This document shows positions 1 through 64,000 of a stretch of DNA of 64,000 nucleotides, in pieces. The position numbers and the translations under genes are program-made. The stretch is from contig NZ_LR778174.1 in assembly GCF_902810435.1 (NCBI RefSeq), positions 1,041,501 to 1,105,500 on the forward strand. Reading direction: 5' to 3'. This stretch comes from Veillonella parvula (lineage in GTDB: Bacteria; Bacillota; Negativicutes; Veillonellales; Veillonellaceae). The notes under the pieces are model-generated. The model ran no database searches and had not been told where the DNA came from. It was given only the letters and a program-made list of their open reading frames with translations. The stretch's first letter is position 1, and each line of letters begins with the position of its first letter.

Positions 1-246
1 ATCCTTGTACCAAGTCGTGCAATTTTACAAATCATGGACAAAAACTTTGTTTATGTTGTAAATGCAGCTGGTGTAGTAGAACAAAAGACAGTAGAGATTG
101 GTGGTACTAAAGGTAATGAAACGATCATTAAATCTGGTTTGGCTGCTGGTGATACAATCATCGTTGACGGCTTAACTAAGGTGAAAAATGGCGTAAAAGT
201 AAATGGCAAACTACTAACTAAAGAACAGTTGAAAGCTACAAAATAA
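1..246 (+). CDS. RND efflux periplasmic adaptor, C-terminal end (partial)
   Basis: The reading frame is open from the first base (I-L-V-P-S-R-A-I-L-Q...) and stops at 246, so only the last 81 residues are in the window. The VPSRAI stretch, the VYVV strand, and the pattern of 'G-L-A-A-G-D-T-I-I-V-D-G-L' followed by 'V-K-N-G-V-K-V' are typical of the membrane-proximal end of AcrA/MexA-type membrane-fusion proteins. These bridge the inner-membrane RND pump to an outer-membrane channel. The pump gene follows 14 bases downstream, so the two are one operon. The lipoprotein or signal end, hairpin and lipoyl domains lie outside the window. Confidence 0.85.
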   Translation: MLVPSRAILQIMDKNFVYVVNAAGVVEQKTVEIGGTKGNETIIKSGLAAGDTIIVDGLTKVKNGVKVNGKLLTKEQLKATK

Positions 247-260
247 AAGGAGGATAGATC

Positions 261-3200
261 GTGTCGAAATTCTTTATTAATCGACCTATCTTTGCCATCG
301 TAATAGCCATTGTTATCACGTTGGTAGGGCTTATCTCTATGATGAACCTTCCGGTAGCTCGATATCCACAAATTTCTCCACCTACAGTTCAAGTTAATAC
401 TGCTTATACTGGTGCAACTGCTCAAGTTGTTAATGATACAGTAGCCAGTGTTATTGAAACGCAGATTGTAGGCGTACAAGATATGGACTATATGACATCT
501 AATAGTTCCAGTAACGGTAGCTATTCGTTGACTGTTCAGTTCAATCAAGGTACAGATGCTGATATGGATGCGGTTAATACGCAAAACCGTGTTCAAGCAG
601 CACTTGCACAATTGCCTTCAGAGGTACAAGCTGTAGGTGTTACAACCACTAAATCTTCTGGTGATATGGCACTTATATTCTCTTTGAGTTCACCAAATGG
701 CACATATGATGCAACATTCTTAAAGAACTATGGTACCAATTATATGATGGATACTATCAAATCCATTAAGGGTGTTGGTTCTGTACAAGAGTTCGGATCT
801 GATTATTCTATGCGCATTTGGCTAGATCCTGCGAAGATGCAAAAACTTGGTGTTACTATCTCTGAAGTTACAGCGGCTATTAAAGGTCAAAACTTACAAG
901 CTGCAGCAGGTACAGTAGGGAAAAACCCTACAAATGGTGAACAAGCCTTTCAATATCCTATCAAAATTGATGGACGTCTCGTAACACCTGAACAATTTGG
1001 TAATATTGCTATTAAAAGTACTAATGGTAAGGTATTACATCTAAAAGATGTCTCCCGTATTCAAATTGGGGCTGAAGGATATGACTTCATCGCAAAATCT
1101 GCTCATAAAGAGGTTGCCGGTTTTGCTATTTCCCTACAAAATGATGCTAATGCATTAGAAACAATTGCTAATGTTAAGAAAGTTCTAGATGAGCAATCTA
1201 AATCCTTCCCACCAGATATGCAATATAACGTAGTTGTAGATAATACTAAATTCGTAAGTGCATCTATTAATGAGGTTGAGCATACATTTGTAGAGGCATT
1301 ACTCCTTGTTTTAGTTGTAGTATATGTCTTCTTACAATCTTGGCGCTCCACAATCATTCCTATGATTGCTGTGCCAGTATCTTTGCTTGGCACATTTGGC
1401 GCTTTTGTTTTATTAGATTTCTCTATTAACACTTTGACGCTTTTTGCCATGGTTTTGGCTATCGGCCTTGTTGTTGACGATGCTATCGTCGTAGTAGAAG
1501 CTGTTGAGTACGAATTAAAGTATAATGGATTGTCTCCAAAAGAGGCGGCTATTAAAGCGATGGAAAACGTACAAGGACCAGTAATTGGTATCGCCTTTGT
1601 ATTGACTGCTGTATTTGTACCAGTTGCGTTCATGGGTGGTATGACAGGTATTCTTTACAAACAGTTCGCATTGACGATTGCCGTTTCCGTTGTAATTTCT
1701 GCTATTATCGCACTTGTGTTGACACCAGCATTATGTGCTACAATGTTGAAAGCACATATAGCTAAAGAGCGTGAAGATTGGTTACATCGCCAATTAAATA
1801 AATTTAATGCTGCTCTAGAACGATTCAGTAATTGGTATGGTCTCCAATTAGCGCGTTTAAGCCATCGTTTGAGTTTAACTGTTATTGCATTGCTAGTCTT
1901 TGCAGGTGGTACAGCCTTAGTATTTCACTTCTTACCAACTTCTTTCGTACCAGCTGAAGATAGTGGTTACTACATGATTGCTATTAATGAGCCACCTGGT
2001 GCTACATCTGAACGTACTATGGCTACACTTGAAAAAATTGCATCTTTCTTGGAAGAAAAAAATGATCCTGAAAAGCCTAAGGACGAACAATTATTCCAAG
2101 AAGTATTTACTGTCGCTGGTTTTGACCTCTTAGGTGGTGGTCAAAAGTCTAGTGCTGGTGTAATTTTTGCTACTATGTCCGATTGGAAATATCGTACAAC
2201 ACAAGCTACATCTATCAATGCTATGGTAGGTCAAACATTTGGCTTTGCAGCTGAGAAAGTACCTGAAGCAACAGTTATTGCTATGAATCCACCATCCATT
2301 CCAGGTCTTGGTACAACCGGTGGTTTTAGTATGTACATCATTAACAAAGCTGGCGATAGTCCACAAGTTATGGCTGACCGTACTAATGAATTTATTGCGG
2401 AAGCTCGTAAGAGCCCAGCAATTCAATCTATTTATACTACTTTTGATACATCTACGCCGACATTACAATTTGATGTAAATCGTGAAAAAGCGGCTCAAGA
2501 TGGTGTAGCATTAGCTGATATCTTTACCACTTTGCAAGGGTTCTATGGTAGTATTCAAGTTAACGACTTTACTACTTATGGTAAAAACTATAAGGTTGTA
2601 GTCCAAGCGGAAGACGCATATCGTCAAAATGCGGACCAGCTTAATATGTTAGCTGTTAGAAATAGCAATGGCCAAATGGTTCCTGTTTCTAACTATATTA
2701 CAAAGGAACAAACGGGTACACCATCTAGCATTACTCGCTTTGATAATGCGATGGCCGTACAAATTGGTGGTTCTCAAGCTAGAGGATATTCCTCTGGTGA
2801 TGCTATCAATGCATTAAAAGAGGCCGCCGCTAAAACATTACCTGCTGGTTATACATATGATTGGGCAGGGCAATCTCGTGAAGAGTTAAAAGCCGGTTCT
2901 CAAACTATGTTGATTCTAGGTTTAGGGCTTGTCTTTGTATTCTTAATCTTGGCTGCCTTATATGAGTCTTGGAAGGTTCCATTTGCCGTATTGTTCTCCG
3001 TACCATCTGGTATGATTGGTGCTTCTTTAGTACCATTCTTATTGAACTTCACAGGCAGATATTTCTTAGCAAATGATATTTATATGCAGATCGGTCTCTT
3101 AACCTTGGTTGGCTTGGCTGCGAAAAATGCGATTTTGATTATCGAGTATGCTAAGATTCGCGTTGACGAGCGTGGTATGAATGTTGTTGATGCTGCTATC

Positions 3201-3443
3201 GAAGCTGCAAAAATTCGTTTGCGTCCAATTTTGATGACATCCTTTGCATTTATCCTTGGTGTATTACCATTGGCAGTATCTAGTGGTGCTGGTTCTGGTG
3301 CACGTACTTCTATGGGTATTACTGTAGTAGCAGGGATGACAACAGCTACATTGTTTGGTATCTTTATCATCCCAATGTTGTTTATCATCATTGAAACAAT
3401 TGGACCTGGTTTGTTTACAAACCGCAAAAAGAATCACGACTAA
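261..3443 (+). CDS. RND multidrug efflux pump, HAE1 (AcrB/MexB-like) permease
   Basis: A 1060-residue protein, normal for hydrophobe/amphiphile efflux RND pumps. It starts at GTG behind a strong AGGAGG-like site. The N terminus MSKFFINRPIFAIVIAI is the classic HAE1 first helix. The proton-relay acidic pair is present in helix 4 (D406-D407 in VVDDAIVVVE) and the partner lysine in helix 10 (K955 in AAKNAILIIE). Two large periplasmic loops follow helices 1 and 7. It would expel drugs, dyes or bile-like compounds using the proton gradient, with the adaptor encoded just upstream. No outer-membrane factor or regulator is seen downstream; those may lie before the window. The substrate cannot be told from sequence alone. 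Confidence 0.93.
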   Translation: MSKFFINRPIFAIVIAIVITLVGLISMMNLPVARYPQISPPTVQVNTAYTGATAQVVNDTVASVIETQIVGVQDMDYMTSNSSSNGSYSLTVQFNQGTDADMDAVNTQNRVQAALAQLPSEVQAVGVTTTKSSGDMALIFSLSSPNGTYDATFLKNYGTNYMMDTIKSIKGVGSVQEFGSDYSMRIWLDPAKMQKLGVTISEVTAAIKGQNLQAAAGTVGKNPTNGEQAFQYPIKIDGRLVTPEQFGNIAIKSTNGKVLHLKDVSRIQIGAEGYDFIAKSAHKEVAGFAISLQNDANALETIANVKKVLDEQSKSFPPDMQYNVVVDNTKFVSASINEVEHTFVEALLLVLVVVYVFLQSWRSTIIPMIAVPVSLLGTFGAFVLLDFSINTLTLFAMVLAIGLVVDDAIVVVEAVEYELKYNGLSPKEAAIKAMENVQGPVIGIAFVLTAVFVPVAFMGGMTGILYKQFALTIAVSVVISAIIALVLTPALCATMLKAHIAKEREDWLHRQLNKFNAALERFSNWYGLQLARLSHRLSLTVIALLVFAGGTALVFHFLPTSFVPAEDSGYYMIAINEPPGATSERTMATLEKIASFLEEKNDPEKPKDEQLFQEVFTVAGFDLLGGGQKSSAGVIFATMSDWKYRTTQATSINAMVGQTFGFAAEKVPEATVIAMNPPSIPGLGTTGGFSMYIINKAGDSPQVMADRTNEFIAEARKSPAIQSIYTTFDTSTPTLQFDVNREKAAQDGVALADIFTTLQGFYGSIQVNDFTTYGKNYKVVVQAEDAYRQNADQLNMLAVRNSNGQMVPVSNYITKEQTGTPSSITRFDNAMAVQIGGSQARGYSSGDAINALKEAAAKTLPAGYTYDWAGQSREELKAGSQTMLILGLGLVFVFLILAALYESWKVPFAVLFSVPSGMIGASLVPFLLNFTGRYFLANDIYMQIGLLTLVGLAAKNAILIIEYAKIRVDERGMNVVDAAIEAAKIRLRPILMTSFAFILGVLPLAVSSGAGSGARTSMGITVVAGMTTATLFGIFIIPMLFIIIETIGPGLFTNRKKNHD

Positions 3444-3474
3444 TCATTTATATTAGATAATTTTATAGAATGTT

Positions 3475-3511
3475 AAAAACACGTCACTACTTAGTAGTGG
3501 CGTGTTTTTTT
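3475..3511 (+). terminator. Intrinsic terminator after RND pump
   Basis: An 11-pair stem (CACGTCACTAC with GTAGTGGCGTG, one G-U) with a three-base loop, followed by seven T. It ends the efflux operon and separates it from ppaC. Confidence 0.85.
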
Positions 3512-3521
3512 GTATGATTTA

Positions 3522-3530
3522 TGATATAAT
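3522..3530 (+). promoter_or_regulatory. Extended -10 promoter for ppaC
   Basis: TGATATAAT is a perfect extended -10. No good -35 is seen at the right distance. It would start a leader of about 60 bases before ppaC. Confidence 0.5.
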
Positions 3531-3598
3531 AATATAGTTAAAAATCGGATTGACGTAAGTCGATATTAAGTATGAAATTAATATAAAAGAGGTATATT

Positions 3599-4540
3599 AT
3601 GAGTGATGTAAAAACATATGTAGCAGGTCATAAAAGCCCTGATACTGATTCAATTTGTTCTGCTATTTCCTTTGCTAACTTACTAACACAAATGGGGAAA
3701 CCAGCAACTCCAGTCTGTGCAGGTGAAGCTAACAAAGAAACAACATATATTTTGAACCATTTTGGCTTTGCTCACCCTCAAGTTGTTAAAAATTGGGAAG
3801 AGTTTGCTCCAGAAGGCGGTAATTTGTATTTAACAGACCATAACGAATCCAAACAAATAATTGATGGTTATAAATCCATGAATATGTGTGGTGTTGTCGA
3901 TCATCACCGCATTGGTGACTTCGAAACTGATGGACCTGTATTCATGCGTTTAGAACCTGTAGGTTGTTCTAATACAATCATTACTAAGTTGTACATGGAG
4001 AATAATCAAGAAATTCCTAAAGGCGTTGCAGGCTTGATGTTATCTGCTATCATTTCTGATACTGTGTTATTCCGTTCTCCAACATGTACAGAAACAGATA
4101 AAGAAATGGCTCATAAATTAGCTGAAATCGCTGGCGTAGATATTGAGTCCTATGGGCTAGATATGTTGAAAGCGGGAGCAGATATTTCTGATTTAACTAA
4201 TGATGATATCGTTCGTACAGACATGAAAGAATTCTCTGAAGCAGGTAAGACTATTTCTATCGGTCAAATTTCTGTTATGGATACAACTAATGTATTGGCT
4301 AAACAAGGTGAACTAGTACAAGCCTTAGAAGCGCTTCGCAATGCCAATAACTATGATGCATCTTACATCATGATTACAAATATTCTCGATGAAAGTACTA
4401 CATTGTTGTTTAGTGGCGATGTAGAGGCTGTAGTTACTAAAGCATTTGAAAAAGAAATAAAAGATAATGGTGTATTCTTACCTAATACTATGTCTCGTAA
4501 AAAACAAATTGTACCACCAATTCTTGGTGCTATGAAATAG
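3599..4540 (+). CDS. ppaC: Manganese-dependent inorganic pyrophosphatase (family II)
   Basis: A 313-residue DHH-family phosphoesterase that hydrolyses pyrophosphate to phosphate in the cytoplasm and so pulls biosynthetic reactions forward. The family II signature is complete: H11, D15 and D17 in GHKSPDTDS, D80 in the TDHNES stretch, and the D101-H102-H103 triad in VVDHHRIGDF. The C-terminal DHHA2 domain ends in the substrate-binding SRKKQIVPP motif. The length matches family II enzymes (about 310) and no regulatory CBS domains are inserted. Start ATG follows AAAGAGGT. It is transcribed alone between two terminators. Confidence 0.96.
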   Translation: MSDVKTYVAGHKSPDTDSICSAISFANLLTQMGKPATPVCAGEANKETTYILNHFGFAHPQVVKNWEEFAPEGGNLYLTDHNESKQIIDGYKSMNMCGVVDHHRIGDFETDGPVFMRLEPVGCSNTIITKLYMENNQEIPKGVAGLMLSAIISDTVLFRSPTCTETDKEMAHKLAEIAGVDIESYGLDMLKAGADISDLTNDDIVRTDMKEFSEAGKTISIGQISVMDTTNVLAKQGELVQALEALRNANNYDASYIMITNILDESTTLLFSGDVEAVVTKAFEKEIKDNGVFLPNTMSRKKQIVPPILGAMK

Positions 4541-4554
4541 TATACAAACTAAAA

Positions 4555-4585
4555 AAGAACGTTGCTCGCAACGTTCTTCTTCTCT
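4555..4585 (+). terminator. Intrinsic terminator after ppaC
   Basis: Ten-pair stem AAGAACGTTG / CAACGTTCTT with a CTCG loop, followed by a T/C-rich run. Confidence 0.8.
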
Positions 4586-4623
4586 ATTTATAGGGCTTCA
4601 AGTATATTGCATGTATATTGTAA

Positions 4624-4654
4624 TTGCTATTATAGATGTGTTTATTTATATAAT
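4624..4654 (+). promoter_or_regulatory. Possible promoter for pcrA-ligA
   Basis: TTGCTA and TATAAT separated by 19 bases, about 100 bases before pcrA. The spacing is a little long, so this is tentative. Confidence 0.35.
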
Positions 4655-4757
4655 AATTTAGCTTTTAACTATACATACTTGTTTCACAGCTTATTAAAGA
4701 TTATTTATGTATATTTGGAGTTTGTATTGCATATGTAAGGGCAATAGGTGTATTCCG

Positions 4758-6947
4758 ATGAATTCATTATTAACAGGTTTAAATAAAGAACAACAACAAG
4801 CTGTCCAGCATACGGAAGGCCCTTTATTGATTTTAGCCGGTGCTGGATCTGGTAAAACAAAGGTCTTAACAGTTCGTATTGCACATTTATTGGCACAAGG
4901 TGTTAATCCTTATGAAATATTGGCCATTACTTTCACCAACAAAGCGGCAAAAGAAATGAAAAGCCGTGTAGAAGGTCTTGTAGGCGATGTGGCAAATTGT
5001 ATATGGCTCAGTACATTCCACAGTTTTTGTGCTAAGTTTTTACGTTTTGAAATAGATAGTTTCTTAGGTTATAACAGCAATTTTACTATCTATGACACAT
5101 CCGATTCTCAAGCTGTTATTAAGGCCGCATTAAAATCGTTAAATTTGGATGATAAATACTATCCTGTAGGAGCTATGATAGCTGCCATATCTGATGCTAA
5201 GAATCAATTGCTTTTTGCTTCTGATTTTAGAAAACAAGCGCGAGACTTTTACCAACAAAAGGTAGCCGATGTTTATGAGTATTATGAGCGGGAGTTGCGC
5301 AAGAATAATGCATTAGACTTTGATGATCTTTTATTAGTAGCCGTTAAATTATTACAGTCTAATGCAGCTGTTCTTGATAAATATAGTCATCGTTTCCGTT
5401 ATGTCATGATTGACGAGTATCAAGATACGAACCATGCACAATATTTATTGGCGAAATTACTAGCTTCACATTGGAAGAATATTGCCGTCGTAGGGGATGC
5501 TGACCAAAGTATTTACGCTTGGCGTGGTGCAGATATTCAAAACATCTTAGATTTTGAAAAAGACTATCCTAATTGCACATCTATAAAATTGGAGCAAAAC
5601 TATCGTTCAACTAAAATTATCCTCGATGCAGCCAATGCTGTTATTGATAATAATGAGGGACGTCCAGAGAAAAATCTTTGGACCGATAAGACGGAAGGTG
5701 CGAAAATTCAGCATTTTACGGCTCAATCTGAACATGAGGAAGCCGCTTTTATCGGTGACACAATTGCAAAGAAACATGATATTCACGATGTTCCATACGG
5801 GGATATGGCCATTTTATATCGTACAAATGCCCAGTCTCGTGTCCTTGAGGAAGCACTCATTAAGCGGGCCTTACCTTATACGATGGTAGGGGGCACAAAG
5901 TTCTATGATCGTAAGGAAATTAAAGATGTTTTAGCATATTTACGTGTATTATATAATCCTTTTGATGATTTGAGCTTGTTGCGTATTATCAATGTGCCTA
6001 AACGGAGTATTGGGGCCACTACGGTTGCTAAGCTACAAGAATATGCTCGTGCGAATGGTACATCTTTATTTATGACGCTTACGCAATTACATTTAATTGA
6101 TTCTATTAAGGGCAAAACTAAGGAAAAGTTAGAAGAATTTGGTATTCTCATCTTTACTCTTGTGTCTGAAATGGAGAATCGAACTGTACTAGATATCTTA
6201 GAATCTATTCTAGATAGAACAGGTTATTTAGCACAATTAGAAGAGAGTACAGACCCACAAGATCAAGCTCGTGCTGAGAATATTGGTGAGCTTTTATCTG
6301 TGGCCAAAGACTTCCAAGATACAAATCCATCTGGTACTGTAGAGGACTTTTTAGAGCAAGTAGCACTTGTTAACGATGTAGACTCCTTCGAACAAGAAGA
6401 GGCTAAAGTGACATTGATGACATTACATGCTGCAAAGGGTTTGGAATTTCCTATCGTATTCTTATGTGGGTTGGAAGAAGGTTTATTCCCTCATAGTCGT
6501 ACCTTGATGAACCCTGAAGAAATTGAAGAGGAACGTCGTCTTGCTTATGTAGGTATTACGCGTGCTGAAAAGGAATTATATATTTCTAATGCCACTACTA
6601 GAACCGTATTTGGCCGTACTAGTAGTTATTTACCATCTCGATTTATCGATGAAATTCCCGAAGAATTAGTAGATGGCTTACGTGCTAAGCGTAAAGTGCC
6701 TGATGATATTAAACGTCATGTACCTCAACATATGAGTGTTACTAGCCGCCCCGTGACGAAGCCAATCGTACGTAATGAAGTAATTGCTGACTGGAAGGTG
6801 GGCGATACGGCGATTCATAGTAAATGGGGTAATGGCAAAGTAATCAACGTAACTGGTGAAGGTGCTGGTATGAAATTGACCATTGAGTTTCCTACACAAG
6901 GTGTGCGCGTTGTAATGGCAAAATTTGCACCAGTTAAAAAGGAATGA
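4758..6947 (+). CDS. pcrA: ATP-dependent 3'-5' DNA helicase PcrA/UvrD
   Basis: A 729-residue superfamily 1A helicase for nucleotide excision repair, removal of RecA filaments and rolling-circle replication. Motif I is AGAGSGKT with K33. Motif II is IDEYQDTN (D219-E220). Motif III is GDADQSIYAWRGA and motif IV is the QNYRST stretch. Motif V/VI is TLHAAKGLEFP with the later arginine-rich AYVGITRAEKE. The C-terminal 50 residues (VGDTAIHSKWGNGKV...) form the Tudor-like fold that contacts RNA polymerase in PcrA. An earlier in-frame start at 4707 would add 17 residues unlike the family; the ATG at 4758 has an AGGTG site seven bases upstream and gives the expected MNSLLTGLNKEQ start. It precedes ligA, a common Firmicute pairing. 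Confidence 0.95.
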   Translation: MNSLLTGLNKEQQQAVQHTEGPLLILAGAGSGKTKVLTVRIAHLLAQGVNPYEILAITFTNKAAKEMKSRVEGLVGDVANCIWLSTFHSFCAKFLRFEIDSFLGYNSNFTIYDTSDSQAVIKAALKSLNLDDKYYPVGAMIAAISDAKNQLLFASDFRKQARDFYQQKVADVYEYYERELRKNNALDFDDLLLVAVKLLQSNAAVLDKYSHRFRYVMIDEYQDTNHAQYLLAKLLASHWKNIAVVGDADQSIYAWRGADIQNILDFEKDYPNCTSIKLEQNYRSTKIILDAANAVIDNNEGRPEKNLWTDKTEGAKIQHFTAQSEHEEAAFIGDTIAKKHDIHDVPYGDMAILYRTNAQSRVLEEALIKRALPYTMVGGTKFYDRKEIKDVLAYLRVLYNPFDDLSLLRIINVPKRSIGATTVAKLQEYARANGTSLFMTLTQLHLIDSIKGKTKEKLEEFGILIFTLVSEMENRTVLDILESILDRTGYLAQLEESTDPQDQARAENIGELLSVAKDFQDTNPSGTVEDFLEQVALVNDVDSFEQEEAKVTLMTLHAAKGLEFPIVFLCGLEEGLFPHSRTLMNPEEIEEERRLAYVGITRAEKELYISNATTRTVFGRTSSYLPSRFIDEIPEELVDGLRAKRKVPDDIKRHVPQHMSVTSRPVTKPIVRNEVIADWKVGDTAIHSKWGNGKVINVTGEGAGMKLTIEFPTQGVRVVMAKFAPVKKE

Positions 6948-7001
6948 TTATCCTAATTATGTATATGGTTAAATAGGGAACATATACAATTATTTAAATA
7001 G

Positions 7002-9032
<2,031 letters not shown>

Positions 9033-9052
9033 ATATATAGTCTTACAATGTT

Positions 9053-9081
9053 TTGAAAATATATACTATTTGCTTTATAAT
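9053..9081 (+). promoter_or_regulatory. Promoter for gatCAB
   Basis: TTGAAA and TATAAT with an exact 17-base spacer, followed 26 bases later by the gatC start. This is a strong house-keeping sigma pattern. Confidence 0.65.
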
Positions 9082-9107
9082 AAGTAATTATGAAAGGATG
9101 TGTTCCG

Positions 9108-9398
9108 ATGAAAATCAGCCAAGAGGAAATAAAAAAAATCGCCTTGCTTTCACGTTTGGAAGTTAAAGAAGAACATATGGCACATGTAGAAAAAGAGTTG
9201 TCCGACATCTTGACCTATGTTGCTGAACTAGATGCATTAGAACTAGATGGTGTTGAACCAATGGCTCATGCTGTACCTTTACACAATGTATTTAGAGAGG
9301 ATGAAAAGAAACCATCCCTTGATCATGAGTTAGCTTTATCCAATGCTCCAGAAGCAGAAGATGGGTACTTTAAAGTGCCTCGTGTTGTACAAGAATAG
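9108..9398 (+). CDS. gatC: Asp-tRNA(Asn)/Glu-tRNA(Gln) amidotransferase subunit C
   Basis: A 96-residue subunit that stabilises the GatA-GatB heterodimer. The start [19 protein letters not shown] and the later [15 protein letters not shown] motif are characteristic of GatC. An ATG at 9090 in the same frame would add six residues, but the AAAGGA site at 9093-9098 sits nine bases before the ATG at 9108 and lies inside the longer version, so 9108 is preferred. It is the first gene of the gatCAB operon. Confidence 0.93.
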
Positions 9399-9409
9399 GA
9401 GATTTTGCT

Positions 9410-10870
9410 GTGCCGACAATTCATGAATTACATAAAAAACTTGTGAATAAAGAAATCAGTGCCGTTGAATTGACGAATGCTGTTATTGCTCATAAAGCTA
9501 AAGTGGAACCGACTGTGCATGCGTACTTGTCCGATTCTCATGACCGTGCTTTAACCATAGCTAAGGTTGTAGACGAAGCAATTGCTAAAGGTGAAGCGAT
9601 TTCTCCATTAGCTGGTATTCCTGGTGCGATTAAAGATAATATTTGTATCAAAGACGAACCTGCAACTTGTGCGTCTAAAATGTTAGAAAACTTTGTGCCT
9701 CCATATAATGCGTCTGTTATCGAACGCTTACAAGACAATCATTATATTAGCCTTGGTAAACTTAATATGGATGAATTTGCTATGGGCGGTTCTACAGAGA
9801 ATTCTGCATTAGCAAAAACGACTAATCCATGGAATATTGACTGTGTACCGGGTGGTTCTTCTGGTGGTAGTGCAGCTGCTGTTTCTAGTGGTTCTGCAAT
9901 TTGGGCTCTCGGTTCTGATACAGGTGGCTCCATTCGTCAACCAGCCTCTTTCTGTGGCGTAGTAGGTTTAAAACCAACCTATGGTAATGTATCCCGTTAC
10001 GGCCTTATTGCTTTTGCATCTTCTTTAGATCAAATCGGACCTGTTACACGGGATGTAACGGATGCTGCATTGGTATTGAATGCTATTTCTGGTTACGATG
10101 CAAAAGATTCTACATCGATTCCAGGTGCTCGTGTGGATTACACTACAACTCTTATAAATGATGTAAAAAATCTTAAAATCGGTGTGCCAAAAGAATTCTT
10201 TGGCGAAGGTCTCAATAGTGAAGTTCGCAAAGCTATGGAAGAGGCTATCGAAACATATAAAAAATTAGGTGCTGAAATCGTTGAGATTTCCTTGCCTAAC
10301 TCTAAATATGCGTTGTCTGCATACTATATCATCGCATTAGCAGAGGCAAGCTCCAACTTGGCTCGTTATGACGGCGTAAGCTATGGTATGCGCGTACCTG
10401 CAGATAATCTAGTAGACATGTCTACTAAAACACGTACAGAAGGTTTTGGCCCTGAAGTACAACGTCGTATCTTGTTAGGTACTTATGTATTGAGTGCTGG
10501 TTACTATGATGCTTACTATTTGAAAGCATTAAAAGTTCGTCGCCTCATTAAAAATGAATTTGATGAAGCATTCTCCAAAGTGGATTTGATCTTAACACCA
10601 ACTGCACCTAATACGTCTTATAAATTTGGTGAAAAAGCAAATGATCCATTGGCAATGTATTTGGAAGATATCTGTACGGTACCAGCAAACCTTGCAGGTA
10701 TTCCAGGCATTAGCATTCCAGCAGGTATGAGCAGCAGTAATTTGCCAATCGGCTTACAATTGCTTGGCCCTGCTATGGGTGAAGAAACATTGTTACGTGC
10801 CGCTTTCACATTTGAACAAGCACGTCCAGACTGTCAATTAGTAGCACCAACTGGGGAGGTTTCTCTATGA
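9410..10870 (+). CDS. gatA: Asp-tRNA(Asn)/Glu-tRNA(Gln) amidotransferase subunit A
   Basis: A 486-residue amidase-signature enzyme that frees ammonia from glutamine for the conversion of Glu-tRNA(Gln) and Asp-tRNA(Asn). The Ser-cisSer-Lys triad is visible: K75 in GAIKDN, S150 in GGSSGGS and the nucleophile S174 in [10 protein letters not shown]. The start is GTG; its AGGAG site overlaps the gatC stop codon, so translation is likely coupled. The gene overlaps gatB by four bases (ATGA). Its presence suggests that Gln-tRNA and perhaps Asn-tRNA are made by the indirect route. Confidence 0.97.
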
Positions 10871-12315
10871 GTAGTAAATACGAAACAGTCGTTGGTTTAG
10901 AGGTTCATACAGAGCTTAAGACTAAGTCTAAAATCTTCTGTGGTTGTACCACTGAATTCGGCGGCGATCAAAATACGCATGTATGCCCAGTGTGCCTTGG
11001 CTTGCCTGGTGCAATGCCTGTGTTAAATAAACAAGTAGTAGAATTTGCCATTAAAGTAGGCTTAGCATTGAATTGTGAAATCCTTAACTTTAACAAGTTT
11101 GACCGCAAAAACTACTATTATCCTGATTTGCCTAAAAACTATCAAACATCTCAATATGATTTACCAATTTGTTTAAATGGTCACTTAGACATCGAAGTGA
11201 ATGGTGAAACTAAACGCATTGGTATTACCCGTATTCATATGGAAGAAGATGCAGGCAAACTCGTTCATAGTGGCAACACTATTTCCGACTCCAAATCTTC
11301 TAATGTTGACTACAACCGTACGGGTGTACCTCTTCTTGAAATCGTATCTGAACCAGATATTCGTTCCGGTGCAGAAGCGAGAGCATACGTTGAAAAATTA
11401 CGTTCTATTTTACAATATTTAGAAGTATCTGACGGTCGTATGGAAGAAGGTTCTTTGCGTGGTGACTGTAACGTATCCGTACGTTTACGTGGCACTACAG
11501 AATTTGGTACACGTACAGAAACTAAAAATGTTAACTCTTTAACTGCAATTCAAAAAGTTGTTGAATATGAAGCGTTGCGTCAAGCTAAGTTAATCGAAGC
11601 TGGCGGCAAAGTAGATCAAGAAACACGTACTTGGGATGATGCACAAGGTATCACGCTTGGAATGCGTAAAAAAGACGAAGAAAACGATTACCGTTACTTC
11701 CCAGAACCAGATTTGGTACCAATCGTAATTACAGATGAAAAAATCGAAGAAGTACGTCGTGCATTGCCAGAATTACAAGATGCTAAGATTGAACGTTTTG
11801 TATCTGAATATGGCTTGTCTCGTGAGGATGCTACAATTCTCACAGTATCTCGTAAGACTGCAGACTTCTTAGATGCTACTGTAAAAGCAGGTGCAGATCC
11901 TAAAACTGTGGCTAACTGGATGCTTGGTGACTTGTCCAAGATGATTAATGAAAGCGGTTTAACATTTGCTGAATCCAAGGTAAGTCCTGAAAACTTGGCT
12001 GGTATGATTGCCCTTATTGATAAAGGTACAATTTCTGGTAAAATTGCGAAAAAAGTTATCGTATCCATGTGGGAATCCGGCAAGGATGCTGATACTATTG
12101 TAAAAGAGGAAGGTCTAGTTCAAATCACAGATACTGGTGCTATTGAAGAAATTGTTAAGCAAGTTATTGCTAATAATCCACAACCAGTAGCAGACTTTAA
12201 GAGTGGTAATGGTAAGGCTATAGGCTTCTTAGTTGGTCAAGTTATGAAGGAATCTAAAGGCCGAGCTAATCCGGGAATGGTAAATGAATTACTTAAAAAA
12301 TTCTTAAATGACTGA
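10867..12315 (+). CDS. gatB: Asp-tRNA(Asn)/Glu-tRNA(Gln) amidotransferase subunit B
   Basis: A 482-residue subunit that binds the mischarged tRNA, phosphorylates its carboxylate and receives ammonia from GatA. The N terminus [23 protein letters not shown], the [15 protein letters not shown] motif and the [11 protein letters not shown] stretch mark the kinase core. A helical domain and a C-terminal YqeY-like tail domain ([12 protein letters not shown]) follow. Length is normal. The start overlaps the gatA stop (ATGA). A strong terminator follows 40 bases after the stop. Confidence 0.97.
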
Positions 12316-12356
12316 TATGAGTGTTAACATATATTAGCATTAAGCAATATAAAAAA

Positions 12357-12398
12357 TAATCCCTTCAGATATATGGCTTTATATCTGAAGGGATTTCT
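12357..12398 (+). terminator. Intrinsic terminator after gatB
   Basis: Long stem AATCCCTTCAGATATA with TATATCTGAAGGGATT around a short loop, followed by TTCTATTT. Confidence 0.8.
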
Positions 12399-12400
12399 AT

Positions 12401-12431
12401 TTGCCATTATGATGGTAAAATATGGTATAAT
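12401..12431 (+). promoter_or_regulatory. Promoter with extended -10 for the 138-residue membrane protein
   Basis: TTGCCA followed after 19 bases by TATAAT; the -10 is preceded by TGG, making TGGTATAAT. It sits directly after the gatB terminator. Confidence 0.5.
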
Positions 12432-12478
12432 AAATTGTATAAAATCAATTAGTATTTGTTCATATAAAGGAAATACAT

Positions 12479-12895
12479 ATGAATGATCAACACAATATAA
12501 ACAATAATCAAAATACATATAGAAATGGTCAATCAGATGATACTTATAGTCGCAGTACTTATTCTGGTGAACCTAATACACGCGTATTATCCGACGATGA
12601 GAGACGAGAATTTGATGGTGTAACTATTGAAGAGGTAGGCGATTCCGTCCATGTAGATTCAACGCCAACTAATATCAATGACGAGCAACAATATTACGAT
12701 GAAAACAATCAATATGAACCGAAAGTTAAGGTGTATAGCTTTAATAGTACAAGCTGGCTTAGTCGAATTATATTGTTCATTGTTTTAGGGATTATTTTGG
12801 CTGCTGTTGTATTCTTTGGCAGTATCATTCTCACTGTCGCATCTGTTGTTATTTTAGTGGGTGCTATTATTTCTATTATATTTAGTCTCTTTTAA
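12479..12895 (+). CDS. Hypothetical membrane protein, Asn/Gln-rich N terminus
   Basis: I do not recognise the family. The 138-residue protein has a polar, Asn/Gln/Asp-rich N-terminal part (residues 1-80, e.g. NDQHNINNNQNTYRN) and then two closely spaced hydrophobic helices (about 93-113 and 115-137) ending at the C terminus. This fits a small inner-membrane protein with a disordered cytoplasmic tail, or a phage-shock or DUF-type envelope protein. The start ATG has AAAGGA six bases upstream. Its own extended -10 promoter lies upstream and a further one overlaps its stop codon, so it is probably monocistronic or weakly linked to the next gene. Confidence 0.7.
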   Translation: MNDQHNINNNQNTYRNGQSDDTYSRSTYSGEPNTRVLSDDERREFDGVTIEEVGDSVHVDSTPTNINDEQQYYDENNQYEPKVKVYSFNSTSWLSRIILFIVLGIILAAVVFFGSIILTVASVVILVGAIISIIFSLF

Positions 12896-12904
12896 TGGTA
12901 TAAT
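12896..12904 (+). promoter_or_regulatory. Extended -10 promoter directly behind a stop codon
   Basis: TGGTATAAT begins one base after the TAA stop of the preceding gene. It would transcribe the B12-binding radical-SAM gene from a leader of about 50 bases. Confidence 0.5.
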
Positions 12905-12958
12905 ACATATATTATGACTAGACGGTGGCTGAGCCATTCGATGATTTAAAGGGGACCT

Positions 12959-14797
12959 ATGAACGTAGTTTTATCCACATTAAACTCAAAATTTATACAT
13001 TCTTCTCTGGCTTTGCGTTATCTTAAAGCGTATGGGCAGGCTCACGGACAGGCATACGATATAGTAGAATATACTATTAATATGCCTGTTTTACATATTC
13101 TTAGCGATATTACAGAGCGCAATATAGATGTATTGGGCTTTGCTTGCTATATCTGGAATATTGAGATGACTTTACATGTAGTAGACATGGTGAAAGCTGT
13201 GCGACCAGATATTAAAATTATTTTAGGTGGGCCGGAGGTGTCTTTCACAGCCGATGAAATCTTAAATCGTTGTGCTGCTGTGGACTATGTCGTACAAGGT
13301 GAGGGGGAAGAAGCTTTTTATCAACTTATTAGTGCACTAATCGCTGGCAAGGATGGCTTAGAAGAGCAGATTCCTGGCGTACGTGGTCGACACATTTCTG
13401 GCCGACTCCTGGGCTCTACTGATACGGTGGAGGTAAAAGATCTGAGTACTATACCATTTCCATATGTGGAAGAGGATATGATAGATTTAGAACATAAAAT
13501 CATCTACTATGAATCCTCTCGAGGGTGCCCATTCTCTTGTCAGTACTGTTTATCTGGAAATAAAAATACAGTTCGCTTTTTTCCGCAGGAAAGAACTTTT
13601 AAAGAACTACAGTGGTTTATCGATCATAAGGTAAAACAAGTTAAATTTGTTGATAGAACTTTTAACTGTGCGCCACATCATCATCGACCTATGATGGAAT
13701 TCATGCGTGATGCCGATACGGAGACGAATTTCCATCTAGAAATGGAACCAGAGCTAATGACGGAATGGGAAACAAATATTCTCTGTGAAACACCACCAGG
13801 CCGTATTCAAATTGAGGTAGGGGTTCAAAGTACACATAAGAAAACCTTAGATGCTATTAATCGATATAATGATTGGCCGTATATTCAAAAGGCTATTCGC
13901 CCTATTATTGAAGCAGGCCGAACTCATGTGCACATGGATTTAATTGTAGGCCTGCCTTACGAGAATAAACAGCGGTTTGGATTATCCTTTAATGATCTTT
14001 TTAGTTTACAGCCACATGCGTTACAAATTGGATTTTTAAAACTGTTAAAAGGTTCTGGTGTGCGCCGTATGGAGGAGTATCAATACATTAGTGATCCCTT
14101 AGCGCCATATGAGGTATTAAGTACTCACGTGCTCCCTTATAGAGATATACGTTTCTTAAAACACTTTGAAGATGTCTTTGAACGCTTTTATAATAGTGAA
14201 CGATTTAGAACTGTGTTTGGTTATATTGGTAGTAAGCTTATAAAAGAACATACTGATACATCTATAACTGGGGAAGATACAGAAACTAATCATGTACCAC
14301 CTATGAAAAAGTATGATTCTTCTAAAGTGGAGACAAAAAACGATGCCTTTTCCTATTTTTGTGACATGACACAGGCTTGGCTCGATGCAGCTAATCATAA
14401 GATTAATTTGAAAGATATAGATCAAATAGAGTTCTTGTACAATTTTTTCTTGTCTAAAGGTGATACAGTAGCTGCCGAATTATTACAATATGATACACTC
14501 GTTAGCTATCGTGGTAAGGTCCGCAGTGAAGCCGTAGGTTTACCAAAACAGACAAAAGAACTTTTACAAGAAGGGGAAGCATTCTGGCGCAATGAAGAAA
14601 TTGCATCTCAGTATATTCCTAATTATTCATTTAAAGAGTGGCGCAAAATTCGCCAACAATATGTCGAAATGCCTATGTCTGAAGATACGGCTAAAGTGTT
14701 AGGTATAGAGAATGTACCAAATGTACCTTTTACAGTTGTAATCGACGTAAATAAAGAGGTCAAACCTTTTATACGTCCTGAAATAGAGGCTTGTTAG
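12959..14797 (+). CDS. B12-binding radical SAM protein (DUF4080-type)
   Basis: A 612-residue protein. Residues 1-140 look like a cobalamin-binding Rossmann domain (MNVVLSTLNSKFIHSSLALRYL, IILGGPEVSF, YVVQGEGEEAF). The radical-SAM core follows, with the 4Fe-4S motif CPFSCQYC (C190, C194, C197) and GVQS and DLIVGLPYE motifs. The C-terminal 200 residues match the DUF4080 type in layout (LYNFFLSKGD..., VPFTVVIDVNK). The substrate is unknown; family members are annotated only as B12-dependent radical-SAM enzymes. The start ATG follows AAAGGGGA. A second radical-SAM gene lies 108 bases downstream. Confidence 0.85.
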   Translation: MNVVLSTLNSKFIHSSLALRYLKAYGQAHGQAYDIVEYTINMPVLHILSDITERNIDVLGFACYIWNIEMTLHVVDMVKAVRPDIKIILGGPEVSFTADEILNRCAAVDYVVQGEGEEAFYQLISALIAGKDGLEEQIPGVRGRHISGRLLGSTDTVEVKDLSTIPFPYVEEDMIDLEHKIIYYESSRGCPFSCQYCLSGNKNTVRFFPQERTFKELQWFIDHKVKQVKFVDRTFNCAPHHHRPMMEFMRDADTETNFHLEMEPELMTEWETNILCETPPGRIQIEVGVQSTHKKTLDAINRYNDWPYIQKAIRPIIEAGRTHVHMDLIVGLPYENKQRFGLSFNDLFSLQPHALQIGFLKLLKGSGVRRMEEYQYISDPLAPYEVLSTHVLPYRDIRFLKHFEDVFERFYNSERFRTVFGYIGSKLIKEHTDTSITGEDTETNHVPPMKKYDSSKVETKNDAFSYFCDMTQAWLDAANHKINLKDIDQIEFLYNFFLSKGDTVAAELLQYDTLVSYRGKVRSEAVGLPKQTKELLQEGEAFWRNEEIASQYIPNYSFKEWRKIRQQYVEMPMSEDTAKVLGIENVPNVPFTVVIDVNKEVKPFIRPEIEAC

Positions 14798-14905
14798 TAA
14801 TATAAAAATAGTTTATCTAATTTTTTATAATCAAAAGATTAGAGAATTTATGATAGTTGAAATATTACATAATAAGCGATGATTGGTTAGTTTAATAGGA
14901 GTGTT

Positions 14906-15871
14906 ATGACCGATACAACGAGACCAAAACGATACCGCATGGTATCTAAATATTATAAAGAAACATATGGGGAAAAGGTTTATAAATTACCTGTAGCACT
15001 ACCCTTGACCTGTCCTAACAGAGATGGTTCGGCTGGTGTTGGAGGCTGTACCTTTTGTGGTGAAATTGGTGCGGGATACGAAAATCGTCCTGCCTGGATG
15101 ACTGTACGCATGCAATTAGAGGAAAATATTGCTCACATAGGCCCTAAATATAAAGCAAAGAAGTTCATCCCTTATTACCAAAACTTTAGTAATACCTACT
15201 TGAATCTTGATGATTTTAAAAGCTATATTGAACAAGGTTGTATCGATGAAGCCGTGGGCATTGCTATTGCAACTAGACCCGATTGTATTGCCGATGAATA
15301 TCTTGAAATATTAGCTGATATTAGGGATCGCTTTCATAAGGATATCTATATTGAGCTAGGTCTTCAAACGGTTAACTATGATACATTAGAGAAAATTAAT
15401 CGTGGTCATGATTTAGCCCAGTTTATTGATGCCGTATTACGGATTAAACGATATGGATTTAACATAACTACTCATATGATAGTTAATTTACCATGGGATA
15501 CAATGAAGGATACAATCGAAGGGGCTCGTATTTTATCTGCACTCGGTGTTGATCAAGTGAAACTACATGCTTTGTATATTGTAAAAAATACATTGATGGC
15601 CAAGTGGTATCAAGAGGGTCAGTTTACCCTAATTAGTGCGGAAGAATATGCTGATCGGGTTGTTAATTTTGTACGTCATTTACATCCTGACATTGTTTTA
15701 CAGCGTCTTGTAGGGAGAGCACCTGAAGACAATACGCTTTTTACAAACTGGTCTATGGGTTGGTGGCGCGTACAAGACTTAATTGATGATAAACTAGACG
15801 AACTAGATGCTCATCAAGGTGATCTCTGTGATTACCTAAATGGTAAAGCAGTTCGTAAATTTATAGATTAG
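14906..15871 (+). CDS. Radical SAM protein, TIGR01212/YhcC family
   Basis: A 321-residue protein with the unusually spaced iron-sulfur cysteines of this family (C36, C48 and C51, with NRDGS between), followed by GLQTVNYDTLEKINRGHD and the HMIVNLPWDT motif. Family members are conserved across bacteria but the substrate is not established; tRNA or sulfur chemistry has been suggested for relatives. Start ATG follows AGGAG. It lies nine bases before phoH and is likely cotranscribed with the ribosome-maturation cluster phoH-ybeY-era. Confidence 0.88.
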   Translation: MTDTTRPKRYRMVSKYYKETYGEKVYKLPVALPLTCPNRDGSAGVGGCTFCGEIGAGYENRPAWMTVRMQLEENIAHIGPKYKAKKFIPYYQNFSNTYLNLDDFKSYIEQGCIDEAVGIAIATRPDCIADEYLEILADIRDRFHKDIYIELGLQTVNYDTLEKINRGHDLAQFIDAVLRIKRYGFNITTHMIVNLPWDTMKDTIEGARILSALGVDQVKLHALYIVKNTLMAKWYQEGQFTLISAEEYADRVVNFVRHLHPDIVLQRLVGRAPEDNTLFTNWSMGWWRVQDLIDDKLDELDAHQGDLCDYLNGKAVRKFID

Positions 15872-15879
15872 GAGGTTGT

Positions 15880-16893
15880 ATGAGCGAACAAGTATTTACA
15901 TTTCCTACATATGACCTAGCACAATCCATACTAGGTCAACATAATCGATATCTGCATATGATGCTTGAAGTCATCTCTGCAGATGTAGTGGCACGTGGTG
16001 ATACGGTAGTTATAAAGGGTGATGAAAAACAAGTAGAAGCTCTTTATCGCACTTTAGAAGAACTAGTATTTCTTTACCGTGAAGGTAGTACCATAACTGA
16101 GTCTCAAGTGCGTATTGCAGCCAAACTCGTGGCTAATGGTAAAGCTGATGCCGTACATACTATGTTTGAGGATACTTTATCCGTTAATATGCGCGGTAAA
16201 AATATTACGCCTAAAACGGAAGGTCAAAAATACTATGTAGATAGTATCCGAAAAAATACCATTACTTTTGGTATTGGTCCTGCTGGTACAGGTAAAACAT
16301 TCCTAGCCGTAGCGTTAGCTGCATTCTATTTAAAAAACCGCAATGTAGATAAAATTATTTTGACTCGCCCTGCTGTAGAGGCAGGTGAACGGTTAGGCTT
16401 CCTACCTGGTGAATTACAGGATAAGGTAGATCCTTATTTAAGACCTCTTTATGATGCATTACATGAAATGTTTGGTATCGAGCAAGTACAACGCTTTATG
16501 GAACGTGGTACTATCGAGGTAGCACCACTAGCGTATATGCGTGGCCGTACATTGGAAAATGCCTTCGTCATTCTTGATGAGGCTCAAAATACGACGGCAG
16601 AGCAGATGAAAATGTTCCTAACTCGTCTAGGAAACAATTCTAAAATGGTAGTCAACGGTGATAAGACACAAATTGACTTACCTCCACGTGTTGTGTCTGG
16701 CCTCGGCGAGGCTGAAAAGGTATTGCGTCATGTGCCTGGTATTAATATGGTTTACTTTAGTGATCAAGACGTTGTTCGTCACGATTTAGTAGGTCGCATT
16801 GTAAAAGCTTACGATGCATATCACGAACGTAAGTTAGCTGGTGAGACTACAGAATCTAACGCAGTATCCAAAGAGAATGTAGCGAAAGGATAA
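15880..16893 (+). CDS. phoH: PhoH family ATPase
   Basis: A 337-residue P-loop ATPase. Residues 1-110 hold an N-terminal KH-like RNA-binding region. The Walker A motif is GPAGTGKT (K139) and Walker B is FVILDEAQN. It belongs to the PhoH/YbeZ type, which acts with YbeY in rRNA processing and ribosome quality control. The neighbour two bases downstream is indeed ybeY. GGAGG precedes the start ATG. Confidence 0.94.
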
Positions 16894-16895
16894 GT

Positions 16896-17372
16896 ATGTA
16901 TATACACATTAGCTATGATGAAGGAATTCAAGAGGATTCTAATATTGAGGCTGTTATACGCAAGGTCTGCGATGAAGTGAGTCGCGTATATGGCCTCGAA
17001 GAAGATGAAATGAGTATTTTACTCTGCAATAATGCTAAAATTCACGAGCTTAATAATGAATATCGAGGCATCGATAGACCAACGGATGTATTGTCCTTTG
17101 CCCTCAATGAAGGGGATGATTACGAAGGTAGTGAAGAGGAACATCACTTACTTGGTGATATGATTATTTCCTTAGAACGTACCCGTGAACAGGCTATCGA
17201 ATATGGACATAGTTTTGAACGGGAATTAGCATACTTGACAACTCATAGCTGTTTACATATCTTAGGCTATGACCATATGAACGACGAAGATAAAAAAGAG
17301 ATGCGCACAGAGGAAGAATTTATCCTAGGTAATCTCGGTTATGTGCGGGAGGATGCACCATATAATGAATAA
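16896..17372 (+). CDS. ybeY: Endoribonuclease YbeY, rRNA maturation
   Basis: A 158-residue zinc endoribonuclease involved in 16S rRNA 3'-end maturation and ribosome quality control. The metal motif H117-x3-H121-x5-H127 is complete ([11 protein letters not shown]), preceded by the [12 protein letters not shown] and [10 protein letters not shown] signatures. Length matches the family. It sits between phoH and era, the arrangement common in Firmicutes, and overlaps the era start by eight bases. Confidence 0.96.
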
Positions 17373-18264
17373 CAAGGAACATTTTAAATCAGGCTTTGTA
17401 GCTGTTGTAGGACGCCCTAATGTGGGTAAATCTACCTTAATCAACGCTCTTATTGGCGATAAGATTGCTATCGTATCCGATAAGGCTCAAACAACGCGTA
17501 ACCGTATCATCTGCGTATATACGGATGAATCCAAACAAATCGTATTTATGGATACACCTGGTGTGCATAAACCTAAGCACAAGTTAGGCGAATTCATGGT
17601 AGATGCTGCTATTGAGTCCTTAAAAGAAACGGAAGCTGTTTTATTTGTCGTAGCAGGCAATGAAAAACGTGGTCCTGGGGATAATTTTATTATTGAACAA
17701 TTGAAACGTGTAAAGGTTCCTGTATTTTTGGTAGTCAACAAAATTGATACACTCAAAAAAGAAGAGCTTTTAGAAGCAATCGTTTCTTATCAAGATGCAT
17801 ATCTTTTTGCAGGTGTAATTCCTATTTCTGCAAAAGATAAAGAGAACTTATCTGAAATTCTTAAGGTTCTAGAGGAAACCTTGCCGGAAGGTCCGCAATA
17901 TTTCCCAGAAGATATGATTACGGATCAACCGGAACGCCTTATTATTTCCGATATCGTTCGTGAAAAAATCTTGTTAGCTACACGAGATGAGATTCCTCAT
18001 GCTATCGCTGTAGACGTAGATGAAATGAAAACACGTGATGATGGTACTACCTATATCCGCGCTACAATCTACTGTGAAAGAGACTCTCAAAAGGGCATTA
18101 TCATCGGTAAAAAAGGTGCTTTGTTAAAACAACTTGGCGCTGAAGCGCGCGCAGACATTCAAAAGCTATTAGCTACAAAGGTGTACTTGGACCTTTGGGT
18201 TAAAGTAAAAAAAGATTGGCGAAATAAATCTGGTATGTTATCTGAACTTGGTTATAGAAAATAA
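17365..18264 (+). CDS. era: GTPase Era, 30S ribosome assembly
   Basis: A 299-residue GTPase that binds the 3' end of 16S rRNA. G1 is GRPNVGKST (K22), G2 lies in the QTTRNRI loop, G3 is [11 protein letters not shown]4 is NKID and G5 is ISAKD. The C-terminal KH domain has the [11 protein letters not shown] loop and ends LSELGYRK. An in-frame ATG at 17341 would add eight residues; the ATG at 17365 gives the family's usual length and has GGGAGGA upstream. It overlaps the ybeY stop by eight bases, so translation is probably coupled. Confidence 0.97.
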
Positions 18265-18275
18265 TTTGATATAAT
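18248..18275 (+). promoter_or_regulatory. Promoter with extended -10 overlapping the era stop
   Basis: TTGGTT, a 16-base spacer, then TATAAT preceded by TGA (TGATATAAT). The element spans the era stop codon and would drive the CNNM/CBS gene and recO. Confidence 0.5.
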
Positions 18276-18318
18276 AAAAAGAAATAAGTGTTTCCATATT
18301 CATATGAAAGGAATAAAG

Positions 18319-19650
18319 ATGGATAGTGTAGATGGCCTGTTACCCATAGGGTTTGGTCTGTTATGTATTTTTTTAATTAACTTTTTTGTGGTTGCAAAGT
18401 TCTCCTTTGCACGCCTTCGTAAAGAACATGTAGAGGATATGGACATCCTCTTGGAGAAGGATAGAGAATTTTTATTAAAGCTTTATCAAAATCCTGAGTA
18501 TTTTTTAAATACTACACAGTTTTTGATTCTATTCTTTATTTTGGCCCTTGCAGGCACAGGTACTTTTGTATTTGATAATATAGTTGATCGTATAGTGGCG
18601 GTTCTTAATATTCATAGTACTTGGATGCATTTAGTGTTAGATATTATTCTATTACTATTAATTAGCTTAATCGTCCTAATTTTTGGCGAAATTGTACCTA
18701 AAGCATTGGGCTTATCCTTCCCTACAAAATATGTAAATACCTATAGCCGTATCGTCGTGGCTGCAGGTAAATTGGTGTATCCATTTATTTGGATTGCTAG
18801 TAAAATCTCCAATGTTATTTTAGGCTTTTACAAAACAAAATATTTAACAGAGCTTGATCTTGTGTACTCAGAAGAAGAAATTCGCATGATGATTTCTCGA
18901 AGCCACGAGGAAGGGCAACTGGACCAAGTAGAGTCTGAGTTAATCGATAATGTCTTTAATTTCGTAGATCGCATGGCGAAAGAGGTTATGGTGCCTCGTC
19001 AAGACGTAGACTGCGTATTCGTTGAAGATGGTTACGATGAAGCGATGAAGGTTATTCGCTCTAAAGTACATACACGTTATCCACTCTGTGTAGAGGATAA
19101 GGACCACATTATTGGCCTCGTTCATATTAAAGATTTAATGGAACGCCCTAATCAAGCCCGTAAGGATTTGCGCAATATTAAACGAGATATTCTTACTGTT
19201 CCAGAGGTAATGAAATTATCTACATTATTGCAATATATGAGAACGCGCCGTATTTATCTAGCTGTAGTAGTAGATGAATATGGTGGCATGGTAGGTCTTG
19301 TAGGCTTAGAAGATATTATAGAAGAGCTAGTTGGGGATATACAAGACGAGCATGAGCCTCATTTACCAGCTACGATGTCCTATGCAGATGGCTCCTTTGA
19401 GTTTGATGGCAAGGTCCTTGTAGACGAAGTAGAAGAAATTATGAATATTGAAATTGATAATTCTGATTCTGATACAATTGGTGGCTATGTCTTTGGTTTA
19501 TTAGAACGTACCCCAATCGTAGGTGATACGGTGGATGCTCATGGTTACACCTTTGAAGTTACGCAAATGCAAGGATATCGTATCTCTCGCATTAAAGTAA
19601 CACCTATACCAGTAGAGGAACCAACGGAAGAAGAAAATGAAGAAGCTTAA
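18319..19650 (+). CDS. CNNM/CBS-domain membrane protein (hemolysin C/CorC-like)
   Basis: A 443-residue protein. The first 190 residues form a DUF21/CNNM transmembrane domain with about four helices, including the GEIVPKALGLSFP motif. Two CBS domains follow (about 205-330; VMVPRQDVDCVF and VVDEYGGMVGLVGLEDIIEELVGDI) and a C-terminal CorC-HlyC domain (residues about 345-430; DSDTIGGYVFGLL). Such proteins are linked to magnesium or cobalt efflux; 'hemolysin' is a historic label. An ATG at 18304 exists in frame, but AAAGGA at 18307-18312 is correctly placed for 18319. The end overlaps recO by 14 bases. Confidence 0.9.
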   Translation: MDSVDGLLPIGFGLLCIFLINFFVVAKFSFARLRKEHVEDMDILLEKDREFLLKLYQNPEYFLNTTQFLILFFILALAGTGTFVFDNIVDRIVAVLNIHSTWMHLVLDIILLLLISLIVLIFGEIVPKALGLSFPTKYVNTYSRIVVAAGKLVYPFIWIASKISNVILGFYKTKYLTELDLVYSEEEIRMMISRSHEEGQLDQVESELIDNVFNFVDRMAKEVMVPRQDVDCVFVEDGYDEAMKVIRSKVHTRYPLCVEDKDHIIGLVHIKDLMERPNQARKDLRNIKRDILTVPEVMKLSTLLQYMRTRRIYLAVVVDEYGGMVGLVGLEDIIEELVGDIQDEHEPHLPATMSYADGSFEFDGKVLVDEVEEIMNIEIDNSDSDTIGGYVFGLLERTPIVGDTVDAHGYTFEVTQMQGYRISRIKVTPIPVEEPTEEENEEA

Positions 19651-20341
19651 TGGTGGTTTTAATACGCCAGCCATCGTCATAAGTCGAAAAAAGTATAAGT
19701 TGTATTCCGTATTTACATTTATTACGCCTAGCTTGGGACTTATTAAAGCATCGATTCCACATAAGCGAATGATGACGATGCGCAACAGCTCCTATTTACG
19801 TCCATTTAGTGCCATGTATATTACAGTTGTACCCGATGGGGAATATGTAAATGTTACGCAAATTGATGGCTCCTATGTGGTGGAATCCTTAGATGTAAAC
19901 CTCGATAATATTGCTTATGCAGCGGTAGCGAGTGAGCTCATTCAAGAGTTATTTGCCATGTATGACGTAGATCGCAAGGTCTTTGATACCGTTGTAAACT
20001 ATTCCAAGCAAATTCGACGTCGCAATGTACAATTGGGAACGATAATGCTTGGATGGCAACTATTATCTCTCGCAGGGGTTGTCCCTAGTGCTAATGCTTT
20101 TACCCATCAAGACGGAATTGAGCCATTCTGGATGCAGGTGCGGGAAACAACAAATTTTAGCATTTCTCGTTCTGTGAAAGCCGTATTACCTCAGATTCTC
20201 GCTTACCAGTGGGGTGAAGATACGCCTTTAGAACTTCCAAAAACAATATGGAAGGAACTTGAAAAACTACTATTTGCATACTGCGAGCAAGAAATTGGTA
20301 AGCCGTTACAAAGCGTAAAGTTTTTAAATTCCATAATTTAG
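19637..20341 (+). CDS. recO: DNA repair protein RecO
   Basis: A 234-residue protein with the RecO layout: an N-terminal OB fold (NTPAIVISRKKYKLYSVFTFITPSLGLIKASIP) whose pattern of 'yS..fTp..Gl' is typical, then an all-helical C-terminal domain. RecO anneals SSB-coated DNA and loads RecA with RecR. The four-cysteine zinc finger found in many RecO proteins is not visible here; some lineages lack it. The start lies 14 bases inside the preceding gene, behind GGAAGAAG. Placement after era agrees with the Bacillus era-recO order and supports the call. Sequence similarity alone is modest. Confidence 0.75.
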   Translation: MKKLNGGFNTPAIVISRKKYKLYSVFTFITPSLGLIKASIPHKRMMTMRNSSYLRPFSAMYITVVPDGEYVNVTQIDGSYVVESLDVNLDNIAYAAVASELIQELFAMYDVDRKVFDTVVNYSKQIRRRNVQLGTIMLGWQLLSLAGVVPSANAFTHQDGIEPFWMQVRETTNFSISRSVKAVLPQILAYQWGEDTPLELPKTIWKELEKLLFAYCEQEIGKPLQSVKFLNSII

Positions 20342-20349
20342 TGATAGAT

Positions 20350-20385
20350 AAAAAGGCAGTTTGAGAAATCAAACTGCTTTTTATT
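20350..20385 (+). terminator. Intrinsic terminator after recO
   Basis: Stem AAAAGGCAGTTTGA / TCAAACTGCTTTT with a GAAA tetraloop and T-tail. Confidence 0.85.
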
Positions 20386-20407
20386 GAAATATATTATGAG
20401 GTACTAT

Positions 20408-20926
20408 ATGGATACAATATTCTCTTCGTTACCTATCGAAAAAATAAATGAAGATAAGAATTTAGAACTACAAGAAATTCAACAGATATATGATTTCCTT
20501 TTAACTAACGACTATTATATGTCTCCTGATTATGGGGTAATAAATAAGTTATTTCAAATGATGGTTTTAAATAATTGTTGGGATCCAAAGATAGCACTCA
20601 GATACTTTGAATATTTATGTTTTCAAAGTTGGGAATATGAAGCCATCATTGTTAGAGATCTCCTATTAGATAATCAGGTTAGCTTAGCTGGTGAATTTTG
20701 TTTAGATACAGAATTAGTAAAAGATGGACTAAGTAATTTTAGAGATGATGCTATTTGGAGGGGAAAGGATTATGATAGTGACACTATTCCAGAATCTATG
20801 TCTAAATGGGCCATTTATTATGATGAAGAAGAACAAAGATTTCATAAAGTAAAACCGTCAATGATAGAAAATATTATTATTAAGGAAATTGATGCTGAAC
20901 AGGGTATTTATACTATTGAAGAATAA
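20408..20926 (+). CDS. Hypothetical protein (orphan, AT-rich)
   Basis: I do not recognise this 172-residue protein. It is acidic and soluble, with aromatic-rich helical segments (IYDFLLTNDYYMSPDYGVINKLFQMM, YFEYLCFQSWEYEA) and no signal peptide or membrane helix. Its size and composition resemble small immunity-type proteins, but no toxin partner is visible nearby, so that is only a guess. Longer starts at 20384 (TTG) and 20396 (ATG) are possible, but the GAGGT at 20398-20402 lies correctly before the ATG at 20408. Codon use is more AT-rich than in the house-keeping genes on either side, which suggests accessory origin. Confidence 0.65.
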   Translation: MDTIFSSLPIEKINEDKNLELQEIQQIYDFLLTNDYYMSPDYGVINKLFQMMVLNNCWDPKIALRYFEYLCFQSWEYEAIIVRDLLLDNQVSLAGEFCLDTELVKDGLSNFRDDAIWRGKDYDSDTIPESMSKWAIYYDEEEQRFHKVKPSMIENIIIKEIDAEQGIYTIEE

Positions 20927-20956
20927 TAATATTAATAGACAAATGTGCATCTGTAA

Positions 20957-20986
20957 TTGACACTTTTAATAACAATTATTTATAAT
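20957..20986 (+). promoter_or_regulatory. Strong promoter for the DUF3100 operon
   Basis: TTGACA, an 18-base spacer and TATAAT: both hexamers match the consensus exactly. The start codon of the DUF3100 gene lies 40 bases downstream. Confidence 0.7.
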
Positions 20987-21025
20987 ATAACAATATTATA
21001 TTATATATTTTTATAGGAGGTCATT

Positions 21026-21829
21026 ATGCAGCTTTTGGGAAATCTCAAAATACATTTTCTAGCGCTCGTACTAACTGTAGTCGCTGAATTTATAGGCATA
21101 AAAAAACTAGGTCCTGTTGTATTGTTGCCATTATTGTACACATTGATTCTAGGTTTATTAATTTCTATTCCTAAGTTTAAAATCCTAACCATTAAACAGA
21201 TGGAAAAATCTGCTGATTATATCGGTATCGCCGTTATGATCTTGATGGTAAAAGTCGGTTTAGGTATCGGTCCAAATCTTGGTATTCTTACAAGTGCAGG
21301 CTGGGCATTATTACTACAAGAGCTTGGCCACTTCTTTGGTACTATTGTATTTGGTTTACCGGTAGCTTTGCTAGTAGGTATGCGTCGAGAAGCAGTAGGT
21401 GCATGTTACTCTGTAGACCGTGAGCCGAACGTAGCAATTATTATCGACAAATTTGGCTTTAGCTCTCCTGAGGGCCGTGGTGTTATGGGCATGTACATCT
21501 GTGGTGTTCTTATTGGCGCTATGTGGTCCTCCGTTTTGGCTGGTATGTTAGCACAATCTGGTTGGTTCCATCCTTTGGCATTAGCTATGGGCGCTGGCGT
21601 AGGTAGTGCTAGTATGATGGCGGCAGCTACAGCTCCAATCATTGCGGTATATCCAGATTACGAACAACAAATCATGGCTCTTGCAGGGGCTGCAAACTTG
21701 TTGACTACTGTTCTAGGCGTATACTTTGGGCTATTTGTTTCTTTACCAGTTATGGAAAAAACATACAACTTCTTTACAGGTCGTACCCGTGAACAAGATT
21801 TAGCAGAGGAGGTAGCACATCATGAGTAA
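21026..21829 (+). CDS. DUF3100 family integral membrane protein
   Basis: A 267-residue polytopic protein with about seven or eight hydrophobic segments (from residue 8 onward), glycine-rich helices (GAMWSSVLAGML, AMGAGVGSASMMAAATAP) and the REAVGACYSVDREPNVAIIIDKFG stretch of the DUF3100 type. Function is not established. The gene is followed by a small membrane protein overlapping by eight bases and, after 133 bases, by an M20 amidohydrolase. That context suggests the two membrane proteins carry a substrate cleaved by the hydrolase. It is preceded by AGGAGG and a consensus promoter, so expression is probably high. Confidence 0.8.
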   Translation: MQLLGNLKIHFLALVLTVVAEFIGIKKLGPVVLLPLLYTLILGLLISIPKFKILTIKQMEKSADYIGIAVMILMVKVGLGIGPNLGILTSAGWALLLQELGHFFGTIVFGLPVALLVGMRREAVGACYSVDREPNVAIIIDKFGFSSPEGRGVMGMYICGVLIGAMWSSVLAGMLAQSGWFHPLALAMGAGVGSASMMAAATAPIIAVYPDYEQQIMALAGAANLLTTVLGVYFGLFVSLPVMEKTYNFFTGRTREQDLAEEVAHHE

Positions 21830-22283
21830 AAGCGAAAAATTAACACAATTTGTCATCGTTATCTGTATTGCTGCTATCATCACTGCAGTAGGTAATGTAA
21901 TGGATGGGAAACATCTATTTAGCGATAGTTTAGTTGGCGTAGCTATCTTGGCAGCCCTTGCTACAATTGGCGCTTTGATCTCTAACTTGCCATATGCTAA
22001 TAAATTACCTATGGTGTTTTGGGTATCTTTAGTTGGTGTTATCGCATCCTTACCAGGTACGCCTGGCCAAGAATGGATTATTGCTAAAACTAGCCAAGTT
22101 ACATTCCTTGCAACGACAACTCCTGTACTTGCTTATGCAGGTTTATCCTTAGGTAAAGACCTTGGTGCATTCCGTCGCTTATCTTGGCGCATTATTCCTG
22201 TTGCACTAGCTGTAACAGCAGGTACTTTCATCTGTGCAACAGCATTAGCACAATTAGTACTTCATTTAGAAGGTTTAATTTAA
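21822..22283 (+). CDS. Small integral membrane protein, partner of DUF3100
   Basis: A 153-residue protein with about five hydrophobic segments (TQFVIVICIAAIITAVG, SLVGVAILAALATIGALI, MVFWVSLVGVIASLP, TPVLAYAGLSL, IIPVALAVTAGTFICATAL). I know no named function. Its start overlaps the end of the DUF3100 gene by eight bases, behind GGAGGTAG, which implies tight cotranslation and probably a two-subunit membrane complex. The alternating helices and size pattern (long plus short membrane subunit) recall two-component permeases such as LrgAB or DUF340-type pairs, but I see no direct homology. Confidence 0.75.
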   Translation: MSKSEKLTQFVIVICIAAIITAVGNVMDGKHLFSDSLVGVAILAALATIGALISNLPYANKLPMVFWVSLVGVIASLPGTPGQEWIIAKTSQVTFLATTTPVLAYAGLSLGKDLGAFRRLSWRIIPVALAVTAGTFICATALAQLVLHLEGLI

Positions 22284-22372
22284 TACTAAATCATAATGAT
22301 AGATGTCTAAACTATGTTAAGATATAATTATAGATTTATATTTCAGAAGATATCTATACATCATGATGACAT

Positions 22373-22403
22373 AATCGACCGTATTTTTATACGGTCGATT
22401 TTA
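22373..22403 (+). terminator. Terminator-like hairpin just before the M20 gene
   Basis: Perfect 11-pair stem AATCGACCGTA / TACGGTCGATT with a six-base loop, followed by TTTATAAAGG. It ends only 13 bases before the amidohydrolase start and so lies in its leader. It may end the membrane-gene transcript or act as an attenuator. Confidence 0.6.
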
Positions 22404-22416
22404 TAAAGGAGATATT

Positions 22417-23736
22417 ATGAGCCGTATGACAAAGGAAGAAGTAAAACAACGTGTTTGTAAAGCTATTGTTGATGCACAACCACGTTTACGAGAATTTGCA
22501 GAATCTATTATGGATGAACCTGAGTTGGGTTTTAAAGAGGTAAAAACCTCTAAAAAGGTTCAGGCTATGTTTGATGAACTTGGCATTTCTTATACTATAG
22601 GTCATGCACTGACAGGTGTAAAGGGTAGAATGAAAGGCCGAGATAGTAAATATACGGTTGCCATGGTTGGGGAATTAGATGCCATTCTCTGTCCTCGCCA
22701 TCCTCGTGCCGATGATTTAACAGGGGCTGCTCATTGCTGTGGTCATAATGTACAAATTGCGAATATGTTTGCTGTCGCTATGGGTTTACAAGCTGTGATG
22801 GACGAATTAGCTGGCGATGTTGTATTATTTGCTGTTCCGGCAGAGGAAATGATTGAAATTGATTACCGCAATAAATTGCGTGAGCAAGGTAAGCTTAAGT
22901 ATATGGGTGGTAAGCAACAGCTCATCTATGAAGGAGCTTTCGACGATATTGATATGGCTATGCAAATGCATGTGGAGACAGCCAAAACACCTGCTGGTGA
23001 AATGGGGCTTGGTAGTACCTCTAATGGTTTCGTATCTAAACTGATTGAATATCACGGTAAGGTAGCCCATGCAGCACAAGCACCTCATGAAGGCATCAAT
23101 GCTCTTAATGCTGCTTTGATGGGGGTTATGGGGGTTAACTCCATTCGTGAAACTTTCAAAGAAAGCGATTATTTCAGATTCCACCCAATCATTAATCAAG
23201 GTGGTACATTGGTAAATTGTGTGCCTGATTATGTTCAAGTTGAAAGTTACGTGCGTGCCTCTAATATTGAAGCTATTGTAGATGGCAATCATCGTGTAAA
23301 CCGGGCCTTAAAAGCCGGTGGCGATGCAGTAGGAGCCACATGTGTTATCCATGACCTACCTGGTTATTTACCGATGCGTAATGATGAACGTATGAATGCT
23401 CTATTACGAGAAAATTCAAATCCTATCTTTGGTGAAGCCAATGTATACCAAGGCCCACATATAACAGCTAGTACAGACATGGGGGACGTATCTCACTTGA
23501 TGCCGGTCATCCATCCATGGGTTGGTTGTATCAGTGGTGTACTACACAGTGCAGAATATGAAATCTCTGTACCTGATGTAGCGTACATTAAAACAGCACA
23601 AGCCTTGGCTATGACTATTGTAGACTTACTATACGATGATGCAGCGGGCGCTAAAGATGTATTAGACAACTTTACACCAGCATTAAATAAAGAAAGCTAT
23701 ATTGAACTCTTAGATCGTATTGCTAAGGGTGAATAA
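22417..23736 (+). CDS. M20 family amidohydrolase/peptidase
   Basis: A 439-residue metal-dependent hydrolase of the M20 group that includes aminoacylases, AbgB and N-acyl amino acid amidohydrolases. Visible metal-site elements are GELDAI, AAHCCGHNVQIAN (HxCGH type), the acid/base PAEEM and MQMHVETA, and a C-terminal histidine region. The insert dimerisation domain lies at about 205-320 (KLIEYHGKVAHAAQAPHEGINAL). There is no signal peptide, so it acts in the cytoplasm. The exact amide substrate is not predictable; imported N-acyl amino acids or p-aminobenzoyl-glutamate-like conjugates are plausible. It stands downstream of the DUF3100 pair. AAAGGAG precedes the start. Confidence 0.87.
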   Translation: MSRMTKEEVKQRVCKAIVDAQPRLREFAESIMDEPELGFKEVKTSKKVQAMFDELGISYTIGHALTGVKGRMKGRDSKYTVAMVGELDAILCPRHPRADDLTGAAHCCGHNVQIANMFAVAMGLQAVMDELAGDVVLFAVPAEEMIEIDYRNKLREQGKLKYMGGKQQLIYEGAFDDIDMAMQMHVETAKTPAGEMGLGSTSNGFVSKLIEYHGKVAHAAQAPHEGINALNAALMGVMGVNSIRETFKESDYFRFHPIINQGGTLVNCVPDYVQVESYVRASNIEAIVDGNHRVNRALKAGGDAVGATCVIHDLPGYLPMRNDERMNALLRENSNPIFGEANVYQGPHITASTDMGDVSHLMPVIHPWVGCISGVLHSAEYEISVPDVAYIKTAQALAMTIVDLLYDDAAGAKDVLDNFTPALNKESYIELLDRIAKGE

Positions 23737-23738
23737 AA

Positions 23739-23791
23739 TAAACCACCTATTGAAGATAAATTGATTATCTTTGGTAGGTGGTTTACAATTT
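23739..23791 (+). terminator. Terminator after M20 gene
   Basis: Branched hairpin: outer stem AAACCACCTA / TAGGTGGTTT and inner stem AAGATA / TATCTT, followed by a short T-containing tail. Confidence 0.7.
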
Positions 23792-23907
23792 TATTAAATG
23801 ATTTCAAAAAAATTTACTAATTGTTGATTAATAGAAAGTATATCTTTATCTTTTATTGTAATCATATGTTTTAGTATTATTGGAATAGTTCTTTTTTATT
23901 ATAAGTA

Positions 23908-24096
23908 ATGAAGAAAGTGAATATTATAAAACGATTATTTTTCTATGCATTTGCATTATTTTCATTGACTTCAATTATATATGGAATGGCTTATGATTAT
24001 ATGATTGGTGCCGAAATCCACTATGATTTCTATGGAGCATTCTTTGTTTGTTGGTTAATATTCTTTGGTATCTTGAAAGCAATTTGGAACTTATAA
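23908..24096 (+). CDS. Small membrane protein, paralogue A (62 residues)
   Basis: An unrecognised small hydrophobic protein with two membrane helices (about 9-28 and 43-60). The C-terminal half shares a pattern with the next gene: YDY..G, YG..FV.WLI.F..LK....L, about 16 identical positions over 34. The two are therefore tandem paralogues. There is no clear Shine-Dalgarno site; the ATG overlaps the stop of a short hydrophobic open frame (TAATG), so translation could be coupled or weak. The very AT-rich composition differs from the flanking house-keeping genes. Confidence 0.55.
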   Translation: MKKVNIIKRLFFYAFALFSLTSIIYGMAYDYMIGAEIHYDFYGAFFVCWLIFFGILKAIWNL

Positions 24097-24130
24097 ATAG
24101 CCTGACTTCAAATATATGAGGTTTTATTAA

Positions 24131-24301
24131 ATGATGCAACTAGCGTTTAATATGATTCTTTTGATTTTATTATTCTCTATTATGGGAAAAATAATATATG
24201 ACTATCTCAAAGGTCGTAAGCTAAAATGTGCATATTATGGTATTACTTTCGTAATCTGGCTTATTATTTTTGCTTTACTAAAATTAGTTTTTGAGCTGTA
24301 A
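24131..24301 (+). CDS. Small membrane protein, paralogue B (56 residues)
   Basis: A short gene starting ATG at 24131 and ending with TAA at 24299-24301. The product begins MMQLAFNMILLILLFSIMG and ends ITFVIWLIIFALLKLVFEL, giving two membrane helices linked by a basic loop (YLKGRKLK). A GAGG site sits nine bases before the start. The C-terminal half aligns without gaps to the 62-residue protein just upstream, which supports it being a real gene. Function is unknown; small two-helix proteins in tandem are often toxins, immunity proteins or transporter regulators. Confidence 0.6.
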   Translation: MMQLAFNMILLILLFSIMGKIIYDYLKGRKLKCAYYGITFVIWLIIFALLKLVFEL

Positions 24302-24376
24302 AAAAGTTCTCTTTACTCAAAGTGAATGTTTATGATATACCTTTCGTATTTATATCTGAGGAATTAAGGAGGTTTT

Positions 24377-24835
24377 ATGCCCTTTAGAAAGCTTATAAGG
24401 ATAACTTGTATAGTAGTTTTATCGTTACTAGTAATTATTCTACTTTTTATTGGAATTAGAATATACGAATATCAAATATTTATAAACTCTCTTGTAGATT
24501 ATGGGAAACAAATAGGGCTTAATAAAAATATGACTGGTTTTGCTACCGATTTTCCATATATATATTCTAATGGTGATTTTGGAATAGTTGTTGTTGACGT
24601 ATTACCCTATGGTACAGTACGTATCATTCCAAACTATAAAGGCTTTAGCAAAACTTTTATGTCTCCAGAAGATGGTAATTTAGAGTCTCTGCAAAGAGCA
24701 TATGGTGATAAACTTATAATTTTAGATAGTATTGATCAATTTTCAGAGGATGAAATAAAGATTATAAATGAGATAACTAGTAAGGACTCAAAACCACGAT
24801 ATGATAGGGATACTTGGGTTACTAGATCATTCTAA
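24377..24835 (+). CDS. Hypothetical membrane-anchored protein
   Basis: A 152-residue protein with one N-terminal membrane helix (about residues 9-30) after the basic MPFRKLIR, and an extra-cytoplasmic domain of about 115 residues with beta-rich segments (DFGIVVVDVLPYGTVRIIP). There is no lipobox cysteine, so it is probably an inner-membrane-anchored periplasmic protein. I do not recognise the family. An AAGGAGG site is well placed before the ATG. It lies in the AT-rich run of orphan genes between the M20 gene and glyQS. Confidence 0.65.
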   Translation: MPFRKLIRITCIVVLSLLVIILLFIGIRIYEYQIFINSLVDYGKQIGLNKNMTGFATDFPYIYSNGDFGIVVVDVLPYGTVRIIPNYKGFSKTFMSPEDGNLESLQRAYGDKLIILDSIDQFSEDEIKIINEITSKDSKPRYDRDTWVTRSF

Positions 24836-25020
24836 TTTATGGAACGTAAACTTTATAAATAAGTTTTGTAACTAAGTATTTTATCTGAGTTTAATTATTT
24901 TAAATTATATCTAGGATTAACCTAATAATTTATATAACTTACTTTTACAAAAATCATTTAATATAGAATAAATCAAGAGAATCGGTAAGTATATTCTTAA
25001 ATAAATTTGGAGAATAAATC

Positions 25021-25371
25021 ATGTTTGAGATATTAACAATTTTAAGTTTATTATAATTGTCATATCGTATTAGATTCTTTTATAAAGAGGGGAATTATAA
25101 TCAGGTAAAAAGTTTTGTTTCTATATTAATTTTCATAATAACAGTTTTGGTTTTGAAACAATTATATGATTACAAATTTATTACTTTTGAAACATATTAT
25201 ATTATTTCGATTGTAATCGGATTAATTTTTTATTTATTACTAATGGGGAGTATTGTATATAAATATAGAAGTGCGGATGATCAAAAAGAAAGAACGTGTT
25301 TAGTTAAGGCTTTTTTATTAGGATGTCTGCCAATTCTAATTTGGAGATTAATCATCTTTCTTATTTTTTAA
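25021..25371 (+). pseudogene. Small membrane protein gene interrupted by an in-frame stop
   Basis: The well-placed ATG at 25021 (GGAG site upstream) reads MFEILTILSLL and then meets TAA at 25054-25056. The same frame continues without another stop for 104 codons from a TTG at 25057 to 25371, giving three membrane helices (about 21-38, 46-68 and 85-104 of the downstream part). The TTG has no ribosome site of its own. The simplest reading is a gene of about 115 codons with a nonsense mutation at codon 12, although restart at the TTG directly after the stop is possible. No family is recognised. Confidence 0.6.
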
Positions 25372-25454
25372 TATAGATAGTAAATTTAGTATATAAGTCT
25401 TGTAAAAAAATATTCTGGAATATGAATAAGTAAAAATGAGGGGGAATAGAATTA

Positions 25455-25784
25455 ATGAAATTAATATATTATTTTGCTACTATATCCTTGTTTTTAGCAT
25501 TTGCCTATAGCCTAATTCAATATATCCGAAAATCTACTGAGGACATAAATGAAAAATATAGCCTAATTAGTTTAGGAATATTTTTAGTTGTATTTTTTGG
25601 GGATTTTAAGTTCTTAGATGCTATAAATAAACAATTTAAATATCTAGTTGAGTTTTTACTGTTATCATTTAGTACTTACCTATTTTCACTAATATTTAAA
25701 AATAGTAATAATAAATGGATTTACTATTTATTTTCTTTCTTTACTGTCTTACTATTTTTAATGGCAATCTTATTCTCTATATAA
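25455..25784 (+). CDS. Hypothetical four-helix membrane protein
   Basis: A 109-residue, very hydrophobic protein with four predicted membrane segments (about 3-22, 36-55, 63-84, 88-108). A GAGGGGGAAT site lies before the ATG. I do not recognise it. It is the last of the AT-rich orphan genes in this patch. Because T-rich DNA encodes hydrophobic residues by default, composition alone is weak evidence; the clear ribosome site and uninterrupted frame support a gene. Confidence 0.55.
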   Translation: MKLIYYFATISLFLAFAYSLIQYIRKSTEDINEKYSLISLGIFLVVFFGDFKFLDAINKQFKYLVEFLLLSFSTYLFSLIFKNSNNKWIYYLFSFFTVLLFLMAILFSI

Positions 25785-25896
25785 TTTCATACTAATTAAA
25801 GTGAAGTTATATATTTAGTTAGATAGATATTGGGATTAGTTTATTTATTAACATAATTTTTTGGGAAATGTGCTTTTACGTGTTATTAATAATAGT
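25785..25896. other. AT-rich spacer before the T-box promoter
   Basis: No open frame with a ribosome site, hairpin or recognisable element was seen in these bases. Confidence 0.5.
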
Positions 25897-25926
25897 TTGA
25901 CATTCATCCCTCCGTATTGCTACAAT
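25897..25926 (+). promoter_or_regulatory. Promoter for the glyQS T-box leader
   Basis: Consensus TTGACA, an 18-base spacer, then TACAAT. A second TATAAT at 25933-25938 is an alternative -10 without a good -35. Confidence 0.55.
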
Positions 25927-25942
25927 ATTGTGTATAATATAT

Positions 25943-26145
25943 GCGATGAAGCAGAGTAGTAAACCTTTCTAGCGAGTGAGGATGGTGTAAGCTCACATTT
26001 GGTTGAAGGCGCTGTAGAGCATTGGCAGGAACGCAGGTATCTGTTAGTAAAGGCCAACATAGAAAAAAGAGGGCGCAAGCCAAATAGGGTGGAACCGCGG
26101 GTATACTCGTCCCTGTAACGTTTTTCGTTACAGGGACTTTTTTGT
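25943..26145 (+). ncRNA. T-box riboswitch (glycine), glyQS leader
   Basis: A leader of about 200 bases that senses uncharged tRNA(Gly). The T-box core TGGAACCGCGG lies at 26090-26100 after the usual purine-rich region. It is followed by a terminator with stem TCCCTGTAACG / CGTTACAGGGA (26110-26136) and a T-run. A GGC triplet at 26008-26010, in GAAGGCGC on the 3' side of stem I, is the likely glycine specifier. Uncharged tRNA would stabilise the antiterminator and switch on the two glycyl-tRNA synthetase genes directly downstream. Confidence 0.92.
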
Positions 26146-26195
26146 TTGTAACGAAATGGTTGATTTTATGTCGGTTGTGTAAAGTGGAGGCAGCA

Positions 26196-27071
26196 ATGAC
26201 ATTTCAAGAGATTATTTTAAATCTACAAAAATTCTGGAGCGATCAAGGTTGTATCGTTCAAAATCCATATGACATTGAAAAGGGCGCAGGTACAATGAAC
26301 CCTGCTACATTCTTACACGCTATTGGTCCTGAACCATGGGCTGTATGTTATGTAGAGCCTTCTCGTCGTCCAGCAGACGGTCGTTATGGTGATAACCCTA
26401 ATCGTTTGTTCCAACATCATCAATTCCAAGTTATCGTGAAACCATCTCCAGATAATATCCAAGAATTGTACTTACAATCCTTGGCAACTCTTGGTATTCA
26501 TGCTGAAGATCACGATATCCGTTTCGTAGAGGATAACTGGGAATCTCCAACATTGGGCGCTTGGGGCCTTGGTTGGGAAGTATGGCTCGATGGTATGGAA
26601 GTAACTCAGTTCACATATTTCCAACAAGTTGGTTCCATTGACTGTAAACCGGTTTCTGTAGAAATTACATACGGTCTAGAACGTTTGGCTATGTACATTC
26701 AAGGCGTAGAAAACGTATATGACCTTAAATGGAATGAAAATGTTACATATGGTGACGTTTGGCATGCTAATGAAGTTGAACAATCCGTATATAACTTTGA
26801 ATTAGCAGATACAGATATGCTTTTCAAATTGTTTGATATGTACGAAGCAGAAGCAAAACGTGTTTGTGCAGCTGGTTATGTATTACCAGCTTATGACTAT
26901 GTATTGAAATGCTCCCACACATTCAACTTGCTTGATTCCCGTGGCGCTATTTCTATCAGCGAACGTACTGCTTTCATCGGTCGCGTACGTGCCTTAGCTC
27001 GTATTTGTGCACAACAATACCTTGCTAAACGCGAAGAATTAGGTTTCCCACTTTTGAAAGGAGATAAATAA
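26196..27071 (+). CDS. glyQ: Glycyl-tRNA synthetase alpha subunit
   Basis: A 291-residue class II aminoacyl-tRNA synthetase catalytic subunit that charges tRNA(Gly) as an alpha2-beta2 enzyme. The start [19 protein letters not shown], the [15 protein letters not shown] motif and the [17 protein letters not shown] motif 2 are near-invariant in GlyQ. A frame extension to 26142 would run into the T-box terminator; the ATG at 26196 has GGAGG five bases upstream. It is cotranscribed with glyS, one base downstream, under T-box control. Confidence 0.98.
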
Positions 27072-27072
27072 G

Positions 27073-29124
27073 ATGGCAAAGGATTTATTATTTGAAATCG
27101 GTGCAGAAGAAATTCCTGCCGGCTTTATGCCCAATATCTTAGGTCAATTGAAACAATTGGCTGAAACAAAATTAAATGATGCCCATCTTCCTTTTGAAAG
27201 CATCGCAACATACGGTACACCACGTCGTTTGGCTCTTATTGTGAAAGGTCTTGCTGACACATCTGCGGAAATCAGTGAACGTCATAAAGGTCCTTCTGCA
27301 TCCATCGCATATGATGCTGACGGTAATGCAACAAAAGCAGCTATCGGTTTTGCTCGTGGTAAAGGTCTTGATGTAGCGGATCTCGTTGTAGAAGACGGCT
27401 ATATTTACGCTGAAACTAAAACTGCAGGCGTACCAGCAAAAGATATCGTCACAGATATGTTACCTCAATTGATTACAGGTCTTAACTTTCCTAAATCTAT
27501 GCATTGGGGTAATTTAGATGCTAAATTCGTACGTCCTGTACGTTGGCTTGTAGCTTTACTTGATGAAGAAGTAATTCCTGTAGAATTTGCTACTGTTAAA
27601 TCTGGTAATGTAACACGTGGTCATCGATTCTTAGGGGCTGATGAAATCACTATCAAAAATGCAGCATCCTATGTAGACACATTAAAAGAAAACTTTGTTA
27701 TGGTTGATCAAGACGCACGTCGTGAATTGATTTCCAAACAATTACATAACATTGCAGCTTCTAAAAATGCATCTATCGTTTGGGATGATGATTTGTTAGA
27801 AGAAATCAACTATCTTGTTGAATGGCCTACAGCATTGTGTGGTGGCTTTGAAGAGTCCTACTTGGCACTTCCAGATGCAGCTATCATTACACCTATGAAA
27901 GACCATCAACGTTACTTCCCATTAGTTGACCAAGACGGCAAATTGTTGCCAATGTTCTTAACAGTTCGTAACGGCTCCGATCATTCTATCGAAGTAGTTC
28001 AAGCTGGTAATGAACGTGTATTGCGCGCTCGTCTTGATGATGCTAAATTCTTCTTCAATGAAGACCGCAAGAAACCTCTTATTGACCGTCAAGATGGTTT
28101 GACTAAAATCGTATTCCAAGAAGGTCTTGGTAACTTAGCAGATAAAACTGAACGTTTACTTAAATTGGGCCGTGTATTTGGTGAAGAATGTGGTTTACAC
28201 GAAGATGCAGCTGTTGTGTTAGAACGTGCTACAGAGCTTGCTAAAACTGATCTTACAACTGGTATGGTTACAGAATTCACTGAATTACAAGGTGTAATGG
28301 GTAAAGAGTACGCTTTACTTGATGGTGAGTCCGAAGAAGTGGCAGAAGCTATTTTCGAACAATATTTACCACGTTTTGCAGGCGATGTATTGCCTCAAAC
28401 TGAAGCAGGTAAAGTATTGTCCATCATCGATAAAGTAGATAACATCGTTGCCACTTTCAGCCGTGGCCTAATTCCTACAGGCTCTCAAGATCCATATGCA
28501 TTGCGCCGTCAAACAATTGGTATTTTGAACATCTTGCTTGGTAGCGAATGGAATATCAGCTTACGTCCAATCTTCAAAGCATCTATGGAATTTCTTAATG
28601 TACCAACTGAAAAACAAGACGAATTGCTTGGCCAAGTAGAAGAGTTCTTCACACTTCGTTTGAAAAATATCTTCCTTGATCGCGAAGTTCCTCATCATGT
28701 AATCGACTTATTGTTATCTAACAACGAATTGTCCGTTGCTGATGCTGAAGGTCTTGTAAATGCATTGTTAGCTAACCGCATCGATGAAAACGTTGAACTT
28801 GTTCAAGCCTATACTCGTATGTACAATCTTGTAAAAGATGTGGAATATACTGGTGTTAATAGCGATTTATTGAAAGAAGATGCTGAAAAAGAATTGTTCG
28901 AAGCTGCTTCTAAAGCATCTGAAGCAAGTAGTGCTGCTTGGGAAGCAGGCGATTATGATGCAGTCGTGGCAGTTCCAGCTACTTTAGTTCCAGCCATCAA
29001 CAAATTCTTTGAAGATGTAATGGTTATGGATAAAGATGAAGCTATTAAAGCTAACCGTTTACAACTCGTTCGTTTAGCATACAGTGTAATGGCTATTATT
29101 GGCGATATTAGCGCATTAAAATAA
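27073..29124 (+). CDS. glyS: Glycyl-tRNA synthetase beta subunit
   Basis: A 683-residue subunit that recognises tRNA(Gly) and supports the alpha catalytic dimer. The N terminus LLFEIGAEEIPAGFM, the FPKSMHWG motif and RPVRWLVALLD are characteristic. An HD-like region lies in the middle, and the C-terminal anticodon-binding part is DALR-like (SQDPYALRRQTIGIL and following). Length is normal for GlyS. AAAGGAG lies ten bases before the ATG, inside the end of glyQ. Confidence 0.97.
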   Translation: MAKDLLFEIGAEEIPAGFMPNILGQLKQLAETKLNDAHLPFESIATYGTPRRLALIVKGLADTSAEISERHKGPSASIAYDADGNATKAAIGFARGKGLDVADLVVEDGYIYAETKTAGVPAKDIVTDMLPQLITGLNFPKSMHWGNLDAKFVRPVRWLVALLDEEVIPVEFATVKSGNVTRGHRFLGADEITIKNAASYVDTLKENFVMVDQDARRELISKQLHNIAASKNASIVWDDDLLEEINYLVEWPTALCGGFEESYLALPDAAIITPMKDHQRYFPLVDQDGKLLPMFLTVRNGSDHSIEVVQAGNERVLRARLDDAKFFFNEDRKKPLIDRQDGLTKIVFQEGLGNLADKTERLLKLGRVFGEECGLHEDAAVVLERATELAKTDLTTGMVTEFTELQGVMGKEYALLDGESEEVAEAIFEQYLPRFAGDVLPQTEAGKVLSIIDKVDNIVATFSRGLIPTGSQDPYALRRQTIGILNILLGSEWNISLRPIFKASMEFLNVPTEKQDELLGQVEEFFTLRLKNIFLDREVPHHVIDLLLSNNELSVADAEGLVNALLANRIDENVELVQAYTRMYNLVKDVEYTGVNSDLLKEDAEKELFEAASKASEASSAAWEAGDYDAVVAVPATLVPAINKFFEDVMVMDKDEAIKANRLQLVRLAYSVMAIIGDISALK

Positions 29125-29167
29125 CATATTTCAGTAAAACTTAAAAATTTTACAATGATATACAAGA

Positions 29168-29196
29168 GAAGAGGTACCGTGTGTACCTCTTTTTTG
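29168..29196 (+). terminator. Intrinsic terminator after glyS
   Basis: Stem GAGGTAC / GTACCTC, loop CGTGT, followed by TTTTTTGCTTTT. Confidence 0.8.
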
Positions 29197-29231
29197 CTTT
29201 TACGAAGAATATGCAAATTTTATGCAGGATT

Positions 29232-29260
29232 TTTAGAGACTATGGCGAATACTTTATAAT
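29232..29260 (+). promoter_or_regulatory. Promoter for MarR-like gene
   Basis: TTTAGA, a 17-base spacer and consensus TATAAT, 24 bases before the gene's start. Confidence 0.5.
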
Positions 29261-29274
29261 ATACAAAGTTGTAT
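29261..29274. promoter_or_regulatory. Candidate operator, perfect palindrome
   Basis: ATACAA-AG-TTGTAT is a perfect inverted repeat placed directly after the -10 box of the MarR-like gene, covering the start of transcription. This is where an autorepressor of this family usually binds. Confidence 0.5.
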
Positions 29275-29284
29275 GAGGAGATAG

Positions 29285-29677
29285 ATGATTATGAATCATG
29301 ATGAATTATATAAAGCCTTATGTAAGGTGCCAAGCGGCAAAGAAAAGTCTCGTGATAGAATTATTATTGAATTATATATGCGTTCCCAAGGAGCATCACA
29401 GAAGCAGTTAGTAGATGCTCTAAATATGCGTCCTGCTACTGTGTCGGAGCAGACAGATATTCTCATTGAATTGGGATATGTTACAAAACATATTGATTAT
29501 ATGGATAAACGTATATCTGTAGTTACTTTAACAGATGAGGGGAAACGGTTAGGCAAAACTCTTTTACATACATATAACGAATTTCTTAATGTAATGTTCT
29601 CTGATTTATCGGATGAAGAACAGGAGAATTTATACCGCTTATTAGGTAAGTTAAAACGACCAATTATACGTAAATAA
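29285..29677 (+). CDS. MarR-family-like transcriptional regulator
   Basis: A 130-residue winged-helix protein. The helix-turn-helix lies at about residues 37-60 (GASQKQLVDALNMRPATVSEQTDILIELGYV) and the wing at about 65-80 (DKRISVVTLTDEGKRLGKTL), with a C-terminal dimerisation helix. This is the MarR/PadR-like layout; the N-terminal helices are shorter than in classic MarR. A perfect palindrome lies at its transcription start, suggesting autorepression. No obvious target gene is adjacent: glyQS is upstream behind a terminator and rplS is downstream with its own promoter. The start could also be the ATG at 29291, ten bases from the GAGGAG site. Confidence 0.8.
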   Translation: MIMNHDELYKALCKVPSGKEKSRDRIIIELYMRSQGASQKQLVDALNMRPATVSEQTDILIELGYVTKHIDYMDKRISVVTLTDEGKRLGKTLLHTYNEFLNVMFSDLSDEEQENLYRLLGKLKRPIIRK

Positions 29678-29717
29678 TACGTAAATATTTGGATTATTAA
29701 AATAATATAGAAAATAC

Positions 29718-29747
29718 TTGCTAACAGTACGTGATTTATGATACTAT
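29718..29747 (+). promoter_or_regulatory. Promoter for rplS
   Basis: TTGCTA, 18-base spacer, TACTAT with upstream TGA (extended -10). Confidence 0.5.
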
Positions 29748-29759
29748 ATTGCTGTTAAT

Positions 29760-29808
29760 TTGAGACAGTCCGCTGCCTATAAGGTGTAGGTATTGAATGT
29801 CTGCAAAC
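29760..29808 (+). ncRNA. Candidate ribosomal protein L19 leader
   Basis: The leader between promoter and rplS can fold: an outer stem AGACA / TGTCT encloses an inner stem TGCCTA / TAGGTA, and the CAGTCCGCTGCC stretch resembles the L19 leader described in Firmicutes. Such leaders let L19 repress its own synthesis. This is recognised from position and fold only. Confidence 0.5.
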
Positions 29809-29819
29809 AGGAGGAAACA

Positions 29820-30161
29820 ATGAACATTATTAACGTACTTGAACAAGAACAACTTCGTACAGACATCCCTACTTTCCGCGCTGGTGACACAGTTCGCGTA
29901 CACGTAAAAGTAGTGGAAGGTACTCGTGAACGTATCCAAGTGTTCGAAGGTTTGGTAATCAAACGTCAAAACGGTGGCGTACGTGAAACTTTTACAGTTC
30001 GTCGTATTGCATCCGGTGTAGGTGTAGAACGTACATTCCCACTTCACAGCCCACGTTTAGCTAAAATCGAAGTTATGCGCCGTGGTGTTGTTCGTCGTGC
30101 TAAATTGTACTACTTACGTAACCTTACTGGTAAAGCTGCTCGTATTCGCGAAAAACGCTAA
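29820..30161 (+). CDS. rplS: 50S ribosomal protein L19
   Basis: A 113-residue protein located at the 30S-50S interface. The sequence [19 protein letters not shown], the [11 protein letters not shown] motif and the basic tail [22 protein letters not shown] are diagnostic. AGGAGG lies correctly before the ATG at 29820; an in-frame ATG at 29793 lies in the structured leader and is not preferred. GC content and codon use are higher than in neighbours, as expected of a highly expressed gene. A terminator follows. Confidence 0.98.
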
Positions 30162-30168
30162 TGTTCAT

Positions 30169-30199
30169 AAAAGGCTGCCGTTGGCAGCCTTTTATTTTT
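30169..30199 (+). terminator. Intrinsic terminator after rplS
   Basis: Stem AAAAGGCTGCC / GGCAGCCTTTT with a GTT loop and T-rich tail. Confidence 0.85.
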
Positions 30200-30345
30200 G
30201 CTAAAATTGGATATGAATAGTTCTATTTTATTATTCTATGAATTAAAGAGTTATAATAGAGGAATATAGAGCTGTAAAAAGATAAATATAAAATATACTA
30301 AGTATCTCTATGAGATGTATATAAAGTATGTAGAAAGGATATAAA

Positions 30346-31251
30346 ATGGCAGATTCACCTATCGTACATTGGTTCCCTGGGCATATGGCGAAAGCTACTC
30401 GTATGATTACAGAGTACATCAAGAAGGTAGATGTTGTTATCGAGTTATTAGATGCGCGTATTCCTCGCTCTAGTGCGAATCCTGTAATCCTTGAACTCGT
30501 TGGTCAAAAACCACATATTGTACTGTTAAATAAAGTTGACTTAGCAGATCCTAAAGCCACAAAGGAATGGACTGAATTCTTTACTAAACAAGGCATTACA
30601 GTATTGGCTATCGATTCTAAATCTGGCAAAGGCAATAAAAAATTACTATCTACCGTAGAACGTCTAAGTAAACCTATCATTGATCGTTGGGTAGCGAAAG
30701 GTATTCGCAGTCGTTCTGTTAGGACTATTATCTTAGGCATTCCTAATGTTGGTAAATCTACATTGATTAACTCTTTAGCTGGTTCTGCTGCAACGCGTAC
30801 AGCTAATAAGGCAGGTCATACACGTGGTCAACAGTGGGTTAAAATCGGTAAAAATCTTGAATTGCTTGATACACCAGGTGTATTATGGCCAAAATTAGAG
30901 GACCAACGTGCAGCGGCTCGCCTCGCTATGACAGGTGCCATTTCCGATGATGTTTATGATTTAGAGCATGTTATAAAACAGCTATTAAATTACTTATTGA
31001 CGAACACGTCAAATATTTTGGTAGAGCGTTATAAATTAAAAGAAGAAGAGATGACCGATGTTGATACGATTCTTGAAAGCATCGGACGTCGTCGAGGTTG
31101 TCTTGTAAGCGGTGGCATTGTAGATTTTGACAAGGCTCGCCGTATTATCTTGCAAGATTACCGCAATACTAAGTTAGGTACAATTACTCTCGATCAAGTT
31201 GATGAAGAACCGTACTATTCTACAGATGGTGAGGAGAGTCATAATGGATAA
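30346..31251 (+). CDS. rbgA: Ribosome biogenesis GTPase RbgA (YlqF)
   Basis: A 301-residue circularly permuted GTPase needed for late 50S assembly. The motif order is permuted as expected: G4 first (NKVD, residues 62-65), then G1 (GIPNVGKST, from G131), then G3 (DTPGVLWPK). The start VHWFPGHMAKATRMI is typical. A C-terminal RNA-binding helical domain follows (YKLKEEEMTDVDTILESIGRRRGCLVSGG). The order rplS-rbgA-rnhB matches Bacillus. It overlaps rnhB by eight bases. Confidence 0.97.
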   Translation: MADSPIVHWFPGHMAKATRMITEYIKKVDVVIELLDARIPRSSANPVILELVGQKPHIVLLNKVDLADPKATKEWTEFFTKQGITVLAIDSKSGKGNKKLLSTVERLSKPIIDRWVAKGIRSRSVRTIILGIPNVGKSTLINSLAGSAATRTANKAGHTRGQQWVKIGKNLELLDTPGVLWPKLEDQRAAARLAMTGAISDDVYDLEHVIKQLLNYLLTNTSNILVERYKLKEEEMTDVDTILESIGRRRGCLVSGGIVDFDKARRIILQDYRNTKLGTITLDQVDEEPYYSTDGEESHNG

Positions 31252-32041
31252 AGATGTATTTTCTAAGTTAAAAGTAGCAGATATTAAAGCTCTCTTTGAA
31301 ACTGAACAAGCCTTAGAGATTTTGTCTTTTGCTCAAGAGGATACTCGTAGTTCTGTACAGAAATTGGCTGCTTCTTATATTAAGCGTCAAGAAAAAGAGT
31401 TAAAAGAACAGCAACGCCTCATGGGTATGTATGACTATGAAGGAATGTTCTATGATCAAGGTATCTACCATGTGGCTGGCGTCGATGAAGTGGGGCGTGG
31501 TCCTATTGCGGGGCCTGTTACGGTAGCTGCTGTTATCTTGCCACCTATGACATTAATTCCAGGCCTTAATGACTCTAAAAAGCTAACGGAAGAAAAGCGT
31601 GAAGCGCTCTATGATATCATCATGGACGAAGCTGTTGCTGTTAGCTGTATTTCCTACGGCCCAGAAAAGATTGATGAACTCAATATTTATGAAGCAACGC
31701 GACAAGCGATGTATGAGGCTATTCGTACGCTCAGCGTACCAGCTGAAGCAGTAGTGGCTGATGCTATGAAATTGCCTGATTTAACGATTCCTGTTGAATC
31801 CATTATTAAGGGCGATAGTAAAAGCGCTAATATTGCTGCTGCATCCATCATTGCAAAGGTTACGCGAGATCGATATATGAAGAGCCTTGATGTTGAGTTC
31901 CCTGGTTATGGCTTTGGTATTCATAAAGGTTACTATACGGAATTACATAAAGAAGCTATCGAGCAACAAGGGGTAACACCGCTTCATCGTAAGAGCTTTG
32001 AGCCTATTAAATCTATTGTACGTTGGGTTAAACCTGAGTAA
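31244..32041 (+). CDS. rnhB: Ribonuclease HII
   Basis: A 265-residue enzyme that removes single ribonucleotides and RNA from RNA-DNA hybrids. The catalytic start GVDEVGRGPIAGPV (D81, E82) is clear, with VVADAMKLP and later aspartates completing the DEDD set and GFGIHKGYYTELH near the end. It carries the roughly 70-residue N-terminal extension of Firmicute RNases HII. The ATG at 31244 (GAGGAG upstream) is preferred over an earlier in-frame ATG at 31199 inside rbgA. The overlap with rbgA suggests coupled translation. Confidence 0.97.
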   Translation: MDKDVFSKLKVADIKALFETEQALEILSFAQEDTRSSVQKLAASYIKRQEKELKEQQRLMGMYDYEGMFYDQGIYHVAGVDEVGRGPIAGPVTVAAVILPPMTLIPGLNDSKKLTEEKREALYDIIMDEAVAVSCISYGPEKIDELNIYEATRQAMYEAIRTLSVPAEAVVADAMKLPDLTIPVESIIKGDSKSANIAAASIIAKVTRDRYMKSLDVEFPGYGFGIHKGYYTELHKEAIEQQGVTPLHRKSFEPIKSIVRWVKPE

Positions 32042-32080
32042 ATCTTAGTTATTTATATATGGGTAATAGATTTACTTTAT

Positions 32081-32125
32081 GATTCGACTATTAAGTTAAG
32101 TCCTATAGTCGTATTAGTTTTATTC
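32081..32125 (+). terminator. Weak hairpin after rnhB
   Basis: Inverted repeat CGACTAT / ATAGTCG with a 13-base loop, followed by TATTAGTTTTATT. It could end the rbgA-rnhB transcript. Confidence 0.4.
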
Positions 32126-32161
32126 GTTATATCATTATAAATTGCATATAGTTTATATCCG

Positions 32162-32210
32162 TAAAGAGGTTCCTATTGGTCACCTATGTGACTATTAGGA
32201 ACCTCTTTTG
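32162..32210 (+). terminator. Strong hairpin, terminator upstream of yraN
   Basis: AAAGAGGTTCCTA / TAGGAACCTCTTT with an inner GTCAC / GTGAC stem, then a TTTTG tail. The rest of the 293-base gap between rnhB and yraN shows nothing else. Confidence 0.7.
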
Positions 32211-32334
32211 TATTTACTTTTGTTACCTCCATAATTTACGCTACAAGTAAGTATTACCTGTTGAAAGATTAATATAGTATAGATATTAAATTCTATGAGT
32301 TATTGTTGCAGATACACCTTATTAGGAGGTATAT

Positions 32335-32733
32335 ATGAAAACGATTAGTACTGGTAAAGCATTTAATGAACTCGATTCAAAAGAACTGGGCAAATGGGGG
32401 GAACGAGTAGCTACCAATTATATTGAAAAAATGGGACTTACGGTAGTAGATACAAATTATCGAACCCGTTTAGGCGAAATAGACATCATTGCTAAACGTG
32501 ATTTAGTCTATCATTTTATAGAGATTAAAGCTCGCCGAGGTATGCAACATGGACTAGCACGTGAGGCAGTTACCAAGAAAAAACAAAAGCATATTAAACG
32601 AGCTGCTATGTTGTTTCTATATGATTTAAATCAAAAAAAGCGCCGTTGGAAGGAAATATCCTTTGATGTAATAGAGGTGTATTTGCACGAGGACTTTCAA
32701 AGTTCTATTCATTATTTACCACAGTGCTTTTAG
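32335..32733 (+). CDS. yraN: YraN/UPF0102 family endonuclease-like protein
   Basis: A 132-residue protein of the restriction-endonuclease-like fold. It shows the conserved LGKWGERVATNYIEKMG start, NYRTRLGEIDIIAKR and FIEIKAR, whose acidic residues and lysine form a PD-(D/E)xK-like site. The biological role is not settled; Holliday-junction or DNA-processing roles have been suggested. AGGAGG lies upstream. It is the first gene of a DNA-processing run, yraN-yifB-dprA-topA-trmFO. Confidence 0.9.
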   Translation: MKTISTGKAFNELDSKELGKWGERVATNYIEKMGLTVVDTNYRTRLGEIDIIAKRDLVYHFIEIKARRGMQHGLAREAVTKKKQKHIKRAAMLFLYDLNQKKRRWKEISFDVIEVYLHEDFQSSIHYLPQCF

Positions 32734-32745
32734 TGAGGTCAGTTT

Positions 32746-34452
32746 ATGTACGCAAAATTAAATGGAGCCACCTTACACGGCATTGATGGATGTATCATTA
32801 CTGTAGAGGTTGATATATCACAAGGTTTGCCGGTCTTTGATATCGTTGGACTACCTAATCAATCTGTTAAAGAGGCTCGTGAACGGGTACGAGCGGCCAT
32901 TAAAAATAGTGGATACGAATTTCCAATGAGACGCATCGTAGTCAATTTAGCCCCGGCTACAATTCGTAAAAGTAGCGCTGGGCTCGATTTAGCAATCGCT
33001 TTAGGGGTTCTGCTTGCATCAGGACAGATAAATGGGCGTAAAGCTAAAATTTCGGCTTTATTTGATAAGAGTTTGTTTATGGGAGAGTTAGCGTTAGATG
33101 GTTCGTTATTACCGACCTTTGGGACTCTAGCTATGTCGCTAGCAGGATTAGATGCTAATTATTCAAAAATTTATACAAGTATTGAAAATGGTAAAGTGCT
33201 ACAGTCTATTCCTAATTTAACTATATATGGTGGATCATCACTACAAGAAATTATTACTATTTTAGAGGAACAAATTAAGCCAAAGGTAGTTGATAAAAAT
33301 AAACAAATAAGTATCAAAAAAGGAAAAGTAGATAAACACAATGCCAATAAATCAATTCTAGGGCCTTTAGAGTCTATGCCATTAACCGGAAGCAATGAAA
33401 ATCTAGATACAATCAGTAAACCACAAGTAACTATGATTAGTAATAATTGTGTTGATACGTCTGTTACGGATGAAAGTATAACTATAAAGACTAATCAACC
33501 ATATACAGTTGATTTTGGCGATGTACAAGGTCAAGAGTTAGGCAAACGAGCCATGCTCATCAGTGCTGCAGGTCATCATCATTGTATTATGATAGGGCCT
33601 CCAGGTGGGGGTAAAACGATGATGGCCGAACGATTGCCGACCATATTGCCTCCTATGACTTGGAATGAAATTGTTGAAGTGAGTCGTATACAAGATGTAA
33701 TAGGTTTACTAGGTGATAATGGGCTAGTGAAATCTAGACCTTTTAGACATCCTCATCATACGGCAACTTTGGCTAGTATGGTCGGTGGAGGGATACAGGG
33801 ACGTCCTGGAGAGGTAACATTAGCTCATGGAGGCGTATTATTTATGGATGAAGCGCCTGAGTTTCAACGCCAAGTAATCGATGCATTACGACAGCCTTTA
33901 GAGTCTAGAACGATTACTATAAATCGGTCTCAAGGAAATTATATATATCCAGCTAATTTTATTTGTATTCTTGCGGCCAATCCTTGTCCTTGTGGGTATT
34001 ACCATGATCCTTATAAGGAATGTGTCTGTACAGAAACGATGGTTAAAAACTATCAGCAACGGTTATCAGGGCCGATTATGGATCGTATTGATTTGCATAT
34101 TCCCGTTGAGAGACCGACCCTTGAACAGCTGTTAGATACATCATCTTCAAATATGACGAGTGAAAGTATGAGACAACAAGTTATCATGGCCACTGCTATG
34201 CAACAGAAACGATATGAAGGTTTTGACTTTAATTCGAATGGAGCAGTTCCCCATAAGGCAATTAGTGAACTATGCAATATTACAGATAAGGCTTGGAGTG
34301 TTTTAGGCAATATATTTGACCATTTTCATTTAAGTGGGCGAGCTTTTGATCGCATATTAAAGGTGGCTCGTACAATTGCTGATTTAGAAGAAAATCCAAA
34401 AGTAGAACCACATCATATTTCTGAAGCAATGTTATTTAGAACTGGCAAATAA
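32746..34452 (+). CDS. YifB/ComM-like Mg-chelatase family AAA+ ATPase
   Basis: A 568-residue protein. The N-terminal ChlI-like domain (residues 1-170; HGIDGCIITVEVDISQGLP, RRIVVNLAPA) is followed by the AAA+ core with Walker A GPPGGGKT (K290) and Walker B VLFMDEAPEF, and a C-terminal Mg-chelatase domain. ComM of this family is a branch-migration helicase that helps recombine transforming DNA, which fits its place next to dprA. The stretch at about 178-255 between N-terminal domain and AAA+ core (KPKVVDKNKQISIKKGKVDK...) is longer than in typical members of about 510 residues and low in conservation signals; it is probably a flexible linker. Confidence 0.92.
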   Translation: MYAKLNGATLHGIDGCIITVEVDISQGLPVFDIVGLPNQSVKEARERVRAAIKNSGYEFPMRRIVVNLAPATIRKSSAGLDLAIALGVLLASGQINGRKAKISALFDKSLFMGELALDGSLLPTFGTLAMSLAGLDANYSKIYTSIENGKVLQSIPNLTIYGGSSLQEIITILEEQIKPKVVDKNKQISIKKGKVDKHNANKSILGPLESMPLTGSNENLDTISKPQVTMISNNCVDTSVTDESITIKTNQPYTVDFGDVQGQELGKRAMLISAAGHHHCIMIGPPGGGKTMMAERLPTILPPMTWNEIVEVSRIQDVIGLLGDNGLVKSRPFRHPHHTATLASMVGGGIQGRPGEVTLAHGGVLFMDEAPEFQRQVIDALRQPLESRTITINRSQGNYIYPANFICILAANPCPCGYYHDPYKECVCTETMVKNYQQRLSGPIMDRIDLHIPVERPTLEQLLDTSSSNMTSESMRQQVIMATAMQQKRYEGFDFNSNGAVPHKAISELCNITDKAWSVLGNIFDHFHLSGRAFDRILKVARTIADLEENPKVEPHHISEAMLFRTGK

Positions 34453-34558
34453 AGTAATTATCTCATAAATTTAGTAGTTGTTTATTTGCCAAAAGTAGTT
34501 GTTTGATTCTATATAAAATTAATGATTATATACTTAGAAAGAATTACTAGGTGTTTAT

Positions 34559-35785
34559 ATGATTAGATACGATGACAATATTTATATTGCAGGATTACAA
34601 AGCTTATACAATGTTGGAGCCACATATGTAAGGCGTTTTATAGAGGATTTTGGATCCCCTTATGATGCGTGGCAAGCTATTAAGAATGTAGAAAACTTAA
34701 AATCTTATACATATATTTCTGCATCTGATAAACGTGCCATTTCAGCATCGGCTAAAGATGAAAAATTAGAGTATATTATCCATAAAGTAGACGAATACCA
34801 GATGGATTTTACTACCTTTTTAGACAAAGACTTTCCGTCTATTTTAAATCATATATATAATCCGCCAGCCATTTTATTTATGAGAGGTAATCGGGCACTC
34901 TTAGATGGACGCTTAAATCGTATTGCTATTGTTGGAGCAAGGAGTTGCTCCTTATATGGTCGGAATGTGGCGAGAATGCTCGGCAAGGAATTAGGTAAAT
35001 ATAGTACCATTATTGTTAGTGGTGGGGCGCGTGGTATAGACTCACATGGTCATGAAGGCCTTCTGGCTAGTCAGGGGTATGGAATCATTGTTATGGGATG
35101 TGGTTTAGATATTACCTATCCTCGAGAAAATGCAAAATTATTTGATCGTATATTACAAAATAATGGGTTACTTCTCTCCGAATACCCGCCAGGTACACCG
35201 CCGTCCGCAAAACATTTCCCAGCACGGAATCGTATCATTAGTGGATTATGCAGAGGTGTTATCGTAGTGGAGGCCAAGTCTAGTAGTGGTTCTTTGATTA
35301 CGGCAGATATGGCGGTTAGTGAAGGTCGAGATGTATTTGTGGTACCATGTAATCTATTAGACCATACAGCAGATGGAAATAAATTCTTAATGAAAAATGG
35401 TGCATATGTACTTACTGGTTATGAGGATATAGTTGAACAATACCATTTAACAATGCGGGAATATTTTTCTAGTGAACATAAACTTTTACCAACAAATAAT
35501 AAAGGTAATAAAGGCGTAAAAGCTAGCGTTCAAATAGGGAATCATAGTCAAAGTGTTGATAGAAAAGGGTGCTCTATGTTAAGCTTTAATGTGGATAGGA
35601 GTGTAATATTGAATGAAATACCTCATGATCGATGTATTACGGTTAGTGATATTTTGAAAGCGACTCGTATTCCATTACAACAACTACAGCCCTTATTACT
35701 AACATTAGAAATGGAAGGGGCTATAGAGAATCATCCGCCGAGAGGCTATATTAATATGACTAGGAGTGATATACTTGTCCATTAA
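34559..35785 (+). CDS. dprA: DNA-processing protein DprA
   Basis: A 408-residue protein that protects incoming single-stranded DNA and loads RecA during transformation. The Rossmann-like core has IVGARSCSLYGRNVA, SGGARGIDSHGHEG and GCGLDITYPREN, then LLSEYPPGTPPSAKHFPARNRI and ITADMAVSEGRDVFVVP. A SAM/HhH-like N-terminal region (YNVGATYVRRFIEDFGS) and a C-terminal winged helix (ITVSDILKATRIPLQQLQPLLLTLEMEG) flank it. It overlaps the topA start by 11 bases. Together with comEA and comEC it argues for natural competence. Confidence 0.95.
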   Translation: MIRYDDNIYIAGLQSLYNVGATYVRRFIEDFGSPYDAWQAIKNVENLKSYTYISASDKRAISASAKDEKLEYIIHKVDEYQMDFTTFLDKDFPSILNHIYNPPAILFMRGNRALLDGRLNRIAIVGARSCSLYGRNVARMLGKELGKYSTIIVSGGARGIDSHGHEGLLASQGYGIIVMGCGLDITYPRENAKLFDRILQNNGLLLSEYPPGTPPSAKHFPARNRIISGLCRGVIVVEAKSSSGSLITADMAVSEGRDVFVVPCNLLDHTADGNKFLMKNGAYVLTGYEDIVEQYHLTMREYFSSEHKLLPTNNKGNKGVKASVQIGNHSQSVDRKGCSMLSFNVDRSVILNEIPHDRCITVSDILKATRIPLQQLQPLLLTLEMEGAIENHPPRGYINMTRSDILVH

Positions 35786-38147
35786 ACGATCTATCGTTAT
35801 TGACGAGCCGAAAGCAGCTAGTACTAGTAAAGATACAGAAAAGAAAAATACTAAGAAAGAGAGTACTACTATAAAGCGTAAGGTTACTAAAGAAGCCCTT
35901 ACTCCAATGGGGATTGTACGGGATAAATCTGTACTACAAACTTCTGTGCCACCGGAGCAACGGGAACCTCGCGTATATAATCCGAACGGCAAAGTCTTGG
36001 TTATTGTAGAATCTCCTGCTAAATCTAAAACAATTGAAAAATTCTTAGGTCCTAACTATGTGGTAAAAGCAAGTATGGGCCATCTACGAGACTTGCCTAA
36101 ATCTCAAATGGGCATCGATATAGAGCATGGCTTTACACCGCGCTACAGCAATCTTGTAACTCGTAAAAAGGTTATAGATGAACTCGTTTCCTATGCTGAT
36201 GAAAGCAGTGCCGTATTGCTTGCAACTGACCCTGACCGCGAAGGGGAAGCCATTTCTTGGCACTTAGCGTACATTCTCAATGTAGATCCTAAGTCTACAT
36301 GTCGTATTACGTTTAATGAAATCACTAAAAATGCCGTAGCAGAGGCTTTGGAGGCTCCACGTACCATCGATATGAATATGGTAGATGCTCAACAAGCGCG
36401 CCGTGTATTAGATCGTATCGTAGGCTATAAATTGAGTCCATTACTTTGGAAAAAAGTATGTAAGGGTCTCAGCGCTGGTCGTGTACAATCTGTAGCAGTT
36501 CGACTCATCTGTGAACGAGAGCGCGAAATCCAAGCCTTCGAACCACAAGAATATTGGACCATTAAAGGTAATTTTGAAACACCTATAAAAGAATCTTTCA
36601 CAGCGGAGTTGACACATATTAAAGGCGAGAAAATCGATATTACTACTGAAAGCGATGCACAAGCGGTGGTTGATGCTATTGGCGGTGAAGATGCAGTAGT
36701 GACAAATATTGAAAAGCGCAAACGTTCTCGTAAAGCGGCACCTCCGTTTACAACATCTACGTTGCAACAAGATGGTGTGCGTAAATTGAACTTTGGTGCT
36801 AAGCGTACGATGATGATTGCCCAACATTTATATGAAGGTTTAGAAATTGGCTCCTATGGCCACGTAGGTTTGATTACGTACATGCGTACAGACTCTACGC
36901 GTATTTCTAAAGAGATGCAAGTTATGGCTAAGGACTTTATTCTTCGTAACTATGGGGAGGAATATTATCCATCTAAACCAAATGTGTACGGTTCTAAAGG
37001 TTCTGCACAAGATGCGCATGAGGCGATTCGTCCTACATCTCTCGAGTTAACACCTAAAATGGTGGAACCATTCTTGAGTCGCGATGAACTTAAGCTATAT
37101 ACGTTGATTTGGAATCGTTTTATGGCGAGCCAAATGGCGCCTCAACAAAATGAATCCACAACGATTGAGTTGAATGTTAAAGATGACTATACCTTTAAAG
37201 CAACTGGCTCTCGTGTTATCTTCCCAGGTTTCAGTGCCGTTTATGAAGATGTGAAAAAAGAGGATGCACCTCAATTGCCAGCTCTGAAAAAGAATGATGC
37301 TGCCCATACGGTAGAGGTATTGCCTGAACAACATTTTACACAACCACCTCCACGTTACTCCGAGGCGAGTCTTATCAAGACATTAGAAGAACTTGGCATT
37401 GGTCGCCCTAGTACATACGCACCAATTCTAGATACTATCGTAAGCCGTAACTATGTGGAAAATACGAATAAACAATTCGTGCCTACAGAGTTAGGCTTTG
37501 TGGTGGTAGACTTCTTGATTACATATTTTGAAAAAATCATCAATACTGGCTTTACCCGTGATTTAGAAGAAGAACTTGATGCTATCGCATCTGGTAAGGA
37601 TACGTATGTAAAAGTATTATCTGATTTCTACGAGGTCTTTGCGCAAGAACTAGAAGATGCAAGTGATGTAGACCGCATTGAAATTGCATCTATGGAAAGC
37701 GATGAGATATGTGAACTTTGTCATAGTCCAATGGTATATAAATTTGGTCGATACGGTAAGTTCTTAGCATGCTCTAATTTTCCAGAATGTAAAAACACAA
37801 AACCTATTACAGTGGGAACTGGGGTAACGTGTCCTAAATGTAAAGAAGGGGAAATCGTAGAACGTAAGTCTCGTCGTGGACGCATTTTCTATGGCTGTAA
37901 TCGATACCCACAATGTGACTTTACACTATGGGATAAGCCAACCCATGATTTCTGTGAAACATGTGGTTCTATAATGGTTGAAAAGACATATAAAAATGGT
38001 ACAGTTAAAAAGTTCTGTTCCAATGAAACTTGTCCGACTCGACCACCAAAGAAAACAAGAAAGAAAAAGAGCGAAGCTAGTGAAGAACCTGTAAAAGAAT
38101 CTAAAAAGTCTAGTAAAGCTAAAAAAGAGGAAACTACAATTGAATAA
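35775..38147 (+). CDS. topA: DNA topoisomerase I
   Basis: A 790-residue type IA topoisomerase that relaxes negative supercoils. The Toprim domain begins at about residue 72 ([18 protein letters not shown]) with the DPDREGEA acidic motif. The active tyrosine is Y369 in [11 protein letters not shown]. The C-terminal part has three four-cysteine zinc ribbons ([24 protein letters not shown]) and a basic Lys/Glu tail. I prefer the TTG at 35775 as start: TAGGAG lies eight bases before it, whereas the GTG at 35766 lies within that site. About 65 unusual charged residues precede Toprim. Confidence 0.95.
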
Positions 38148-39456
38148 TAAAAATGTTATTGTTATTGGTGCAGGCCTTGCAGGCTCCGAAGCGGCTTGGC
38201 AACTCGCTAACCGAGGTATTCATGTAGACTTATATGAAATGCGCCCTGTGAAGAGTTCTCCGGCGCACCAAACAGATCAATTTGCAGAGCTCGTATGTAG
38301 TAACTCGTTGCGTGCTGGTAATATTGAAAATGCGGTAGGCCTTTTGAAAGAAGAAATGCGTCGTTTAGGTTCTATCATTATGGAATGTGCCGATGCAACT
38401 GCTGTACCTGCCGGTGGTGCATTAGCCGTTGATCGTCATTTATTTAGTGAAATGGTGACTAAGAAGGTAAAGAGCCATCCTAATATTACAGTTCATCACG
38501 AAGAGGTAACTGAGATTCCTACAGAGAGAACTGTTATCTTTGCTTCTGGTCCACTTACGTCTGAAGCATTAGGAGATAAGATTAAAGCCTTAACTGGTGA
38601 AACAGGCTTTTACTTCTACGATGCTGCTGCACCTATCGTAACGGCTGAATCTTTAAACTACGATAAAGTTTTTGCTGCTTCTCGTTATGACAAAGGCGAT
38701 GCGGATTATCTTAACTGTCCTATGACAGAAGAGGAATATAAAGCGTTCTGGCATGAGCTTACAACAGCTGAAGCTGTACAGCCAAAGGATTTTGAAAAAG
38801 AAATCTACTTTGAAGGCTGTATGCCCGTAGAAATCATGGCAAGCCGTGGTGAAGATACATTACGTTATGGACCATTAAAGCCTGTAGGCTTAGTGGATAA
38901 ACGTACCAATGAGGAATCTTACGCAGTGGTACAATTGCGTAAGGAAAATAAGGAAGGCACCATGTTTAACTTGGTAGGCTTCCAAACTCATTTAAAATGG
39001 GGTGAACAAAAGCGTGTATTCGGTATGATTCCAGGACTCGAAAATGCAGAATTTGTTCGTTATGGTGTTATGCATCGCAATACATATATCAATTCTCCTG
39101 AACTATTAAATCACGCATTTCAACTAAAAAAAGAACCACGTCTATTCTTTGCTGGTCAAATGACAGGTGTAGAAGGCTACTTGGAGTCTGCTGCTAGCGG
39201 TCTCATGGTAGGTCTTCAAGTAGCTCGCTATTTAGAGAAAAAACCGTTTATTGAATTCCCTAAGACGACGGCTATTGGCTCTCTTAGTCACTATATTTCT
39301 AACTACGAAGGCTCTAACTTCCAACCAATGAATGTCAACTTTGGCATTATGGAGTCGTGGCCTCAAAAAGTACGTAAGAAAAAAGAAAAAAATGCACTGA
39401 TTGCAAATCGTGCATTAGAAGAAATTGATGTTCTAAAAGCTAAAGAAAGTTTATAA
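38140..39456 (+). CDS. trmFO: tRNA (m5U54) methyltransferase TrmFO, folate-dependent
   Basis: A 438-residue flavoprotein that methylates U54 of tRNA with methylenetetrahydrofolate and FAD. The FAD-binding start [22 protein letters not shown], the [26 protein letters not shown] block (with the conserved cysteine) and [21 protein letters not shown] are family hallmarks. The start is TTG with AAGAGG nine bases upstream, overlapping the topA stop by eight bases. The topA-trmFO order is conserved in Firmicutes. Confidence 0.97.
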
Positions 39457-39510
39457 GAAATAGCCTTATAGAGAATAGGCTTTTAAGAAATAGTTTTATT
39501 TCAAAAAATA

Positions 39511-39562
39511 GTAAAAGTCCTACATTCAATGGTAAAACCAATGAATGCAGGACTTTTCTTTT
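39511..39562. terminator. Bidirectional terminator between trmFO and lgt
   Basis: A stem of about 16 pairs with one mismatch (AAAAGTCCTACATTCA / TGAATGCAGGACTTTT) and an inner TGGT / ACCA. It has T-runs on both strands and lies between converging genes. Confidence 0.8.
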
Positions 39563-39572
39563 TATATGTAAT

Positions 39573-40397
39573 TTATTTACGTTTTTTAGTTTTTACTGTT
39601 GGTTCTATAGCAACAAGTACCTTTTGATTTTTCTTTTCTAGATAGCCTAGATAGATGAATACACAGATACCGACAATGATAGCTATTAAACTCGTCATTT
39701 GAGCAGATTTTAGACCTAGCGTTACGTTTACGTAATCGCCACGTAAGAACTCTAAGAAAAAGCGAGCCGTAGAATAGAGAATAGCATATAGTACGAATAC
39801 CTGACCCTTAGCATGCTTAAAAGATCCAAATAATAGAAGGACTACAAAGATAAGAATATCGATTTGACCTTCCCATACTTCGGCAGGCCATAGTGGTTGA
39901 TTACCGTAGGTGCGGTAGGCAAGGGTACTTTCAGGATAGATAATACCATAATTACCGCCCGTAGGATGACCAAAAGCATCACCGTTTAAAAGGTTTGCCA
40001 TACGACCTACGGATTGCGCCAAAATCAATGCAGGGGCAAATAAATCGGCAAAAGCCCAAAAGTCAATCTTGTTTTTACGAAGATACCAATAGCCCGCAAT
40101 TGTGCCTAGTACTACGCCACCTTGAATGGCCATGCCTCCTTGCCAAACAAAGGGAATTTCCAATAAATGATTACCGTAATAATCCCAATCAAAGAAAAAG
40201 ACATCCCATAGGCGAGCACCGATGAGACCAGCTACGGCAACAGTAATGGAAAAGTCGATGATGTGTTCATGCCAACCGCGGCCATCCTTTTTCAATAGTA
40301 CATAGGCAACAGAGGCACCACAGATGATAGCCAAAGCTAACATGGTACCATAGGCTCTAATAGGGAAGTCCCCTATGAAAAATAAATATTGATGCAT
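39573..40397 (-). CDS. lgt: Prolipoprotein diacylglyceryl transferase
   Basis: A 274-residue inner-membrane enzyme that transfers diacylglycerol from phosphatidylglycerol to the lipobox cysteine of prolipoproteins. About seven membrane helices are visible. The Lgt signature GRMANLLNGDAFGHPTGG is complete, as is GARLWDVFF upstream and the C-terminal REFLRGDY-like motif (FFLEFLRGDY). Length is normal. An AAGGAG site precedes the ATG on the minus strand. It converges on trmFO and diverges from the GH18 gene. Confidence 0.96.
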   Translation of the reverse strand: MHQYLFFIGDFPIRAYGTMLALAIICGASVAYVLLKKDGRGWHEHIIDFSITVAVAGLIGARLWDVFFFDWDYYGNHLLEIPFVWQGGMAIQGGVVLGTIAGYWYLRKNKIDFWAFADLFAPALILAQSVGRMANLLNGDAFGHPTGGNYGIIYPESTLAYRTYGNQPLWPAEVWEGQIDILIFVVLLLFGSFKHAKGQVFVLYAILYSTARFFLEFLRGDYVNVTLGLKSAQMTSLIAIIVGICVFIYLGYLEKKNQKVLVAIEPTVKTKKRK

Positions 40398-40494
40398 ACA
40401 AAACTCCTTATGTGATAATTTTTATTAGTACATAGATTAAATTATAAATTACATATATCCTTCGTGCAAGAAAAGAGATGAACTATATATAATA

Positions 40495-40503
40495 TGGTAT
40501 AAT
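40495..40503 (+). promoter_or_regulatory. Extended -10 promoter for the GH18 gene
   Basis: TGGTATAAT with no clear -35. A small hairpin TCCCA-GTA-TGGGA (40522-40534) lies between it and the ribosome site. Confidence 0.45.
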
Positions 40504-40553
40504 ATAGAAATTGGTATTGTATCCCAGTATGGGACCTAGAATTAGGAGAGTAC

Positions 40554-42236
40554 ATGATTCGTAAATCTACTATTATAAAATCGTTAACAGCTTTAGTAAT
40601 GTCTGCTTTATCAAGTACATTCGTACATGCAGAGGTATTGGTTCCATTAGATCAATTTTTAGCCACTACTACACGTCATTACGAAGCAAATCAATATAAA
40701 ACAGCATATACCGTGTTTGTTCCACAAAGTGAATTACAAGGTGATAAAGTTGTTTTAAATCCTGCAGCTGTAGGTGAACCTGTTAAATTGCCCATTACTA
40801 AAAAAGATGGTCTATCCTATGTAGATATTGAGTCTGATCCAGCTATGCTAGGTGTTAGTTATACAAAAAATAATGGTCAACTTATTTTAGGCCCTGCACC
40901 AGAAGCATCTACGGTGAAAGCGCCTTATACATTGAAAACACCATTGGCTTGGGCTTTTGATCCATGGACAGCGGAGGGCGCTCCATATCAGGCAAAACTC
41001 AATACGAGTGGTGACAATATCATTTCTCCAAGTTGGTTTAAATTGCATAGCTTAGGTTTAGAAGCAAGTCCAAATATTAATATTGATTATGTGAAAGCGT
41101 ATAAGAATAAAGGCTATCACATTTGGCCGTTGATTACTAATCGGTTTGACTCTAATTTTACAAGTGGTATTTTGGCGGACCAATCGGTATGGAAGAAATA
41201 TGCTCATAATCTTGTTCAATATGCTTATATATATGGGTTTGATGGTTATAACTTTGACTTTGAAAACATCGATTATGCTGACCGCGATCGTTTAACAACA
41301 TTTGTATCATATTTGTCTAATCATTTACATCAATATAATATTAAAACTTCTATCGATGTGACCGGGTATTCTGATAGTCCAGAATGGTCATTAGTGTATA
41401 ACCGCAAAGCTTTGGCAGATACTGTCGACTATGTAGTTCTTATGGCATATGACGAAACTTGGGCTAAGAGTACTACTGCAGGTCCTGTTGCAAGTTATCC
41501 TTGGGTTCGTAGCCATACAGAAAGAATGCTCTCTGAAGTTCCTTCTCAAAAGCTAATATTAGGGGTACCATTCTATATGCGCTTATGGCATGATACAAAT
41601 GGTTATGCTAAGGGTGAAACACTGGCTATGAAAAATACAGGGAATTACTTTGCTAATTACAGAGATAAAATGACTTGGGACGATCGATTAAAGTTATACT
41701 ATTTATCTATTCCAACAGCTTCTGGTTCAGATCGTATTTGGTTTGAAGATAATACATCGTTAGGCTTAAAACTTGATCTGGTAAAAGAATTACACCTTGG
41801 TGGGTTTGCAGCATGGCGTAAAGGGTTTGAAGATATTTCTACGATTACTATGATTCAAGAAAAAGACTTAGGACGTGGTATTCCTAAATCTCCTACAGCA
41901 GTTGTTCCTGAACCTGTAGTTCAAGAAGCTAAACCATTAACAAAGCTTGAACAATACAAATTACGCTTAGAAGAAAAAGAAAAAGAAAAAGCAGCTAAAG
42001 CGGAAGCAAAACGGAAAGCTAAAGAAGAGAAAGAAGCTGCTAAACGCAAAGCAAAAGAAGAAGTTGAAAAAGTAAAAGCTGAGAAAAAACGCTTAGAAGA
42101 AGAGGCTAAAGCTAGAAAAGAACACAATAAACAAACTGTTAAAGAGCAAAATGATTTATATACTAGTCATAGTTCTGATCAAAATACAAGCCCTAAAAAT
42201 GATTTAATAAAAACTATTCAAGTCGTAAAACGCTAG
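40554..42236 (+). CDS. Secreted glycoside hydrolase family 18-type protein
   Basis: A 560-residue protein. Residues 1-26 are a signal peptide (cleavage after VHA). A small domain of about 100 residues follows, then a GH18 TIM barrel (about 120-430) with the catalytic motif DGYNFDFE (D230, D235, E237) and FAAWRKGFED near the end. The last 110 residues are a Lys/Glu/Ala-rich coiled coil. The barrel resembles the YaaH/YdhD type that cleaves N-acetylglucosamine-containing glycans such as peptidoglycan; that substrate is inference. Location would be periplasm or cell surface. AGGAGAG precedes the ATG. It is followed closely by leuS. Confidence 0.85.
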   Translation: MIRKSTIIKSLTALVMSALSSTFVHAEVLVPLDQFLATTTRHYEANQYKTAYTVFVPQSELQGDKVVLNPAAVGEPVKLPITKKDGLSYVDIESDPAMLGVSYTKNNGQLILGPAPEASTVKAPYTLKTPLAWAFDPWTAEGAPYQAKLNTSGDNIISPSWFKLHSLGLEASPNINIDYVKAYKNKGYHIWPLITNRFDSNFTSGILADQSVWKKYAHNLVQYAYIYGFDGYNFDFENIDYADRDRLTTFVSYLSNHLHQYNIKTSIDVTGYSDSPEWSLVYNRKALADTVDYVVLMAYDETWAKSTTAGPVASYPWVRSHTERMLSEVPSQKLILGVPFYMRLWHDTNGYAKGETLAMKNTGNYFANYRDKMTWDDRLKLYYLSIPTASGSDRIWFEDNTSLGLKLDLVKELHLGGFAAWRKGFEDISTITMIQEKDLGRGIPKSPTAVVPEPVVQEAKPLTKLEQYKLRLEEKEKEKAAKAEAKRKAKEEKEAAKRKAKEEVEKVKAEKKRLEEEAKARKEHNKQTVKEQNDLYTSHSSDQNTSPKNDLIKTIQVVKR

Positions 42237-42326
42237 TGTTTGACTGCTTTTACAGTACGTAGTAAAATAAAAATATTAATTATAAAATGGCAACCTATGA
42301 GGTTGACCATATGAGGAGGCCCCTAC

Positions 42327-44795
42327 ATGAACGAAAAGTATGTAGCCCAAGATATTGAAAAAAAGTGGCAACAGTATTGGGAAGATAACCATACATTTAA
42401 AACAGAATATGATGAATCTAAAGAAAAATACTATGTATTAGAAATGTTCCCGTACCCATCTGGTAACTTACACATGGGTCACGTGCGTAACTATTCCATC
42501 GGTGACGTAGTAGCTCGTTTCAAAAAAATGAAGGGCTTCAACGTGTTGCATCCAATGGGCTGGGACTCCTTTGGTATGCCTGCTGAAAATGCGGCTATCA
42601 AACATGGTATTGCACCTAAAACATGGACTCTTGATAATATCGAGAACATGAAATTACAACAAAAAGCTCTTGGTTTATCCTACGATTGGGACCGTGAAGT
42701 AGCGACTTGCAAAGAAGATTACTATAAATGGACTCAATGGTTCTTCCAACAATTTTATAAAAAAGGCTTAGCGTACAAAAAAGAAGCTAAAGTAAACTGG
42801 TGTGAAACTTGTCATACTGTATTGGCAAACGAACAAGTCATCGATGGTGCTTGCTGGCGCTGTGATAACCCAGTTGAGAAAAAAGACTTGTCTCAATGGT
42901 TCTTGCGCATCACTGAATATGCAGATCGCTTGTTAACTGATTTGGATACTCTTGATCACTGGCCACAACGCGTTAAATTGATGCAAAAGAATTGGATTGG
43001 CCGCTCAGAAGGTACGGAGTTTTCCTTTGAAGTACCGTCTATTAATGAACGTGTATCTGTGTATACGACCCGTGTAGATACAATTTATGGCGTAAGCTAT
43101 GTAGTACTGGCTCCTGAACATCCATATGTAGAACGCATTATTGAAAACGCTCCTAATAAAGCTGAATTAGAAGCTTTTATTACACGTATGCGGAATATGA
43201 GCGATATCGACCGTACATCTACAGAGGCACCTAAAGAAGGTATGTTCACAGGCTCTTATGCAGTAAACCCTATGTCTGGCGAACAAGTACCGGTTTGGAT
43301 TGCTAACTATGTATTAGTAGACTACGGTACAGGCGCTGTAATGGGTTCTCCTGCACATGATGAACGTGACTGGGAATTTGCTCATAAATACGATTTGCCA
43401 ATTAAACAGGTTGTAGCTTGTGAAGGCGAAGAATATAGCCTTGAAAAATGGCAAGAATGGTACCATGAAGATGGCATTCTAGTTAACTCTGGCGATTATA
43501 ACGGCCAAACATCTGCAGAGGCTCGTAAAAATATTACAGCTGCTCTTAATGAACGCGGTATTGGTGAAGGTAAAGTAAACTTCCGCCTTCGTGACTGGTT
43601 GATTTCTCGTCAACGTTACTGGGGCGTGCCAATTCCTGTAGTATATTGTGAAAAATGTGGTGAACAACTCGTTCCTGAAGAAGAGTTGCCAGTACGCTTG
43701 CCAGAGAATGTTAAATTTGAATCTGGTGCCGTATCTCCATTAGCTACATCTGAAAGCTTCCTAAATACTACATGTCCTAAGTGTGGTGGCCCTGCACGTC
43801 GTGAAACAGACACGATGGACACATTTATCGATTCCTCTTGGTACTTCTTGCGCTATACAGATGCTAAAAATGACCAAGCTTCATTCGATAAAAAAATTGC
43901 TAATTACTGGATGAATGTTGACCAATACATCGGCGGTATTGAACATGCTATCTTGCATTTATTGTACTCTCGATTCTTTGTGAAAGTTATTCACGATTTA
44001 GGCCTTATCGATGCAAATGAACCATTCCGTGGCTTGTTGACACAGGGTATGGTTCTTAAAGAAGGCAGTAAAATGTCTAAATCCAAAGGTAATGTAGTTT
44101 CTCCTGAAGAAATTATCAATACCTATGGTGCTGATACTGCTCGCTTGTTTATTCTATTCGCAGCGCCTGTAGATCGTGACCTTGATTGGTCTGACCAAGG
44201 TGTTGAAGGTTCCTATCGTTTCTTAGGCCGTGTATGGCGTATTGTTGATGCGTACAACGAAGAGGCTAAGAAAAATGTAACTGGTGATCTTACAAAAGAC
44301 GAATTCGGATTGCGTCGTGAATTACACCGTGTTATCAAAAAGGTTACGGAAGACTTAGATAATAATTTCAACTTTAATACAGCGATTTCTGCCATCATGG
44401 AACTTGTAAACGCTATGTATGCTCATAAGGATAAAGCAGAAACAATCAATAGTGCATTAGCTAATGAATTGACACATTCCTTATTGCTTCTTTTAGCGCC
44501 ATTTGTGCCTCATATTACAGAAGAATTGTGGCATGAATTGGGTGAAACTACATCCATTCACACAGAAAAATGGCCTGTATATGAAGAATCTGCTCTCGTT
44601 GTAGACGAAGTAGAAGTAGTCTTGCAAGTAAATGGTAAAGTTCGTGATAAACTTACTGTTTCCGTAAATATTACAAAAGAAGAATTAGAAACATTGGCCA
44701 AAGAATCTAGCCGTGTTCAAGAATTTATAGAAGGTAAGAATATCGTAAAAGTTATTTACGTACCTGGTAAACTTGTAAATATCGTTGTTAAATAA
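42327..44795 (+). CDS. leuS: Leucyl-tRNA synthetase
   Basis: An 822-residue class I synthetase. HIGH-type motif HMGH at 49-52 ([14 protein letters not shown]) and the KMSKS loop at 582-586 (KMSKSKGN) are intact. The CP1 editing domain at about 220-420 includes [19 protein letters not shown] and [13 protein letters not shown], and the C-terminal anticodon domain ends in the LeuS-specific [11 protein letters not shown] region. A zinc-like CETC/CWRC pair lies at about 160-180. Strong GAGGAGG site before the ATG. No T-box leader is seen; only a small CAACCT-ATG-AGGTTG hairpin precedes it. Confidence 0.97.
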
Positions 44796-44820
44796 GGATA
44801 TTCTATTTGTTTAATATTGT

Positions 44821-44858
44821 AAGCCCCCAACTACATAGGTAGAAGGGGGCTTATTTTA
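44821..44858 (+). terminator. Terminator after leuS
   Basis: Stem AAGCCCCC / GGGGGCTT with an extended loop, followed by ATTTT. It ends 13 bases before the next gene. Confidence 0.65.
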
Positions 44859-44870
44859 AGTGAGGTAATT

Positions 44871-45350
44871 ATGGCAAAACGTAGCGATTATATTTCCTGG
44901 GATGAATACTTCATGGGTGTTGCCATTTTGGCAGCACAACGTTCTAAGGATCCAAATACACAAGTTGGTGCATGTATTGTTAGTAATGATAATAAAATCT
45001 TGTCCATTGGTTATAATGGTATGCCTTTGAATTGCAGTGATGATGATTTCACATGGGAACGTGATACAGCTGATGATAATAAATATTTCTATACTGTACA
45101 TAGCGAACTTAATGCAATCTTAAATTATCGTGGCGGTTCTCTAGAGGGCTCTAAAATATATGTAACGCTTTTTCCATGTAATGAATGTGCGAAAGCCATC
45201 ATTCAAAGTGGTATTAAAGCCGTTATCTATCGCGATGATCTCTATAAGGATACAAAAGAAGTAAAAGCATCCAAACGGATGTTGAAAACCGCAGGTGTAG
45301 ACATTATTGAATACAAATCTACAGGCCGCACATTGAATATTACATTGTGA
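44871..45350 (+). CDS. comEB: dCMP deaminase (ComEB-like)
   Basis: A 159-residue zinc deaminase converting dCMP to dUMP for thymidylate synthesis. The zinc site is H77-x-E79 in HSELNAI and C103-x2-C106 in PCNEC. The start ISWDEYFMGVAILAAQRSKDPNTQVGACIV is typical of the family. In Bacillus this gene lies inside the comE operon; here comEA and comEC follow about 1.5 kb downstream, separated by one reversed gene. The name comEB reflects homology, not a proven role in DNA uptake. TGAGGTAA lies before the ATG. Confidence 0.94.
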   Translation: MAKRSDYISWDEYFMGVAILAAQRSKDPNTQVGACIVSNDNKILSIGYNGMPLNCSDDDFTWERDTADDNKYFYTVHSELNAILNYRGGSLEGSKIYVTLFPCNECAKAIIQSGIKAVIYRDDLYKDTKEVKASKRMLKTAGVDIIEYKSTGRTLNITL

Positions 45351-45371
45351 TATAATAATTTTTTACCACTA

Positions 45372-45412
45372 ATAAGAACCCCTATATACAAGCGTATATA
45401 GGGGCTCTTTTA
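45372..45412 (+). terminator. Terminator after the dCMP deaminase gene
   Basis: CCCCTATATA / TATATAGGGG stem extended by AAGA / TCTT with a CAAGCG loop, then TTTTATAT. It lies between converging genes. Confidence 0.75.
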
Positions 45413-45510
45413 TATGTAGTTTTCTATTATAAATTGATATCAACCAGATCCGTTAGATTGAACGTACAGTTTTTACTATCATCCAATGTAGGATTACACT
45501 GTAGTCATGT

Positions 45511-46740
45511 TTATACTTGTAAACGGCCATCAATCATAATGTCTACTTCTTGGCCATCACGAGTGTAGCCTTTAATATTCATATGTTCATCACCAATCAT
45601 AAAGTCTACATGTGTTAAGGAGTAGTTAAGGCCACGTTCTTTTAATTCTTCTTCAGATAAACCATCACTATTTTTGAGGCATGTAGGATAAGATGCACCA
45701 ATCGCTAAATGGCAGGATGCATTTTCATCAAACAATGTTTCGTAGAAAATTTGGTTAGATTGGCTAATTGGGCTGAAGTGGTCCACCAAAGCAACTTCGC
45801 CGAGGTAGTGGGAGCCTTCATCGGTTTCTATTAACTCTTTTAATACTTCATAACCCTCTTTGGCAGTATAATCAACGATTTTACCTTCTTTGAAAGTAAA
45901 GGAGAAATCAGAAATAGTATTACCCTGGTAAATTAAAGGTTTTGTGCTGTATACAATACCATTAACACCATTATATTGGGGTGCGGAAAAAACTTCCTCT
46001 GTAGGAATATTGGCATTAAAAATAGTGCCATCCTTTGAAGATTCTTCACCACCTAGCCATATATGACCTTCTGGTAATTCTAATAAGAGGTCAGTACCAT
46101 TTTCACAAGTATAACGCAATGCCTTTAAGTCTAATTTATTCAATGCTTCACAGCGGTGACGCAATTTTGCCATGTGATGACGATATGTGTCTTTCGCTTC
46201 TACACCTTCAATGCGGCAAAGTTTTAATAGGGTAGCCCATAGTTGTTCAATTTTCTGTTCATCTGTACCTTCATAGCCAAGTAAATCTGCCCATAGAACC
46301 GTTGGTACAGAAGCAACGCACCATGTAACAGAGGAGTTCATAATCGCTGTATGGTAGAAGGATAAAGCTTTATTTAAGTTACGAGATTGTAGTGAAATAC
46401 GATTTGTTGGAATACCTTCTAACGCTTTTGGGTTCGCACTAATCAAAGATAAGAAAGCGGCCTTATCATCGATGTATTGCTTGTAGAATTCAGGAATCCA
46501 GTTAGCCGGTCTTTCTAATACAGATTCCTTAGCATGTAATAAACGTTGACGAGCGATTGGAGAACATCTCCAGTTGAGGACAACTTCTTTGGCACCTAAT
46601 TCATATGCTTCTTCTGTGACGATAACTGCAAAGTCTTTGTTTTCTACATCTACAGAAATAACAAGAGTTTGATCTTTTTGTAAATTTACGCCATATTTTA
46701 ACAAGGTATGTGCATATTTTTTTAATGTTTCTTGATTCAT
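45511..46740 (-). CDS. M29 family metallo-aminopeptidase
   Basis: A 409-residue aminopeptidase of the AmpS/PepS (thermophilic M29) group, a cytoplasmic cobalt or zinc enzyme that trims N-terminal residues from peptides. The start LKKYAHTLLKYGVNLQKDQTLVISV is typical, with metal-ligand regions LPEGHIWLGGEESSKDGTIFNANIPTEEVF, LGEVALVDHFSPI, and YSLTHVDFMIG near the C-terminal end. The ATG has AAGGAG on the minus strand. It points away from comEA and separates the comEB-like gene from comEA-comEC. Confidence 0.92.
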   Translation of the reverse strand: MNQETLKKYAHTLLKYGVNLQKDQTLVISVDVENKDFAVIVTEEAYELGAKEVVLNWRCSPIARQRLLHAKESVLERPANWIPEFYKQYIDDKAAFLSLISANPKALEGIPTNRISLQSRNLNKALSFYHTAIMNSSVTWCVASVPTVLWADLLGYEGTDEQKIEQLWATLLKLCRIEGVEAKDTYRHHMAKLRHRCEALNKLDLKALRYTCENGTDLLLELPEGHIWLGGEESSKDGTIFNANIPTEEVFSAPQYNGVNGIVYSTKPLIYQGNTISDFSFTFKEGKIVDYTAKEGYEVLKELIETDEGSHYLGEVALVDHFSPISQSNQIFYETLFDENASCHLAIGASYPTCLKNSDGLSEEELKERGLNYSLTHVDFMIGDEHMNIKGYTRDGQEVDIMIDGRLQV

Positions 46741-46767
46741 TGTATCTCCTTATATTCGACATCAATT

Positions 46768-46814
46768 ATGAAACTCCTGCTGGTGTGACCAATAGAGTCA
46801 ACAGTAGGAATTTA
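46768..46814. other. Inverted repeat in the aminopeptidase/comEA divergent region
   Basis: TCCTGCTG / CAGTAGGA with one G-U pair and a long loop, between two genes pointing apart. It may be a leader hairpin or an operator; no function is shown. Confidence 0.35.
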
Positions 46815-46851
46815 TTCTTTCATAGGGAAATCTTTTAGTAGGAGGTGCACT

Positions 46852-47421
46852 ATGAAAGTAAAATTGAAGCCATATATGACAATTATATTAATCCTATGTG
46901 TTTTAGTAGGAATTTATTTCCTATGGCCTATTATAACAGATGAAAGCGATTCTGTCTTAGTTGAAGGAGCAATAGATGGAAATTCTTCTATATCAACTGT
47001 TGAACAAATATCCAACAAACCTATAGCTTATATTACGGGCGCCGTAGTTTCACCTGGTTTATATGAGTTTGAAAGTAGTGCTACTGTAGGTGATGTAGTT
47101 CAGTTAGCAGGTGGGCTATTACCTTATGCTGATGTAGAATCAGTCAATATGGCAAAGTCGGTTAATGCGGGAGATCATATCCACATAGTATTTAACTTCC
47201 ACGGTAATCCAGAGGTTTTATTGCGCGGTAACAAAATTAATATCAATACAGCTTCTGCAAAAGATCTTGATGCATTACCAGGCATAGGACCCGCTATGGC
47301 AAAAAGAATTGAAGAGTATCGTTCACAAAAAGGACCCTTTACATCCGTTGAAGGTATCAAGGGGGTGAAGGGCATCGGTGATGGCGTATTTAAGAAGATT
47401 AAAGATAAAATTACAATCTAA
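46852..47421 (+). CDS. comEA: Competence protein ComEA (DNA receptor)
   Basis: A 189-residue protein with one N-terminal membrane helix (about 9-27), an SLBB domain (about 55-120; AYITGAVVSPGLYEF, VNMAKSVNAGDHIHI) and a C-terminal helix-hairpin-helix DNA-binding domain (NINTASAKDLDALPGIGPAMAKRI, about 128-189). It binds double-stranded DNA outside the inner membrane and passes it to ComEC. TAGGAGGT lies before the ATG. comEC begins inside its 3' end, 41 bases before the stop. Confidence 0.95.
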   Translation: MKVKLKPYMTIILILCVLVGIYFLWPIITDESDSVLVEGAIDGNSSISTVEQISNKPIAYITGAVVSPGLYEFESSATVGDVVQLAGGLLPYADVESVNMAKSVNAGDHIHIVFNFHGNPEVLLRGNKININTASAKDLDALPGIGPAMAKRIEEYRSQKGPFTSVEGIKGVKGIGDGVFKKIKDKITI

Positions 47422-49606
47422 ATTTAGGAATACAGAACGAGCGTTTGAGGAATCAATCTTCAATACTCAAGTATTAGTTAATACAAAGCCATTTATAACT
47501 TATAGCCAATGGGCACATACTATATTGGGATCTATAATAATTGGCACTATATTAGGATATGGTAAATATTATCCCGTACTTAGTCAAATGCATTATATTT
47601 TTGCGATTGCCTTAGCTATTATTGGTGTAACTGTTATTAAAATAATGCAATCTTATTGTAGGTGGCGTTTATATGCCAATTTATTAATATTAGTTTTTGC
47701 TGCAATGGGATTATCCTATTATCAAACAGACTTACGAATTATTAACTATAACAGCTATACATCTTTCTATTTACAGCAAGAAGGAGAATATTTTGGCACT
47801 GTCGTATCATATCCTGAATTAGTAACTATCGATAAACAGGAATATTACAAATATAATGTAGAGTTACATGGATTACATCCCTATAAAGATACTGCTAAAA
47901 ACGACTATATTAAGGCACAGGGTCGATTACAGATTTACTCAAAGGTATCTACTACAAAGTATTTAATACGGCTAGGGGATCAAGCAATAATTGAAGGTAC
48001 ACCAAAAAGTTTATTTCTCATCGAAGAGGAAGGACGCATTAATCTTAGAGGTAGATATATGAGCTCTAATACAAGAGGTCGAATCTATGATGGTGTATAT
48101 CGATCTGCTACTAATAAAGATTTACAAGCATTCCACTTTCAAGAAATATTTTCTGAAAAACTATATGGAAAAAGTTTATATTTATGTGGTCAAATACGAG
48201 AATCTATTGAAAAAAATATTGCTAGTAATCTAGATGGTCCACAAAAGGTATTAGCACAAGCCTTATGCTTGGGTGGTCATTATAGTGAGCTAGGGGAAGA
48301 GCGAATGAAAGATTTTGCTTATACGGGCCTCATCCATATTTTATCTATCTCTGGCTCACATATTGCACTGCTATTAGCCTTAATTTACGGTTTAGGAAGA
48401 CTCGTTAAATTACGGAAGCGCACATGCTTAATTTTAGGTATATTAGTAGCTTGTATATATTGCTGTATCGTTGGTGGAGATGCACCTGTTATACGTGCAA
48501 TGATGATGAGTATACTCATGTGCATGGCTTATGTAAAAGGACGATTATATCAAGCTAAACAGGCTTTATGTATATGCGCTATTCTATGTCTTGTATATGA
48601 TCCTTTTTCTTTGTTTGATGTAAGCTTTCAACTATCCTTTGGTGCAACCTATGGTTTACTTATATGGGGGAAGGTACTATATGAACGGATACAATGGCTA
48701 CCAAAATGGATTAAAACACCCCTTGTGTTATGTGTGTCAGCACAGTTGCTCATCTTGCCGCTACAGCTGTATTACTTTCACTATATTAGTATTGCTAGTT
48801 TGTTAGCAGCTTGCATAGTAGCACCTATATTAGATATATCCATCATTTTAATCTTTATAAGCACTGTTATTAGCTATGTAATGTCTATATCGTTTCTATG
48901 GTCTTTGATAGATGCACTATTACGCATATTGTTATATTTAAATCATGTCCTAGGGCGTAGTGGTAGTTTACTTTGGCTTGGTATGATGCATCTTTGTTGT
49001 GTTTATGTATATTATACTTTACTAGGTCTGTTTACGTACTTTTTGACACATAAGAAGGAGTATACTGTATATGTAGTGATGTCCTTATTATGCATGGTTG
49101 CAGCCTATGGTGTTTCATACTATGTGACTCATCATCACAAGAATACGTTAATCCATTATATTCCTATGAAACAGTGTAATGTGCTGCTGTGCATAGCACC
49201 AAACCATGAACAGGCATATTTGTTAATCGATGCACCAGATTATATTAAAACGATACCTAATGAAAGACAAATTAATCAAACTATTAGGGCATATGGCATG
49301 AATCCTAGAATGGTAAAAGTTAAGTACTTTCACAGTAACGGTTTGGCAAGGGTAATATATAAAAATGGTATTAACCAAATAGTCGTATATAATGGACAAA
49401 GTAGAGAAAAAAATCTAAAATTAAATGATAAGGCTAATGTTTTATTTATAACGAGTCGATTTAGTGTAATGCATGAAATTGATCGTATTTCACCGCGTAG
49501 TACGGTTTTGTTTAGTAGTCCTCATGGTGCTTTACGCGATGTTGATCCATCATCAGAACATATGTATATAATGGGATACAGCTTTATTAAAGATATCTAT
49601 CTGTGA
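47381..49606 (+). CDS. comEC: Competence protein ComEC/Rec2-like DNA channel
   Basis: A 741-residue membrane protein that would form the channel for single-stranded DNA. N-terminal membrane segments and an OB-like DUF4131 region (about 60-230) are followed by the competence domain with ILSISGSHIALLLALIYGL and ASLLAACIVAPIL (about 270-550). The last 190 residues follow the strand pattern of the usual beta-lactamase-like domain (VLLCIAPNHEQAYLLIDAP) but lack the HxHxDH metal motif, so this part is degenerate. Start ATG at 47381 (GAAGGG upstream) lies within comEA; GTG at 47378 is an alternative. Confidence 0.88.
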   Translation: MAYLRRLKIKLQSKFRNTERAFEESIFNTQVLVNTKPFITYSQWAHTILGSIIIGTILGYGKYYPVLSQMHYIFAIALAIIGVTVIKIMQSYCRWRLYANLLILVFAAMGLSYYQTDLRIINYNSYTSFYLQQEGEYFGTVVSYPELVTIDKQEYYKYNVELHGLHPYKDTAKNDYIKAQGRLQIYSKVSTTKYLIRLGDQAIIEGTPKSLFLIEEEGRINLRGRYMSSNTRGRIYDGVYRSATNKDLQAFHFQEIFSEKLYGKSLYLCGQIRESIEKNIASNLDGPQKVLAQALCLGGHYSELGEERMKDFAYTGLIHILSISGSHIALLLALIYGLGRLVKLRKRTCLILGILVACIYCCIVGGDAPVIRAMMMSILMCMAYVKGRLYQAKQALCICAILCLVYDPFSLFDVSFQLSFGATYGLLIWGKVLYERIQWLPKWIKTPLVLCVSAQLLILPLQLYYFHYISIASLLAACIVAPILDISIILIFISTVISYVMSISFLWSLIDALLRILLYLNHVLGRSGSLLWLGMMHLCCVYVYYTLLGLFTYFLTHKKEYTVYVVMSLLCMVAAYGVSYYVTHHHKNTLIHYIPMKQCNVLLCIAPNHEQAYLLIDAPDYIKTIPNERQINQTIRAYGMNPRMVKVKYFHSNGLARVIYKNGINQIVVYNGQSREKNLKLNDKANVLFITSRFSVMHEIDRISPRSTVLFSSPHGALRDVDPSSEHMYIMGYSFIKDIYL

Positions 49607-49617
49607 AAGGAGGGAAC

Positions 49618-50595
49618 ATGGCACATATTCAACTCATCTATGGCGACGAACCACAATTAATTGAAGAAGAAAAACGTAAATTTTTAAGTGCCTATCCAGA
49701 CCTTCCAGTGACTGTATTAGATGATGAGGTGGGCCCACAAAAAATAAGTGAAAAACTATGTGAAGATTCACTTTTTGGCGATCAAAAGGTCTTCTGTTTA
49801 GTTAATTTGCCCATTATTCGTAAAAGTGGCAAAAATAGTGATGCTTGGGTTCCATTGTATGAACTCCTCATGGAATATAATGGAGATAATCCTATCGTTT
49901 TGATCTATCATGATATGATTGATAAACGGATCAAGCAGAATAAAGAGATTTTAGAAAAAATACCAAATCATCAATGTAAGCGTCTTGAAGGGGCAGACCT
50001 CGTGATGTGGATACGTCAGTACTGTACGTCTAACGGCTTTAAAATGACGCCTGATGCACAGGAATATGTGGCTCATCTCATTGATTTGTGGCAAGAGGTA
50101 CCTGTTTCTTTTATGAGAACTGAGTTTGACCGATATTTTTTACAGATTACTGAGGAAAAGGTTATTACCAAAGAATTTCTCGAAGAAAACGGTAGTGACT
50201 ATGGAGCCAAAAATATTTTTACTTTTAAAGAGGCTCTATTAAAAAGAGATATCGATACATTACTTGAACTATTTCCATTTATGTTCGGCTATAAAGAATT
50301 AGACCGTGCTATGAGCTATATTGAGGGGCAATTACGTTTACAGTTGCTAGTTAGCGAATGTCGCCAAGTGGGTATGTCTGTTCAAGCCATACAAAACTTA
50401 TGTAAGGATCATGATTCGTCATTTAAACCATATCCGATTAAGCTAGCTTACGAGGCGAGTCCTAGAATTTCAATTAAGGCTCTACGAGCTTTATTAAAAG
50501 GGCTTTATGAGATTATATTAGATAGCCGTAGCAGCAAGGGCGATATTTGGCGATTTAGAGATTTATGTATTACCTACTGTGGGTATAAGGGATAA
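49618..50595 (+). CDS. holA: DNA polymerase III delta subunit
   Basis: A 325-residue clamp-loader subunit that opens the beta sliding clamp. The start IQLIYGDEPQLIEEEKRKFL, the SLFGDQKVFCLVNLP region and the C-terminal LYEIILDSRSSKGDIWRFRDLCITYC fit the HolA family. The ATG at 49618 follows AAAGGAGGG closely; a GTG at 49603 would add five residues. It is the only AAA+ loader subunit in the window and lies directly before polC, so the two replication genes are cotranscribed with comEC. Confidence 0.9.
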   Translation: MAHIQLIYGDEPQLIEEEKRKFLSAYPDLPVTVLDDEVGPQKISEKLCEDSLFGDQKVFCLVNLPIIRKSGKNSDAWVPLYELLMEYNGDNPIVLIYHDMIDKRIKQNKEILEKIPNHQCKRLEGADLVMWIRQYCTSNGFKMTPDAQEYVAHLIDLWQEVPVSFMRTEFDRYFLQITEEKVITKEFLEENGSDYGAKNIFTFKEALLKRDIDTLLELFPFMFGYKELDRAMSYIEGQLRLQLLVSECRQVGMSVQAIQNLCKDHDSSFKPYPIKLAYEASPRISIKALRALLKGLYEIILDSRSSKGDIWRFRDLCITYCGYKG

Positions 50596-50597
50596 AA

Positions 50598-53500
50598 ATG
50601 AAAGTACGTTATCGTGTTGTACCAAAACAGAATAAGAAATCATCCTTCTATGTGAACTGTCATAGCCAACATGTGACGATTCAAGCAGCAGACTCTGCAT
50701 TTTCCACATTGCTTAGTCTACGTGAAAGGTTGTCTGCATGGTATAAGGAAAAAAATATCTCTTTTGATGATATTCCAACAAATACAGATACAGCTTGTTG
50801 CTTTGCTTGGAAAGTAGATACTGAAACGGGTGAAGGGTTAGATACCTATTATTATGGCGGTGGCTGTGGTGCTGGTGAATGGATTGAAGCGGCTGAAGCA
50901 CAACGTGAAGCTGAAGAGGCTAAAAATCAAGAACCTAGAGGCAAGTCTTTTGCGGGTTATGACCAACAAGATGAATATGATGATGTAGACGAAGATGATT
51001 TTGCCCCATTTGTAGAAGCTATTGAATTAGGCTATTTCAACAATAGTCCAGTTGTTGTGTCTCGTTCTAATCATACCGCTGCCGAATCTAGCAGTAGTGA
51101 TACTATCGCATCTGTGAGTAGTACACCTAAAGCAAGCAAAGGCTTTGGACCTAAAAAAACTACAAAATCTACGGCTAAAGGAAGTGAAGGGGATGGTAAA
51201 TATCCTCGTCGTGTACCAAAGGATGCACCTACTGATGAAGGCATGATTTTAGGACCTAAAATTGAAGGGGTCACATCTAAAATCATGGGCACCTTGGATA
51301 CACCTAGTGTAATTTTTGAAGGTGTCTTTGTTGGTTTAGATAAACGTGATACTAAGACGGGTAAAAGTATCGTTAACGGCAGCATTGTAGATGATACAAA
51401 TAGCATTAAATTTATCAAGTTTACGAACAGTCCTGAAGAAGGGGATGAATTATTAAAACAACTAAAAGGCTTACAACGGGTTCGCGTACAAGGTAGTGTC
51501 AGCTTTGATGATCGTTTTGACAAGGATTATATCCTTTCTATTCGCAGTATTGAAGCAATAGAAACTACTAGTGTGGAACGAACTGAAAATCGTCCGGACT
51601 CTCGTGTGGAACTCCACTTACATACTAAGATGAGTGATAAAGATGCTCTCGTATCTGTAAAAGACTTGTTTAAAACAATTAAAAAATGGGGTCATCCTGC
51701 GGTGGCTATTACGGACCATGGCGTAGTACAAGCCTTCCCAGAAGCGCAAGCTCTTGGTAAGGAGTTAGGTGTTAAAGTTATCTATGGTGTAGAAGGTTAC
51801 CTCATCGAAGATGAAACGGTAATAAAAGATGAAGAGCCTGTACTAGATAAAAAGAAGAAGAAGGAAAAAGATAAACGGTACCATATTATTTTATTAGCTA
51901 AGAATATGGTTGGTTTGCGTAATTTATATAAAATGATTTCCATTTCTCACCTTGAACATTACAAGGTTCGTCCGCGTTTGCCTCGCTCCGTTATTGAAGA
52001 ACATCGTGAAGGTATTATCATCGGTTCAGCCTGTGAAGCAGGGGAGCTTATGCAATCCATTGTTCGTGGAGCTACAAAAGAAGAGCTTTTGGAAGTAGCA
52101 TCCTTCTACGATTATCTTGAGATTCAACCACATACTAACAATACGTTTTTGGTTCGTAAAGGTCTCATGCCCGACGAGCAGGCACTTATTGATATGAATA
52201 AGACCGTTATCGAATTAGGAGAAGCCTTAAACAAACCTGTATGTGCTACTTGTGACGTTCACTACCTGACACCAGAAGAAAAAATTTATCGTGAAATCAT
52301 GTTAACTGCATGTGGTTATCCAGATGCAGACGAACAGCCAGATTTACATTTACGTACTACAGATGAAATGCTTGCGTCCTTCCCTTATTTAAGCGAAGAG
52401 AAAGCATACGAAGTAGTCGTTACTAATACACGTGCTATTAATGATAGCATTGAAGATATTAAGCCAGTGCCTGATGGTACATATTCACCTAAGATTGAAG
52501 GTGCTGACGAAGCTTTCACAGAAATGTGCTATAGAAATGCGAAGGCTATTTATGGTGATCCATTGCCTCGTGTCGTACAAGAACGTCTCGATTATGAATT
52601 GGATTGTATTATTTCCAATGGTTACGGCGTATTGTATTACATCGCTCATAAGCTGGTAAAAAAATCTCTTGATGATGGGTATCTCGTAGGTTCCCGTGGT
52701 TCCGTAGGGTCATCCTTTGCCGCTACCATGTCTGAGATTACAGAGGTAAACCCATTACCGCCTCATTATGTATGCCCTAACTGTAAATATTCAGAATTCT
52801 TTGAAAAGGGTGAATATGCAGGGGGCTTTGACTTGCCTCGTAAAGACTGTCCTGAATGCGGTCATGCTTTACAAACAAATGGACATGATATTCCATTTGC
52901 AATTTTCCTTGGTTTTGAAGGTGACAAGGTTCCAGATATTGACCTTAACTTCTCCGGTGATTACCAAGCAAAAGCTCACAAATATACGGAAGAACTATTT
53001 GGTCGTGACAATGTATTTAAAGCCGGTACAATTGGTACTATAGCTGATAAAACTGCTTTTGGTTATGTTAAAAAATACGCCGAAATTCGAGATATACAAG
53101 CCCGCAATGGATTCTTTGAACATTTAGCGAAAGGCTTTACAAATGTAAAGAATACTACGGGACAACACCCTGGTGGTATTATGGTATGTCCTCGAGATAT
53201 GGATGTGCATCATTTTACGCCCATACAACATCCAGCGAATAAAAAGGAAAGTGGCGTATTAACGACACACTTTGATTATCACTCCATCGAAGGTCGTATG
53301 ACTAAGCTTGATATTCTGGGCCATGATGATCCCACAATTATTCGTATGCTAGAGGATTTGACAGGTATCGACGCCAAGACAATACCATTTGATGATCCAA
53401 AGACATTGAGCTTGTTCTCCTCTACAGAAGGGATTGGCTTAACACCTGAACAATTACAAGGTGACCAAGTAGCTAGTTTGGCTGTTCCAGAATGTGGCAC

Positions 53501-54389
53501 GAAATTCGTACGGGGCATGCTTGAAGACTCTCGTCCCCAAACATTCTCTGATTTAGTTCGTATTTCTGGCTTTTCACATGGAACAAACGTATGGCTCGAC
53601 AATGCGCAAGATCTCATTAAAAATGGTACTTGTAAGTTGAATGAAGCCATTTCAACTCGTGATGACGTAATGAACTTCTTGATTCATCGCGGCATGGATA
53701 GAAAGCATAGCTTCTTTGTAATGGAAAACGTGCGTAAAGGTAAGGGTATTGAAAAACGAAATAAACAAGGGCAAGCTACGACGGAATTTGAAGCAGAAAT
53801 GCGTGAAAATAATATTCCTGAATGGTTTATTGAATCTTGTAAAAAGATTTCCTATCTATTCCCACGGGCACATGCGGTAGCTTACGTAATGATGGCTTTC
53901 CGTATTGCTTGGTTTAAGGTATATCATCCATTGGCATTTTATGCAGCTTACTTCTCCATTCGTGCGAAAGCCTTCGATTTACGGATCATGACAGGGGACC
54001 TCAAAACACAATTGACCGAGTTTAACCGTATCAAGGCTCTTGATCGTGCTGCCAGTCCTAAAGATAAGGACCTTATGAGTGCTTTGGAAGTATCTATGGA
54101 AATGTATCAACGGGGCTATCGTTTTATCAATGTAGACATTCAACACTCCGAAGCTAGACGCTTTAGCATTAAGGATGGTGCTCTATTACCTCCATTCTTA
54201 GCTATTGATTCCCTTGGTGAAACAGTAGCTGATGCTATCGTCGAGGAAAGAAATGAACGTCCATTTACATCTCTAAAAGACTTACAACGCCGTTGTAAAG
54301 TATCAAATACCATCATTGATCTTATGAAAGACCTCAAATGCTGTGGTGAACTTCCTGAAGACGAACAAATGTCACTATTTGGAGCATAA
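50598..54389 (+). CDS. polC: DNA polymerase III PolC, apparently lacking the exonuclease domain
   Basis: The 1263-residue replicative polymerase of Firmicutes. Order: N-terminal domain, acidic and Ser/Lys-rich linker (about 105-215), OB fold (about 215-325; GPKIEGVTSKIMGTLDTPS), PHP domain first half (H340-L-H342, TDHG, E399), PHP second half (from H429; CATCDVHYL), then the polymerase core with GSRGSVGSSF, a CPNC/CPEC zinc finger, catalytic PDIDLNFSG (D780, D782), LDILGHDDPT, and the C-terminal duplex and tau-binding end. In usual PolC (about 1440 residues) a DnaQ-like 3'-5' exonuclease of about 170 residues lies inside PHP; here residues 400-428 are only a Lys/Glu linker. The polymerase and PHP metal residues look intact. 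Confidence 0.95.
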   Translation: MKVRYRVVPKQNKKSSFYVNCHSQHVTIQAADSAFSTLLSLRERLSAWYKEKNISFDDIPTNTDTACCFAWKVDTETGEGLDTYYYGGGCGAGEWIEAAEAQREAEEAKNQEPRGKSFAGYDQQDEYDDVDEDDFAPFVEAIELGYFNNSPVVVSRSNHTAAESSSSDTIASVSSTPKASKGFGPKKTTKSTAKGSEGDGKYPRRVPKDAPTDEGMILGPKIEGVTSKIMGTLDTPSVIFEGVFVGLDKRDTKTGKSIVNGSIVDDTNSIKFIKFTNSPEEGDELLKQLKGLQRVRVQGSVSFDDRFDKDYILSIRSIEAIETTSVERTENRPDSRVELHLHTKMSDKDALVSVKDLFKTIKKWGHPAVAITDHGVVQAFPEAQALGKELGVKVIYGVEGYLIEDETVIKDEEPVLDKKKKKEKDKRYHIILLAKNMVGLRNLYKMISISHLEHYKVRPRLPRSVIEEHREGIIIGSACEAGELMQSIVRGATKEELLEVASFYDYLEIQPHTNNTFLVRKGLMPDEQALIDMNKTVIELGEALNKPVCATCDVHYLTPEEKIYREIMLTACGYPDADEQPDLHLRTTDEMLASFPYLSEEKAYEVVVTNTRAINDSIEDIKPVPDGTYSPKIEGADEAFTEMCYRNAKAIYGDPLPRVVQERLDYELDCIISNGYGVLYYIAHKLVKKSLDDGYLVGSRGSVGSSFAATMSEITEVNPLPPHYVCPNCKYSEFFEKGEYAGGFDLPRKDCPECGHALQTNGHDIPFAIFLGFEGDKVPDIDLNFSGDYQAKAHKYTEELFGRDNVFKAGTIGTIADKTAFGYVKKYAEIRDIQARNGFFEHLAKGFTNVKNTTGQHPGGIMVCPRDMDVHHFTPIQHPANKKESGVLTTHFDYHSIEGRMTKLDILGHDDPTIIRMLEDLTGIDAKTIPFDDPKTLSLFSSTEGIGLTPEQLQGDQVASLAVPECGTKFVRGMLEDSRPQTFSDLVRISGFSHGTNVWLDNAQDLIKNGTCKLNEAISTRDDVMNFLIHRGMDRKHSFFVMENVRKGKGIEKRNKQGQATTEFEAEMRENNIPEWFIESCKKISYLFPRAHAVAYVMMAFRIAWFKVYHPLAFYAAYFSIRAKAFDLRIMTGDLKTQLTEFNRIKALDRAASPKDKDLMSALEVSMEMYQRGYRFINVDIQHSEARRFSIKDGALLPPFLAIDSLGETVADAIVEERNERPFTSLKDLQRRCKVSNTIIDLMKDLKCCGELPEDEQMSLFGA

Positions 54390-54416
54390 TAACATACAAG
54401 ATTAGATTTAAATATA

Positions 54417-54460
54417 AAATAAGCACTATATAACTAAAAAGGGATATAGTGCTTATTTTT
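54417..54460 (+). terminator. Intrinsic terminator after polC
   Basis: Stem AATAAGCACTATAT / ATATAGTGCTTATT with a 12-base loop and T-tail. Confidence 0.8.
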
Positions 54461-54533
54461 ATATATTTTGCTACAATAAAGTTACATTGATTTGTATTTA
54501 AATAGAGTGCTCTAATAAAGGGAGTGTTAGGAA

Positions 54534-54743
54534 ATGATAGATAAAAACAAAAATCAATCTTTGGAGATAGAATTTTGGGATATTGAGCCCGAGGATGCGC
54601 CTGAGTTAGAAGAATCTGATATTCCAGGTATATACTTTAATGAATTCCGTGAATATGTAGATGAAGAGGGTAATGTATTATCTCCATCTGATCTAGATGC
54701 AATACGGTATAAAGACGATTACGAAGACGATTATTATAGATGA
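54534..54743 (+). CDS. Small acidic hypothetical protein
   Basis: A 69-residue, strongly acidic protein with no membrane helix, ending in a run of Asp, Tyr and Arg (DDYEDDYYR). I do not recognise it. The sequence EIEFWDIEPEDAPELEESDIPGIYF has alternating acid and hydrophobic residues and could be a DNA-mimic, an adaptor or a chaperone-like small protein; none of this is shown. A clear AGGGAGTG site lies before the ATG and the gene stands alone between two terminators. Confidence 0.6.
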   Translation: MIDKNKNQSLEIEFWDIEPEDAPELEESDIPGIYFNEFREYVDEEGNVLSPSDLDAIRYKDDYEDDYYR

Positions 54744-54800
54744 ATATATGCTAACTTTCTAAAGTATATTTTATAAGTTGAGAGGCTTAGAGAGATATAT

Positions 54801-55460
54801 ATGATAAAAAATATTTTATATGAAACTTTGAATAATATACGAATGTTTCTGTTGTTTTTTAAAAGATGTCCAGAAGTTGGTTTTTATAAAGCCTATAGAG
54901 AATATATCTATAGCAAAGTAATGGGGTTACCGAATTTTGAGTTAAAATATATATATGAAGTTTTAATTAGTAATATTCAAAGTAAACTATTATTTATATT
55001 TTCTACTATATTTTGGGGTGCAATATTAACATCCATGATTGGGGTTGGTGTAAGTTTAAGTTTTGAAATTTTAAAACCAAACTTTTCAGAAGATATTTTT
55101 ATATCATATAACGAATATATGCGTATAATAGGGTTATCTTCGTTTGTCATAAGCGTATTAGGGTTTATTATTATTACTTTTTTTAGAGTTTCATGTTTAG
55201 AATCACTAGCATTTTATATAATACTTATTTTATTTGTTATTGGGGTAATATATTGGGCTAATCGAGATCATACAATTCTTATGGATTTATATTTTATAGT
55301 TTTATGTGCTTTGAGTACAACATTAATGTTATCATCTATTTTTAATTGTATAAAAAAATGTGCCATAATTAAGAAAATTATCATTGAAGGTTTATTAGCT
55401 CAAAATCGAAAGAGATATACTGTTAGATTGCCTAAAAAGTATAGAGTTTTAAAATTATAA
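54801..55460 (+). CDS. Hypothetical four-helix membrane protein (orphan)
   Basis: A 219-residue protein with a soluble, basic N-terminal region of about 50 residues and four membrane segments (about 54-78, 105-130, 134-152, 158-180), ending in a basic tail (NRKRYTVRLPKKYRVLKL). Very AT-rich codon use sets it apart from polC and poxB. I do not recognise the family. It has only a weak AGAGA ribosome site. It may be an acquired accessory gene like those at 23.9-25.8 kb. Confidence 0.6.
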   Translation: MIKNILYETLNNIRMFLLFFKRCPEVGFYKAYREYIYSKVMGLPNFELKYIYEVLISNIQSKLLFIFSTIFWGAILTSMIGVGVSLSFEILKPNFSEDIFISYNEYMRIIGLSSFVISVLGFIIITFFRVSCLESLAFYIILILFVIGVIYWANRDHTILMDLYFIVLCALSTTLMLSSIFNCIKKCAIIKKIIIEGLLAQNRKRYTVRLPKKYRVLKL

Positions 55461-55490
55461 ATTATTTTATTAAAAGCTGATTATTATAGA

Positions 55491-55527
55491 TAAAAGAGGT
55501 GTCATCATTTGATGACACCTCTTTTTT
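55491..55527. terminator. Bidirectional terminator
   Basis: Perfect 15-pair stem AAAAGAGGTGTCATC / GATGACACCTCTTTT around an ATTT loop, with T-runs on both strands, between converging genes. Confidence 0.85.
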
Positions 55528-55570
55528 GAAAGTTTTGCAGTTTTAAATATTTGGCAGATTTAGTAAAGTT

Positions 55571-57313
55571 TTAGTATAAAGATTTATATTTCATCCAGTT
55601 TGTTTTGGCCATTTCTTTAAGCTCTGTACCACGGCCATCAAGGATTGCATTGATTAAATATTTGCTAAAGCCTTTAGCTTGTTGATATGCAATTTTAGGA
55701 GGCATAGCAAGTTCTTGTTTATCTACGCGAACGTTAACGATGACTGGGCCATTATGGTTAAGGGCTTCCATGATTTTTTCATCAACTTCGCTAGAGTTAT
55801 GAATGCTCACACCTTTGATACCAGCAGCTTCAGCAAGTTTACCGAAATCTGGATTTACAAAGTCTGTAGCGTAGTCTAGATAGCCGGAAGCCTTCATTTC
55901 CATAGCGATAAAGCTAAGTTCTTCGTTATTGAATACAAAGATTTTAACAGGTAAGTTAAGTTGTTTTAATGTTAACATTTCGCCCATCATCATTGTAAAG
56001 CCACCATCACCAGAGAGGGAGATGACTTGACGATTTGGACAAGCATTTTGAGCGCCAATAGCATGCATCATAGCATTAGCCATGGAGCCGTGGCTAAAGG
56101 ATCCTAAAATACGGCGTTTACCATTTGTTTTTAGATGGCGAGCAGTCCAAATAACCGGAGTCCCTACGTCAAAGGTAAAGATCGCGTCTTCTGCTGCTAG
56201 TTTATTGAGGCGATTTACGAAGTATTGAGGGTGAATTGCTACACCATCTGGCTCGGCAACGGCATAACTATCTAAATCACCTCTAAATTTAGTGTACGCT
56301 TTACGCACTGTGTCGATAAATTCAGTATCACCACGTTGGCCTACAAGAGGTAATAATTCTTTTAACGTATCTTTTACAGTACCAATGATACCTTGTGTAA
56401 GAGGTACGCGACGACCTAAAGCACTAGGATCTCTATCTACTTGTATTACTTTCGCATTTTCTGGATAAAATGGACGGTAAGGGAAGTCTGTACCAAGCAT
56501 TACCAATGTATCACATTGTTCAATAGCACGGTAGCCAGATGTATAGCCTAATAGGCCAGTCATACCTACATCATATGGATTATCCCATTCAACCCATTCT
56601 TTACCTCTGAAAGCATGTACAACCGGTGCTTGCAAGCGTTTTGCTAATTCTACCACTTCGTCATGGGCACCTTCACAGCCGGCACCACAGAATAGGGTAA
56701 TACGTTTGCCTGTTTCTAAATGAGCAGCCATTTCTTCAATATCTTCTCGTTGTGGAACGATATGAGGTAAACGAGGTGGGGTCCATACAGGTAATTCGTC
56801 AATTTCCATTTCCATAACGGCAACGTCCCCAGGAAGAACGATAACTGCAACATCTTGGTTACCAACAGCAGCGTTCATAGCACGGAATAGAATTTCCGGC
56901 ATTTGTTTAGGATTGGATACAAGTTCGCAGAAACAAGAACATTCTTTGAATAGATTTTCTGGATGTGTTTCTTGGAAATAGTTCAAACCTACTTCAGATT
57001 GAGGAATGTGAGAAGCAATGGCCAATACTGGAACACGATTGCGATGACAGTCGAAGAGACCATTAATCAAGTGTAAGTTACCAGGACCAGAGCTACCAGC
57101 ACATACAGTTAGTTTATGAGTTAGGGATGCTTCTGCACCGGCAGCAAAGGCTGCTGTTTCTTCATGTCGTACATGTTCAAAAGCAATTTTACCATTGCGG
57201 CGTAAACTATCATTTACAGAGTTTAGACTATCTCCAGTGATACCGTAAATGCGTTCGATGCCCGCATTGGCTAAGACTTCTATAAGTACATCAGAAATTC
57301 GTTTTTTTGCCAT
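55571..57313 (-). CDS. poxB: Pyruvate dehydrogenase (quinone)/pyruvate oxidase PoxB
   Basis: A 580-residue TPP- and FAD-dependent flavoenzyme that decarboxylates pyruvate to acetate and passes electrons to membrane quinone. It follows E. coli PoxB closely in motif order: GITGDSLN, the TPP-activating E51 in RHEETAAFAAGAEA, CAGSSGPGNLHLINGLFDCHRN, HAFRGKEWVEWDNPYDVGMTGLLG (FAD domain), and GDGGFTMMMGEMLTL with NN for TPP-Mg. The C-terminal RGTELKEMAKTNWMKYKSL helix corresponds to the lipid-activated membrane-binding tail. Presence in a likely strict anaerobe is notable. It is divergent from the rib operon. Confidence 0.93.
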   Translation of the reverse strand: MAKKRISDVLIEVLANAGIERIYGITGDSLNSVNDSLRRNGKIAFEHVRHEETAAFAAGAEASLTHKLTVCAGSSGPGNLHLINGLFDCHRNRVPVLAIASHIPQSEVGLNYFQETHPENLFKECSCFCELVSNPKQMPEILFRAMNAAVGNQDVAVIVLPGDVAVMEMEIDELPVWTPPRLPHIVPQREDIEEMAAHLETGKRITLFCGAGCEGAHDEVVELAKRLQAPVVHAFRGKEWVEWDNPYDVGMTGLLGYTSGYRAIEQCDTLVMLGTDFPYRPFYPENAKVIQVDRDPSALGRRVPLTQGIIGTVKDTLKELLPLVGQRGDTEFIDTVRKAYTKFRGDLDSYAVAEPDGVAIHPQYFVNRLNKLAAEDAIFTFDVGTPVIWTARHLKTNGKRRILGSFSHGSMANAMMHAIGAQNACPNRQVISLSGDGGFTMMMGEMLTLKQLNLPVKIFVFNNEELSFIAMEMKASGYLDYATDFVNPDFGKLAEAAGIKGVSIHNSSEVDEKIMEALNHNGPVIVNVRVDKQELAMPPKIAYQQAKGFSKYLINAILDGRGTELKEMAKTNWMKYKSLY

Positions 57314-57349
57314 ATTATCACCTATATTTAATAATTACTATCATTAAAA

Positions 57350-57368
57350 TATGGTTATCCAAACCATA
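57350..57368. promoter_or_regulatory. Inverted repeat upstream of poxB
   Basis: TATGGTT-ATCCA-AACCATA, a perfect seven-base palindrome 37 bases before the poxB start. It could be a repressor or activator site. Confidence 0.4.
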
Positions 57369-57558
57369 TATACTATATTAGACTTGTTTAACTTGTAATT
57401 ATGTGATAAAAGTTACTATTTACTGTATACATAGTTTATATATGTTTATATTAAAAGTAAATATATATTATTATTTATATTGTTCTAGTATTTGTGTTCT
57501 AAAAATTATATTTTAATTAAATTATTTAATATTCTTTCTCAATACAAAACTATTATTC
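57369..57558. other. AT-rich spacer between poxB and the rib promoter
   Basis: I see no open frame, hairpin or other clear element in these 190 bases. They probably hold the poxB promoter, but no convincing -35/-10 pair stood out on the minus strand. Confidence 0.4.
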
Positions 57559-57587
57559 TTGCATAACATTAATAAAAGTGTTACTAT
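57559..57587 (+). promoter_or_regulatory. Promoter for the rib operon
   Basis: TTGCAT, 17-base spacer, TACTAT with TGT upstream (extended -10). It starts transcription about 15 bases before the FMN riboswitch. Confidence 0.55.
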
Positions 57588-57607
57588 TAATTCATAAACA
57601 AAATAGA

Positions 57608-57720
57608 TAAGTCTTTGGGGATAGGTGAAATTCCTTACCGGCGGTAAAGTCCGCGAACCTTTTTGGTATGAATCGGTGCAATTCCGATACCGACAGTAGA
57701 GTCTGGATGAGAAAAGACGA
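57608..57720 (+). ncRNA. FMN riboswitch (RFN element)
   Basis: The conserved blocks are present in order: GGATAGGTGAAATTCC, ACCGGCGGTAAAG with CCGCGA, ATCGGTGCAATTCCGAT, CCGACAGTAGAGTCTGGATG. The closing stem is GTCTTT / AAAGAC. Bound FMN would favour the terminator that follows, shutting off riboflavin synthesis. Confidence 0.96.
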
Positions 57721-57750
57721 GGCACGTTTGTTGTGCGCATTTATGATGAC

Positions 57751-57779
57751 CCAAGGACTATGTAATAGTCCTTTTTTTA
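57751..57779 (+). terminator. Riboswitch-controlled terminator
   Basis: Stem AAGGACTA / TAGTCCTT, loop TGTAA, then seven T, 11 bases before ribD. It is the expression platform of the FMN riboswitch. Confidence 0.85.
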
Positions 57780-57789
57780 TTGAGGTGAT

Positions 57790-59004
57790 ATGGTGGATGA
57801 CGTAGTATATATGAAGCGCGCCATTGAACTGGCAAAATTAGCCACAGGTCACACCTCACCAAATCCTTTGGTTGGTGCTGTTGTGGTAAAAGATAATACA
57901 ATAATCGGTGAAGGTTATCACCATAAAGCTGGTACAGCTCATGCTGAGGTGCATGCACTAAATCAAGCAGGTGATAATGCCAAAGGTGCTACTTTATACG
58001 TAACATTAGAGCCATGTTCCCATTATGGAAAAACACCACCTTGTGCGCTTCGTATCATTGAGGCTGGTATAGCTAAAGTAATAGTAGGTAGTACAGATCC
58101 AAATCCACTAGTTTCTGGAAAAGGAATGGAGTTACTTCGTGAAGCAGGTATTGAGGTTGTTTGCCCCGTATGTAGTGATGAATGTGCTGAACTAAATGAG
58201 CATTTCTTTACCTATATACAGACAGGTAAGCCTTTTGTCACTCTAAAAAGTGCTATGTCACTAGATGGGAAAATTGCTACATCTACTGGACAATCTCAAT
58301 GGATTACAAATGAGTCCTCTCGTCGCGATGGACATGTGTTACGTGCCACGCATGATGCCATGCTTGTTGGAATTGGTACAATTTTGGCAGATAATCCACA
58401 GTTAAATTGTCGTTTAACGGATAGTGAATTATCAGATGCGTTATTAGATAAAAGCATACTTGATGAACCGATTACGATTCATCAACCAGATGTAATTATC
58501 TTGGATAGTCTTGGTAGAACACCTACTACTAGTCGCGTCTTTGAAATAAATAATCGTAAGATTCATATATTCGTATCTAAAGGTTGTCCTAAGGATCGGA
58601 TACAAGCCTTAGAACAAGTTGGTGCTCAAGTAACCGTAGTAGAATCTATTTCTACTCGTAAAAGCAAGAGCACAGACATTGTCATAGATATTAAGAAATT
58701 ATCTATCGATGATATTCTTACAAAACTAGGTGAACTAGGTTACACATCTATTCTTGTTGAAGGTGGATCTGCAATTATCAGTTCCTTTGTGGAAACGAAG
58801 AACTTTGATAAGGTCGTAACATATATTGGAAATACCATTATTGGTGGTAACGATGCAACACCTGCTGTAGGAGGTCGAGGTTTTGAAAGTTTAGAGGTTT
58901 CACCGCAATTAACTTTCACCAAGACTAAAGTATTAGATAATAACATTCGCATTGAAGCATATCGTCAAGGAAGGAGGGGCGCTTATGTTCACGGGAATCG
59001 TTGA
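57790..59004 (+). CDS. ribD: Bifunctional riboflavin deaminase/reductase RibD
   Basis: A 404-residue enzyme for the second and third steps of riboflavin synthesis. The N-terminal deaminase has its zinc site H51-A-E53 and C76 and C85 (PCSHYGKTPPC). The C-terminal reductase (from about 150) has TLKSAMSLDGKIA and the NADPH-binding ILVEGGSAIISSF. The initiation region is unusual: GAGGTG lies only about four bases before the ATG at 57790, so GTG at 57793 or ATG at 57811 (MKRAIELAK, a typical RibD start) are alternatives. The end overlaps ribE by 20 bases. Confidence 0.96.
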   Translation: MVDDVVYMKRAIELAKLATGHTSPNPLVGAVVVKDNTIIGEGYHHKAGTAHAEVHALNQAGDNAKGATLYVTLEPCSHYGKTPPCALRIIEAGIAKVIVGSTDPNPLVSGKGMELLREAGIEVVCPVCSDECAELNEHFFTYIQTGKPFVTLKSAMSLDGKIATSTGQSQWITNESSRRDGHVLRATHDAMLVGIGTILADNPQLNCRLTDSELSDALLDKSILDEPITIHQPDVIILDSLGRTPTTSRVFEINNRKIHIFVSKGCPKDRIQALEQVGAQVTVVESISTRKSKSTDIVIDIKKLSIDDILTKLGELGYTSILVEGGSAIISSFVETKNFDKVVTYIGNTIIGGNDATPAVGGRGFESLEVSPQLTFTKTKVLDNNIRIEAYRQGRRGAYVHGNR

Positions 59005-59641
59005 AGAAATCGGCCGCATCGAAAACATAAAAAAGGGCCCTAAATCCTTAGCCATAACAATTCGAGGAGAAAAAATTTTTAGCGATTTAAAAGTTGGTGA
59101 TTCCGTAGCTGTTAATGGGGTGTGCTTGACGGCCACAACGATTGGCAATAGTATATTTACAGCGGATGTGATGCCAGAATCCATTAAGATGACTACGTTT
59201 ACTAATTTGAAAGTCCATCAATTAGTCAACTTAGAGCGAGCTATGCTTGCTAATGGTAGATTTGGTGGTCATATTGTGGCAGGCCATGTAGATGGTACAG
59301 GTCGTATTATTAATCGTGAACAAACCGATAATGCCATTATCTTTACTATCGAAGCTCCAAAATCTGTTATGGATTATGTTATCTATAAGGGCTCCATTAC
59401 CATCGATGGAATTAGCCTCACAATTATGCGACGAACAGACAGTAGTTTTTCCGTCTCTATCATTCCTCACACTTTGAGTGAAACCATTTTAGGTTTTGCT
59501 CATATTGGAACAGAGGTCAATTTAGAAACGGATATTGCTGGACGATATATTCGTCATTTTATGAATCTTGGTAGTGAACCTACCGAAGAAAAGCCTAAAA
59601 AATCTATGCAATCCCTCTTAGTAGAGAATGGATTTATATAA
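58985..59641 (+). CDS. ribE: Riboflavin synthase alpha chain
   Basis: A 218-residue enzyme that turns two molecules of 6,7-dimethyl-8-ribityllumazine into riboflavin. Two lumazine-binding repeats are visible: MFTGIVEEIGRIENI with SVAVNGVCLTA, then GHIVAGHVDGTGRI with SITIDGISLTI. The ATG at 58985 is behind AAGGAGGGG; an earlier ATG at 58952 lies in the ribD 3' end and would add residues unlike the family. It overlaps ribD by 20 bases, so translation is coupled. Confidence 0.97.
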   Translation: MFTGIVEEIGRIENIKKGPKSLAITIRGEKIFSDLKVGDSVAVNGVCLTATTIGNSIFTADVMPESIKMTTFTNLKVHQLVNLERAMLANGRFGGHIVAGHVDGTGRIINREQTDNAIIFTIEAPKSVMDYVIYKGSITIDGISLTIMRRTDSSFSVSIIPHTLSETILGFAHIGTEVNLETDIAGRYIRHFMNLGSEPTEEKPKKSMQSLLVENGFI

Positions 59642-59656
59642 GTAAGGAGCGTTCCT

Positions 59657-60859
59657 ATGAGCGAACAATTACATTCTATTAATGAGGTCTTACAAGACCT
59701 TAAAGCTGGTAAACCTGTTATTATCGTTGATGATGAAAGCCGTGAAAACGAAGGCGATCTTATCATTGCTGCAGAGTTTGCGACGCAAGAAAATATTAAC
59801 TTCATGGTTAAATACGCCCGCGGTATCGTATGTACGCCTATGCGCCGCGAAGCGTTAGAAAAACTTGGCATTCCTGCAATGGTTACCAAAAATACTGATA
59901 ACCATGAAACTGCTTTTACTGTGACTGTGGATCATGTAGATACTACAACAGGCGTGTCTCCTGCAGAGCGTGCTTATACAATTCAAAAACTATTAGATCC
60001 TAATGCGAAACCTCAAGACTTCCGTCGTCCAGGGCACGTATTCCCACTTGTATATAAAGAGGGCGGTGTACTGGTACGTCAAGGTCATACTGAGGCATCT
60101 ATCGACCTTTGCCGTTTAGCAGGTTTACAGGAGGCTGCCGTTATTTGTGAAATTACAAAAGATGATGGTGACATGGCCCGTTTACCTGATTTGATGAAAT
60201 TTGCTAAGGAGCATGATTTGAAAATTGCTTCTGTAGCAGAACTTATTGAATATCGTAAACAACATGAAGATATGGTTGAGCTTGGTGCTTGTTCTAAGTT
60301 GCCTACTAAATTTGGTGATTTTAATATTTTTGTATTTAAAAATGAATTAGATCATAAAGAGCATTTAGCTATCGTAAAGGGTAATGTTCAAGATTGTAGC
60401 AATGTGCTTGTCCGTATTCATTCTGAATGTTTAACAGGCGATGTATTTGGTTCTAAGCGCTGTGATTGTGGCGAACAATTAGACAATGCGTTGCGCGCTA
60501 TTGAAAAAGAAGGCAAAGGCGTTGTTGTATATATGCGACAAGAGGGCCGTGGCATTGGTTTGACCAATAAAATTAAAGCCTATGCATTACAAGAACAGGG
60601 CCTTGATACAGTAGAAGCAAATGAACAATTAGGCTTCCCTGCAGATATGCGTGAATATTCCTTAGCGGCTCAAATTATCCGTTTCTTGGGTATTAAAAGC
60701 ATCCGCTTATTAACTAACAATCCCGAAAAGCGTCATGGCTTAGAACATTGGGGAATCAATGTAACTAGCCGTGTACCACTCATCATTGCTGCAAATAAAT
60801 TTAATGCAGGCTATTTAAAAACAAAAGAAGAAAAAATGGGTCATATGTTAGAAGACTAA
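59657..60859 (+). CDS. ribBA: Bifunctional DHBP synthase/GTP cyclohydrolase II RibBA
   Basis: A 400-residue fusion that feeds both branches of riboflavin synthesis. Residues 1-200 are 3,4-dihydroxy-2-butanone 4-phosphate synthase ([43 protein letters not shown]). Residues 205-400 are GTP cyclohydrolase II with the zinc cysteines C258, C269 and C271 ([18 protein letters not shown]) and [11 protein letters not shown]. Both active sites look intact. AAGGAGC precedes the ATG, 15 bases after ribE. Confidence 0.98.
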
Positions 60860-60928
60860 TTAACTTTCACCATATAACTCGGTCGTTACATATATATTTC
60901 CTTAGATGGAATAGAGGAGGTCAACATA

Positions 60929-61390
60929 ATGATGGTTCAAGAAGGTAACTTATTAGGTACTGGTAAGAAATTTGCTATTATCGGTTCTCGTTTCAACGAG
61001 TTCATTACATCTAAATTAATCGGAGGCGCTGAAGATTGTTTACTTCGTCACGATGTTAAACAAGAGGATATTACAGTAATTTGGGTTCCAGGTGCTTATG
61101 AGATTCCTTTGATTGCTAAGAAAGCAGCTTTATCTGGTCGTTATGATGCAGTTATTTGTGTAGGTGCTGTTATTCGTGGAGCCACTACTCATTATGACTA
61201 TGTATGCAACGAAGTGGCTAAAGGTATCGCACATGTATCTTTGGAAACTGGTATTCCTGTTATGTTTGGTGTAGTAACTACTGAAAACATTGAGCAAGCT
61301 ATTGAACGTGCTGGTACAAAAGCGGGTAATAAAGGTTATGATTGTGCTATGGGTGCAATCGAAATGGTTAATCTTATCGATCAAATCTAA
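60929..61390 (+). CDS. ribH: 6,7-dimethyl-8-ribityllumazine synthase
   Basis: A 153-residue enzyme joining the two riboflavin branches; it usually assembles as a 60-mer or decamer. Motifs: ARFN-like [57 protein letters not shown] (catalytic histidine) and [26 protein letters not shown] lies eight bases before the ATG at 60929; the next ATG is a possible alternative. It is last in the rib operon, followed by a terminator. Confidence 0.98.
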
Positions 61391-61401
61391 GAATTGTATA
61401 T

Positions 61402-61435
61402 AACACTCAGTATCTTATGGTACTGAGTGTTTTTA
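61402..61435 (+). terminator. Intrinsic terminator after ribH
   Basis: Stem AACACTCAGTA / TACTGAGTGTT, eight-base loop, T-tail. Confidence 0.85.
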
Positions 61436-61497
61436 TATCATCGAAAATATGTTCTTTTAACTTTAAATCATACTAGACGAACATATATTCTCTATTA

Positions 61498-61527
61498 TTG
61501 AAAGTTAAATATTTGACATGATATACT
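61498..61527 (+). promoter_or_regulatory. Promoter for hslO
   Basis: TTGAAA, 18-base spacer, TATACT with TGA upstream (extended -10), 58 bases before the start. Confidence 0.5.
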
Positions 61528-61585
61528 ATATAAGCAATATAAAAATAATACCTTAATAAAATAAGTAGAAATAAGGAATGATAGA

Positions 61586-62464
61586 ATGGATTATATAAAA
61601 CGTTTTACAACCCGAGAAGGGGTTCGTATGTCTTTAGCTGTAACAACAGATACAGTTGAAACGGCTCGTGTACGTCATGATTTATGGCCTGTAGCAACAG
61701 CTGCTTTAGGTCGTGCTATGACGGGAGCTATTTTGTTGGCTGGTGATTTTAAAAACCATGAAAACGTAAGTCTTCGTATTAAAGGTGATGGTCCACTAGG
61801 TGTAGTTCACGTAGATGCATTTTCTGATAATACGGTTCGAGGCTATGTAGATGAGCCACATGTTGATGTACCTTTAAAGCATGCTGGTAAGCTTGATGTA
61901 GGTGCTGCCGTAGGTCATAATGGTGAAGTACAAGTTACGCGATTTACACAATTAGCGCAAGACTATACTTCTACAAGCCCGATTCAAAGTGGTGAAGTAG
62001 CAGAGGATTTGGCATATTATTTATATGCATCTGAACAAGTACCGTCTACGATTAGTTTAGGTGTATTAGTAGATCCAGATTACCATACAGTTGTAGCTGG
62101 AGGTTTTATCGTACAAGCCTTACCGGATGCTACAGATGAAGCATTAGCACAAGTAGAAAAGAATATTAATGAACTTGGTCCTATTACAGAATATTTGAAA
62201 GCAAATCCAGATGGTAAAGGTCTTATGGAACGCGTTCTCGATGGTTTAACTGTGAATGAAGTATATAATGAACCAATTCATTTCCAGTGTCGTTGTGGTC
62301 GTGATCGCTTTGCCAGTGTGCTAATGACATTACGTGAAGAAGATAAGAATGCTATTTTGGAAGATGACGTAACAGAGCTTGTTTGCCATTATTGTAATGA
62401 AAAATATCATTTCACACGTGAAGAGTTACAAAATATGTTCACCCAAAAAGGTCCAATTCAATAA
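61586..62464 (+). CDS. hslO: Redox-regulated chaperone Hsp33
   Basis: A 292-residue cytoplasmic holdase activated by oxidative unfolding. The zinc-binding redox switch is complete: C235-x-C237 (CRCG) and C267-x2-C270 (CHYC). The N-terminal region has ATAALGRAMTGAILLAG and LRIKGDGPLGVVHVDAF, typical of the family. For an anaerobe the protein offers protection against oxygen stress. An AAGGAATG site precedes the ATG. It stands alone with its own promoter and terminator. Confidence 0.97.
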   Translation: MDYIKRFTTREGVRMSLAVTTDTVETARVRHDLWPVATAALGRAMTGAILLAGDFKNHENVSLRIKGDGPLGVVHVDAFSDNTVRGYVDEPHVDVPLKHAGKLDVGAAVGHNGEVQVTRFTQLAQDYTSTSPIQSGEVAEDLAYYLYASEQVPSTISLGVLVDPDYHTVVAGGFIVQALPDATDEALAQVEKNINELGPITEYLKANPDGKGLMERVLDGLTVNEVYNEPIHFQCRCGRDRFASVLMTLREEDKNAILEDDVTELVCHYCNEKYHFTREELQNMFTQKGPIQ

Positions 62465-62486
62465 AAACTTTATAATATGTAGAAAA

Positions 62487-62524
62487 AATACAGGCTACTA
62501 GGTTTTTCCTATAGCCTGTTTTTC
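62487..62524 (+). terminator. Intrinsic terminator after hslO
   Basis: Stem ACAGGCTACTAGG / CCTATAGCCTGT (one bulge), TTTTT loop, T-tail. Confidence 0.8.
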
Positions 62525-62573
62525 TATTCTATGAGAAAATAAAAGATAGAGTTATTAATAATAGGAGGTCACA

Positions 62574-63368
62574 ATGAGTGCAATTGGCGTAATTGGTGGT
62601 ACTGGTGTTTATGATCCGTCCATCTTTGAAAATATACATGAAGAATCCTTAATGACACCATATGGTGAAATAGATTATGTACAAGGTACATACCATGGGA
62701 AAACTGTAATCTTTGTAGCTCGTCACGGCAAAGATCATACAATTCCTCCACACAAAATTAACTATCGTGCTAATATTTGGGGCCTCAAAAAACTAGGCGT
62801 TACATTTATTATCTCCACGACAGCAGTAGGTTCTTTAAATGAGAACTTTAAGCCAGGTCATTTTGTTTTGACTGATCAATTCTTAGATTTCACAAAGAAC
62901 CGCATCACTACGTTTTATGAAGGTGGGGACCGTCCAGTGGCACATCTTGATGTAACAAACCCATACTGCCCTGAATTGCGTGATATCCTTCAAAAGGTAG
63001 GTACGGAACAAGGCCTTACGATACACAATGGCGGTACCTATGTATGTACTGAGGGACCTCGTTTTGAGACTCCTGCAGAAATTAAAATGTTCCACATGCT
63101 CGGTGGCGATACAGTAGGTATGACAAATGTACCGGAAGTAAATTTAGCGAATGAAGCTGAAATGGCATATGCTACGATCTCTATGATTACCAACTATGCA
63201 GCAGGTATTTCTGAATCTGCTTTGACACATGCGGAAGTTGTAGAAATGATGGGCAATATGGCGGCGCAACTAAAATCTCTTATCTTAGGTGCTATTGATG
63301 CAATCGATGTGGATGTTCGTTATGATGCGCATAATCGCATGCATGAATATGGTGGTTTTAAACTATAA
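62574..63368 (+). CDS. mtnP: S-methyl-5'-thioadenosine phosphorylase
   Basis: A 264-residue phosphorylase that splits methylthioadenosine into adenine and methylthioribose 1-phosphate. Motifs: IGVIGGTGVYD, VARHGKDHTIPPHKINYRANIWGLKKLG, TYVCTEGPRFETPAEIKMFHMLGGDTVGMTNVPEV. The combination fits the MTA phosphorylase side of the family rather than purine nucleoside phosphorylase, and the next gene (mtnA) uses its product. AGGAGG lies before the ATG. No promoter was recognised in the short gap, so it may be read through from hslO. Confidence 0.94.
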   Translation: MSAIGVIGGTGVYDPSIFENIHEESLMTPYGEIDYVQGTYHGKTVIFVARHGKDHTIPPHKINYRANIWGLKKLGVTFIISTTAVGSLNENFKPGHFVLTDQFLDFTKNRITTFYEGGDRPVAHLDVTNPYCPELRDILQKVGTEQGLTIHNGGTYVCTEGPRFETPAEIKMFHMLGGDTVGMTNVPEVNLANEAEMAYATISMITNYAAGISESALTHAEVVEMMGNMAAQLKSLILGAIDAIDVDVRYDAHNRMHEYGGFKL

Positions 63369-63410
63369 TCAACTCATAATGATACACAATAGTTCATCGA
63401 AGGAGAAGTT

Positions 63411-64000
63411 ATGATTAATATTGAATGGCGTAAAGATACGCTGGTACTATTAGATCAAACTAAATTGCCTACTGAAATTACATACGTTCACTGTACAGAT
63501 TGGCGCCAAGTGGCCGAAGCTATTAAAATGCTTCGCGTTCGTGGCGCACCTGCTATTGGCGTAGCTGCTAGTTATGGTCTCATTTTAGCTGCTATGGAAG
63601 CAGGACGTTTAGAGGCGCCATTTAGTGAACAACTTACAAGCTTATATGAGTTTAGTGAGATCTTAAAAGAAACTCGCCCTACGGCAATCAACTTAGCTTG
63701 GGCTGTAGATCGTGTAATTTCTCTTGTGAAAACTAATGTTGACAGTATGTCCTCAATGAGTGAAGTAGTAGACCTCATTACAAAAGAGGCTATTATCATT
63801 CACGAAGAAGATGTGTCTTTGAATAGACGTATGGCCGAAGCAGGTTCTACATTATTTGAAGGTAAAAAGAATATTCGCATCTTAACTCATTGTAATGCGG
63901 GTGCACTAGCTACAGGTGGTCTAGGAACAGCACTTGGTGTTGTTCGTAAATTACATGAAAATGGACAACTGGAACGCGTGTATGCTGATGAAACACGTCC
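63411..64000 (+). CDS. mtnA: S-methyl-5-thioribose-1-phosphate isomerase (partial)
   Basis: The frame is open to the end of the window (196 residues of an expected roughly 345). It isomerises methylthioribose 1-phosphate to methylthioribulose 1-phosphate in the methionine salvage pathway. RVRGAPAIGVAASYGL, TRPTAINLAWAVDR, and THCNAGALATGGLGTALG (catalytic C161) are characteristic. AAGGAG precedes the ATG. It follows mtnP by 42 bases and forms a salvage operon with it; later pathway genes would lie beyond the window. Confidence 0.95.
   Translation, partial: MINIEWRKDTLVLLDQTKLPTEITYVHCTDWRQVAEAIKMLRVRGAPAIGVAASYGLILAAMEAGRLEAPFSEQLTSLYEFSEILKETRPTAINLAWAVDRVISLVKTNVDSMSSMSEVVDLITKEAIIIHEEDVSLNRRMAEAGSTLFEGKKNIRILTHCNAGALATGGLGTALGVVRKLHENGQLERVYADETR

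Follow-up and report, generated by a model that had tools for sequence, protein, structure and literature searches.

The window, by which I mean the whole 64,000-nucleotide stretch of Veillonella parvula DNA that was analysed, carries a polC gene on the forward strand, and the features of this locus are as follows.

49603..50595, + strand: holA, clamp-loader delta subunit-like, abutting polC (named by eye from sequence)
50598..54389, + strand: polC, PolC-type DNA polymerase III alpha, 1263 aa, without a DnaQ-type exonuclease (Exo) domain (open reading frame, Pfam, NCBIfam, Foldseek)
51309..51587, + strand: OB domain region, residues ~238-330 (phmmer alignment to 3f2b from residue 238; strand-rich in the model)
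51600..51794, + strand: PHP domain, first part, residues 335-399, with H340, H342, D349, H374 and E399
51795..51881, + strand: Lys/Glu-rich loop of 29 residues (400-428), predicted to be disordered, at the Exo site of other PolCs
51882..52427, + strand: PHP domain, second part, residues 429-610, with H429, C479, D553 and H555
52515..54077, + strand: polymerase core, residues ~640-1160, with catalytic D780, D782 and D905
54120..54326, + strand: helix-hairpin-helix region HHH_6, residues 1175-1243 (Pfam)
54366..54380, + strand: QMSLF, C-terminal clamp-binding-like motif, residues 1257-1261 (read from sequence)

H340 is encoded from position 51615, E399 from 51792 and H429 from 51882, and the interval 51792-51884, where a preliminary description of this DNA had noted the missing exonuclease, runs from the codon of E399 to that of H429. 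The 29 residues between these two ligands read GYLIEDETVIKDEEPVLDKKKKKEKDKRY. Immediately upstream of polC, comEC and the holA-like gene occupy positions 47378-50595 of the window; the same pair precedes polC in Veillonella and Megasphaera-type loci and went undetected within the 5 kb examined in Sporomusaceae-type loci.

The equivalog models, the OB domain and overall fold, and the three catalytic aspartates all identify the protein as a PolC-type polymerase III alpha. It passes the PolC equivalog models NF001688 (1470 bits, cut-off 873) and TIGR01405 (1354.6 bits, cut-off 1043.45) of NCBIfam, and Pfam resolves an unbroken PHP domain (338-510), polymerase, finger and HHH_6 domains. The top Foldseek matches of its model are PolC (TMq 0.77), the best solved relatives being the enzymes of Geobacillus (3F2B, ~50% identical in the fold match) and Enterococcus (9QPC, ~40%). 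D780, D782 and D905 are invariant across every PolC covered by the alignment, QMxLF stands at the C-terminus in the consensus of 27 relatives, and identity reaches 97% to V. infantium, 98% to Veillonella sp. T11011-6 and 100% in one further genome of the genus. Given an alignment of 27 relatives, AlphaFold models the PHP domain at high confidence and assigns pLDDT <50 to the basic part of the loop (residues ~412-424), which on this model is probably disordered. PolC and DnaE1 are similarly conserved, PolC evolving about as slowly as DnaE1, which argues that PolC is not decaying. An Exo domain is usually regarded as a hallmark of PolC; the Veillonella protein lacks this typical but non-obligatory feature, a DnaQ-type Exo inside PHP.

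The absence is genuine, as the preliminary description had supposed: a Pfam search of the protein returned no RNase_T match, PHP is unbroken, and a 29-residue loop occupies the insertion site. Nor does the domain lie elsewhere in the protein, since a search of the whole 2.15 Mb genome matched RNase_T in three other genes and never in polC. An assembly gap or chance can be rejected as the cause, the frame being open and the same architecture recurring in all Negativicutes PolCs examined. The Lys/Glu-rich loop is not an Exo remnant: the nearest relatives have 12-13 residues at this position and only Veillonella has the 27-29-residue form, so that the loop is a Veillonella expansion of a 12-13-residue one. 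Across the Negativicutes loci measured it spans 5-37 residues, mostly 12-13 outside Veillonella, against ~209-217 at the same site in Exo-bearing PolCs of the wider phylum.

Timinskas et al. (2013, PMC3919608) had already described Clostridia and Negativicutes whose PolC lacks Exo, and the earlier suspicion that this might be a known feature of Negativicutes was thus well founded; here the absence extends across the class. The Veillonella enzyme belongs to this subtype, being an Exo-less PolC of a Negativicutes genome that also encodes DnaE1, and nothing essential differs: it has the same OB, uninterrupted PHP, polymerase and helix-hairpin-helix domains and the same DnaE1 partner. The loss of Exo from PolC has been known since 2013. 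Timinskas et al. (2013) suggested DnaE1 as the possible main replicase and raised the prospect that PHP proofreading is perhaps more widespread in C-family polymerases.

Wherever PolC was matched among 150 sampled Negativicutes genomes, its frame is ~1050-1350 aa long and uninterrupted at the Exo site; the exceptions are G148 and G095, in which PolC is partial or broken, and G114, where the match is of DnaE type only. RNase_T was never found inside a PolC frame in the 45 Negativicutes genomes checked. Two genomes of family f12 each carry two PolC-like genes, one copy having an internal stop in G066 and one being a 900-aa frame in G058. The 149 genomes sampled from the GTDB phylum of G151, a sample that takes in Negativicutes (three genomes recur at the same coordinates), yielded ~66 Exo-less, 42 Exo-bearing and 5 fragmentary PolCs, and 36 genomes with no PolC. 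Hence ~66 of the 108 classifiable PolCs in this even sample are Exo-less, 51 of the 66 calls being sequence-checked and the others made from an uninterrupted match and the length of the frame. Timinskas et al. (2013) gave far lower shares, 6% of all PolC and 16% of the PolC+DnaE1 set, a difference that probably reflects the more even sampling of species here. In a second phylum (centred on G150) all 120 sampled PolCs look Exo-bearing, a call made where the match breaks at, or begins after, residues 403-432 or later; the insert at the Exo site measures 213-235 residues in the 28 that were fully mapped. TGA occurs within the PolC reading frame of many genomes of that phylum (L117-L146), as a code in which TGA specifies Trp would produce.

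The Negativicutes PolCs, all Exo-less, form one clade with support of 97 on the OB+PHP tree and 98 on the polymerase-core tree, and Exo-bearing lineages lie outside it on both, which argues for one loss for the class. Distribution and trees together show a single loss of Exo, in the Negativicutes ancestor. Loss recurred several times outside the class; the polymerase-core tree implies 4 changes of Exo state and the OB+PHP tree 11, so only "several" is safe as a count. In one PolC (L212, genome G398) what is left of Exo has VVLALATTG as motif I, without the catalytic D and E, and the sister of this PolC (L218, genome G369; support 100) has no Exo and only a 39-residue loop; judged by these sequences, the pair appears to represent Exo loss in progress. 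A further PolC (L193) has an 84-residue linker without Exo. New relative to 2013 are the class-wide extent, the single loss at the base of Negativicutes and the higher share in an even sample, as well as the genomes described below in which, besides Exo, an intact PolC PHP or every RNase_T exonuclease is missing.

The preliminary description also held that the PHP metal ligands look intact, and all nine are present (H340, H342, D349, H374, E399, H429, C479, D553 and H555). Each aligns with its counterpart in Mycobacterium tuberculosis (Mtb) DnaE1, and together they fit the pattern HHDHEH[C/H]DH of C-family polymerases that proofread through PHP as Mtb DnaE1 does, an enzyme experimentally shown to proofread with its PHP exonuclease, an activity abolished by changing D23 or D226 (PMC5636811). 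This comparator is a DnaE1 and not a PolC, and its PHP activity is experimental, whereas nuclease activity and a proofreading role of the Veillonella PHP are inferred from its sequence. Mtb DnaE1 also has a 29-residue loop at the same place, probably a coincidence, since other Negativicutes mostly have 12-13 residues there. The PolCs of Geobacillus and Enterococcus, the two solved Bacilli enzymes, naturally possess Exo (removed for the 3F2B crystal) and read TGNVHYL, with N at the D553 position, where the Exo-less Veillonella enzyme reads TCDVHYL; the Mtb study states that the G. kaustophilus enzyme, in which one ligand is altered, has no PHP exonuclease activity (PMC5636811). PHP sites can have other functions, a pyrophosphatase role being claimed for E. 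coli DnaE (PMC4822814), and the literature search returned no biochemistry on any Exo-less PolC.

Outside Negativicutes the ligands are intact in all 48 Exo-less PolCs examined (50 loci minus three from Negativicutes, plus L193); within the class they are intact in 39 of 40 members of a second set by program and in the fortieth (L267) by eye, and in all Veillonellaceae genera but one. They are equally intact in Exo-bearing relatives, namely 37 of 39 in the phylum of G151 (L207 and L216 carry a D-to-N change) and 28 of 28 fully aligned PolCs in that of G150, so that intactness is the ancestral state and alone is no sign that PHP has taken over from Exo. Pairwise PHP identity at matched polymerase divergence was 0.62 and 0.61 in Exo-less groups against 0.56 and 0.54 in Exo-bearing ones, which suggested stronger constraint on PHP after Exo loss, a comparison with only 3-4 independent pairs. 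Measured against a distant common outgroup, the difference disappeared and PHP constraint was not greater in Exo-less than in Exo-bearing PolC.

The exceptional genus, which is Veillonella-like and also Exo-less, has the ligands HHNHEHCNH, both catalytic PHP aspartates having become Asn. It comprises six isolates (CHU740, VA137, VA139, VA142, 3310 and 3891) and two further loci (in all L025, L026, L037-L041 and L070). PHP identity to Megasphaera is 53.5% in this genus against 63% in its sister genera, while the polymerase core stands at 69-70% in both, and the same PHP-only drop appears against other Negativicutes at matched core divergence. A PHP that falls while the core holds steady indicates that relaxation is confined to PHP, and its decay in this genus but not in the sister genera argues that the Veillonella PHP is held by selection. 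In these species the DnaE1 PHP is intact and the tail of the free-standing DnaQ has changed to TQDTFF or TQDAFF. With neither Exo nor an intact PHP, PolC-borne proofreading must be dispensable at least there.

A second kind of natural knock-out lacks the exonuclease family itself. No RNase_T protein was found even at E 10 in 9 of the 150 Negativicutes genomes, each at least 90% complete (G001, G013, G019, G043, G051, G088, G095, G096 and G148); these were re-searched in a small set at E 10, since the first-look filter misses some (G018 has one). The PolC PHP is intact in all four such genomes examined (G001, G013, G043 and G051) and the DnaE1 PHP in all six examined. PHP thus appears to be the only recognised proofreader candidate in these genomes, RNase_T being the sole exonuclease family searched.

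I therefore regard PolC's own PHP domain, backed up constantly by that of DnaE1, as the most likely proofreader in Veillonella, a reading that I hold with about even confidence because all nine ligands are intact and the domain is under constraint in Veillonella. On this reading PolC is a working enzyme without Exo whose own metal-dependent PHP nuclease site would keep fidelity; its partner polymerase DnaE1 would supply a constant second proofreader through its PHP site; and in Veillonellaceae help in trans may come from a free-standing DnaQ whose tail resembles a clamp-binding motif. The wider proposal, that the PolC PHP is the replicative proofreader throughout Negativicutes and the other Exo-less lineages and that one Veillonella-like genus has since lost it too and so has a PolC devoid of any proofreading site, is plausible and put forward more tentatively; it would amount to a switch of proofreader within a single polymerase family.

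The preliminary description had allowed for proofreading by a separate protein, and a genome-wide search for a free-standing DnaQ did find one, a DnaQ-type exonuclease of 209 aa (G000:C1:527929-528555). It matches RNase_T at 4.7e-25 over the full model, carries DFET, AHNAKFD and HHYALDDA, which supply the DEDDh catalytic residues, and ends in the clamp-motif-like EQMSFF; its nearest NCBIfam model is PRK06195, below cut-off. As a DEDDh-type exonuclease with a clamp-motif-like peptide it resembles E. coli epsilon (DnaQ) and is a possible trans proofreader. Tethered to the clamp through EQMSFF next to PolC's QMSLF, this protein could proofread in trans, a rather unlikely account of how the missing Exo is replaced. 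It is present in all 23 Veillonellaceae sampled, and every copy in Veillonella and a sister genus keeps EQMSFF (EQLSFF in one) although the preceding linker has diverged. However, the tail is missing from the copies read in genomes of Megasphaera-like and Sporomusaceae type, and the nine RNase_T-negative Negativicutes genomes have no such protein at all. At E 0.001, 116 of the 150 Negativicutes genomes yield a DnaQ match, the weaker matches including other families. Outside the class, 5 of 30 Exo-less genomes carry free-standing DnaQ frames of 180-335 aa, as do 7 of 30 Exo-bearing ones, and 11 of the 30 Exo-less genomes have no match to the 209-aa protein; being neither enriched with Exo loss nor present in many Exo-less genomes, DnaQ is no general substitute for Exo. 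The idea that it is the liberated Exo of PolC is unsupported, as it falls in a separate long-stemmed clade away from the PolC Exo domains. In Veillonellaceae the 209-aa protein may be an added proofreader.

Veillonella also encodes a UvrD/PcrA-like helicase of 862 aa (L001:868-3456, - strand; G000:C1:1897216-1899804) with a DnaQ-type exonuclease inserted at residues ~489-655, and many genomes of Veillonellales and of family f12 have RNase_T-bearing frames of 858-919 aa. By profile the helicase Exo is nearest to PolC Exo; the tree that sets the 209-aa protein apart did not place its origin.

It is less probable again that DnaE1, with its intact PHP, carries out accurate bulk synthesis or corrects PolC in trans. 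DnaE1 is the only candidate constant everywhere, its PHP having all nine ligands in each of 30 genomes, the genus with HHNHEHCNH and those without DnaQ among them; ~36 of the 149 genomes of the G151 phylum show only DnaE, and its possible role as main replicase has been noted above (Timinskas et al., 2013). PolC nevertheless retains its catalytic residues and clamp motif, changes about as slowly as DnaE1, and has a PHP under selection in Veillonella. Finally, that PolC does not proofread, mismatch repair carrying the load and the PHP site doing something else, is very improbable given the PHP constraint in other genera and the intact sites in nearly all Exo-less PolCs, even though the genus with HHNHEHCNH survives with neither nuclease in its PolC.

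With PolC's own PHP as the preferred candidate, the natural knock-outs, that is, the genus with a dead PolC PHP and the RNase_T-negative genomes, allow the three candidate proofreaders to be compared directly. Should Exo be absent from most species of the G151 phylum that have PolC, the basis of their replication accuracy becomes a testable question.
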